A DNA stretch of 36,343 nt from an uncultured bacterium (GTDB lineage: Bacteria > Cyanobacteriota > Vampirovibrionia > Gastranaerophilales > Gastranaerophilaceae): the NCBI GenBank assembly GCA_902792085.1, contig CADAYE010000025.1, positions 1-36,343 of the forward strand, in the 5' to 3' direction. A program made the position numbers and the translations under genes. Below, one piece after another: positions 1-36,343 of the stretch. The notes beneath the pieces are model-generated. The model was not told the origin of the DNA, made no database searches, and saw only the letters and a list, made by a program, of their open reading frames with translations. The stretch's first letter is position 1. Every line of letters starts with the position of its first letter.

Positions 1-19
1 AAATTGATAAAATTTCATT

Positions 20-238
20 ATGAATAATATTGAATTAATAAAACTCGGTCAAAAAATTGCTTTTGAAAGAAAGAAAAGAAACTTATCACAAGAGCAATTA
101 GCAGAACTATCAAATATTTCAACTCATGGTATAAGTAATATTGAAAATGGTAAGACAAATATTAAATATACAAACTTATTACAAATTTCCACTGCTTTTG
201 AAATGAGAGTTTGTGAGTTATTAGATTTTAATTTGTAA
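20..238 (+). CDS. small XRE-family helix-turn-helix regulator
   Basis: A 72-residue protein that is almost entirely one Cro/C1-type HTH domain. The order is helix 1 (LGQKIAFERKKRNLSQ), the turn SQEQLAELS, a recognition helix around SNISTHGISNIENGK, and a closing helix ending MRVCELLDF. It is a DNA-binding transcriptional regulator with no effector domain, so it probably acts as an autorepressor or as part of a small switch; its partner would lie left of the window. No Shine-Dalgarno is visible. Instead a TAAAAT hexamer preceded by TG (extended -10, bases 8-13) ends exactly 6 nt before the ATG, which suggests a leaderless message. The stop codon lies inside the first copy of a palindromic repeat. 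Confidence 0.85.
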   Translation: MNNIELIKLGQKIAFERKKRNLSQEQLAELSNISTHGISNIENGKTNIKYTNLLQISTAFEMRVCELLDFNL

Positions 239-291
239 GTTGGGGTTTCTACCCCAACAATAAAGAAGGTTGGGCTGAAAGCCCAACTTAC
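230..291. repeat. double-hairpin intergenic repeat, copy 1
   Basis: Two adjacent perfect hairpins: GTTGGGGT/ACCCCAAC (239-246 with 251-258, 4-nt loop) and GTTGGGCT/AGCCCAAC (269-276 with 280-287, GAA loop). The first ten bases include the stop codon of the upstream regulator. A second copy is at 352-412. REP-like; it may work as a transcript 3' end, but no U-tract follows. Confidence 0.85.
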
Positions 292-300
292 TGATTACTA

Positions 301-334
301 CTCATAAATCTGTAAAGGACTATTCACAATTCAC
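301..334. repeat. direct repeat unit, copy 1 (CTCATAARTCYGTAAAR...)
   Basis: About 34 bp beginning CTCATAAATCTGTAAAGGAC and continuing into ATTCACAATTCAC. It recurs with few changes at 532-564 (CTCATAAGTCCGTAAAGAAC). It is non-coding and AT-rich. The pair brackets the palindromic block upstream of the proA 3' end. Confidence 0.7.
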
Positions 335-351
335 TATTTACCATTCACTCA

Positions 352-412
352 AATTTGTAAGTTGGGGTTTTTACCCCAACAATCTTAATGTTAGGCTGAA
401 AGCCCAACTTAC
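352..412. repeat. double-hairpin intergenic repeat, copy 2
   Basis: Second copy of the unit at 230-291. The first hairpin is intact (361-368 with 373-380, TTTT loop). The second stem has one mismatch (GTTAGGCT against AGCCCAAC, 390-397 with 401-408). The identical leading bases AATTTGTAAGTTGGGG show that the repeat includes the string that forms the stop codon of the regulator in copy 1. Confidence 0.8.
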
Positions 413-429
413 ATTTTAATACAAAAAGC

Positions 430-512
430 CTAAAACCCACCCTTAATCCCTCCCTAAATAGGGAGGGAAACTTATTCCTCCCCTAAGTAGGGGAGGTTAG
501 GCGGGGTTTTGG
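430..512. repeat. nested palindromic element
   Basis: Two perfect 8-bp hairpins in tandem, CCCTCCCT/AGGGAGGG (448-455 with 460-467) and CCTCCCCT/AGGGGAGG (477-484 with 489-496). They lie inside a longer imperfect outer pairing of TAAAACCCACC with GGCGGGGTTTT. The stem text resembles the palindromic cores of the mobile repeats at 15170 and 18349. With the flanking repeats it accounts for most of the 362-bp gap between the regulator and proA; I see no gene there. Confidence 0.75.
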
Positions 513-531
513 TTTATCAGAGATGAAAATA

Positions 532-564
532 CTCATAAGTCCGTAAAGAACTATTCACAATTCA
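532..564. repeat. direct repeat unit, copy 2
   Basis: Second copy of the 301-334 repeat, ending in the same ATTCACAATTCAC string. It sits 36 bp past the proA stop codon on that gene's downstream side. Confidence 0.7.
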
Positions 565-600
565 CCATTCTCTCAAAAGCATTAGCCAACCTGCTTTCAA

Positions 601-1851
601 CTATAAAATATCCCTGTGATGAAATTGTTTTATCCCTTTTGCGTAATCATCAACTATTTGACCTTTTCCGTGCAGTTTGTATTTGTAAATTGTCAAACCG
701 TCCAACCCGACAGGACCTCTTGCGTGTGTTTTGTTTGTGGAAATTCCGACTTCAGCGCCAAATCCATAGCGAAAGCCGTCAGCAAATCGGGTGGAAGCAT
801 TATGATATACTCCGGCGCTGTCAACCTCATTCATAAATTTTTCAGCATTATTCAAATTATTTGTAATTATACTATCTGTATGCCCTGAACCGTATTTGTT
901 GATGTGCGCTATTGCTTGTTCTATATTATCAATAATTTTAACGGATAAAATCTTATCCCCGTACTCAATTTCCCAACTTTCCGGATTCATTTCAAGTTTT
1001 ATTTCTTCAAGTTGAAGTGCGGCTAACAGTTCGTCTTTTTTACCAAAATCTTTGTGTATCAAAAGCGTTTCTACTGCGTTGCATGCGCTTGGATATTGCG
1101 TTTTTGCATCAACAACTATTCTTATTGCATCGTCAATATTTGCATTTTCGTCAACAAAAATATGGCAAATTCCGCTTGCGTGTCCCAAAACAGGAATTTT
1201 GGTATTTTCTTTTATGTATTGAACAAGTTTATTACCCCCTCTTGGGATAATCAGATTTATATATTCATCACATTTAAGCATCTGCGAAATATCTTCATGC
1301 GTAAAAACCTGCTGGATTACATTATCAGGAAATCCTGAAACTTGTGCTAATGCGTTGTTCATTATTTCCATGATTTTTTTGTTTGTATTAATCGATTCTT
1401 TTCCGCCTTTTAAAATGACTGCATTTGAAGATTTTATGGCAAGAGCGGAAATCTGCGTGATGACATCAGGTCTTGCTTCAAAAATTATTCCCAAAACACC
1501 GATTGGGCAGGATACTTTTTCTAAAATCAAATCTTTATCAAGTTCGCGTTTTAGTAAAATTTTACCGACAGGATTATCAAGTTTTGAAATATCACGAACT
1601 CCCTGAATCATATCTCTCATTTTGTTTTCGTCAAGTTTTAGACGATTGAATGTGGATTTTGAAAGTTTGCCCTCATTTACAAGATTTTGCGCATTTTCTA
1701 AATCCTGTTTATTAGCAGAAAAAATTTCTTCTTTATGAGTTTCTATAGCAACAGCAATCATATTCAAAGCATTGTTTTTTATTTCAACATCTGCACCTGC
1801 AATTTTTAATGATGCTTCTTTTGCGTTTTTTGCAATTTGAATAAAGTCCAT
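601..1851 (-). CDS. proA: gamma-glutamyl phosphate reductase (proline biosynthesis)
   Basis: ProA carries out the NADPH-dependent reduction of gamma-glutamyl phosphate to glutamate 5-semialdehyde, the second step of proline synthesis, in the cytoplasm. The 416-residue length is typical. An aldehyde-dehydrogenase fold is evident: the nucleotide-binding region around GVLGIIFEARPDV and LKGGKESINTN, then the catalytic-cysteine segment YPSACNAVETLL with the nucleophile at Cys257. The C-terminal block HNASTRFADGFRYGFGAEVGIST is also conserved in ProA. It lies downstream of proB on the same strand with a 116-bp gap occupied by a palindromic repeat, so the two are probably cotranscribed. The start ATG follows an AAGG about 12 nt upstream. 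Confidence 0.97.
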   Translation of the reverse strand: MDFIQIAKNAKEASLKIAGADVEIKNNALNMIAVAIETHKEEIFSANKQDLENAQNLVNEGKLSKSTFNRLKLDENKMRDMIQGVRDISKLDNPVGKILLKRELDKDLILEKVSCPIGVLGIIFEARPDVITQISALAIKSSNAVILKGGKESINTNKKIMEIMNNALAQVSGFPDNVIQQVFTHEDISQMLKCDEYINLIIPRGGNKLVQYIKENTKIPVLGHASGICHIFVDENANIDDAIRIVVDAKTQYPSACNAVETLLIHKDFGKKDELLAALQLEEIKLEMNPESWEIEYGDKILSVKIIDNIEQAIAHINKYGSGHTDSIITNNLNNAEKFMNEVDSAGVYHNASTRFADGFRYGFGAEVGISTNKTHARGPVGLDGLTIYKYKLHGKGQIVDDYAKGIKQFHHRDIL

Positions 1852-1874
1852 ATTAATGTTTATCCTTACTTAAT

Positions 1875-1952
1875 TGGTCATCCTGAATTTATTTCAGGAT
1901 CTAATAATTTAATTAAATTGACAGATTCTGAAACAAGTTCAGAATGACAAAC
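1875..1952. repeat. inverted repeat of the GTCATCCTGAA...TTCAGG type between proB and proA
   Basis: The two arms GGTCATCCTGAA... and ...TTCAGAATGACAAACC are mutually inverted. Each arm is itself a hairpin: CCTGAA/TTCAGG at 1882-1898, and TTCTGAA/TTCAGAA at 1926-1944. This text matches a dispersed palindromic family seen in many bacterial genomes (recalled from general knowledge, not searched). It sits inside the proB-proA transcription unit, where it could fold in the message and alter proA expression. Confidence 0.8.
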
Positions 1953-1967
1953 CAGTTACATGTCTGA

Positions 1968-3116
1968 CTATAATATTGTTATATTATCTCTTGTTATGAT
2001 TGCGTCATAGTTTTTGAAACCAAGAATTTCAACAATACTGTCGGAATGACAACCGATAACTTTTCTGCATGCATCCGAATCGTAATTAACAATTCCTCTT
2101 GCAAATTCATTGCCCTGTTCATCAAGGATAGATATTACATCGCCTTTTTTAAAATCGTTTTTAACATCAACAACACCGATAGGTAAAAGACTTTTTTCAT
2201 CCTGAATAAGAGCATTTTTTGCCCCGTCATTAACGGTAATTTTGCCGATAATGTTTGTGGCATAACCTATCCAGCGTTTTTTGTCAGAAAGATTTTCATC
2301 AGACGGTAAAAACATTGTCCCAAAATCCTGACCTTCAAAAATTTTCTTGATTATAAACGGCTCTTTACCGTTTGCAATCAATACTTTCCCGCCAAACCTT
2401 GTTACCATTCGGGCTGACAACAGTTTTGATTCCATACCTCCACGCCCGCCATCAGAAACACCTGACGCCAACGCAATTATTTCGTCGTTAACTTCTTCAA
2501 CCTCTTTAATCAACTTTGCATCAGGGTTATTTTTCGGGTTTGAATCATAAAGTCCGTTTACATCAGATAAAATTATGAGCAAATCCGCATCAAGTTCACT
2601 TGCAACAAGTGCTGAAAGTTTATCATTATCAGAGAAATTTACCTGCATTTCTACTTCGGGTGCTCTTGCGATGAGTTCTATTGTTGAAACTGTATCGTTT
2701 TGATTGACAATCGGTATTGCTCCGAGTTCAAGAAGTTTATTAAATGTTGTTCTCAGACTCAAATATCTTTCTCTTATTGAAAAATCGTCCTCGGTCAAAA
2801 GAATTTGAGCGGCAGTTAAACCATAAGTATCAAAGCCGTTTTCATAAACAGACATCAACTTGCATTGACCGATAGCAGCACATGCCTGTTTTAGTGCAAT
2901 GCCTTTGGTATCTGACAAATTCAGTCGTTTTTTGCCCATTCCGACTGCACCAGAGGTTACAATAATCACTTCTTTCCCTGATTTTACAAGGTTTGCAATA
3001 TCTTCAATAAATGTATAAACTCTTGGCAGAGAGATAAAACCTTCGTCATTTCTCAAAATGTTTGTGCCAAGTTTAATTACTATTCTCTTTGCGTTTATAA
3101 ATTCTTTTTTGTCCAT
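1968..3116 (-). CDS. proB: glutamate 5-kinase with C-terminal PUA domain (proline biosynthesis)
   Basis: ProB phosphorylates glutamate with ATP to gamma-glutamyl phosphate, the committed and usually proline-inhibited step; ProA takes the labile product. The 382 residues divide into an amino-acid-kinase domain (about 1-260; KRIVIKLGTNIL, VTSGAVGMGKKRL, NQNDTVS, FSDNDKLSA, ILSDVNGLYDSNP) and a PUA domain (about 275-360; RWIGYATNIIGKITVNDGA to FARGIVNY). The segment between NDTVS and SDNDKLSA is somewhat longer than I expect of the family, which may be a lineage trait. It is first in the minus-strand proBA unit and divergent from the tyrA-like gene. Confidence 0.97.
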   Translation of the reverse strand: MDKKEFINAKRIVIKLGTNILRNDEGFISLPRVYTFIEDIANLVKSGKEVIIVTSGAVGMGKKRLNLSDTKGIALKQACAAIGQCKLMSVYENGFDTYGLTAAQILLTEDDFSIRERYLSLRTTFNKLLELGAIPIVNQNDTVSTIELIARAPEVEMQVNFSDNDKLSALVASELDADLLIILSDVNGLYDSNPKNNPDAKLIKEVEEVNDEIIALASGVSDGGRGGMESKLLSARMVTRFGGKVLIANGKEPFIIKKIFEGQDFGTMFLPSDENLSDKKRWIGYATNIIGKITVNDGAKNALIQDEKSLLPIGVVDVKNDFKKGDVISILDEQGNEFARGIVNYDSDACRKVIGCHSDSIVEILGFKNYDAIITRDNITIL

Positions 3117-3175
3117 AGATTAATATTAACATAATTTTCAAAAATATGTTAATATTACAAAATAAAGGAGAAAAT

Positions 3176-3928
3176 ATGAAAATCGGTGTTATAGGTTTGG
3201 GTTTAATCGGCGGTTCGATATTTAAGGATTTAATTCGTCTTAATTATGATGTAGTTGCGGTTTCAAAATCGCAAAACGGTGAAAATATCTATAAAACTTA
3301 TGATGCTTTAAAGGACAGAGATTTGATTTTTGTATGTTCTCCAATGAATAAAACGCTTGCAGTACTTGATGAACTTGAAAATTTTCTGCAAAATACAACA
3401 GTTGTAACTGATGTCTGTTCGCTCAAACGATTTGTCAGTCAAAAACGGTATTCATACAATTTTATTCCTTCTCATCCAATGGCGGGAACAGAGAATAAAG
3501 GGTTTGAAAACTCTTTTGAGGGGTTATTTAAAGGTGCGAAATGGGTAATTACAAAAAATATTGATGAAAATAACATTTTGATAAAAATAATCAAACAACT
3601 CGGTGCAACACCTGTTTATGCAACTCCGGAAGAACATGATAAAGCGGCGGCTTTAATTTCTCATATGCCGATGCTTATTGCTCAGGCAATTTTTAAAACC
3701 GCGCAGGATAATAAACTTGCGCTTGAAATGGCTTCATCAGGGTTTAGAGATATGACACGCCTTGCTCTTTCAAATACCGAAATGGCAAACGATATGATTA
3801 CTATGAACTCTGACAACATTGAACAGTCAATTTTGTCTTTATATAAATCAGTAGGCGAACTTACTCAAAATGATTATTTAAACCAAATTGAACAAATTAA
3901 AAACAAACGGAAACAAATGTTTTTATAA
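3176..3928 (+). CDS. tyrA: prephenate/arogenate dehydrogenase family protein (tyrosine biosynthesis)
   Basis: A TyrA-type oxidoreductase, expected to oxidatively decarboxylate prephenate or arogenate with NAD(P)+ on the way to tyrosine. It starts with a Rossmann motif, GVIGLGLIGGS, and has the family segments VTDVCSLK, the substrate-binding SHPMAGTENKGF, and HDKAAALISHMPMLIAQA. At 250 residues it has no ACT domain, so feedback control would need another route. The start is set at 3176 because AAAGGAGA lies just before this ATG; an upstream in-frame ATG at 3146 would put that Shine-Dalgarno inside the gene. Specificity for prephenate versus arogenate cannot be read from the sequence. A DAHP synthase lies 1.2 kb downstream on the same strand. 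Confidence 0.9.
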   Translation: MKIGVIGLGLIGGSIFKDLIRLNYDVVAVSKSQNGENIYKTYDALKDRDLIFVCSPMNKTLAVLDELENFLQNTTVVTDVCSLKRFVSQKRYSYNFIPSHPMAGTENKGFENSFEGLFKGAKWVITKNIDENNILIKIIKQLGATPVYATPEEHDKAAALISHMPMLIAQAIFKTAQDNKLALEMASSGFRDMTRLALSNTEMANDMITMNSDNIEQSILSLYKSVGELTQNDYLNQIEQIKNKRKQMFL

Positions 3929-4360
3929 TCTTTGAGTAATCTTGATAATTTTTGCTTTATGGTCTTTTAACTGACTTTGCAGGTCGTTTATAACTTCTTT
4001 TACCTGCTCTTTTTCATAATACTCGGTTGAAAAAATTTTAATATTCTCTTTTTGTTTGCTGTAAAAAGAAAGATAATATGAAGTGTAACCTTTTGCATAC
4101 ATATTCCCTGAAACAGTATTAGGAATAAATGTCACATACTGAATATTTGAAATTGCAATTAAATCCTCTCGCTTTTTGGAATTTAACATGTTTGTTTTTT
4201 CAACATAGCAATTATCTTCGCTTTTGTTGCAAACCAGCGTTTCTTCCTTGTAATTGGTAAACAAACCGACTGTTATCCCGATAAAAAGAAAAACCGAAAT
4301 GACTATTATTATAAAATTTCTTTTGCCTTTGTTTATAGTTTCAACAGGTGTTCTATCCAT
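3923..4360 (-). CDS. small single-pass membrane protein of unknown function
   Basis: 145 residues with a basic N-terminus (about 1-13) followed by one hydrophobic helix (about 14-34; NFIIIVISVFLFIGITVGLF). The remainder is mixed alpha/beta and probably extracytoplasmic, with two cysteines close together (CNKSEDNC) that could form a disulphide. I do not recognise the family. Its stop codon overlaps the end of the tyrA-like gene by 6 bp in convergent orientation. It has a clear Shine-Dalgarno (GGAGAG) and diverges from the HAD phosphatase gene. Confidence 0.75.
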   Translation of the reverse strand: MDRTPVETINKGKRNFIIIVISVFLFIGITVGLFTNYKEETLVCNKSEDNCYVEKTNMLNSKKREDLIAISNIQYVTFIPNTVSGNMYAKGYTSYYLSFYSKQKENIKIFSTEYYEKEQVKEVINDLQSQLKDHKAKIIKITQRL

Positions 4361-4409
4361 AATTTTCTCTCCGTATTAATATACAATTTATCATAAAAAT
4401 AAGTTGTTG

Positions 4410-4415
4410 TATAAT
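4410..4415 (+). promoter_or_regulatory. -10 box for leaderless gph
   Basis: A perfect TATAAT whose last base is 6 nt before the ATG at 4422. That would place transcription start at or next to the A of the start codon. No Shine-Dalgarno lies between. A -35 element is weak (TTTATC at 4387-4392, 17-bp spacer). Confidence 0.65.
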
Positions 4416-4421
4416 ATTTTT

Positions 4422-5072
4422 ATGAATAAAAAAGCGGTTATTTTTGATTTGGACGGTACTTTATTAAACACTCTTGAAGATTTGGCAGACAGTACAAATT
4501 TTGCTCTTGAATATTATAAATTTCCCCGAAGAACCGTTGATGAAATCAGACAATTTGTCGGCAACGGAGTTAAAAAACTTATTGAACGCGCTATTCCTGA
4601 CGGTTTAAATAATCCATATTTTGAAAATTGCCTTGCTCTTTTTAAAAAGCATTATAAGGAAAATATGTTTAATAAAACGGCGTGTTATGAGGGTATATCT
4701 CAAATGCTTGATAAATTAAAGACGAACGGTATCAAAACTGCTGTTGTGTCAAATAAATTTGACGATGCTGTAAAAGGTCTATGCGATAAGTATTTTGACG
4801 GTTTAATTGATTTTTGTGCAGGCGAAAATGAACAACTTGGGATAAGAAAAAAGCCTTCCCCCGATACAGTATTAAGGGTTTTGAAAGAATTTAATTTATC
4901 TTCTGATGAAGCAATTTATGTCGGAGATTCCGAAGTGGATATTCAAACCGCAAAAAATGCTGATATGGATTGTATAAGCGTTTTGTGGGGTTTTAAAAAT
5001 AAAGAATTTTTGCTCAATAACGGAGCAAAAATTCTAATATCAAAACCTGATGAAATTTTCGAATACTTGTAA
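4422..5072 (+). CDS. gph: HAD-superfamily phosphatase, phosphoglycolate-phosphatase type
   Basis: A cytoplasmic HAD hydrolase of 216 residues with all four motifs: DLDGTLLNT (nucleophile and general acid Asp), VVSNK (motif II), the lysine region around RKKPSPDTV (motif III), and VGDSEVDIQTAKNA (motif IV, Mg2+ binding). A helical cap follows motif I. Phosphoglycolate phosphatase (Gph) is the closest named family; pyrophosphatase or other small-phosphate activity cannot be excluded. The start is taken at ATG 4422 (MNKKAVIFDLDG). A TTG 18 bp upstream is less likely because the TATAAT box lies between the two. It is followed at 39 bp by the DAHP synthase. Confidence 0.85.
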   Translation: MNKKAVIFDLDGTLLNTLEDLADSTNFALEYYKFPRRTVDEIRQFVGNGVKKLIERAIPDGLNNPYFENCLALFKKHYKENMFNKTACYEGISQMLDKLKTNGIKTAVVSNKFDDAVKGLCDKYFDGLIDFCAGENEQLGIRKKPSPDTVLRVLKEFNLSSDEAIYVGDSEVDIQTAKNADMDCISVLWGFKNKEFLLNNGAKILISKPDEIFEYL

Positions 5073-5111
5073 TATAATTAGCAAAGGAATAGAAATTAGA
5101 AAGTATAAAAT

Positions 5112-6161
5112 ATGATTATCATAATGGAAAAAACGGCTACACAGGATAATATTCAGGCCGTAATGAATATATTAAAAGAACATGGTTTTCGTGCAATTTT
5201 GCATGAGGGTGCAGTTCATACAGTAATTGACGCATTGGGGGATAAAACAAGTCTTTCTCCTGATAGGCTTGATGCTATGGAAGGGGTTAGTCATGTAAAA
5301 CTTATCAGAGAACCATACAGAATGGCATCTCGAGACCGAAAGCCGGAGGATACCGTAATTGAATTTGATAACGGTGTAAAAATCGGCGGGGCAAACAGAC
5401 CTGTTTTTATGGTTGGTCCTTGTTCAGTTGAAGATGATTATGATGGACTTTTGCAGGTAGCAGTTGCGGCAAAAGAAATGGGTTGTCAATTTTTAAGAGG
5501 GGGAGCCTTCAAACCCCGCACTTCGCCTTACGATTTTGACGGTTTGGGTGAAAAAGCGCTTAAATATCTTGCAAAAGCAAAAGAAGAAACAGGGCTTTTA
5601 GTAGTGACAGAACTTATGGATTCAAGCGATTTGGATTTGGTTTGTGAATATGCTGATGTTATTCAGATTGGTGCAAGAAATATGCAGAATTTCAGGCTTT
5701 TAAAATCTGTCGGGAAATGCTCAAAACCTGTAGTTCTTAAAAGAGGTCCGGCAAGTACGATAAAAGAATTTTTGCTTGCGGCGGAACATATTATGTATAA
5801 CGGGAATGAAAAAGTTATTCTTTGTGAAAGAGGGGTAAAAGGTTTTGACAGTTCTTATACAAGAAATGTTCTTGATATATCTGCAATTCCTGTTATCAAA
5901 AAATATTCACATTTACCTGTCATTGTTGACCCGAGTCATGGTACAGGTCAAAGATATCTTATTGAACCTATGGCAAAAGCGGGGCTTGTTGCCGGAGCAG
6001 ATGGTGTTATGGTAGAAGTACATCATAATCCTGCGCAAGCTTTAAGTGACGGGAAACAAAGTCTTTCTATTTCGCAATTTAAAGAAGTATTTGCAAAACT
6101 CAATTCTATAATTGACGTATTACATCTTGAAAAGAGTATGTCTTTACCGAATGTTGAATAG
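5112..6161 (+). CDS. aroF: 3-deoxy-7-phosphoheptulonate (DAHP) synthase, AroF/KDSA-related type with N-terminal ferredoxin-like domain
   Basis: DAHP synthase condenses phosphoenolpyruvate with erythrose 4-phosphate, the first step of the shikimate pathway. The 349 residues start with a regulatory ferredoxin-like domain (about 1-70; MIIIMEKTATQDNIQAVMNILKEHGF) of the Thermotoga/Bacillus type, then a TIM barrel. Visible motifs are MVGPCSVE, FLRGGAFKPRTSPYDFDG, QIGARNMQNF, PVVLKRG, CERGVKGF and PVIVDPSHGTG, which supply metal and PEP ligands. The N-terminal domain is where aromatic end-product inhibition acts in this family. The first ATG is chosen because the common family start is MIIVMK...; an ATG at 5124 is the alternative. 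No good Shine-Dalgarno is seen. Confidence 0.95.
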   Translation: MIIIMEKTATQDNIQAVMNILKEHGFRAILHEGAVHTVIDALGDKTSLSPDRLDAMEGVSHVKLIREPYRMASRDRKPEDTVIEFDNGVKIGGANRPVFMVGPCSVEDDYDGLLQVAVAAKEMGCQFLRGGAFKPRTSPYDFDGLGEKALKYLAKAKEETGLLVVTELMDSSDLDLVCEYADVIQIGARNMQNFRLLKSVGKCSKPVVLKRGPASTIKEFLLAAEHIMYNGNEKVILCERGVKGFDSSYTRNVLDISAIPVIKKYSHLPVIVDPSHGTGQRYLIEPMAKAGLVAGADGVMVEVHHNPAQALSDGKQSLSISQFKEVFAKLNSIIDVLHLEKSMSLPNVE

Positions 6162-6230
6162 TTTTAACATTTGTAACAATTTTGCCTGCTTTCTTCCTAT
6201 ATGCTAATTTATTAGAGGGAGAGAGTAGTT

Positions 6231-7103
6231 ATGAAAAATATTGTGATATATTCAACAAAAAAATCTTCAGAATTTGCTGAAATTGTTGCAGGTATTGAAG
6301 ATGCAGATGTAAGAATAGAAGATGCCGGGAAATTGGCTGATTATGAGTCGCTAAACCCCGGAGTTGTTGTTATCGAAGATGTACCAAATATTAAAGATGT
6401 TTTAATGGTTACAAAATTCAAATCGCCGATTTTATTTGTCGGTGAAACATTCAAAGGCGCTACTGTTCGTGCTGTTGCTTTTGATTATGTAAAAACTCCG
6501 TTAGACAAACAGGAAGTTCTTATTAGAACCAAAAATATGCTAAAGATTAAAGAACTCCGTGATAAAATGAAAACTCTTTCAACTACGGACGAGTTAACAG
6601 GGCTTCATAACAGAAAGTATCTGTTAGAGCGTATGGAACAGGAAATTTCAAGGGCAAAAAGATATGCTACACCGCTTTCTTTATTGCTTTTTGATTTAGA
6701 CTTCTTTAAATCCGTTAACGACATTTACGGTTATGAATGGGGGGATGTTCTTTTAAAATCTATCGCTGATAAATTAAGGCAGGTCATTAGAAAAGAAGAT
6801 ATTCTGACAAGATATGGCGATGAAGAATATGTTGTTGTTCTTCCGAATACTCCTGAAGATAATGCGTTCCTGTTTGCGGAAAGATTCAGAAAAGAAGTTG
6901 AGCGTATGGAATTTATTCCGGCAGGAGAAGAAGAAAGACATCCGATTACAATATCCGGCGGTATTGCAACATTTCCTTGTATTCCTGACACGGAAGAAGA
7001 TGCAAATACGATTATAAGATACGCAGAACACGCATTGTACAATGCTAAAAAACGCGGTAAAAACAAAATTGTTCAATTCTCACAAATCAATTTGGGAGAA
7101 TAA
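6231..7103 (+). CDS. pseudo-receiver + degenerate GGDEF domain protein (c-di-GMP signalling)
   Basis: 290 residues. Positions 1-115 resemble a response-regulator receiver fold (IVIYSTKK, VVVIEDVPN, ILFVGE, YVKTPLDKQE with the Lys-Pro-type turn), but the acidic pocket and phospho-acceptor context are poor, so it is likely a pseudo-receiver. Positions 120-285 are a GGDEF domain (DELTGLHNRKYL, DLDFFKSVNDIYGYEWGD). The signature reads GDEEY at 196-200 instead of GG[DE]EF, and the usual H of NDxxGH is Y. An inhibitory-site RxxD (Arg187-Asp190) is present exactly five residues before the signature. It could be a weak cyclase or a c-di-GMP receptor. A strong terminator follows. Shine-Dalgarno GAGGGAGAGAG precedes the ATG. 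Confidence 0.88.
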   Translation: MKNIVIYSTKKSSEFAEIVAGIEDADVRIEDAGKLADYESLNPGVVVIEDVPNIKDVLMVTKFKSPILFVGETFKGATVRAVAFDYVKTPLDKQEVLIRTKNMLKIKELRDKMKTLSTTDELTGLHNRKYLLERMEQEISRAKRYATPLSLLLFDLDFFKSVNDIYGYEWGDVLLKSIADKLRQVIRKEDILTRYGDEEYVVVLPNTPEDNAFLFAERFRKEVERMEFIPAGEEERHPITISGGIATFPCIPDTEEDANTIIRYAEHALYNAKKRGKNKIVQFSQINLGE

Positions 7104-7149
7104 GTAAAAGTTCCTTTCTGAACACTTACATAGTGTAAATCTGGTTAAT

Positions 7150-7182
7150 AGGCGGTAACTTCCTTATACCGCCTTTTGTTTT
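7150..7182 (+). terminator. intrinsic terminator of the GGDEF gene
   Basis: Perfect 8-bp stem AGGCGGTA/TACCGCCT (7150-7157 with 7167-7174) followed by TTTGTTTT, 46 bp past the stop codon. Confidence 0.85.
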
Positions 7183-7274
7183 ATAAATTATCGCTTTCGT
7201 TTGGGTAAAAGAAAAGGCAAGAACGCTTGCGACAACGAAGAGCTTTTTTATTGTTGTTTATCGTCTTTATTTTT

Positions 7275-7446
7275 GGTAATTATATACTATTTTACAGTAG
7301 CATGTCATTGCGATACAAAGCGAACAGGCGAAATAATAATGAGCCTTGTGAGCCTGTATGTGTCGGATAACTGGATTGCTTCGTCGGAAAGCCATTTCCT
7401 CCTCGCAATGACAGACATATTTACTGTAACATTGTATATAGTTACC
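7275..7446. mobile_element. MITE-like element A (172 bp, 8-bp target duplication)
   Basis: Terminal inverted repeats GGTAATTATATACTATTTTA (from 7275) and, on the other strand, GGTAACTATATACAATGTTA (from 7446), continuing through ACAGTA. Inside lies a second inverted pair, TGTCATTGCGA (7303-7313) and TCGCAATGACA (7403-7413), a core resembling dispersed palindromes of many genomes. The octamer TTATTTTT lies immediately outside both ends (7267-7274 and 7447-7454), a perfect direct repeat consistent with a target duplication. No transposase is encoded; a 115-codon open frame across it is not a believable gene. The ends match elements B and C. Confidence 0.8.
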
Positions 7447-7530
7447 TTATTTTTTAAACGCAATAATGAAAAAATTAACATAATATTAGTATTTTTACGA
7501 GATATTCTGATAATATCTTTTAAAAATCTC

Positions 7531-7559
7531 TTGATTTTTAAATTTTAGCGTATTATTAT
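7531..7559 (+). promoter_or_regulatory. rpsO promoter
   Basis: TTGATT (7531-7536), 17-bp spacer, TATTAT (7554-7559). Transcription would start near 7566, just at the leader hairpin. Confidence 0.6.
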
Positions 7560-7562
7560 CCT

Positions 7563-7598
7563 CTTGTAGAGTGCTTACGCCAATAATCACTCAACAAG
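7563..7598 (+). promoter_or_regulatory. rpsO 5'-leader hairpin (possible S15 autoregulation site)
   Basis: CTTGT-A-GAGTG (7563-7573) pairs with CACTC-A-ACAAG (7588-7598): two 5-bp helices separated by an A/A mismatch and closed by a 14-nt loop. It sits immediately before the Shine-Dalgarno AAAAGGA. S15 is known to repress its own translation through structured leaders that differ between phyla; use of this one is inference. Confidence 0.45.
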
Positions 7599-7613
7599 AA
7601 AAGGAAAAACACA

Positions 7614-7883
7614 ATGTCAATTAACTTAGAAAACAAACATGAATTCGCTAAGAAATTCGGTAAAAATGAAAAAGATACAGGTAATTCAGCAGTTCAAATT
7701 GCTATGATGACTGCAAAAATTGCTCAACTTACCGAACACCTTAAATCAAACAAAAAAGATTTCGCTACAAAAAGAGGTCTTTTGATGATGGTAGGTAAAA
7801 GAAAGAAACTTCTTTCTTATGTAAAATCTAAAAATCTTGACGAATACAGAGATTTGATTAAAAAGTTAAAAATCAGAGGTTAA
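7614..7883 (+). CDS. rpsO: 30S ribosomal protein S15
   Basis: An 89-residue primary 16S rRNA-binding protein of the small-subunit platform. It matches the family throughout: EFAKKFGKNEKDTGNSAVQIAMMTAKIAQLTEHLKSNKKDF, then RGLLMMVGKRKKLLSYVKSKNLDEYRDLIKKLKIRG. Full length, good Shine-Dalgarno (AAAAGGA), monocistronic with its own promoter, leader hairpin and terminator. pnp, a common neighbour of rpsO, is not here. Confidence 0.98.
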   Translation: MSINLENKHEFAKKFGKNEKDTGNSAVQIAMMTAKIAQLTEHLKSNKKDFATKRGLLMMVGKRKKLLSYVKSKNLDEYRDLIKKLKIRG

Positions 7884-7887
7884 TCTC

Positions 7888-7917
7888 AAAAAACCGGCTT
7901 TTACAAGTCGGTTTTTT
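7888..7917 (+). terminator. intrinsic terminator of rpsO
   Basis: AAAAAACCG.CTT pairs with AAG.CGGTTTTTT around a TTAC loop, 5 bp after the stop, ending in a T-run. Confidence 0.85.
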
Positions 7918-7926
7918 AATATACTC

Positions 7927-7979
7927 ACTCACCTCTCCCACAGAGTTATTTGAGTGCGAGAGGGGGTGGGAGTGAGGGA
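7927..7979. repeat. palindromic intergenic element carrying the hydF Shine-Dalgarno
   Basis: The arm CTCACCTCTCCCA pairs imperfectly with GAGAGGGGGTGGGAGTGAG. The 3' arm ends in GTGAGGGA, the only plausible ribosome-binding site for the hydF ATG at 7984, so the element appears to supply or mask that site. It resembles the element at 9832-9872. Confidence 0.55.
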
Positions 7980-7983
7980 ATTT

Positions 7984-9186
7984 ATGAAATCATTAAAGTC
8001 AAACAGACTTCATATAGGTATTTTTGGTAAAACTAATGTCGGTAAATCCTCTCTGTTAAACAGAATAACAGGTCAGGATGTTTCTATTGTATCGGATATT
8101 GCGGGAACAACGACTGATGTAGTTGAAAAATCAATGGAACTTTTGCCTTTCGGGCCTGTAAATTTTCTCGATAGTGCAGGCATTGATGATATCACCGAAT
8201 TAGGAGAACAAAGGTTTGAAAAAACATTAAAAATTTTAAACAGAACGGATATTGCCGTTTTGGTTTGCGATTATAAAGGGATTGATGATTTTGATATTTC
8301 TCTTATTGGAAAATTTGAGGATTTAAAAATACCCTTTATTGTGGTTATAAATAAATCTGATGTTGAAAAAATATCGGATGAAAAATTGAATGTAATAAAG
8401 AACTACACCCAAAATATTTTTATAACTTCTGCAAAAGATGATAGTGAAATTGTTTATAAATTAAAATCAGCATTGATACAACTTTTACCTGATTATTTTA
8501 TAAATACTCCAAAAATTGTCGGAGATATTGTACCGGCAGGTTCTACCGTCTTGCTGGTAATTCCGATTGATAAAGAAGCACCTAAAGGTAGGATTATTTT
8601 GCCTCAGGTTCAAACATTGAGAGATTTGTTGGATAGCGGTTGTGTTACTCTCGCAGTAAGAGATACCGAACTAAAAAATGCGCTTGATAATTTGAAAACT
8701 CCTCCGGCGCTTGTTATAACTGATTCACAGGCTTTTAAAAAAGTGAATGAAATTGTGCCTAAAAATATTGCTTTGACTTCATTTTCAATTCTTTTTGCAA
8801 GACTTAAAGGGGATTTAAGTGCTTTTATTTGTGGAGCAAAAGCAATAGATACTCTAAAAGATGACGATAAAGTTTTGATATTGGAAAGTTGTACTCATCA
8901 TGCTATAGAAGATGATATTGGTCGCGTCAAAATCCCAAATCTTTTAAGAAAAAAGACAGGCAAGAATTTGATAATAGAACATTTTTCGGGGCATGATTTT
9001 CCTGATGTTTCTGATTACAAACTCATAGTTCATTGTGGTGCCTGCATGACAAACCGCAGAGAAGTTTTGTCAAGAATTTTGAGAGCAAACAAAGCAGGCG
9101 TGCCGATTACAAATTACGGCATAGCGATTTCATATTGCCTTGGTATTATTGACCGTGCAGTAAAAATATTTGATTCTAATGATTAA
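7984..9186 (+). CDS. hydF: [FeFe]-hydrogenase H-cluster maturation GTPase HydF
   Basis: HydF is the scaffold on which the 2Fe subcluster of [FeFe] hydrogenase is assembled before transfer to HydA; it works with the radical-SAM enzymes HydE and HydG, neither of which is in this window. The 400 residues show a GTPase domain (P-loop GKTNVGKSS near residue 14, the DIAGTTTD switch, DSAG, NKSD), a dimerisation domain, and a C-terminal Fe-S domain. The cluster ligands are visible as C303-T-H305 and H350-C351-G-A-C354. The ATG at 7984 is used; a GTG at 7954 lies in the palindromic repeat upstream of the Shine-Dalgarno. The end overlaps the next convergent gene by 4 bp. It implies fermentative hydrogen metabolism. 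Confidence 0.95.
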   Translation: MKSLKSNRLHIGIFGKTNVGKSSLLNRITGQDVSIVSDIAGTTTDVVEKSMELLPFGPVNFLDSAGIDDITELGEQRFEKTLKILNRTDIAVLVCDYKGIDDFDISLIGKFEDLKIPFIVVINKSDVEKISDEKLNVIKNYTQNIFITSAKDDSEIVYKLKSALIQLLPDYFINTPKIVGDIVPAGSTVLLVIPIDKEAPKGRIILPQVQTLRDLLDSGCVTLAVRDTELKNALDNLKTPPALVITDSQAFKKVNEIVPKNIALTSFSILFARLKGDLSAFICGAKAIDTLKDDDKVLILESCTHHAIEDDIGRVKIPNLLRKKTGKNLIIEHFSGHDFPDVSDYKLIVHCGACMTNRREVLSRILRANKAGVPITNYGIAISYCLGIIDRAVKIFDSND

Positions 9187-9713
9187 TCAATACCTTCTTC
9201 AATACGGTTTAAAATTCTGTCCCACATTTTGTTTGAAAGTATTCTTTCGAGGTTATTTTCTACAATATTATTTACAAATCTGTCAATTTCGCTGTTTCCG
9301 CCGTTTATTGAACTATAAGTTTTTAAAGTCGCATTTCCGTGGTCTGTTTCAATCATTTTTTCATATCTGAAATTGTTAGGGTTATCCCTGTCCATTAAGA
9401 TTCTTTCATTATATTTGCCGTCATTAATATCTATTAGCAAAGCAGGATATTTTTGGGCATAAACCGGTTCAAATGATACGTGTTTATTTCCGTCCATAAT
9501 TTGAAAAATTGGTTTTTCTGCCATATTTTTACCTTGCTTAATATCAGTCCATTCTTTATCTATGCAAGAATTTAATTCATTAATTAGTTTTACTGTTTTT
9601 TTCGATATTGTTCCTTTGTCAGGAGGTAAAATTCTGTCAAAATTTGTTGCGGCTTTAAAAGAAACGCTGTTTGTATAATATAAGTTGTTATTTTGAATGT
9701 TCGAAATTCTCAT
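9183..9713 (-). CDS. lineage-specific protein of unknown function (N-terminal MRIxxI...FKA motif)
   Basis: 176 residues, no recognised domain, no membrane segment and no classical signal peptide. The first 23 residues (MRISNIQNNNLYYTNSVSFK, then AAT) resemble the start of the giant protein at 26267 (MRINRVNNCTAFTG): a short basic/asparagine-rich lead ending in an aromatic-x-small motif. The body is alternately charged and asparagine-rich, with a C-terminal amphipathic helix (DRFVNNIVENNLERILSNKMWDRILNRIEE). It has a strong Shine-Dalgarno (AAAAGGAG). The upstream region contains the motif AATAGCAAAAAA (minus strand), shared with two other minus-strand genes in the window. Convergent with hydF. 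Confidence 0.7.
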   Translation of the reverse strand: MRISNIQNNNLYYTNSVSFKAATNFDRILPPDKGTISKKTVKLINELNSCIDKEWTDIKQGKNMAEKPIFQIMDGNKHVSFEPVYAQKYPALLIDINDGKYNERILMDRDNPNNFRYEKMIETDHGNATLKTYSSINGGNSEIDRFVNNIVENNLERILSNKMWDRILNRIEEGID

Positions 9714-9752
9714 GTTTAAACTCCTTTTTTTGTTTTAAAACGCATAATAAAA

Positions 9753-9764
9753 TTTTTTGCTATT
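9753..9764 (-). promoter_or_regulatory. shared upstream motif, site 1 (AATAGCAAAAAA on the minus strand)
   Basis: TTTTTTGCTATT on the plus strand, 39 nt before the ATG at 9713. The flanking TTGTTTTAAAAC (9730-9741) and AT-rich spacer align with site 2 at 14913-14924. I cannot assign -35/-10 elements with confidence. Confidence 0.5.
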
Positions 9765-9831
9765 TTTTTTTTAATCTTGAATAAATGTTTTGTTTGTTAT
9801 AAATTATGAATGTTTATAGTGTATAAGTGAG

Positions 9832-9872
9832 GATTACCCTCACCCCTACCCCCTCTCCCGGAGGGCGAGAGG
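9832..9872. repeat. palindromic element in the fba leader
   Basis: GATTACCCTCACCCCTACC then CCTCTCCC paired with GGGCGAGAGG (one bulged C) around CGGA. It is a REP-like palindrome of a type common between bacterial genes, lying between the AT-rich promoter region and the fba Shine-Dalgarno. Confidence 0.6.
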
Positions 9873-9900
9873 AATAAAGAAAAAGAAGGAGAAAGTCAAA

Positions 9901-10860
9901 ATGGCTGAAAGAAAATTAGTCGGAACAAATGAAATGTTCAAAAAAGCATTAGCAGGCGGTTATGCCATCGGTGCTTACAATGTTAACAACATGGAAATTT
10001 TACAAGGTATTGCAGAAGCAGCAGAAGAAACTCAATCACCTATTATTTTGCAGGTATCTGCCGGGGCAAGAAAATATGCTAATCAAACTTATCTTATCAA
10101 ATTGGTTGAAGCAGCACTTGCTACAACAACAGTTCCTATTGCTTTACACTTAGACCACGGTGCAGATTTTGAAATTTGTAAAGCATGTATTGACGGCGGT
10201 TTCTCATCTGTTATGATTGACGGTTCAAGATTCCCGTTTGAAGAAAATGTCAGAGTTACAAAACAAGTTGTTGATTATGCTCATGAAAGAGGAGTTTCAG
10301 TTGAAGCAGAACTTGGCAAACTTGCAGGTGTTGAAGATGATGTTAATGTATCTGATAAAGATGCTAAATATACAAATGTTAAAGAAGCAGTTGAATTTGT
10401 AAAACAAACAGGTTGTGATTCTTTGGCTATTGCTATCGGTACATCTCACGGGGCATACAAATTCAAAGGCGAAGCAAAATTAGATTTTGAAAGATTGAAA
10501 GAAATCAAAGACGCTTTGAAAGAAGCAGGTTTTGGTGATTATCCGATTGTATTGCACGGTTCTTCATCTGTTCCTAAAGAATTTGTTGAAAAATGCAACA
10601 AATTTGGCGGTAACTTGCCTGATGCTCAAGGTGTCCCTGAAGAAATGCTTAACTATGCTTCAAAACACGGTGTTGCAAAAATCAATATTGATACAGACTT
10701 GAGACTTGCAATGACTTCAACAATCAGAGAGTTCTTTATTGAACACCCTGAAAAATTTGACCCGAGAGAATATATGGGACCAGGCAGAACTGCAGTTAAA
10801 GAAATGGTTATGCACAAAATGCGTGATGTTTTGGGTACTGCAGGACACGCTCAAGACTAA
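9901..10860 (+). CDS. fba: class II fructose-bisphosphate aldolase
   Basis: A zinc-dependent aldolase that interconverts fructose 1,6-bisphosphate with dihydroxyacetone phosphate and glyceraldehyde 3-phosphate in glycolysis and gluconeogenesis. The 319 residues contain the class II signatures: LHLDHGADFEICKACIDGGFSSVMIDGS, with the catalytic Asp and first Zn ligand His, VEAELGKLAGVED with the glutamate, AIGTSHGAYKF (Zn His), VLHGSSSVP (Zn His), and KINIDTDLRLA binding phosphate. A strong Shine-Dalgarno (AAGGAGA) precedes the ATG. Monocistronic, ending in a long perfect hairpin. Confidence 0.97.
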   Translation: MAERKLVGTNEMFKKALAGGYAIGAYNVNNMEILQGIAEAAEETQSPIILQVSAGARKYANQTYLIKLVEAALATTTVPIALHLDHGADFEICKACIDGGFSSVMIDGSRFPFEENVRVTKQVVDYAHERGVSVEAELGKLAGVEDDVNVSDKDAKYTNVKEAVEFVKQTGCDSLAIAIGTSHGAYKFKGEAKLDFERLKEIKDALKEAGFGDYPIVLHGSSSVPKEFVEKCNKFGGNLPDAQGVPEEMLNYASKHGVAKINIDTDLRLAMTSTIREFFIEHPEKFDPREYMGPGRTAVKEMVMHKMRDVLGTAGHAQD

Positions 10861-10884
10861 TTTATGTATTATATATAAATTAAT

Positions 10885-10916
10885 AAAAGACCGATATTTA
10901 AAAATATCGGTCTTTT
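10885..10916. terminator. bidirectional terminator between fba and the XRE gene
   Basis: A perfect 15-bp stem AAAAGACCGATATTT/AAATATCGGTCTTTT (10885-10899 with 10902-10916), T-rich on either strand. The last stem base is also part of the XRE stop codon on the minus strand. Confidence 0.9.
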
Positions 10917-11143
10917 TAATCTTCAAATATAAATAATTTATGAATTTCTATTTCTAATGCATTTGCAATCTTTGCAACGGTTTGTAATGAAGGTGATTGT
11001 TCTCCTCTTTCAACTATACCCATGGTCGAACTTGCAATTCCTGCCATATCTGCAAGACCTTCCTGAGAAATTCCTTTTTTTATACGCCTCAAGCGTATAT
11101 TCATACCTACTTTTTTGTCAATTTCGTTTATATTTCCATTCAT
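10916..11143 (-). CDS. XRE-family repressor-like regulator
   Basis: A single Cro/C1 HTH domain: VGMNIRLRRIKKGISQEGLADMAGIASSTMGIVERGEQSPSLQTVAKIANALEIEIHKLF. ISQEGLADMAG is the first HTH helix and SSTMGIVERG the recognition helix. The start is taken at the ATG at 11143 (MNGNINEIDKK, 75 residues), which follows TATTAT by 7 nt and has no Shine-Dalgarno; an in-frame ATG at 11182 would add 13 residues. It is divergent from a 65-residue ORF whose promoter is overlapped by a perfect inverted repeat, an arrangement typical of a repressor controlling its neighbour and itself. Confidence 0.85.
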   Translation of the reverse strand: MNGNINEIDKKVGMNIRLRRIKKGISQEGLADMAGIASSTMGIVERGEQSPSLQTVAKIANALEIEIHKLFIFED

Positions 11144-11159
11144 ACCAAACATAATAATA

Positions 11160-11193
11160 GATAATTGACACATGATTATCAATATTGTATTAT
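11160..11193 (+). promoter_or_regulatory. consensus promoter with candidate operator for the XRE/small-ORF pair
   Basis: TTGACA (11165-11170), 17-bp spacer, TATTAT (11188-11193), facing the small ORF at 11227. A perfect inverted repeat GATAAT-N9-ATTATC (11160-11165 and 11175-11180) covers the -35 box, so a bound dimer would block polymerase. XRE proteins usually bind such palindromes as dimers; the assignment to this regulator is inferred from position. Confidence 0.6.
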
Positions 11194-11226
11194 GTAGATG
11201 TAAGACATTATTATAGAGGAAATATA

Positions 11227-11424
11227 TTGAATAGGATATATATTGATAATTTAGAAGATAAATACATGAAAATGCATTTTTTGTTGGAAATAATGCAGCA
11301 AATTATTGATTCGCGTATATGTGGTTACGAGAACAGTGATATTTGTTGTCTTTATTCTGAAATAATGAAAAAGCGAGATGCATTTTATAATGATTTAAAA
11401 ATATTCATAAAAAATGTAGAATAA
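11227..11424 (+). CDS. small protein of unknown function under the divergent XRE promoter
   Basis: 65 residues from a TTG start, chosen because AGAGGA (11215-11220) lies 6 nt before it; the frame stays open upstream to another TTG at 11185, inside the promoter. The product is helical and charged (NLEDKYMKMHFLLEIMQQIIDSRICGYENSDICCLYSEIMKKRDAFYNDLKIFIKNVE), with three cysteines in a short central stretch (RICGYENSDICC). No family recognised. Promoter, ribosome-binding site and divergent regulator together make it a believable gene. Confidence 0.6.
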   Translation: MNRIYIDNLEDKYMKMHFLLEIMQQIIDSRICGYENSDICCLYSEIMKKRDAFYNDLKIFIKNVE

Positions 11425-11444
11425 TGTATTTGTTATTTATGCTT

Positions 11445-11741
11445 TTATACTACTACATCAAAACAAGCATCCCAGGCTTTATCTACATCTTTAGGGTCAA
11501 GAGCAAGTTTTTCTTCTATATATCCGACATCATTTGCAGCACGAAACATTGCGTATTCGCCTCTGTATCCTTTAGATTCTAAAAGTCTTCCGTTTTTAAT
11601 TCTGAAAAAATCAACTGCTTTATCATTTGGGTCGCCCAAAATTTTAACGCTTGAACCGTCTTTTAATCTTATACTGCCGATTCCTCTGCCCCATGATTTT
11701 GCCAAATCTATCATGCTAAAACCTAATTTAATACCGTTCAT
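11445..11741 (-). CDS. small protein of unknown function
   Basis: 98 residues, no transmembrane or signal sequence. Glycine-rich beta-type first half (GRGIGSIRLKDGSSVKILGDPNDKAVDFFRIKNGRLLESKGYRG), then a helical half (MFRAANDVGYIEEKLALDPKDVDKAWDACFDVVV). It looks like a compact beta-sheet domain, but I do not recognise it. A good Shine-Dalgarno (GAAAGGAA) precedes the ATG. It ends 20 bp from the small ORF of the XRE switch, convergent. Confidence 0.65.
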   Translation of the reverse strand: MNGIKLGFSMIDLAKSWGRGIGSIRLKDGSSVKILGDPNDKAVDFFRIKNGRLLESKGYRGEYAMFRAANDVGYIEEKLALDPKDVDKAWDACFDVVV

Positions 11742-11851
11742 AATTTTTTCCTTTCGTAATTGGTTATGAACTTTCTAAATCCGGTAAAATATTAATTTGC
11801 GTATATTTTAATAAAAATTTACACATAATTTTTATCGTCAGGCTATTATGG

Positions 11852-11857
11852 TAAAAT
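11852..11857 (+). promoter_or_regulatory. -10 box for leaderless holA
   Basis: TAAAAT ending 6 nt before the ATG at 11864, with no Shine-Dalgarno between: the same geometry as at bases 8-13 and 4410-4415. The -35 region is poorly defined. Confidence 0.5.
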
Positions 11858-11863
11858 TTAATC

Positions 11864-12850
11864 ATGATTTATTTTTACTATGGGGATGAGGAATTTAATA
11901 TTTCTACAGAAATCAAGAAACTGAAATCGAAACTTGATAAAAATTTTCTTGAAATGAGTTATAAGGAATTTGATAATCCTAAATTCCCGGATTTAATGGC
12001 CGTAATATCCGCTCAGCCCATGATGTTTGGTAAAATGCTTATTGTTATTGACTGTATAAATTATTTTAAGTCAAAGAAAAAAGACACAGATAGCGAAGGC
12101 GGTTTTGATGATGGTCAGATTAAACAAATTGAAAATGCGCTTGAAGTAGTAAATGAAAATTTAGATATCGTGTTTAGAGCCTATGCTGTACCTGATTCCA
12201 AGAAAAAAACTTCAATTGATAAACGCAAAAAAATTTTTAAACTTCTTTCAAAATATAATTCGCAGGAATTTAATCAAATTCCTGCATATAAAACTGCAGA
12301 ACTTGAAACTTGGATTAAAAATCAGGCTAAAAAACATGATTTAAAAATTAATCCTGATGCAGTCAGTTTGTTACTTTTGCAGGTTGGTTCAAATTTGAGA
12401 ATGTTAGATTCCGAACTCGAAAAACTCAAAGTTTTTTCAAAAGATACACCTGCAACAAAAGAGATGGTAAAAGAAATCTGTATAAGTAATGAAGATTTGT
12501 TTGCATTTATTGACAGTGTTGTTGCCGGGGCAAAATCAAAGGCATTAGAGCAGTATAACAAACTTATTTCAACCCGTTATCCGCTTTCTATTCTTGCAAC
12601 CTTACATTCAAGCCTTAAAGAAAAAATATTTATTAAAGCAAACGGAAGCCGATATTCACAGGATGAACTTGCAAAGTTAATAAACATGCACCCGTACAGA
12701 GTCAAACTTGAACTCCAAAAACTAAAACAGGTGCCACTAAAAAATTTGGTAAATTTAAAAGAAAATTTAACTCAGGCAGAATACAAAATCAAATCAGGAC
12801 AATCAAATCTTGCGCCTGAAAGGGAGATAGAATATGCAATATTACGATAA
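11864..12850 (+). CDS. holA: DNA polymerase III delta subunit
   Basis: The delta subunit of the clamp loader, which opens the beta clamp. The 328 residues match the HolA pattern: the N-terminal start MIYFYYGDEEF, the region FPDLMAVISAQPMMFGKMLIVIDC, the middle LETWIKNQAKKHDLKINPDAVSLLLLQVGSNLRMLDSELEKL, then SNEDLFAFIDSVVAGAKSKAL and YPLSILATLHSSLKE in the C-terminal collar domain. The family is divergent in sequence, but the order and length agree. It overlaps holB by 17 bp, so translation of the two clamp-loader subunits is coupled. Confidence 0.88.
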   Translation: MIYFYYGDEEFNISTEIKKLKSKLDKNFLEMSYKEFDNPKFPDLMAVISAQPMMFGKMLIVIDCINYFKSKKKDTDSEGGFDDGQIKQIENALEVVNENLDIVFRAYAVPDSKKKTSIDKRKKIFKLLSKYNSQEFNQIPAYKTAELETWIKNQAKKHDLKINPDAVSLLLLQVGSNLRMLDSELEKLKVFSKDTPATKEMVKEICISNEDLFAFIDSVVAGAKSKALEQYNKLISTRYPLSILATLHSSLKEKIFIKANGSRYSQDELAKLINMHPYRVKLELQKLKQVPLKNLVNLKENLTQAEYKIKSGQSNLAPEREIEYAILR

Positions 12851-13742
12851 AAATATAATTCAAAAACTCCCGCAACTTGTTGATTATTTCAAATCCGGAA
12901 TTGATGATGAAAACAAAAATATTTCTCACTGTATTTTGTTTTGGGGGGCGGATATACAAACTCAATGCGAACTTGCACTTGAAATTGCAAGGCTATTAAA
13001 TTGCAAGGAATCGGGTAGTGATAATTGTGAATGTCTAAATTGCAGGTGGATTAGAGAACAAACTCATCCTGCCGTAAAAATTTATACAAGACTTGATTAT
13101 AAGGAGGCTTCTGAAAATATTTCAGATGAGGAAGGTTCTTCAGGCGGTAAGAAAAATATTAATGTTGCGCAGGCAAGAGGGATTATCTCTGAACTTGCGG
13201 TTACAAGTGATTATCATAGAGTTTATATTTTTTGTGACAGAGATGAAGACGGGAATTTGTTACCGCTGAATAAAATAAATTTTCCTGAAGTTACTTCAAA
13301 TGCTTTATTAAAAACTTTTGAAGAACCTCCTCAAAATACGACTTTTATATTTTTAACAAATGATAAAAATGATGTTATTTCAACCGTTGTTTCAAGAGCG
13401 CAGTCGTTTTTTGTTCCGTCAAAAAATAGTTCGGCGCAAAACTATGAACTTGTAGAAAATTTGCTAAATAATTATTGGAATATCGAACGCAATAATGTTT
13501 TGGATTTTGAAAATAATCTGTTAAATCTCGTTGAAAATAACGGTGCTGTTGAAATTTTTGAACAAATGGAAAATTATATGTTTATGCTGATGAAAAATAA
13601 TTTTGAAAATAAGATATTATTCCAAAGATTATTGAAAGATTTGGAACATGTTGAAACGGCAAAGCGTCAGGCGACATTAACTCCGCCAATGAATGATACT
13701 ACGATTTGTGAAAATTTGGCATTTAAAATGATTTTGGGGTAA
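12834..13742 (+). CDS. holB: DNA polymerase III delta-prime subunit
   Basis: A clamp-loader AAA+ subunit that does not hydrolyse ATP: the P-loop position reads FWGADIQTQCEL instead of GxxGxGKT, as expected for delta-prime. The zinc module is present (CKESGSDNCECLNC), followed by the switch-like INVAQARGIISELAVTSDYHRVYIF and the hallmark TSNALLKTFEEPPQNTTFIFLT, then the sensor region VVSRAQSF. 302 residues. AGGGAGA precedes the ATG inside holA. Followed 28 bp later by plsY, so holA-holB-plsY are probably one operon. Confidence 0.92.
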   Translation: MQYYDKNIIQKLPQLVDYFKSGIDDENKNISHCILFWGADIQTQCELALEIARLLNCKESGSDNCECLNCRWIREQTHPAVKIYTRLDYKEASENISDEEGSSGGKKNINVAQARGIISELAVTSDYHRVYIFCDRDEDGNLLPLNKINFPEVTSNALLKTFEEPPQNTTFIFLTNDKNDVISTVVSRAQSFFVPSKNSSAQNYELVENLLNNYWNIERNNVLDFENNLLNLVENNGAVEIFEQMENYMFMLMKNNFENKILFQRLLKDLEHVETAKRQATLTPPMNDTTICENLAFKMILG

Positions 13743-13770
13743 AATTACAAAGATAAGCAGGGAGAGAAAA

Positions 13771-14382
13771 ATGGATATAAAAATGATTTTGGAAATAATT
13801 TTTGTTGTGTTTGGTGCTTATGTTATCGGCTCAATTCCGACAGGATATATTGTTGTAAAACTCTTTACCGGACAAGATATAAGAAATATCGGCTCAGGCT
13901 CGACAGGGGCAACTAATGTAAAAAGAGTAATGGGTAAAAAATGGTTTTTTATTGTTTTGATTATAGATGCATTTAAAGGCGCTTTACCTGTTGTTCTCGC
14001 ATATTTTTTAACAAAATCTTTTGCAAATATAGGTTTGCTTCCTGTTTTGGCATCTGTTTTTGCAATAATCGGTCACAGTAAATCTGTATTTTTAGGCTTT
14101 ACAGGCGGAAAATCCGTCGCATCGGGCGTTGGAACTTTGCTCGCACTAAATTGGCAGGCAGGACTTATTATTGCTCTAATTTGGGCAATAATAACATGGG
14201 TGTCAAAATATGTTTCATTAGGTTCTATAGTTGCACTTGCACTTGCTCCTGTTATTATGTGGTTTTTGAACTCTCCACCAGTATACGTAATATACGCATT
14301 TGTAGCTGCAGTTTATGTTATTTATCTCCATAGAGAAAATATTAAAAGACTTATTTCAGGAAACGAAAATAAAGTAAGATAG
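13771..14382 (+). CDS. plsY: acyl-phosphate:glycerol-3-phosphate acyltransferase PlsY
   Basis: An integral membrane enzyme that moves the acyl group from acyl phosphate to glycerol 3-phosphate, starting phospholipid synthesis. The 203 residues carry the family motifs GSIPTGY, the loop GQDIRNIGSGSTGATNVKRVMG, and GHSKSVFLGFTGGKSVASGVGTLLAL. About five hydrophobic helices are visible (near 5-27, 54-74, 83-101, 127-146, 149-190). A Shine-Dalgarno (GGGAGAG) precedes the ATG. It abuts the convergent phosphatase gene with no intervening base. Confidence 0.95.
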   Translation: MDIKMILEIIFVVFGAYVIGSIPTGYIVVKLFTGQDIRNIGSGSTGATNVKRVMGKKWFFIVLIIDAFKGALPVVLAYFLTKSFANIGLLPVLASVFAIIGHSKSVFLGFTGGKSVASGVGTLLALNWQAGLIIALIWAIITWVSKYVSLGSIVALALAPVIMWFLNSPPVYVIYAFVAAVYVIYLHRENIKRLISGNENKVR

Positions 14383-14862
14383 TTATTTTTTCTTAAACAT
14401 TCCGACAAATGTTTCAGCCCACTCGTTCAAATATGGGTATTTATCTTTATGCCAATGATGGTCAATAAGTTCCTGTAAATTTTCTTTAATTGTCCCGATA
14501 TTATTTAGTCTTTCGTATATATATGAAAACATTCCGGTACGGTCTGCTCCTTGTTTGCAATGCAGATGTACCTTTCCGCCGTTTTGTTTTACTCCCTCAA
14601 CAATATCTAAAAATTCTCCGATATTTTCTTTTTTGGGATACATTGATATAGATGGGATATTGTGATATCTCATCCCAAGTTCTTTTACCGCTTCTGCTTC
14701 GTTGTAATCTGTATCAGTTACTCCCATTGTTCTTAAATTAACAACATCTGTTACGCCATGTTTTTTTAACCATTTTAATTCTCTAATGGTTGGTTGCGCT
14801 GAACGTGAAAGATATTTGTCTATTTGTTTGTAATTTTCCGGTTTGAAAAATATAGTAAACAT
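14383..14862 (-). CDS. dual-specificity/tyrosine phosphatase-like protein
   Basis: 159 residues with the cysteine-phosphatase loop HCKQGADRTG: nucleophile Cys102 and Arg108 in the CX5R arrangement. Upstream SRSAQPTIRELKWLKKHGVTDVVNLR matches the start of small atypical DSP/Siw14-like phosphatases, and an aspartate-containing TDTDYNEAE loop precedes the core. Substrate unknown: phosphoprotein, inositol phosphate or another phosphoester. Shine-Dalgarno AGGGG. The upstream region, shared with the divergent small membrane protein gene, contains site 2 of the AATAGCAAAAAA motif. Confidence 0.85.
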   Translation of the reverse strand: MFTIFFKPENYKQIDKYLSRSAQPTIRELKWLKKHGVTDVVNLRTMGVTDTDYNEAEAVKELGMRYHNIPSISMYPKKENIGEFLDIVEGVKQNGGKVHLHCKQGADRTGMFSYIYERLNNIGTIKENLQELIDHHWHKDKYPYLNEWAETFVGMFKKK

Positions 14863-14912
14863 TTTAACCCCTGTTTGAAAATATTATTTTGTTTTTAAAA
14901 CATAAAAAATTT

Positions 14913-14924
14913 TTTTTTGCTATT
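14913..14924 (-). promoter_or_regulatory. shared upstream motif, site 2
   Basis: TTTTTTGCTATT on the plus strand, 50 nt before the phosphatase ATG and 29 nt before the divergent GTG at 14954. Its flank TTGTTTTTAAAAC aligns with site 1. On the minus strand it overlaps a TATAAT (TATAATAGC), so here it may include the -10. Confidence 0.5.
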
Positions 14925-14953
14925 ATATTTAAAAAATGTAAAGGATTATTTCT

Positions 14954-15169
14954 GTGAGTATTCAGCCTGTCAATAATGTTCAGACTAAAAATAATTATAA
15001 ATATAATTATGTAAAAATAAGCGGATACAGTGCTTTGGCTTTGGGTAGTGCTTGTGTAGTACAGGCTTGCAGGCACAAGGTAAAATCGCATAAATTTTTA
15101 GCCTTTTTAACCGCTTTATCAACCCTTGCACATGTCGGGATTATAGAATATTTTCATCATAAAAAATAA
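14954..15169 (+). CDS. small membrane protein of unknown function (N-terminal SIQPVN motif)
   Basis: 71 residues from GTG, with AAAGGA 8 nt upstream. The soluble asparagine-rich lead MSIQPVNNVQTKNNYKYNYV is followed by two hydrophobic segments (about 25-37, SGYSALALGSACVV; about 47-65, KFLAFLTALSTLAHVGIIEYF), separated by a basic cysteine-containing loop (QACRHKVKSH), so probably a membrane hairpin. The SIQP[IV]N start recurs at 34780. The stop codon is part of the target duplication of mobile repeat B, which starts at the very next base. Confidence 0.6.
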   Translation: MSIQPVNNVQTKNNYKYNYVKISGYSALALGSACVVQACRHKVKSHKFLAFLTALSTLAHVGIIEYFHHKK

Positions 15170-15351
15170 GGTAACTATATAGGAGTTACCACAAAAATAG
15201 GTTATAATCAGCACCCACCCTAACCCTCCCTCGTGAGGGAGGGAGAAATTTCAAATTGAACAGAATGTGAAATTTAGAAATTTGGGTGGGTGATTACTCG
15301 TTAGGGATAACTGTTTTGCCAAAATTTTGTGGTAAATAATATATAATTGCC
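15170..15351. mobile_element. MITE-like element B (182 bp, 8-bp target duplication)
   Basis: Ends: GGTAACTATATAGGAGTTAC (from 15170) and, on the other strand, GGCAATTATATATTATTTAC (from 15351), both continuing into CACAAAAT. The octamer AAAAATAA flanks both sides (15162-15169 and 15352-15359). The core is CACCCACCC ... CCCTCCCTCGTGAGGGAGGG ... GGGTGGGTG, a long nested palindrome. It is inserted directly after the stop codon of the preceding gene. The target is the complement of that used by element A. Near-copy of element C apart from about 30 bp absent from C. Confidence 0.85.
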
Positions 15352-15356
15352 AAAAA

Positions 15357-15392
15357 TAAAATACCCTGTAAAATTATTTACAGGGTATTTTA
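15357..15392. terminator. bidirectional terminator downstream of element B
   Basis: 16-bp stem TAAAATACCCTGTAAA/TTTACAGGGTATTTTA (15357-15372 with 15377-15392), symmetrical, between the small membrane protein gene and the convergent winged-helix gene. Confidence 0.85.
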
Positions 15393-15409
15393 TAAAAGTT
15401 TTAATAAAA

Positions 15410-15640
15410 TTAACTTAACTGAACTGTAACTGATTTTGGTTTTTGAGTATAAGTAATTTTATCTTCTCTTGATAACCAGCCTAAGCCCATGTAAGTAAAA
15501 TTGTCATCCAAATCCATATCTTTTCTCAATTTATTGATAGTAACTTCACCTCTGCTTGATAAGTAATTGTAAATTTTACCTGCGGATTCGATAATTTGTT
15601 GTTGCATTTCTTTTGCTTCTTTCTTAGATGATGTAAACAT
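15410..15640 (-). CDS. winged-helix domain protein (DUF2582-like)
   Basis: 76 residues forming one winged helix: IIESAGKIYNYLSSRGEVTINKLRKDMDLDDNFTYMGLGWLSREDKITYTQKPKSVTVQLS. The pattern of helix, helix, 'GLGWLxREdKI' and strand matches the DUF2582 winged-helix family, whose function is not established; DNA or protein binding is assumed. Shine-Dalgarno AAGGAGG is near perfect, 10 nt before the ATG, supporting the full-length start. Confidence 0.8.
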   Translation of the reverse strand: MFTSSKKEAKEMQQQIIESAGKIYNYLSSRGEVTINKLRKDMDLDDNFTYMGLGWLSREDKITYTQKPKSVTVQLS

Positions 15641-15996
15641 GATTTTGTGCCTCCTTTTTTATATTTTTATATTACACCTTTTAAAAAATAAATCAATATG
15701 TAATTCCTATGCAGGGTTAAAATGCTTTTCTTTATTGCGCTTTAGGCCTTAACATTTCTAAACTTTATTTTATTTTATAATAAAAATTTTTAAAAATATC
15801 GTTATTTTGATGTATTTTTTAATGTAAAATTGTATTTATAAATAAATATTGACAAATTTTGATAAAATTATTAAAGATTTTTGATAATTTTTTTTTATTT
15901 TTTATTTGTTATACGCTTTGTATTATGGTGCTTCAGCCTTTATTGCTATTTAAAATTTTGCCATAATTTTAAATAATCAGATTTTACGCAAAATAT
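15641..15996. other. AT-rich intergenic region without a recognisable gene
   Basis: About 355 bp of very AT-rich sequence. It holds a perfect 10-bp hairpin, ATTTAAAATT/AATTTTAAAT around TTGCCAT (15948-15974), and an isolated TTGACA (15849-15854) without a convincing -10. I see no tRNA, small RNA or ORF of note. It separates the upstream end of the winged-helix gene from the 3' end of rpsT. Confidence 0.5.
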
Positions 15997-16024
15997 AACG
16001 GGAAAGAAATAAATCTTTCCCGTT
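15997..16024 (-). terminator. intrinsic terminator of rpsT
   Basis: AACGGGAAAGA/TCTTTCCCGTT (15997-16007 with 16014-16024), 27 bp past the rpsT stop on its downstream side; followed on the minus strand by ATATTTT. Confidence 0.8.
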
Positions 16025-16051
16025 TCTCACATATTTTCTTGTCTAAAACTA

Positions 16052-16318
16052 TTATTTAGCAAGTTTTTTGATAGCAAGAGCAAGTCTTGATTTTTTTCTT
16101 GCTGCGGTATTTTTATGTAAAATACCTTTTACAACAGCCTTATCGCATAGTTGGTAAACTTTAGACAATGCATTGTTTAAAGCATCTTTATCTTCACCGT
16201 TAGCAAGTTCTAAAACTTTTTTTACTGCGGTTTTGATAGAAGATTTCCAAGCTACATTTCTAAGTCTGTTTTTTTCAGCGACTAATACTCTTTTTTTAGC
16301 AGATTTAATATTTGCCAT
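16052..16318 (-). CDS. rpsT: 30S ribosomal protein S20
   Basis: An 88-residue basic helical protein of the 30S body. It starts MANIKSAKKRVLVAEKNRLRN, the canonical S20 N-terminus, and continues with SSIKTAVKKVLEL and the C-terminal GILHKNTAARKKSRLALAIKK. The ATG at 16318 is chosen over an upstream ATG at 16333 because AAAGGA lies immediately before it and family members begin MANIKSA. Monocistronic on the minus strand. Confidence 0.97.
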   Translation of the reverse strand: MANIKSAKKRVLVAEKNRLRNVAWKSSIKTAVKKVLELANGEDKDALNNALSKVYQLCDKAVVKGILHKNTAARKKSRLALAIKKLAK

Positions 16319-16337
16319 TTTCTTTCCTTTCAAACTG

Positions 16338-16380
16338 TGCGGTTAATGACTCCGCAACTACTCATTTTGAGGATGTGAGT
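16338..16380 (-). promoter_or_regulatory. rpsT 5'-leader hairpins (possible S20 control)
   Basis: On the minus strand ACTCA/TGAGT (16376-16380 with 16060-type partner at 16360-16364) is followed by TGCGG/CCGCA (16338-16342 with 16352-16356), just before the Shine-Dalgarno. S20 is autoregulated in E. coli at translation; whether these stems matter here is a guess. Confidence 0.35.
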
Positions 16381-16453
16381 ATATGTATTAAAACTCAAAA
16401 AAACTTTTTTTGCAACATTTAATGAATAAGGTTAATATTCTTTAACTTAACAT

Positions 16454-16481
16454 TTGCATAATATTATGTTTATAGTATATT
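16454..16481 (+). promoter_or_regulatory. rpsB promoter
   Basis: TTGCAT (16454-16459), 16-bp spacer, TATATT (16476-16481). Predicted start near 16488 leaves a leader of about 100 nt. Confidence 0.55.
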
Positions 16482-16487
16482 GTAATT

Positions 16488-16587
16488 GGTTACACTGGCT
16501 TGATAGGTTTTGCCCTAGTCGGAGTTTTTACCCGATGGAGCGGTGTTTCCCGTAGTACAATACATTTAAAGATAAAGGAGAAAAAAG
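16488..16587 (+). promoter_or_regulatory. rpsB leader, GC-rich and potentially structured
   Basis: A leader of about 100 nt, markedly more GC-rich than other intergenic DNA here (GGCTTGATAGGTTTTGCCC, GGAGCGGTGTTTCCCG). Small stems TCGG/CCGA and CGG/CCG are visible, ending in AAAGGAG before the ATG. Ribosomal protein S2 represses rpsB-tsf through a leader in proteobacteria; an analogous element is plausible but I cannot match a known fold by eye. Confidence 0.35.
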
Positions 16588-17361
16588 ATGCCAAGTGCTT
16601 CAATGATTGAACTTTTGGAATCAGGTGTGCATTTCGGACACCAAACACAAAGATGGAATCCTAAAATGAAACCGTATATTTATGGTGCAAGAAACGGGAT
16701 TTATGTTATTGATTTAAGAAAAACAACAGTATTGCTTGATGAAGCATACGAATTAGTCAGGGATTGTGCAGCAAAAGGAAGAAATATTCTTTTTGTAGGT
16801 ACTAAAAAACAGGCAGCTGAAGTTGTAGAAGCAGAAGCAAAAAGATCAGGTGTATACTACATTAACAGACGTTGGTTAGGCGGTATGCTTACTAATTTTG
16901 AAACTATCAGAGGCAGAGTAAATAAATTAAAAGAATTAGAAGAATTTATAGCAAACGGTTATACTGAAAAACTTCCTAAAAAAGAAGTTGCTCAAATTAA
17001 CAGACAGGTTGCAAAACTTTCTAAAACCCTCGGTGGTATTAAAGAAATGAGAGGTTTACCTGAACTTATCTTTGTTATCGATCAGGAAAAAGAAGACATT
17101 GCGATTAAAGAAGCAAACAAACTCGGTATTCCTGTTATTTGCTTGGCAGATACAAATGCTAATCCTGACGGAATAGATAAGATTATTCCCGGTAACGATG
17201 ATGCAATCCGCTCTATTCAATTGATTACTTCAAAACTTGCTGATGCTGTTTTGGAAGGTAAACAACTCAGAGAAAATAAAGCAAACGAAACAAAAAAAAT
17301 CAAAAAGATTTCTGCTGAAGATGCAGGTGTTACTGCAGAAGAAGCAAAAACAGAAGAATAA
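16588..17361 (+). CDS. rpsB: 30S ribosomal protein S2
   Basis: A 257-residue small-subunit protein. Family segments run throughout: [129 protein letters not shown]. The C-terminal tail is lysine/glutamate-rich. Shine-Dalgarno AAAGGAG. Cotranscribed with tsf, as in most bacteria, but separated from it by 119 bp containing a long hairpin. Confidence 0.98.
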
Positions 17362-17371
17362 ATGTAGATAG

Positions 17372-17450
17372 GTATATAAGTAGTAAAGTAGATAAGTTTT
17401 TTCGTAATATAAAATTTGAAACATACTTATCTACTTATATACTTAACTAC
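17372..17450 (+). promoter_or_regulatory. long imperfect hairpin between rpsB and tsf
   Basis: Two perfect 11-bp pairings share bases and so compete: TATATAAGTAG (17373-17383) with CTACTTATATA (17431-17441), and AGTAGATAAGT (17387-17397) with ACTTATCTACT (17425-17435). They can also merge into one long interrupted stem (17372-17397 with 17425-17450). It could attenuate or process the message, or be a decayed repeat. Confidence 0.55.
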
Positions 17451-17480
17451 TTGTGTACTTTAAATAAGGAGAATAATAAA

Positions 17481-18341
17481 ATGACAGTTACAGCGCAAAT
17501 GGTAAAAGAACTTCGTGATAAAACCGGTGCAGGTATGATGGATGCCAAGAAAGCACTTGTTGAAGCCGATGGTGATATGGAAAAAGCATCTGAAATTTTA
17601 CGCCAAAAAGGTATTGCTTCTGCCGATAAGAAAATGGGCAGAATTGCTGCAGAAGGTCGTGTAGAATCTTTTGTTGATGCAAACGGCGGTGCAATGATTG
17701 AAGTCAACTGTGAAACTGACTTCGTTGCAAAAAATGACGAATTCAAGGCATTGGCTTCAGGACTTGCTCAAAATGTTGAAGAACAAAAACCTGCGGATGT
17801 TGATGCATTGTTGGGTATGACATGCAAACAATGCGGTAAAGTTATTGCTGATGCATTGAAAGAAAAAATTGCATCTATCGGTGAAAAAATCACCGTAAGA
17901 AGATTTGTAAGATACGAAGGCAATGTTGCGACTTATATTCACAACGGTAAAATCGGTGTTTTATTGCACACAGATGTTAAAAACGAAGAATTAGCAAATG
18001 ACTTGTGTTTACATATCGCTTCTTGTGCACCTCAGTTTATTTCAAGAGATCAGATTCCTCAATCTGTTATTGATGAAGAAACAAGAATTGAGATGGGGAA
18101 AGAAGATTTGCTTAAAAAACCTGAAGCAATCAGAGGCAAAATCGTTGAAGGCCGTATTAATAAGTTGATGGCAGAAAGATGTTTGTTAGATCAGGGATTT
18201 GTTAAAGATCCTAACCAAACTGTTGCGCAACTTATTGAAGGTAAAATGAAGGTTCTTGCTTTCACAAGATATGAACTTGGTGAAGGGCTTGAAAAACGCC
18301 AGGATAATTTTGCTGAAGAAGTAATGAGCCAATTAGGTTAA
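17481..18341 (+). CDS. tsf: translation elongation factor Ts
   Basis: The guanine-nucleotide exchange factor for EF-Tu. 286 residues: N-terminal UBA-like domain MTVTAQMVKELRDKTGAGMMDAKKALVEADGDMEKA, then the EF-Tu-contacting core EGRVESFVDANGGAMIEVNCETDFVAKNDEFKALA, and a second dimerisation-type repeat through VRRFVRYEGNVATYIHNGKIGVLLH. The start is ATG 17481, preceded by AAGGAG; an ATG at 17451 lies before that Shine-Dalgarno and in the hairpin region. The last base of the stop codon is the first base of the target duplication of mobile repeat C. Confidence 0.97.
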   Translation: MTVTAQMVKELRDKTGAGMMDAKKALVEADGDMEKASEILRQKGIASADKKMGRIAAEGRVESFVDANGGAMIEVNCETDFVAKNDEFKALASGLAQNVEEQKPADVDALLGMTCKQCGKVIADALKEKIASIGEKITVRRFVRYEGNVATYIHNGKIGVLLHTDVKNEELANDLCLHIASCAPQFISRDQIPQSVIDEETRIEMGKEDLLKKPEAIRGKIVEGRINKLMAERCLLDQGFVKDPNQTVAQLIEGKMKVLAFTRYELGEGLEKRQDNFAEEVMSQLG

Positions 18342-18348
18342 TAATTTA

Positions 18349-18498
18349 GGTAACTATATAGGAGTTACCACAAAAATAAGTTAAAATCAGCACCCACCCC
18401 AACCCTCCCTCGTGAGGGAGGGAGAAATTTCAAATTGAACAGAACCGTTAGGGATAACCGTTTTACCAAAATTTTGTGGTAAATAATATATAATTGCC
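18349..18498. mobile_element. MITE-like element C (150 bp, 8-bp target duplication)
   Basis: Same ends as element B (GGTAACTATATAGGAGTTAC from 18349; GGCAATTATATATTATTTAC on the other strand from 18498). The octamer ATAATTTA is on both sides (18341-18348 and 18499-18506). The core keeps CCCTCCCTCGTGAGGGAGGG but has lost about 30 bp, including the right GGGTGGGTG arm present in B. Inserted directly behind tsf. Confidence 0.85.
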
Positions 18499-18522
18499 AT
18501 AATTTAAATAATAAATTAAAAG

Positions 18523-18568
18523 CGGAGGTTTACATATTCTGAACTAAATTCAGAGTTGCAAACCTCTG
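18523..18568 (+). other. two-stem RNA structure upstream of the SprA-like gene
   Basis: Outer 9-bp stem CGGAGGTTT/AAACCTCTG (one G-U pair; 18523-18531 with 18560-18568) enclosing TCTGAA/TTCAGA (18538-18543 with 18549-18554). It is followed only by TTTTA, so it is a weak terminator for rpsB-tsf at best; an sRNA or leader element is possible. Confidence 0.45.
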
Positions 18569-18584
18569 TTTTATGTTGGTACAC

Positions 18585-18613
18585 TTGACAAAATTATAAT
18601 TTTATGTTACAAA
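18585..18613 (+). promoter_or_regulatory. promoter of the SprA-like gene
   Basis: Consensus TTGACA (18585-18590), 17-bp spacer, TACAAA (18608-18613). The start would be about 13 nt before the ATG at 18633, with AGAGG as Shine-Dalgarno. Confidence 0.5.
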
Positions 18614-18632
18614 AGTAGCAGAGGTATTGTGT

Positions 18633-18992
18633 ATGATTTTATATAATGGTCTGACAAAGCAGGAGCTAATAGCTAAAAATTATAATCATATTTATAATCA
18701 CGAATTGGCGCACAAATCTGCAGGCGGACAGTTTGCAGGTGCAATATCTATTGAGCGGGATGCAAACGGGATTCCCGTGTCAGGACATGTTCCTATTGCT
18801 ATGCCGGTTTTAGACAAAAACAATCCTCAAAAGACAATTGATCATGCAAATACCGTAATAAGAGCCGCACTTGCTCCATCTGACCCTTCAGGTCAAGATT
18901 ATAAAGTTGCGCAAAGTGCTCAAAGTATTAAAATGAGAGCACTGGCTGTTAAAAACGAAAAAACAGGCAAAAAATTAGACTTGACGGCTTAA
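18633..18992 (+). CDS. SprA-related family protein with HExxH motif (putative metalloprotease)
   Basis: 119 residues. The core YNHELAHKSAGGQFAGAISIERDANGIPVSGHVPIAM, followed by PQKTIDHANTVIRAALAPSDPSGQDYKVAQSAQSIKMRAL, follows the SprA-related pattern (HExAHxxxGG...GG.V.I...DP..TI.KA..I..AALAP..PS.QD..VA..A). HELAH at 23-27 is a zinc-protease-type motif. It is short and has no signal peptide or membrane segment. Family function is not well defined, so proteolysis is inferred from the motif only. The ATG at 18633 is chosen over TTG 18627 on Shine-Dalgarno spacing. Confidence 0.8.
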   Translation: MILYNGLTKQELIAKNYNHIYNHELAHKSAGGQFAGAISIERDANGIPVSGHVPIAMPVLDKNNPQKTIDHANTVIRAALAPSDPSGQDYKVAQSAQSIKMRALAVKNEKTGKKLDLTA

Positions 18993-19067
18993 TATTTTGA
19001 TTTTCTGCAATTTTGAAGATATATTATTACAAAAATTCAACAAATGTGTAAAAAAATTTTTTTATTA

Positions 19068-19073
19068 TATAAT
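19068..19073 (+). promoter_or_regulatory. ftsZ -10 box
   Basis: TATAAT about 35 bp before the ATG at 19108, in a very AT-rich stretch; AGGAGG (19098-19103) is the Shine-Dalgarno. No clear -35. Confidence 0.45.
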
Positions 19074-19107
19074 GTATCATATATTATTATAAATTGCAGG
19101 AGGCAAA

Positions 19108-20214
19108 ATGGAAAATATTATATCTAATTACGAAAACAGCAACAGATCAGTTATAAATCCGACAAGAATAAAAGTCGTAGGTGTCGGTGGTGGCGGCGGA
19201 AACGCTGTAAACAGAATGTTGCAGGCAAAACTTGCTGATGTTGAGTTATGGCTGATGAATACTGATTTGCAGGCATTAAGTTGCAGTAATGTTCCAAATA
19301 AGTTACAACTTGGTGTTGAAACAACAAACGGACTTGGTTGCGGTGCCGACCCTGCAGTTGGTGAAAGAGCAGCATTGGAAGTGAAAGAACAAATTACAAA
19401 GGCTTTGGATAATACTGATATGCTGTTCATAACTGCAGGTATGGGCGGAGGAACAGGTACGGGTGCGGCTCCTGTTGTTGCTCAAATTGCTCAGGATTTG
19501 GGTATTTTGACAATCGCTTTTGTTACAAAACCTTTCTTTTGGGAAGGTAAAAAGAGAATGCAGCAAGCAGAAGAAGGAATTGAAAAACTTAAAAAATATG
19601 TAGATGCTATTTTGGTTGTTCCAAATGACAAATTATTGCAGGTTGTAAAGCACGAAATCGGTGTAAGAGATGCGTTCTGTGTCACAGATGAAGTTTTATT
19701 CAGAGGTATTCAGGGCTTATCTGATATTATTACCATCCCTGGAACTATCAATATTGACTTTGCTGATGTTAGAAAAGTCGTTAAAAATTCCGGTACTGCA
19801 TTAATGGGTATCGGTAGAGCACAAGGTGACGGTCGAGCAATAAAGGCTGCGGAAATGGCTATCAATTCTCAATTATTAGAATCTTCTATTGATGGTGCAA
19901 GCGGGATTATTGTTAATATAACCGGTAGTTCAAATATGTCTTTATATGAAATTAATGATGCTCAAAGTGTTATTAATAATGTTGTTAAAGATGATGCTGA
20001 TGTAATTTTGGGTACAGCAATAAATGAATCTTTACAAAACGAAATTCAGATAACCGTTATTGCGACAGGTTTTGCTGAAAAATCCGCAAGACAAATATCT
20101 GCGGCTGAATATTTCGGTCGTTCAAGTTCAATTTCTTCGTCAACATCTTCATCGACATCTTCATCAGGTAGCGATTTCCCTGATGTTCCTGATTTTTTAA
20201 AAAAGAATGACTAA
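19108..20214 (+). CDS. ftsZ: cell division GTPase FtsZ
   Basis: The tubulin homologue that forms the division ring. 368 residues: IKVVGVGGGGGNAVNRML at the N-terminus, the tubulin signature GGGTGTGAAPVVA (Gly113 onward), and the T7-loop region around GTINIDFADVRKVV. A short serine-rich linker (about 345-355) follows, then the terminal peptide DFPDVPDFLKKND, which would bind FtsA/SepF-like partners. It stands alone here, away from ftsA/ftsQ or mur genes, between a HExxH protein and the giant peptidase-like gene. Confidence 0.98.
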   Translation: MENIISNYENSNRSVINPTRIKVVGVGGGGGNAVNRMLQAKLADVELWLMNTDLQALSCSNVPNKLQLGVETTNGLGCGADPAVGERAALEVKEQITKALDNTDMLFITAGMGGGTGTGAAPVVAQIAQDLGILTIAFVTKPFFWEGKKRMQQAEEGIEKLKKYVDAILVVPNDKLLQVVKHEIGVRDAFCVTDEVLFRGIQGLSDIITIPGTINIDFADVRKVVKNSGTALMGIGRAQGDGRAIKAAEMAINSQLLESSIDGASGIIVNITGSSNMSLYEINDAQSVINNVVKDDADVILGTAINESLQNEIQITVIATGFAEKSARQISAAEYFGRSSSISSSTSSSTSSSGSDFPDVPDFLKKND

Positions 20215-20228
20215 TAAAATACATAATA

Positions 20229-20263
20229 AAAAAAGGGCTGAAATTAAAATTCGGCTCTTTTTT
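20229..20263. terminator. terminator between convergent ftsZ and the giant gene
   Basis: AAAAAAGGGCTGAA pairs with TTCGGCTCTTTTTT (two G-U pairs; 20229-20242 with 20250-20263). It serves ftsZ and, through the A/T symmetry, probably also the minus-strand gene. Confidence 0.8.
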
Positions 20264-20279
20264 ATTGGTAAATTTAATT

Positions 20280-23200
20280 TTATTCGGATGTTATTCCTAT
20301 ATTAGGATAAGACTTTTGTACGCTATGTTCGTATTCTAAAAGTTCTTGCAATGCTTCTATATATTTTTCTGCGTCATCAGCAACCTGTGAATTGTCAGGC
20401 AGAAGTAATTTTTTAATCAGATCATATCGTTTTTGTATTACTTGAAGTGGACTGTTCAAATAATTTATGCTAGCCTTAACGACTTCTCTCAATCCTGCAA
20501 TCGCCAAATCAATATTTGTCCCTAAAAGTAATGTCTTTGATTGGTCTGGTTGTGATTTTATTTCTTTTATTGCGTCATCTAATGCCGCTTCAAATATTGA
20601 TGCTCCCGCACTGAAACTTGTTCTTTTTGCCTTTTCCATAAGTCTTTGCTTGAGGTCAAGTATAATTTGTTCATAATTCGCATCATTGTCTATATTTCCA
20701 AGTTTTCTTACTTCTTCTCTTGCAAATTTAGCCTGAGAATCGGAACTTTTAATTATAGTTTGTATTCTGTTAAAATTCTTGTATGCAATATCAAGTGATT
20801 TTTTGTCAGAAATCATTTTTGCTACTTTTTCTGATAAACCGAGTTGATTTAAGAATAATGCCGCCGTATCAAGATTTTCTTCCTGAAGCATTGGTGAAAT
20901 AATTAAATTCAATCCTTCTTCCGAATCCATTGTGACAACAGAACCATCATTTAATTCAATGGTAGAAGTTCTAAATGCATCTCTAACTGCGTTGAGATTA
21001 CCTTTTTTTGCACAATCCATTAATGTTAATTGAAGCTCCATCATATCCGCTTTGTATAATAGTGATTTGAGGTTGGTTTTAAAGGTCTCGCGCATATCTT
21101 TTATGGCTTGTTTACCTTTGTCACTGTCATTATCATATTTTCTGTCAGGATGTTTTGCATCTTTGGCACAAAGCAGTAAATATTCATTCATATACCTGTC
21201 AGGACTTGCAAGAAGCCTGTGTTTCATAAACAAATCTTTAAATTGTGCAAAATACATTTCGGTATTTGCGGCATTTTTAGTATATTTTTCTGCAATAGAT
21301 TTTGCTTTGTCACTGCTTTCTTCATTTACGGTCGGGTTAAAGTGGTCTTTTACCCATACAGCCTTTGATTTTGCTGATATCCATTTGTTAAGAAGCTCAA
21401 GTGCTTTGCCTTGATATTTAGGCTCAAACATACTCATTACATAAGTCTTTTTGTAGATATCAATATTTTTCAAAGTTACCTGTTCGGCTTCTTTCATTGT
21501 TTTGCCGTCTGCGGTTTTTTCATATATTCTAAATAAATCGTATAAAGAATTTATGTAGTCTTTGTATATTTTAATGTTTTTTGTTCCGGAAGCAAATAAT
21601 AGTCTTGCTTCTTCTTTTTTGCCGTCAAGAGTTTCATCACTTGAATTAATGGCCATTAGCCTGCTTAAATCTCTGGTAATTTTTGAATACTGCTTCGGAG
21701 TCATATTTCCTGAACGTGTGAGTTTTGAATCCGCATATTTCTTCAACCCATATATCAAATCTAATGATGCTTGCTGATTTTTGTACGCATAGATATAGTC
21801 CATGTAGTTATTTAATTTTTCGTTAAATGTATTTAGCGAATTTTCAAGGTCTTGCTCTGTTGAAATTTCAACAAGCGGATATGCTGGAAATGCAAAATAT
21901 TTTCTGAAGGCATCGTCTTTATATTTGTCAAATTCTTTTTTAATTGTTAATCCCTGGAAGTTGTAATAAAAATCAGAATATAAATCGTCAAAGGAACGCT
22001 TACCGCCAATATATGTTCCCCCGCTAAGGTTTCTTGAAAGTTTTTTAAGATCATAATATGCCCTTGTTTTACTTTCTTCGATGTCTTGGTAGTAACCTTC
22101 CGAAAATACGGTATTTATAAACGAATTTTTCATAGAATCATTGCCTGAGCGAATTGCTTTAATAACATCATATCCGTTTATTGAGTCAATACCCATATCA
22201 AAATCAGATATTTTTGAGTCATAGTTTTTCTTAAAATCTTCATTTGACATACGACGTAAATTGTTCAGAATTTGAGCGAACTCTTTATCTGTTCTTGGCG
22301 AAAATTCTCTGTCTATCCAGCCGGCAATTTTTTCGTTTCGTCCTGTTGCAAATTGCGTTTTTACATCATTTTCCGTTATTGTTAAATTCTTTTCTATTAA
22401 AGATTTAACTTTAGCAGATATTTCTTTAATTTTTTCGTCTGGTACATTAGTTTTTAATTTTAAATATTTTTCAAAATTTGCAATCATAAGGTCTGTACCC
22501 TGCGAAATACTACCGTCGTAATTGTTCTTTTTGATTCGTTTCATTGAATTTACAATTTTTGTCATTGCTTTGTAACTTAGATTTACATTGTTATCTTTTG
22601 CAAATTCTTTTAATAATGCGTATGTGTCTTTTCGTGCGCTTTCTGTTGCATATTTGAGAATATCAGGATTTTTACCCATAATATAATCAAAATTATTTCT
22701 TGCTTCGATACACAGTTTTTTGTGCAGTTTATCAAGTTCTTTTTGTGATTTCACTTCAATATTATATGTATTTATATCCGGAATTTGGTCATAAGATTTT
22801 ATAATCGCAACCTTTTCTGCCATAAGTCTGAGTTTGTCGTTAGGTGAAAGATTATAATATTTTTCTTCGCTATCTATTCCTTTATCAAAAATCTCATCTC
22901 CATTAATTCTTTTTAATAAAAGAGCATAAGTTTTTCTTGAAGATTCACCTGCGGTTTGAATTCTTTTTATTGCAGATTTAATTTCATTCTGAGTCATTTC
23001 TGATGCAAATTCACTTAAATCATCAAGGTATTGGGAAGATGGTAATAAAAGATTTTGTTTAATTGTTTTTACGGTTGACATTGCTTTCGGTGAAACACCC
23101 TGCATCATAAGTGAACGAATCATTGGGTAGGTATATTCTTCTTCAGCTTCATTTACAAGTTTATTATATTGTTTGTTAGGTATTTTTTCAGGAACAAATT

Positions 23201-26200
23201 TGCCTTTTTTATTCACAAGATTATCTTCGAGTTTTCCGTTTTGAAATTTTTCGTTTGTGATGTATCCTTCCTGACCACCATATGAACTCGAATAATCTGT
23301 TCTTAACATTCCGAGTTTGTCAACCCATACATTTTCGTGTTCTGATGCACCCCAACTGTTATCGTGAAAAATTATATCTTTAATTTTTGTTGTATCTTCA
23401 AATGTTAATACTGTCGGTTTAACGTCAACAACGTACTGCGCATGCATAGCAGGCTCACTATCTTTGACTGAAGTCATAGATGTTGCCGAATATGGGGAGC
23501 GCTTAATTTTATCTAAACCTGAACGTATATTGGTCTCTTCATAATACGGACGGTCGGTCATGTGTTCAAATATTTTTAGCGCCTGATTTTCCATTAAACC
23601 GCTTTCATTTTCTCTTGTCCAATATTCACCTTTCTGAACCCCAATTTCCCTGTTAAGTTCTTCCAAAGGTTGTTTCATTTGGACATAAATATCGTTCAGA
23701 TTCCTTGTTGATTCTGCGTACCATGAATTTATATTTCTTTTGTATTTTTCAAGTGCTGCTTTTTCTTTTGGTGTAAATTCCGTTATAGATTTTGGCAAAT
23801 CTTTAAATTTAACCTTTGTACCGTCTTGTGAATATCTGTTTTTAGCAAATTCGTCAAATTTATTGCTCAAAGATATAAGTTCTTCTTCCGTTGCCATTTC
23901 TTCAACTTTTTCAAGGTGTTTCATTGCGGCAAATTTCGGATCTGCCGTATTTAGCATCCTTCCGTCAGGAAGTGTTACCTGAAGTGTGTCCTGCAGTGTT
24001 TTTATAATCATTGACATATTATTAAAACTTGTTGCAAGAACTTTGTATAAATCTTGTGTCGTTTCGATGTCAGAATCCATCGGCGCACCGTTTATAATAT
24101 TAAAGCCTGCAATATATGACGGATTCGGATTGGAAAACAGAAGTTCAAATGTATTGTCAAAAGCATCTTTCAAATCAAGAAGTTGTGATTTATGCCCCGA
24201 TTTATTATAAATTTCAGAATATTGTTCATCTGTACAATTTTCATCAGACAGTATTTCAATATATTTATCAAGTGTATCAATGATTGCTTGCTTATTCGGT
24301 TTGATTTTTAAATCTTTAGCGACTTTTTCAAGAATCTCTTTGTCTTTTGTTGACTCGACTTCATTTCTTACGGCATCGAGTTGAGTAACAAGTGTTTGTT
24401 TTCTGTCTCCAAGTAAAAGAGAATGATAAATGTCATCTATAAAAGTTGTAGTCAGTAGTTTGATTGTATTTGCATAATCGTCAAGTACAGTTGCAAGTAA
24501 TTCGTCTTTGGGCGCAGATAATTCCTGCGATTTTTCTTCTATTTCTTTTTCAAATCTTTCGTATAAAATCTCTTTAAGTTCAGGATTGATTTTACCTGAG
24601 CGGATATTTTTTCTTAAAGTATTCAAATTTTCAATAACGTATGATTCGTTATCCGAGATATTGAATTGAATCATACTATTTGTCAGATATTCCGGTATAT
24701 CAAACGCAAAGGATTGTTGAGTTCTGTATGCTGCAGCTGCTTCAAATAATGCTTTATTTTCAAGATATTTTTGAGCAGGACTCAAACTGTTACCTTTATT
24801 AACACTTTTAATTTCTTCAACAATATCTGTAATGTCTTCTGATTTTTCATGTAAAATCTTGTGGTTTATATTTTCACCAAGGATATTATTTAAAAATTCT
24901 TCAATTTTTTGTTTTTTTACATCTTTTTCTTCATTAGTAATAAATGAATATTGTTTTAATTTTGGGTCTAACTTATTTCTTTCATCAGAGTAATCTAATG
25001 GAAGCGAATGCAATTCATTTGAAATTTTTCTCAATTCTTCCTGTTTAAGTTCAGGTGATATTTCTTTGATTATAGAATGTAAAAGTTGAGTATCTTTTGC
25101 GGATATGTAAATTCTTTCCTTTTCTTTTGCATTTTGAACAGATGCATAGTATTTTTGCTTTTCAATTGCTTTTTTGCAGGTTGTAAGTGCATCTTTAGAT
25201 TTTTTGCAGCTTCTGTAATAATCCTGATATTTTTCACTTTGATTATCAATATCTTTATGAATATGAGTATCTGCGAATGTTCCGAAATTTGCTTTGTCAA
25301 ATGCAGAATAAGCACCTACAACATCGTTAAATGCTCCGACAGTATCAGCAGCATTCATCCAGTTCATAACAGAGGTATCTACAATTCTGTAACCTTTTTT
25401 TATTGCGTAATCGTAATCTATATCGGCTTTTGGTATGGGAACCTTTTGATGTTTGCCTAAATTCGCCCTGTCATACACCATCATGTTTGGTTTATCATCA
25501 AGTTCTGTTAATATCATATCAACATAATTCGCTTTATCTTCATAAGCAAGCGCCTTACGACAAATTGAAATTGCAACGCACATACCATGCTGTTTTTGGT
25601 TGATTGCCTTGATGTTGGGTATTTTTGATTCAGGTGTATCGATTACAATGTCGTTTAATATTTCAGCCAAAACCATTGTCTTTTTATCTTGAAGTTGAGG
25701 ATTGATGTGGTAATCATTACTCATCATATAATTCAGTCTTTTTAGTATATATAGTTTTTGAGTAGTCGGAACCTCTGAGGATATGATAAAATAGTTTAAA
25801 TTTTTCTGTATTTTTCTTTCGTTTTCATTCAAACCTTTAAGTTCCTCAGGATTGATTTTTGATAAAAGAATTTCTCTGTTTGCCAAGATTTCTCGTTCTT
25901 CAGATGAAATATTTTTCGGAGTTTTAATTGCTTGCTCAAGTTTTTTGGATAATTTTTCCTGCACTGATTTATCAGATAACTTTAAAGATTTTTGTGCTGC
26001 TTTGTTTAACTTTTCTTTCCAGTTGTTGTATGGTCTTTTCCCCAAATCAATGTTTGTTCCGTAGCGAAGATTTTGCGATACATCAAGCAAAAAGTTTATG
26101 TTATCTTCTCCTGGGACTTTCGATAATTCCTCAATAGCATTTGAAATTCGGCGTTGATTAGGCAGATTCAAATCATAAGAGTTCTCTTTTTTTAACTGTT

Positions 26201-26267
26201 CTACTGTATTTCTATCCTGTCTGACACCTGTAAATGCGGTGCAGTTATTTACTCTGTTTATTCTCAT
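20280..26267 (-). CDS. giant protein with papain-fold (C1/bleomycin-hydrolase-like) cysteine peptidase signature
   Basis: 1995 residues in one uninterrupted frame. Around Cys230 the text is AINQKQHGMCVAISICRKAL: Gln224 is six residues before the cysteine, as Gln19 is before Cys25 in papain, and NQK.xG.C recalls bleomycin hydrolase. His942 lies in AMHAQYVVDV and Asn970 in IIFHDNSWGAS, the usual HAxxxxG and xNSWG blocks, followed by a glycine-rich SYGGQEGYITN. The order Cys-His-Asn is that of family C1, but Cys and His are about 710 residues apart, so a large, mostly helical and charged insert splits the fold. The last 1000 residues are also helical and charged. No signal peptide or membrane helix. 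It starts MRINRVNNCTAFTG, like the 9713 gene, and has upstream motif site 3. Activity and substrate are unknown. Confidence 0.8.
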   Translation of the reverse strand: MRINRVNNCTAFTGVRQDRNTVEQLKKENSYDLNLPNQRRISNAIEELSKVPGEDNINFLLDVSQNLRYGTNIDLGKRPYNNWKEKLNKAAQKSLKLSDKSVQEKLSKKLEQAIKTPKNISSEEREILANREILLSKINPEELKGLNENERKIQKNLNYFIISSEVPTTQKLYILKRLNYMMSNDYHINPQLQDKKTMVLAEILNDIVIDTPESKIPNIKAINQKQHGMCVAISICRKALAYEDKANYVDMILTELDDKPNMMVYDRANLGKHQKVPIPKADIDYDYAIKKGYRIVDTSVMNWMNAADTVGAFNDVVGAYSAFDKANFGTFADTHIHKDIDNQSEKYQDYYRSCKKSKDALTTCKKAIEKQKYYASVQNAKEKERIYISAKDTQLLHSIIKEISPELKQEELRKISNELHSLPLDYSDERNKLDPKLKQYSFITNEEKDVKKQKIEEFLNNILGENINHKILHEKSEDITDIVEEIKSVNKGNSLSPAQKYLENKALFEAAAAYRTQQSFAFDIPEYLTNSMIQFNISDNESYVIENLNTLRKNIRSGKINPELKEILYERFEKEIEEKSQELSAPKDELLATVLDDYANTIKLLTTTFIDDIYHSLLLGDRKQTLVTQLDAVRNEVESTKDKEILEKVAKDLKIKPNKQAIIDTLDKYIEILSDENCTDEQYSEIYNKSGHKSQLLDLKDAFDNTFELLFSNPNPSYIAGFNIINGAPMDSDIETTQDLYKVLATSFNNMSMIIKTLQDTLQVTLPDGRMLNTADPKFAAMKHLEKVEEMATEEELISLSNKFDEFAKNRYSQDGTKVKFKDLPKSITEFTPKEKAALEKYKRNINSWYAESTRNLNDIYVQMKQPLEELNREIGVQKGEYWTRENESGLMENQALKIFEHMTDRPYYEETNIRSGLDKIKRSPYSATSMTSVKDSEPAMHAQYVVDVKPTVLTFEDTTKIKDIIFHDNSWGASEHENVWVDKLGMLRTDYSSSYGGQEGYITNEKFQNGKLEDNLVNKKGKFVPEKIPNKQYNKLVNEAEEEYTYPMIRSLMMQGVSPKAMSTVKTIKQNLLLPSSQYLDDLSEFASEMTQNEIKSAIKRIQTAGESSRKTYALLLKRINGDEIFDKGIDSEEKYYNLSPNDKLRLMAEKVAIIKSYDQIPDINTYNIEVKSQKELDKLHKKLCIEARNNFDYIMGKNPDILKYATESARKDTYALLKEFAKDNNVNLSYKAMTKIVNSMKRIKKNNYDGSISQGTDLMIANFEKYLKLKTNVPDEKIKEISAKVKSLIEKNLTITENDVKTQFATGRNEKIAGWIDREFSPRTDKEFAQILNNLRRMSNEDFKKNYDSKISDFDMGIDSINGYDVIKAIRSGNDSMKNSFINTVFSEGYYQDIEESKTRAYYDLKKLSRNLSGGTYIGGKRSFDDLYSDFYYNFQGLTIKKEFDKYKDDAFRKYFAFPAYPLVEISTEQDLENSLNTFNEKLNNYMDYIYAYKNQQASLDLIYGLKKYADSKLTRSGNMTPKQYSKITRDLSRLMAINSSDETLDGKKEEARLLFASGTKNIKIYKDYINSLYDLFRIYEKTADGKTMKEAEQVTLKNIDIYKKTYVMSMFEPKYQGKALELLNKWISAKSKAVWVKDHFNPTVNEESSDKAKSIAEKYTKNAANTEMYFAQFKDLFMKHRLLASPDRYMNEYLLLCAKDAKHPDRKYDNDSDKGKQAIKDMRETFKTNLKSLLYKADMMELQLTLMDCAKKGNLNAVRDAFRTSTIELNDGSVVTMDSEEGLNLIISPMLQEENLDTAALFLNQLGLSEKVAKMISDKKSLDIAYKNFNRIQTIIKSSDSQAKFAREEVRKLGNIDNDANYEQIILDLKQRLMEKAKRTSFSAGASIFEAALDDAIKEIKSQPDQSKTLLLGTNIDLAIAGLREVVKASINYLNSPLQVIQKRYDLIKKLLLPDNSQVADDAEKYIEALQELLEYEHSVQKSYPNIGITSE

Positions 26268-26292
26268 GTGTGTAATAAAAAACCTAAATATA

Positions 26293-26304
26293 TTTTTTGC
26301 TATT
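26293..26304 (-). promoter_or_regulatory. shared upstream motif, site 3
   Basis: TTTTTTGCTATT on the plus strand, 25 nt before the ATG of the giant gene. The 12-mer is identical to sites 1 and 2; the flanks are less similar. Confidence 0.45.
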
Positions 26305-26396
26305 TGTTTTCGATTATTAAAAAAATCTTAACAAATATTTAAAATTGAAAAAGATGTGATAATGTACTAAAATAAGATTAAAATTAAGAGGATTAT

Positions 26397-26678
26397 ATGA
26401 TGAGTAAACAGGAAATTTTGCAATACCAGCCTCAAGGTGTTTGTTGCCAAATGATGCAGGTAGCAGTAGAGGATAATAAAATAATTGATGCAGCGTTTTT
26501 TGGGGGTTGTAACGGGAATTTATCAGGAATCAGAGAACTGATTAAGGGAATGACAATAGACGATGTAATAGAAAGATTGGGAGGTATCCCTTGTGGAGCG
26601 AAATCTACAAGTTGTCCTGATCAACTTGCGGCTTGTCTTTTGGAGTACAAACAGAAAAAATTAGCACGGGCAAAATAA
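26397..26678 (+). CDS. TSCPD-domain protein (TIGR03905-like)
   Basis: 93 residues (91-92 if an adjacent ATG is used). Cysteine-rich, with QPQGVCCQMMQVAVEDNKIIDAAFFGGCNGNLSGIRELIKGM and the name-giving CGAKSTSCPDQLAACLLEY. The TSCPD domain occurs alone in small proteins of anaerobes and at the C-terminus of B12-dependent ribonucleotide reductases, where its cysteines bind metal or relay electrons; the stand-alone role is unknown. AAGAGG precedes the start. It is followed 3 bp later by the response regulator. Confidence 0.85.
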   Translation: MMSKQEILQYQPQGVCCQMMQVAVEDNKIIDAAFFGGCNGNLSGIRELIKGMTIDDVIERLGGIPCGAKSTSCPDQLAACLLEYKQKKLARAK

Positions 26679-26681
26679 TTT

Positions 26682-27380
26682 ATGAATAACAAAATTCTTG
26701 TAGTTGATGATGATACATCTATAAACGAACTTATAAAAATCAATCTTGAACTTGCAGGCTATCAGGTAGTACAGGCGTTTGATGGTATTAAAGGTTTTGC
26801 TCTTGCGAAACAGGAATTGCCTTCACTTGTTGTACTTGATGTTATGATGCCTGAAGTTGACGGGTTTACCGTTGCAAAAAGAATAAGAGAAAATGATGAA
26901 ACAAAAAATATTCCGATAATTATGCTGACAGCATTATCTCAACTTAATGACAAGGTGAACGGATTTAATATCGGGGTTGATGATTATCTTGTAAAACCTT
27001 TTGAGATTGAAGAACTTCTTGTTCGAGTAAGGGCATTATTAAAACGCACAAATCAAATTCCTAAATCTGCGTCGATAAGAGATTTACAGTCTATTGGTGA
27101 AATTACATTATTGCCCGAACAATATAGTGTGAGAATTGGTGATAAACAGGCAAAACTTACCCCCATAGAGTTTGATATTTTCAACCTGCTTTTTCAAAAT
27201 CATGGCAATATGGTATCTTCTGCCAAATTGTTAAAAGATATATGGGGATATTCTCCTGATGATGATATAGAAACCATAAGGGTTCATATCAGACATTTGC
27301 GCAGTAAGATTGATAAAATTTCTGACGGTAAAAAATATATAGAAACAATTTATGGCGGTGGATATAAATTGAATATTTAG
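26682..27380 (+). CDS. OmpR/PhoB-family response regulator (orphan)
   Basis: 232 residues: an intact receiver domain (1-120; acidic pair Asp9/Asp10, phospho-acceptor Asp53 in VVLDVMMPEVDG, the MLTAL threonine, and the YLVKPFE lysine) and a C-terminal winged helix (about 135-230; KLTPIEFDIFNLLFQNHGNMVSS, IRVHIRHLRSKIDKI, IETIYGGGYKL). DNA-binding output is therefore expected to depend on phosphorylation. No histidine kinase is in the window. Neighbour spacing (3 bp after TSCPD, 9 bp before the helicase) suggests an operon with both. Confidence 0.95.
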   Translation: MNNKILVVDDDTSINELIKINLELAGYQVVQAFDGIKGFALAKQELPSLVVLDVMMPEVDGFTVAKRIRENDETKNIPIIMLTALSQLNDKVNGFNIGVDDYLVKPFEIEELLVRVRALLKRTNQIPKSASIRDLQSIGEITLLPEQYSVRIGDKQAKLTPIEFDIFNLLFQNHGNMVSSAKLLKDIWGYSPDDDIETIRVHIRHLRSKIDKISDGKKYIETIYGGGYKLNI

Positions 27381-27389
27381 GGGTAAGTA

Positions 27390-30134
27390 TTGGAAAGTAT
27401 TTTAAAATTTAAGGGTAGTTGGAGAGATTATCAAAAAAGAATTTTAGACAATTTATCTTTTCATTTGAGAGATAAAAAACTTCATGTTGTTGCTGCGCCG
27501 GGAGCAGGGAAAACAACATTAGGGATAGAAGTTATATCAAGAATAAACCGCCCGACACTTATTCTTGCCCCGACAAATACGATTAAAAATCAGTGGAAAG
27601 ACAGAATTTGCTGTGCATTCCTTGATGAAAAAGATTATGAAATTGTTTCAACTAATATAAGAGAACCGAAATTTATTACCGTAACAACTTATCAGGCTTT
27701 GCTTGCCGCTTTCTGCGGAAAAAATGATGATGAACCTCAGACTTATGAAGAAGATGAAGGCGAGATTGATGCGGATTCTATAACCTCGTCACGAAGGTTT
27801 AACGATAAAAAGGCTGATGAAATAATAAATATTTTAAAAGATGCAAAAGTTTCTTTGTTATGTTTTGATGAGGCGCATCATTTAAGAAAAGAATGGTGGA
27901 AAGCGCTAAATTATCTTAATGATAATCTTGAGCCGGAACAAACACTTGCGCTTACTGCGACTCCGCCTTATGATGCCGATTTAAATGAATGGAACAGGTA
28001 TGAAGAACTTTGCGGAGAAATAGATGAAGTAATCTCTATTCCTGAACTTGTCCAAAACAATGATCTTTGTTCGCATCAGGATTTTATATATTTTTCTAAA
28101 CTCCGTGACAGTGAAAAAGAGATGATTAAAAAGCACGAACTTGCGGTAAGGCAGTTTGTGGAAAAAATTACAAAAGATACCGAACTCATAAAACATTTAA
28201 ATAGAATGAGTTTTTTAACAAATACAACCGATGAAGTCGAAAAAATTCTTGATGCTCCTGAATTTTATGTTTCAATTGCTTCATTGTTACATAATCTCGG
28301 GTTTAAAATTTCAAAAGAATTTTCCGGATTATTTAATGCAAAAGAAAAAGATATACCCAAGTTTGATTTAACTCAGGCAAAGAGATTTTTAAACGGATTT
28401 TTGATTACTCATACCTCAGAATTTAAAAATTTAGAGGATAAAATTGAAGATTATCTTGCGCAGGCAAAAAGAGCAGGACTTATTCATAATAAAAAAATTG
28501 TATTAAATGAAAGTGTCAAAATTCAGCGTCAGGTTGCGTCAAGTAGCGGAAAAATGGATTCAATAGTTGAAATTGCTAAAGTAGAAATTGAATCATTAGG
28601 CAAAGATTTGCGTATGGTTATTCTTGCGGATTACATAAAAGATAAAGATACGGATAATACTCATTTAGGTGTTATTCCTATCTGGCGAACACTGAAAAAT
28701 AAGTTTTTGCAGGAGCAAATGAGTCTTGGCGTTCTTTGCGGTTCGCTGATTTTATTACCAAAAGACAAACAAAATAATTTTAATTCTTTGCTAAATTATA
28801 ATAATATTGACCTTTCAAGTGTAGCGATTTCTGAATATAGCGAGGATGAAAATTATATTAAAATAACTCCGAAAGAAAGTGCCAAAAATATCATAGTAAG
28901 TCTTATTACAGAAATGTTTAACAAAGGTCATATAACAATTTTAGTCGGCACTCAAGCACTTTTGGGTGAAGGCTGGGATGCTCCAAGTATAAATTCTCTG
29001 ATTTTATCAAGTACGGTAAGTTCTTATATGCTATCAAATCAAATGCGTGGCAGGGCAATAAGGATAGATAAAAATAATCCTGATAAAATTTCTAATATCT
29101 GGCATCTTGCGACTATCGGAATCCCGTCTGAAAAATCTTTTTCTGAAATTTTGTTTACCCCGATAATAACAGACATTGACCAGAATGATGAAGTAAATTC
29201 ACTTTTTTATGATTATAAGCAACTAACTAAACGCTTTGAAGGCTTTGAGGCTCCTTCATATTACGGCAGTCATGAAATTCGCAACGGTTTAGAACGATTG
29301 TTTACCTCAAAAGAAGTTCAAAAACTTATTACAGAGAAAGGTGAAAAAGCTTTCAACGAGATGAACAGCAGAACTCTTAAACTTGCTAAAAACCGTGAAC
29401 AAACAAAACAATGGTGGAATGATGCTCTGAATTTAGGCTATAACAATTCAAAAATGAAATTAAGAACAGGAGTCGAAGCAGAGAAATTTAACCTTAGAAC
29501 CCTGACTTATAATGGTTACAAACAAATCTTAAATTCTCTATTTTGGCTGATGGTATCAATAATTTGTTCTGTTCCAATACGGCATATTTATGGACTTTAT
29601 GTTGTGGGGATAATAATTGTTGTATTTATGTTTATTTTTGGGAATATTGGCTTGAAATACCTAAAAACCGGTTCGGTTGCAGGGGTGATGAAACAAATCG
29701 GAATCATTATGCTTGAATCTCTTTCTTATCAGGGATATATAAAATCGTCATTAAAGATTGTCGGACTTGAGGTTACTCAGGATGAAGAAGGGGTCTATGT
29801 ATCATGTGCAAATCTTCCGACGGAAGAAAATAATTTATTTATAAAATGCATGAGAGAGTTTCTTGATCCTGTTGAGAATCCGAGATATTTATTTGTAAGG
29901 CATGGGAATCTTTTAGGGCAAAAACAAACAGATTATTTTTCAATTCCTGCAATATTATCAAACAACAAAAATGATGTGAATGTTTTTAAATCATTATGGG
30001 AAAAGTATATTGGGGAATGTGAAATAATCTACACAAGAAACACTCAAGGAAGAATAACATTGTTGAGTGCAAGAAAAAATGCGTTCTCAAATATGAATCG
30101 CCCGAAATCAAAACGACTTTCAAAATGGCAATAA
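27390..30134 (+). CDS. SF2 DEAH-type helicase with two C-terminal transmembrane helices
   Basis: 914 residues from TTG, with AGGGG upstream. Motifs: Q-like WRDYQKRIL, Walker A APGAGKTT (38-43), APTNTIKNQW, DEAH at 160-163, LALTATPP, then a long insert, the motif V region GTQALLGEGWDAPSINSLILSS, and motif VI QMRGRAIRID (from 551). This is the restriction-helicase-like SF2 layout. Residues about 715-733 and 736-755 form two hydrophobic helices, unusual for an SF2 enzyme, followed by a C-terminal domain of about 155 residues without a recognised family. Probably a membrane-anchored nucleic-acid translocase; substrate unknown. No nuclease or methylase partner is nearby. Confidence 0.88.
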   Translation: MESILKFKGSWRDYQKRILDNLSFHLRDKKLHVVAAPGAGKTTLGIEVISRINRPTLILAPTNTIKNQWKDRICCAFLDEKDYEIVSTNIREPKFITVTTYQALLAAFCGKNDDEPQTYEEDEGEIDADSITSSRRFNDKKADEIINILKDAKVSLLCFDEAHHLRKEWWKALNYLNDNLEPEQTLALTATPPYDADLNEWNRYEELCGEIDEVISIPELVQNNDLCSHQDFIYFSKLRDSEKEMIKKHELAVRQFVEKITKDTELIKHLNRMSFLTNTTDEVEKILDAPEFYVSIASLLHNLGFKISKEFSGLFNAKEKDIPKFDLTQAKRFLNGFLITHTSEFKNLEDKIEDYLAQAKRAGLIHNKKIVLNESVKIQRQVASSSGKMDSIVEIAKVEIESLGKDLRMVILADYIKDKDTDNTHLGVIPIWRTLKNKFLQEQMSLGVLCGSLILLPKDKQNNFNSLLNYNNIDLSSVAISEYSEDENYIKITPKESAKNIIVSLITEMFNKGHITILVGTQALLGEGWDAPSINSLILSSTVSSYMLSNQMRGRAIRIDKNNPDKISNIWHLATIGIPSEKSFSEILFTPIITDIDQNDEVNSLFYDYKQLTKRFEGFEAPSYYGSHEIRNGLERLFTSKEVQKLITEKGEKAFNEMNSRTLKLAKNREQTKQWWNDALNLGYNNSKMKLRTGVEAEKFNLRTLTYNGYKQILNSLFWLMVSIICSVPIRHIYGLYVVGIIIVVFMFIFGNIGLKYLKTGSVAGVMKQIGIIMLESLSYQGYIKSSLKIVGLEVTQDEEGVYVSCANLPTEENNLFIKCMREFLDPVENPRYLFVRHGNLLGQKQTDYFSIPAILSNNKNDVNVFKSLWEKYIGECEIIYTRNTQGRITLLSARKNAFSNMNRPKSKRLSKWQ

Positions 30135-30165
30135 AAAAGAGTTCTCATATTGAGAACTCTTTTTT
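30133..30165. terminator. bidirectional terminator between the helicase gene and rpsP
   Basis: Perfect 15-bp stem AAAAAAGAGTTCTCA/TGAGAACTCTTTTTT with a 3-nt loop. It begins inside the helicase stop codon. Confidence 0.9.
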
Positions 30166-30182
30166 TTATACTATATTTGAAA

Positions 30183-30596
30183 CTATGCTTCAGCAGGCGC
30201 TTCTTCAGTTGAAGGTGCTTCTTCTGCAGGTGCAGATGTTTCTGCTTCTGCTGCTGCTTTTGCCTCTGCTTCTGCTGCAGCCCTTGCTTCTTCTTCAGCC
30301 TGTTTTTTTGCTAATGCTTTTTTAGAAAGTTTTACTGTTTCTTTTTTAACATAGTTTAAAGTGCCGTCTTCGTTGCAATGTTTGATTAAGTATTGAACTC
30401 TTTCGGTTGCCTGAGCGCCTTTAGAAATCCATTCCAATGCACTTGCTTTATCAAACTTCATTTCTTTAGTCTTAGGATTGTAATAACCTAATTCCTGAAT
30501 AGGGCGACCTTCCCTTTTTGTGGTTGAATTGATAACAATAATTCTGTATGATGGTTGCTTTTTAGCACCTAATCTTTTTAATCTGATTTTTAGCAT
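30183..30596 (-). CDS. rpsP: 30S ribosomal protein S16 with Ala/Glu-rich extension
   Basis: The first 80 or so residues are canonical S16 (MLKIRLKRLGAKKQPSYRIIVINSTTKREGRPIQELGYYNP, then WISKGAQATERVQYLIK). An unusual tail of about 50 residues follows, rich in Ala and Glu with Lys at its start (KKALAKKQAEEEARAAAEAEAKAAAEAE), ending in Pro-containing EAPSTEEAPAEA; it is likely disordered on the ribosome surface. Total length 137, against roughly 80-90 for a typical S16. Shine-Dalgarno GAAGGAA. No rimM or trmD follows, unlike many genomes. Confidence 0.96.
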   Translation of the reverse strand: MLKIRLKRLGAKKQPSYRIIVINSTTKREGRPIQELGYYNPKTKEMKFDKASALEWISKGAQATERVQYLIKHCNEDGTLNYVKKETVKLSKKALAKKQAEEEARAAAEAEAKAAAEAETSAPAEEAPSTEEAPAEA

Positions 30597-30616
30597 TTTA
30601 TTTTTTCCTTCTTTAC

Positions 30617-30799
30617 TTGTCGGACAAATATGTCCAACCTACATCTTTTCTCGGCAAACAAGCGCCGCTTCCTGAATTGCCTAAGCCAAAATACAGAGGA
30701 AAATTACTTCGGCTATGGGAATATTTAAGCACAAAGTTTTATTTCTTGCAAGCGAAATATTTAAAAAATGTGAAGTTAGTTGCTTTTATAGATATTTAG
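30617..30799 (+). CDS. doubtful small ORF between rpsP and tig
   Basis: 60 residues from TTG, MSDKYVQPTSFLGKQAPLPELPKPKYRGKLLRLWEYLSTKFYFLQAKYLKNVKLVAFIDI. The composition (Pro/Lys-rich lead, basic helical end) looks protein-like, but there is no Shine-Dalgarno and the beginning overlaps the rpsP leader, including a GGACA/TGTCC hairpin (30622-30634) on the opposite strand. It may be a remnant or a real small gene. Confidence 0.25.
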   Translation: MSDKYVQPTSFLGKQAPLPELPKPKYRGKLLRLWEYLSTKFYFLQAKYLKNVKLVAFIDI

Positions 30800-30807
30800 T
30801 GTAAAAT
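30780..30807 (+). promoter_or_regulatory. tig promoter
   Basis: TTGCTT (30780-30785), 16-bp spacer, TAAAAT (30802-30807). AAGGGAG is the Shine-Dalgarno before ATG 30847. Confidence 0.55.
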
Positions 30808-30846
30808 CATATTATCTGATGTTTAGTTAAAAAGGGAGTAAATATT

Positions 30847-32232
30847 ATGCAAACAACTTTAACAAAAGAAAAAGAAAATGTAGTCATTATGAATATGACA
30901 ATTCCTGCCAATGAAGCAGAATCTGCTTACAATTTAGCGGCAAACAGAATTTCTCAGTATGTAAACATTAATGGCTTTAGAAAAGGTAAAGCACCTAAAT
31001 CTGTCATTGAAAGACATATAGGTGTTGACAGAATTCAACAGGAAGCATTGGACATGCTTTTACCGAGATACATATCTCAGGCTATCAGCGAAAACAAGTT
31101 AGATACTGTGACTCAACCTGCATTGACTTCATACAATTATGAACCGGGACAAGATTTGCAGGTTACAATTCAAGTTGAAACAAGACCTGAATTTACAATC
31201 GGCACATACAAAGGTATGGAATTGAAAGCTGAAATTGCACCGGAAGATAAAGGGGCATTAGATAATGCTATTAACAACTTCTTAACTCAAAATTCATCAT
31301 TGGAATTGGTTTTGGATAGGCCATCTAATGATACTGATATCGTAGTTTTTGACTTTGACGGTACTTGCAATGGTGAAAAAATTCAGGGTGGAAGTGCAAA
31401 AGGTTATACTCTTGATTTGGCTCATTCAAATTTCATTCCAGGTTTTGCTGAACAGTTGGTCGGTCATAACCTTAAAGATGAATTTACAATTGATGTTAAA
31501 TTCCCTGAAGAATATCATGATAAAAAACTACAGGGGCAAGATGCAAAATTTGATATTAAATTAAATGAAATCAAACAAAGAGTTCTTCCTGAACTTAATG
31601 ATGAACTTGTTAAAAAGGCTACAAGATTCTCAACTGTTGATGAATTAAAGTCTGATATTCAGTCATTTATTAATACTCAAAGAGAAAACGCAAAGAGGTT
31701 GAGTGCTGAAAATGCTGCATTCAAATCAATTGTTGATTCAACATCAATAAATATCCCTCAAAGCATGATTGACAGAGAAGTAAGAGCAATTGCTTCTGAT
31801 TATCAGCAAAGAATTGCAAACCAAGGCGGAAATTGGGCACAATTTGTTGAAGCTCAAGGTGGAGAAACAAAATTTGCTCAAACACTTTCTGAAGATGCAA
31901 AAATCAGAATTAAAAATTCATTGATTGTAGATAAGATTTCAAAAGAAGAAAATCTTACGGTAAATCAAGAAGATTTGACCGGTAGATTAACACAATTAAG
32001 CATGGCTTATGGTACCACTCCAGAGCAATTGGTTAAACAATTCGGCCAGAATCCTACGTTCGTAAATTCTTTATCTCAACAGGTAATCAATGATAAAGTA
32101 AGAAACTTCTTGATTGATAATAACAAATTTGAATATGTAGAAGTTGAACCTGCAAAAGAGGAAAAAGAAACAAAAGCAAAGAAAAAAGCTTCTAAAAAGC
32201 CGGAAAAAGAAGAAGAAAAAATTGAGGCTTAA
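30847..32232 (+). CDS. tig: trigger factor (ribosome-associated chaperone/prolyl isomerase)
   Basis: 461 residues. The N-terminal ribosome-binding domain contains the signature GFRKGKAPKSVIERHIG; an FKBP-like prolyl isomerase domain spans about 150-240 (VFDFDGTCNGEKIQGGSAKGYTLDLAHSNFIPGFAEQLVGH); the rest is the helical chaperone domain. The last 30 residues are a Lys/Glu-rich tail (KEEKETKAKKKASKKPEKEEEK) beyond the usual end. It binds nascent chains at the exit tunnel. Followed by clpP and clpX in the classical tig-clpP-clpX order, but with a strong terminator in between. Confidence 0.97.
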   Translation: MQTTLTKEKENVVIMNMTIPANEAESAYNLAANRISQYVNINGFRKGKAPKSVIERHIGVDRIQQEALDMLLPRYISQAISENKLDTVTQPALTSYNYEPGQDLQVTIQVETRPEFTIGTYKGMELKAEIAPEDKGALDNAINNFLTQNSSLELVLDRPSNDTDIVVFDFDGTCNGEKIQGGSAKGYTLDLAHSNFIPGFAEQLVGHNLKDEFTIDVKFPEEYHDKKLQGQDAKFDIKLNEIKQRVLPELNDELVKKATRFSTVDELKSDIQSFINTQRENAKRLSAENAAFKSIVDSTSINIPQSMIDREVRAIASDYQQRIANQGGNWAQFVEAQGGETKFAQTLSEDAKIRIKNSLIVDKISKEENLTVNQEDLTGRLTQLSMAYGTTPEQLVKQFGQNPTFVNSLSQQVINDKVRNFLIDNNKFEYVEVEPAKEEKETKAKKKASKKPEKEEEKIEA

Positions 32233-32243
32233 TAAAATCATAC

Positions 32244-32271
32244 AAAAAGCGGAGCGACCGCTCCGCTTTTT
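32244..32271 (+). terminator. intrinsic terminator of tig
   Basis: 12-bp stem AAAAAGCGGAGC/GCTCCGCTTTTT with GACC loop (32244-32255 with 32260-32271). Confidence 0.92.
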
Positions 32272-32276
32272 TATTG

Positions 32277-32282
32277 TATAAT
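32277..32282 (+). promoter_or_regulatory. clpP -10 box
   Basis: TATAAT 30 bp before the clpP ATG and directly after the tig terminator, so clpPX probably have their own promoter. The -35 would fall within the terminator stem. Confidence 0.5.
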
Positions 32283-32311
32283 AATTTCATAGTATAAGAA
32301 AGGGAAATAAT

Positions 32312-32902
32312 ATGAGTTTTGTACCTGTTGTAATAGAGCAGTCAAGTAGAGGCGAACGCTCTTTTGATATTTTTTCAAGATTATTAAGAGAAAGAATTAT
32401 ATTTTTGGGCACGCAAATTGATGATATGGTTGCCAACTTAGTTGTTGCACAATTATTGTTGTTAGACAGTGAAAACCCTGAAAAAGATATTATGTTATAT
32501 ATCAATTCTCCGGGTGGAAGTGTTACTGCAGGTTTTGCAATTTATGACACAATGCAGCATATCAGAGCAGATGTTTCTACGATTTGTTTAGGTCAGGCTG
32601 CTTCAATGGGTGCGTTCTTATTGTCATCAGGCACAAAAGGCAAAAGGCTTGCACTCCCTCATTCAAGAGTATTGATTCACCAGCCTTTAGGTGGTGCTCA
32701 AGGTCAGGCGACCGATATAGAGATTCAGGCTGCCGAAATTATAAGAATTAAGAAATCATTAAACGAAATTCTTGCTTCTAATACCGGTCAATCAATTAAA
32801 AAGATTGAAAAAGATACTGATCGTGATTATATCATGACTCCGCAAGAGGCATTAGAATACGGTATGATTGATAAAGTTATTTCCAGAGACGAAATTAAAT
32901 AG
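32312..32902 (+). CDS. clpP: ATP-dependent Clp protease proteolytic subunit
   Basis: A serine peptidase forming the tetradecameric proteolytic barrel. 196 residues with catalytic Ser98 (GQAASMGAF), His123 (LIHQPLGG) and Asp172 (TDRDYIM), identical in number to the B. subtilis enzyme; it starts [33 protein letters not shown], without a long propeptide. Shine-Dalgarno AAAGGGA. clpX begins 20 bp downstream, so the protease core and its unfoldase are made together. Confidence 0.98.
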
Positions 32903-32922
32903 TAAACAAAAGGGGCTTATAA

Positions 32923-34221
32923 ATGCCAAAACATGAAGACGATAAAATTCTAAAATGCTCATTTTGCGGTAAAACTCAAGATCAGGTAAAAAAATTAATT
33001 GCCGGTCCTGAAGTTTATATTTGTGATGAATGTGTTGAACTTTGCAATGAAATTTTAGATGATGAATTCTTAGACAATAAAGAAAAAGAAATTGAAGGCG
33101 CAAAATCTGATAAGGATGAGAAATCGATTCCTAAACCTCACGAAATAAAGGCATATTTAGACCAATATATAGTCGGTCAGGATGATGCCAAAAAGGTTCT
33201 TGCGGTTTCTGTTTACAATCATTACAAAAGATTGAAGCATAATATTGGCGATGAAAAAAATGATATAGAAATTCAAAAGTCTAATATTTTGCTTGTAGGT
33301 CCTACAGGATCCGGTAAGACTTTACTTGCTCAGACTTTGGCAAAGATGCTTGATGTTCCGTTTGCGGTTGCAGATGCTACAACACTGACAGAAGCCGGTT
33401 ATGTAGGTGATGATGTTGAAAACATTTTACTTCGACTCTATCAGAATGCGGAATTTGATTCATCAAAAGCTGAACGCGGGATTATTTATATAGATGAAAT
33501 TGATAAAATTTCAAGAAAATCGGAAAGCACCTCAATTACAAGAGATGTTTCAGGTGAAGGTGTTCAGCAGGCACTTTTGAAAATGATTGAAGGTACTGTT
33601 GCTCATGTTCCTCCGCAGGGTGGCAGAAAACATCCGCATCAGGAATTTATTGAAATAAATACAAAAAATATCCTGTTTATTTGCGGGGGAGCATTTGTCG
33701 GACTTGAAAAAATCGTTGATGCAAGAGCAGGAGAAGGTAATTCGGTTGGATTCGGCACAGCATCATTATCTCAAGCAGAAAAAGATGCGAATGCATTAAA
33801 GTTACTCAAAAAATTGCAACCGGAAGACTTGTTGAAATTCGGTTTAATCCCTGAATTTATTGGCCGTATACCTGTTTATGCTGTATTAGATCAGTTGAAT
33901 GAAAAAACATTAAAAATGATTTTGACAGAGCCTAAAGATGCTATTTTAAAACAGTATCAGGCACTTTTGGAAATGGATGGTGTTGAACTTGAATTTGAAC
34001 CTGAAGCGGTTGATATGATTGCCAAGGAAGCAATTAAGCGTAAAACAGGCGCAAGAGCGCTACGTTCGATTGTCGAAGAAATTATGCTCGATGTTATGTA
34101 TGATGTTCCGACAAAAGAGAATATTAAAAAATTCGTTGTTACTAAGGAAATGGTTGAGAACAGAAAAAATGCCGAAGTGGTAAAACTTCCGACAAAAAAA
34201 GACGAAAGCATTACGGCTTAA
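32923..34221 (+). CDS. clpX: Clp protease ATP-binding subunit ClpX
   Basis: An AAA+ unfoldase that feeds tagged substrates to ClpP. 432 residues: N-terminal zinc-binding domain with Cys12, Cys15, Cys34 and Cys37; Walker A GPTGSGKT (126-133); the pore-loop region [12 protein letters not shown]; Walker [11 protein letters not shown]; sensor/arginine region [14 protein letters not shown]; sensor 2 in [13 protein letters not shown]. Shine-Dalgarno AGGGG. Second gene of the clpPX operon. Confidence 0.98.
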
Positions 34222-34248
34222 GTTTTTATTAATTATGTTTTAGCGAAA

Positions 34249-34280
34249 ATCGGCAGTTGAGAGTTCAACTGCCGATATTT
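34249..34280 (+). terminator. terminator-like hairpin after clpX
   Basis: Perfect 12-bp stem ATCGGCAGTTGA/TCAACTGCCGAT with GAGT loop (34249-34260 with 34265-34276), followed by a short ATTT. Confidence 0.7.
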
Positions 34281-34320
34281 AACTCTTTAATTAAAAACAT
34301 TACGAAATGTTTAATCTGCT

Positions 34321-34350
34321 ATATGATATGATATGATATGATATGATATG
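34321..34350. repeat. pentanucleotide microsatellite (ATATG)6
   Basis: Six perfect tandem ATATG units, then a degenerate ATGTG and a G-rich GGTGGGGCGGGG. It lies about 25 bp upstream of a possible -35 (TTGACT, 34375-34380) of the following gene. Such repeats change length by slippage. Confidence 0.9.
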
Positions 34351-34436
34351 ATGTGGTGGGGCGGGGCAATAATTTTGACTTTTTTATTTTTACATGAATA
34401 GTTAGTAAATAATTTGTGTAATGAAAGTAGGGAATT

Positions 34437-34724
34437 ATGGAAAAAGTATCAATGCAAAATGCAGGTTTTTATCCTGGGTGTTCACCTGTAGGTGCTGTGG
34501 ATAATTCAAATTCGGCAACTGAAAAATTTAGAACACTAATGAATCAAGAATTGAAATTTCAACTGGCACAGTACAAAGTATCATTTTATCAAGACACAAT
34601 AGACAGATTTGAAAAAAAATTGACTAAAGCGCAAGCTGATATTGTAAGAGCAGAACTTGCGGATGCTCAGCGTGAATGTGCACAGCAAGCGATAGAGTTA
34701 AAACAGTGTAGACAAAATTCGTAG
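34437..34724 (+). CDS. small coiled-coil protein of unknown function
   Basis: 95 residues: a flexible lead (MEKVSMQNAGFYPGCSPVGAVDNSNSA), then a continuous charged helix from about 29 (TEKFRTLMNQELKFQLAQYKVSFYQDTIDRFEKKLTKAQADIVRAELADAQRECAQQAIELKQ) with coiled-coil character. Three cysteines, no membrane segment. TAGGGA precedes the ATG. First of a run of four lineage-specific plus-strand genes. The microsatellite 86 bp upstream may vary its expression. Confidence 0.65.
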   Translation: MEKVSMQNAGFYPGCSPVGAVDNSNSATEKFRTLMNQELKFQLAQYKVSFYQDTIDRFEKKLTKAQADIVRAELADAQRECAQQAIELKQCRQNS

Positions 34725-34779
34725 AGTCAGAAGTATTTGATGCTTCTTATATGGTAAGTGTAAACGAAAGTAGGTATTT

Positions 34780-34950
34780 ATGACAAGTATTCAACCAATA
34801 AATCTTTGGACTCCTGAAATGATTAAAAAGGATAAAGAATTAAAAGAAAAATATGGACAAAACGCTCATATTATTCCTGCACCGGTTGATTTTACAAAAG
34901 GTGGGGATATGAAATTGATTTGGTTGATAAAAAGCAAAAGAAAGATGTAA
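34780..34950 (+). CDS. short ORF, probable N-terminal part of a frameshifted gene (SIQPIN motif)
   Basis: 56 codons: MTSIQPINLWTPEMIKKDKELKEKYGQNAHIIPAPVDFTKGGDMK, then a likely out-of-frame end. The MTSIQPIN start resembles MSIQPVNN at 14954. It overlaps the next ORF by 31 bp. After the run GGGG (34903-34906) the +1-shifted frame reads GYEIDLVDKKQKKDVKRLLLG, the natural lead-in to the 34920 protein. A one-base change in that G tract would fuse the two. Confidence 0.5.
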   Translation: MTSIQPINLWTPEMIKKDKELKEKYGQNAHIIPAPVDFTKGGDMKLIWLIKSKRKM

Positions 34951-35912
34951 AAAGACTTTTACTGGGTGCGGCTGCAGTATTGACGGCGCTTGTCGGGACT
35001 TTATTAGCGGTAAAATATCTAAAAAAGGGAAAACTACCTTCTATTCAGGGCGTTGCTACCGGAGATAAAATTCAGGGTGGTCCTAAGCCGGGTTTCAAAT
35101 TAAGTGATTTAAAATTTGAAAAAGGTAAGGCATTCATACCGTCTGGTGAAAAATTTAGCGGAACTGTAAGCCATGAATTAAAAAATGGTAATAAAGTCTC
35201 TATGGTTTATGAAAATGGTCAAATACAATCAAGTATAATTAAAGATAAAGAAGGAAAAATACTAACCCAAAAGGAATACCAATATACATATCGTTTAAGT
35301 GACACTTGGCATCAGGGAGATAAGGTATTAGATAAAGTCTTAGTCGATAGAAATGGTGTCAAGAGTTCTGTTGAATTTAAGCGAGGCTCGTACGGCGATA
35401 TTAAAGAAACTAAAGTTGTAACCCCTGAAAAAACGACAACCTTTATAAAATCTGCAGAAGTTGAGTATAGTATGTATGATGCTCCTGAACATAATATTCT
35501 TACTACTGGTCTCAGAGAAAATATGCCTTACAGAAAATGGGAAAATGGTTGTGGAGGCAGTTATCCAAGTGCTCAAATAATAGATGTTGAGGATGCTACA
35601 GGTCATACAATTACAAGAAAATTTCAAAATGGAATGAAAGATGTTTTAAAATTAGATAAACAAGGAACTGCCGGAACAATAGAACATTTTGATGAAAATG
35701 GTAAACTTGTTTCAAAAATTGAAAGAACATTTGACCACGAATTTAAAGATTTTGAAACAAGTACTGAAACATATTTCGGAGGCGGAACATATGAAGTTGG
35801 AAGATCAATTAGACATTTACATTTTAATGATGTTGTATACGATGCGAAAGGTAATATTATCGCAAATAGAAAAAATTACATAAATGCTTCTGAATCGTAT
35901 GCATGGGTATAA
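34920..35912 (+). CDS. membrane-anchored protein with repeated antitoxin/MORN-like beta text; unknown function
   Basis: 330 residues from TTG, with a poor start context. A basic lead (VDKKQKKDVKR) and one hydrophobic helix (about 13-32; LLLGAAAVLTALVGTLLAVKYL) anchor a beta-rich body. The body has repeating 'G..v.....nGn...v.y.nG.i..s.i.d..G.i' elements (GTVSHELKNGNKVSMVYENGQIQSSIIKDKEGKIL; KFQNGMKDVLKLDKQGTAGTIEHFDENGKLVSKI; YDAKGNIIANRK). No enzyme motif seen. The real N-terminus may be the 34780 ORF (see that entry). Confidence 0.6.
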   Translation: MVDKKQKKDVKRLLLGAAAVLTALVGTLLAVKYLKKGKLPSIQGVATGDKIQGGPKPGFKLSDLKFEKGKAFIPSGEKFSGTVSHELKNGNKVSMVYENGQIQSSIIKDKEGKILTQKEYQYTYRLSDTWHQGDKVLDKVLVDRNGVKSSVEFKRGSYGDIKETKVVTPEKTTTFIKSAEVEYSMYDAPEHNILTTGLRENMPYRKWENGCGGSYPSAQIIDVEDATGHTITRKFQNGMKDVLKLDKQGTAGTIEHFDENGKLVSKIERTFDHEFKDFETSTETYFGGGTYEVGRSIRHLHFNDVVYDAKGNIIANRKNYINASESYAWV

Positions 35913-35931
35913 TTAAAAGAAAGGATATACA

Positions 35932-36343
35932 ATGATAGAACCAGTAAAAACTTTACCTCAAATAAAAATAAATCAAAATTTTGAGCAAAAGACAAATTCT
36001 TTAAAATCTCAAATGTTGTATTCCTTAAACAAACAAAATAATGAGTTTATAGAATATTTAAAACCTGATATGGATAAAAGTGCAATTATAAAAGAATTAT
36101 GTGATAAAGATAAAATGGGGGGTAAATCTTTCAATAAAATACAGGCATACCATATGGCATATCTAATAACTCATTCAAAAAATCCTGAATTATCAACTAA
36201 AAATTTCAATATTATTATGAATACAAAAGATATTCATAATAAATCTGAAATATATGATTTATTATTCGCTGCAAATAGAGTTAATGATGGGAAACAGCAA
36301 AATATATGGGGGTTTAATGGAGGAGAATTAACTAAAGAAAATA
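35932..36343 (+). CDS. unknown protein, cut by the window edge
   Basis: Open from ATG 35932 to the last base, 137 codons so far. Preceded by AGAAAGGA at good spacing, 19 bp after the previous stop. It begins MIEPVKTLPQIKINQNFEQKTNSLKSQM and continues charged and helical (YLKPDMDKSAIIKELCDKDKMGGKSFNKIQAYHMAYLITHSKNPELSTKNFNIIMNTKDIHNKSEIYDLLFAANRVNDGKQQNIWGFNGG). The family is not recognised; the end lies outside the window. Confidence 0.65.
   Translation, partial: MIEPVKTLPQIKINQNFEQKTNSLKSQMLYSLNKQNNEFIEYLKPDMDKSAIIKELCDKDKMGGKSFNKIQAYHMAYLITHSKNPELSTKNFNIIMNTKDIHNKSEIYDLLFAANRVNDGKQQNIWGFNGGELTKEN

What the first reader, a model, noticed from the sequence alone, without database searches (positions are those of the whole stretch)
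20280..26267. A 1995-residue protein with a split papain-type catalytic triad
Seen: Gln224-x5-Cys230 in QKQHGMCVAIS, His942 in AMHAQYVV, Asn970 in HDNSWG, in the C1 order and with C1-like local context (NQKxxGxC; NSWG). The Cys-His distance is about 710 residues, against about 134 in papain and about 300 in bleomycin hydrolase. Established: C1 peptidases use Gln/Cys/His/Asn in this order. Inference: this is a giant C1-like peptidase with a large helical insertion and a helical tail of about 1000 residues, possibly a new family and perhaps an effector or processing enzyme.
Basis: partly seen in the sequence, partly recalled or inferred. Interest (0 to 1): 0.8.

Follow-up and report, generated by a model that had tools for sequence, protein, structure and literature searches.

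The report
Giant papain-like protease with split core
A group of gut bacteria carries one copy of a giant, previously unclassified enzyme whose protein-cutting centre, related to papain and calpain, is split in two by an insert of several hundred residues; the cutting residues are identical in 128 relatives, so it is probably a real and active protease family, though its structure and job are not yet shown.

Summary
The 1995-aa gene lies on the minus strand (26267..20280). Gln224, Cys230, His942, Asn970 and Trp972 are invariant in 128 distinct homologues; in a 69-sequence subset (median identity 27%) C230, H942, Q224 and N970 are the only invariant Cys, His, Gln and Asn. The gene is under purifying selection (dN/dS 0.08-0.11), strongest in the two catalytic halves (0.02-0.05). 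No Pfam, NCBIfam or PDB sequence family matches. By profile comparison the Cys half is nearest to C1 (papain) and the His/Asn half nearest to C2 (calpain), with catalytic residues in register. A clan CA enzyme is likely; C1 membership is not shown. The 465-765-residue split is real; its core (531-770) holds degenerate tandem repeats and is missing in some lineages. The family is single-copy, found in about a third of genomes of one order (probably Gastranaerophilales), inherited within genera, absent from plasmid, phage and viral collections, and at this site is a clean one-gene insert or loss between ftsZ and a TSCPD gene. AlphaFold2 on the permitted nine-sequence alignment failed (pLDDT 49.5), so the fold is unproven. 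Nothing supports an effector role.

The parts
20280..26267 (-). gene for the 1995-aa protein (P0001), 230 kDa, pI 6.3, no signal peptide seen, no transmembrane segment (highest 19-residue mean hydropathy 1.2)
   Evidence: homologues of 1369-2167 aa with the same order of parts
25686..26267 (-). residues 1-194: conserved N-terminal region, predicted helical from about residue 35; includes the F-[KT]-G-x-R-x-D-[RK]-N signature at residues 12-20
25233..25685 (-). residues 195-345: catalytic half 1 (Cys half), consensus NQ-x3-G-x-C-x-A-x-S-x2-RK
   Evidence: best profile match C1, 0 of 150 column shuffles as good
25596..25598 (-). codon of Gln224, proposed oxyanion-hole residue
   Evidence: invariant 128/128
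25578..25580 (-). codon of Cys230, proposed nucleophile
   Evidence: invariant 128/128; the only invariant Cys of 9 in the 69-sequence set
23733..25232 (-). residues 346-845: insert between the catalytic halves, predicted mostly helical, evolving fastest (dN/dS 0.14-0.20)
23958..24677 (-). residues 531-770: core of the insert with degenerate tandem repeats (about 70-80 aa each), absent from homologues L062-L064, L071 and L072
   Evidence: self-alignment of the insert profile E 1e-9; gap map
23223..23732 (-). residues 846-1015: catalytic half 2 (His/Asn half), with M-T-[GD] at 903-905, HAQY and DN[ST]WGxxE
   Evidence: best profile match C2 calpain, 1 of 150 column shuffles as good
23442..23444 (-). 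codon of His942, proposed catalytic His
   Evidence: invariant 128/128; the only invariant His of 21 in the 69-sequence set
23358..23360 (-). codon of Asn970, proposed catalytic Asn
   Evidence: invariant 128/128; the only invariant Asn of 152 in the 69-sequence set
20283..23222 (-). residues 1016-1995: tail, predicted almost wholly helical; 827-1350 residues follow N970 in most full-length relatives and about 640 in L062-L064
19108..20214 (+). ftsZ, converging on the gene; one border of the insertion/loss site
   Evidence: PF00091, PF12327
26397..26678 (+). TSCPD-domain gene, divergent; the other border of the insertion/loss site
   Evidence: PF12637, E 4e-23

Best explanation
It is a giant intracellular-type cysteine peptidase of the papain superfamily (clan CA) whose catalytic domain is encoded in two halves, residues about 195-345 and 846-1015. 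The two halves are proposed to fold together into one papain-like active site, with the roughly 500-residue insert looping out as a separate module. Cys230 would be the nucleophile, His942 its general base, Asn970 would orient the His (with Trp972 packing on it as in papain and calpain) and Gln224 would form the oxyanion hole. The helical N-terminal region, the repeat-bearing insert and the helical tail most likely select the substrate or gate the site. Shown: the residues, their invariance, purifying selection, the module structure by conservation. Inferred: the fold, the active site in space, proteolysis, the role of the helical parts. It belongs clearly neither to C1 nor to C2 and looks like a separate family beside them.
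For: Catalytic quartet invariant in 128 distinct sequences, and each the only invariant residue of its type in the 69-sequence set. N-half consensus NQxxxGxCxAxS matches the bacterial C1 profile consensus (nQG..gSCtAfA) and aligns to it with C230 on the catalytic Cys; score 25.6 against a shuffle mean of 13.2 (sd 2.4), 0 of 150 as good, first of 18 profiles. C-half aligns to the C2 profile over 76 columns from the MTG motif to WGxxE with H942 and N970 on the catalytic His and Asn; score 26.8 against 13.1 (sd 2.7), 1 of 150 as good, first of the profiles tried. E976 lies at N+6 as in calpain-9 RNPWGQVEW (2p0r). dN/dS is lowest in the two halves. The insert core is missing in some relatives while both halves remain, as expected for a looped-out module.
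Against: No sequence-family hit at threshold. Profile scores are low in absolute terms (hhalign probability 12-13%), and each half prefers a different known family. AlphaFold2 on nine close sequences gave pLDDT 49.5 and under about 40 around all catalytic residues, so contact is untested. Co-evolution between the halves is only marginal after matching for column entropy (mean z 0.042, against -0.018 for half 1 with the insert). The residue after Cys is small, not aromatic as in most C1 and C2 enzymes, though the bacterial C1 set used here mostly has a small residue there too.
Confidence: 0.72

Rival explanations
1. A papain-fold enzyme that is not a peptidase: the same quartet in a clan CA-like fold used as a deamidase, transglutaminase or acyltransferase.
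For: Clan CA and transglutaminase-like folds host such activities (established knowledge); none of the C1/C2 models is matched; invariant K220, R237, K238, K245, E255, R294, D297 in the Cys half point to a specialised surface.
Against: Asn, not Asp, is the third residue in every member; the WG after Asn and the Gln at C-6 are the peptidase arrangement of C1 and C2.
Confidence: 0.17
2. A true C1 (papain) peptidase with a giant insert.
For: N-half matches C1 best; motif NQxxxGxC and NSWG.
Against: PF00112 is not matched by this protein, nor anywhere in the window's genome; the C-half prefers C2 (score 26.8 against 19.5 for C1, which 5 of 150 shuffles reach); His-Asn spacing of 20-33 exceeds papain's 16 (papain value from general knowledge).
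Confidence: 0.12
3. A calpain-like (C2) peptidase whose first half has diverged.
For: C-half alignment from MTG to NxWGxxE; one of 41 members reaches PF00648 at E 0.025.
Against: N-half shows no C2 signal (score equal to shuffles); PF00648 cut-off not met; C2 proteins of the same bacterial family are separate and have NPWD.
Confidence: 0.2
4. A degenerate or structural protein in which the motif is a relic.
For: Most of the protein is helical and evolves quickly; no activity known.
Against: All catalytic residues invariant across 128 sequences and lowest dN/dS exactly there.
Confidence: 0.06
5. A secreted effector or toxin acting on another cell (this could be true together with the best explanation).
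For: The large helical multidomain layout with a cysteine peptidase core resembles some known effectors in general outline only.
Against: No signal peptide or transmembrane segment, no secretion gene beside it, inheritance within genera, no match in plasmids, phages or viral contigs, no PADLOC match.
Confidence: 0.15

Closest known systems
Peptidase family C1 (papain; Pfam PF00112), notably the short bacterial C1 peptidases
   Same: Q-x5-C with N before Q and G two before C, A and S/A after C; H then N with NSWG
   Different: Pfam model not matched; Cys-His gap 467-765 residues instead of about 134; His-Asn gap 20-33 instead of 16; second half closer to C2
Peptidase family C2 (calpain; Pfam PF00648)
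   Same: TG motif, then HA-x-[YF], then N-x-WG-x-x-E in the same order; Q-x5-C; similar His-Asn spacing
   Different: Model not matched; first half shows no C2 signal; S or T instead of P in NPWG; long insert; no C2-type companion domains seen
Bleomycin hydrolase / PepC (PF03051, C1B)
   Same: C1-type enzyme with extra residues between Cys and His; ENSWG
   Different: PF03051 absent from the window's genome; profile match limited to 7 columns around NSWG; far shorter gap
Peptidase C39-like (PF13529)
   Same: Clan CA, Cys then His
   Different: No profile signal in either half above background

Membership tests
C1 papain (PF00112) | match to the curated model | tested here: not met
   no match for the protein or anywhere in the window's genome
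C1 papain (PF00112) | Gln, Cys, His, Asn in this order with Q-x5-C and NSWG | tested here: met
   invariant in 128 sequences; NSWG or NTWG
C1 papain (PF00112) | profile similarity of both halves to C1 | tested here: inconclusive
   N-half above all 150 shuffles but over only 22 columns; C-half reached by 5 of 150
C1 papain (PF00112) | papain fold with the catalytic residues in contact | tested here: inconclusive
   AlphaFold2 pLDDT 49.5, catalytic parts mostly under 40; fold search did not cover them
C2 calpain (PF00648) | match to the curated model | tested here: not met
   one of 41 members at E 0.025, not significant
C2 calpain (PF00648) | calpain-type second half (TG ... HAY ... NPWGxxE) | tested here: inconclusive
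   76-column profile alignment, 1 of 150 shuffles as good; P replaced by S/T
C2 calpain (PF00648) | calcium-binding sites of the catalytic domain | not tested
   needs a structure
Bleomycin hydrolase (PF03051) | match to the curated model | tested here: not met
   no match in the window's genome; hhalign only 7 columns
Clan CA cysteine peptidase (any family) | thiol-dependent peptidase activity | not testable with these tools
   needs protein

The most novel reading that the evidence does not exclude
A new clan CA peptidase family, confined to one order of non-photosynthetic Cyanobacteria relatives, that joins a papain-like first half to a calpain-like second half and has its active site split by a 465-765-residue helical, partly repetitive insert, kept as a single-copy gene.
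Probability: 0.55. Interest if true: 0.62.

Novelty: new variant of a known kind. Interest (0 to 1): 0.52.

Why it matters
If the model is right, a large group of common but hardly studied gut and rumen bacteria carries a 230-kDa cysteine protease that no curated family recognises, and a papain-type fold tolerates an interruption of up to about 770 residues. That gives a natural system for asking how a two-half active site assembles around a big insert, and a clear target for the first biochemistry on an uncharacterised protein of these bacteria. It also bears on how C1 and C2 are related, as its halves look like one each.

Tried and rejected
Pfam, NCBIfam, PADLOC, PHROGs and PDB sequence searches of the whole protein and (Pfam, PDB) of each half: only chance-level matches. 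The tail model (pLDDT 62, pTM 0.31) is helical with no PDB match at E 0.001. The many homologues from the genome search were not handed to the structure tool, since its rule names other sources. Mean-field coupling analysis on 128 sequences: raw counts favoured half-half over half-insert pairs, but after matching for column entropy the excess was marginal, so I do not count it. Viral, phage and plasmid collections: no relatives. Literature: no paper found on such a protein. A shared N-terminal 'F[KT]G' signal in other proteins: not enriched at N-termini against internal positions (10.8% against 6-10%). Considered and dropped: a sequencing or frame artefact (intact in dozens of independent genomes) and frequent horizontal spread (gene tree follows genera).

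Full report
What is there. The finding's span holds one gene on the minus strand, 26267 down to 20280, coding for 1995 residues. The plus strand carries only short ORFs. The window is G000:C25:1-36343 in a 1.92-Mb genome of 39 contigs. Eight close relatives come from metagenome bins, rumen where the title says so, titled 'uncultured bacterium' or 'Bacterium isolate'. No tool named the window's species; from the small genome, the rumen relatives and the FtsZ and gene content I infer Candidatus Gastranaerophilales, a non-photosynthetic order of the Cyanobacteriota/Melainabacteria group (lineage as).

Is the triad real. I collected 69 nearly full-length homologues (20-92% pairwise identity, median 27%) and aligned them. 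Thirty-two columns are invariant. Among them are Q224, C230, H942 and N970, each the only invariant residue of its type in the whole protein (9 Cys, 21 His, 78 Gln, 152 Asn). Adding more sequences (128 distinct, first 1030 residues) changed nothing: the four residues and D969, W972, G973 and E976 are invariant, W981 nearly so. Between close relatives dN/dS is 0.075-0.11 over the gene, 0.02-0.05 in residues 150-345 and 846-1015, 0.14-0.20 in the insert and 0.06-0.10 in the tail. The motif is therefore functional sequence, not chance.

How the protein is built. Five parts emerge from conservation: an N-terminal region (1-194), a Cys half (195-345), an insert (346-845), a His/Asn half (846-1015) and a tail (1016-1995). 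The Cys-His distance is 639-765 in most members and 467-490 in L062-L064, L071 and L072, which lack residues 531-770. That lost core coincides with degenerate tandem repeats: the insert's profile aligns to itself with an offset of about 70-80 residues at E 1e-9, while the tail and the N-terminal region show no such self-match. The tail is predicted almost wholly helical and varies in length.

What fold. No sequence family is matched. I built profiles of C1 (PF00112 members, 33), C2 (PF00648 members, 27), bleomycin hydrolase (10) and C39-like (28) from the same phylum and compared each half separately. The Cys half scores best with C1 (25.6; no shuffle of 150 as good) and at background with C2. 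The His/Asn half scores best with C2 (26.8; 1 of 150), then bleomycin hydrolase (20.8) and C1 (19.5; 5 of 150). In the C1 alignments of both halves and in the C2 alignment of the His/Asn half the catalytic residues fall in register. Sixteen unrelated families from the neighbourhood score lower. The C2 alignment runs from the M-T-G motif to N-x-W-G-x-x-E; calpain-9 has the same Glu (RNPWGQVEW). These are weak matches in absolute terms (probability 12-13%). Together with the invariance they make a papain-superfamily catalytic domain the best reading, while C1 or C2 membership stays open. Co-evolution between the halves was not conclusive.

Where it occurs. With the A1 profile 140 of 383 genomes in the bacterial family and 22 of 41 genera have exactly one copy, and the rest have none, with no intermediate matches. 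In a sample of 386 genomes from the whole phylum every hit lay in the same order. No plasmid, phage or viral contig carries it. The gene tree needs 26 genus changes where 25 is the minimum, so it is inherited within genera and, given its patchy presence, probably lost often. At the window's site the gene lies between ftsZ and a TSCPD-domain gene. In five of six genomes of the genus that lack it, ftsZ and the TSCPD gene lie next to each other, under 80 bases apart, a clean empty site. In other genera the neighbours differ.

How it most likely works. The two halves fold together around the insert, C230 attacks an amide bond, H942 is the base, N970 and W972 hold the His, and Q224 stabilises the oxyanion. 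The helical parts would choose or restrict substrates. Steps shown: residues, invariance, selection, module boundaries. Steps inferred: fold, contact, proteolysis, role of the helical parts. The lack of a signal peptide and of membrane segments and the inheritance pattern favour a role inside the cell, such as controlled processing of the cell's own proteins; an exported role is not excluded.

Verdict. Observation confirmed; interpretation partly supported. A conserved, unclassified giant clan CA-like enzyme with a split core: a new variant of a known kind, pending a structure.

Noticed in passing
window 26397-26678 (+); L237-L240, L242: A TSCPD-domain gene sits beside the giant gene in many genus members even when other neighbours differ (for example L004); in genomes lacking the giant gene it lies directly after ftsZ, giving a clean empty site.
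   Followed up: yes
L060:2084-2356, L061:2302-2574, L067:8497-8778, L068:2386-2658, L069:801-1079, L074:2012-2281, L075:8509-8787, L076:2473-2745: In several genomes outside the window's genus a small protein of about 91 aa with a signal-peptide-like start and the core 'NIGTYKTETEYGLLDGFK' follows the giant gene on the same strand at about 30-90 bases: a possible operon partner.
   Followed up: partly
window 26209-26267 (residues 1-20), 9183-9713 (-); L022:7926-8381, L053:1973-2287, L008:4314-5129: The family's start 'M-[KR]-[IV]-...-F-[KT]-G' resembles the starts of some unrelated proteins of these genomes; simple counts show no enrichment at N-termini.
   Followed up: partly
residues about 763-773 and 1769-1779 of P0001: Two predicted beta hairpins with a similar 'hydrophobic-x-L-x-DG-x-x-hydrophobic' pattern, one near the end of the insert and one in the tail, both in otherwise helical parts.
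   Followed up: no
L007:1735-7672 (same gene as L017): In one genome the gene is split into two ORFs (990 and 956 aa); a few other bins show one in-frame stop. Intact copies exist in most genomes.
   Followed up: no
L145-L148: Some members of the same bacterial family carry separate calpain-like C2 proteins (about 470-770 aa) with an NPWD instead of NPWG motif.
   Followed up: partly
window 14383-14862 (-): Small dual-specificity-phosphatase-like protein (PF22741, E 2e-10).
   Followed up: no
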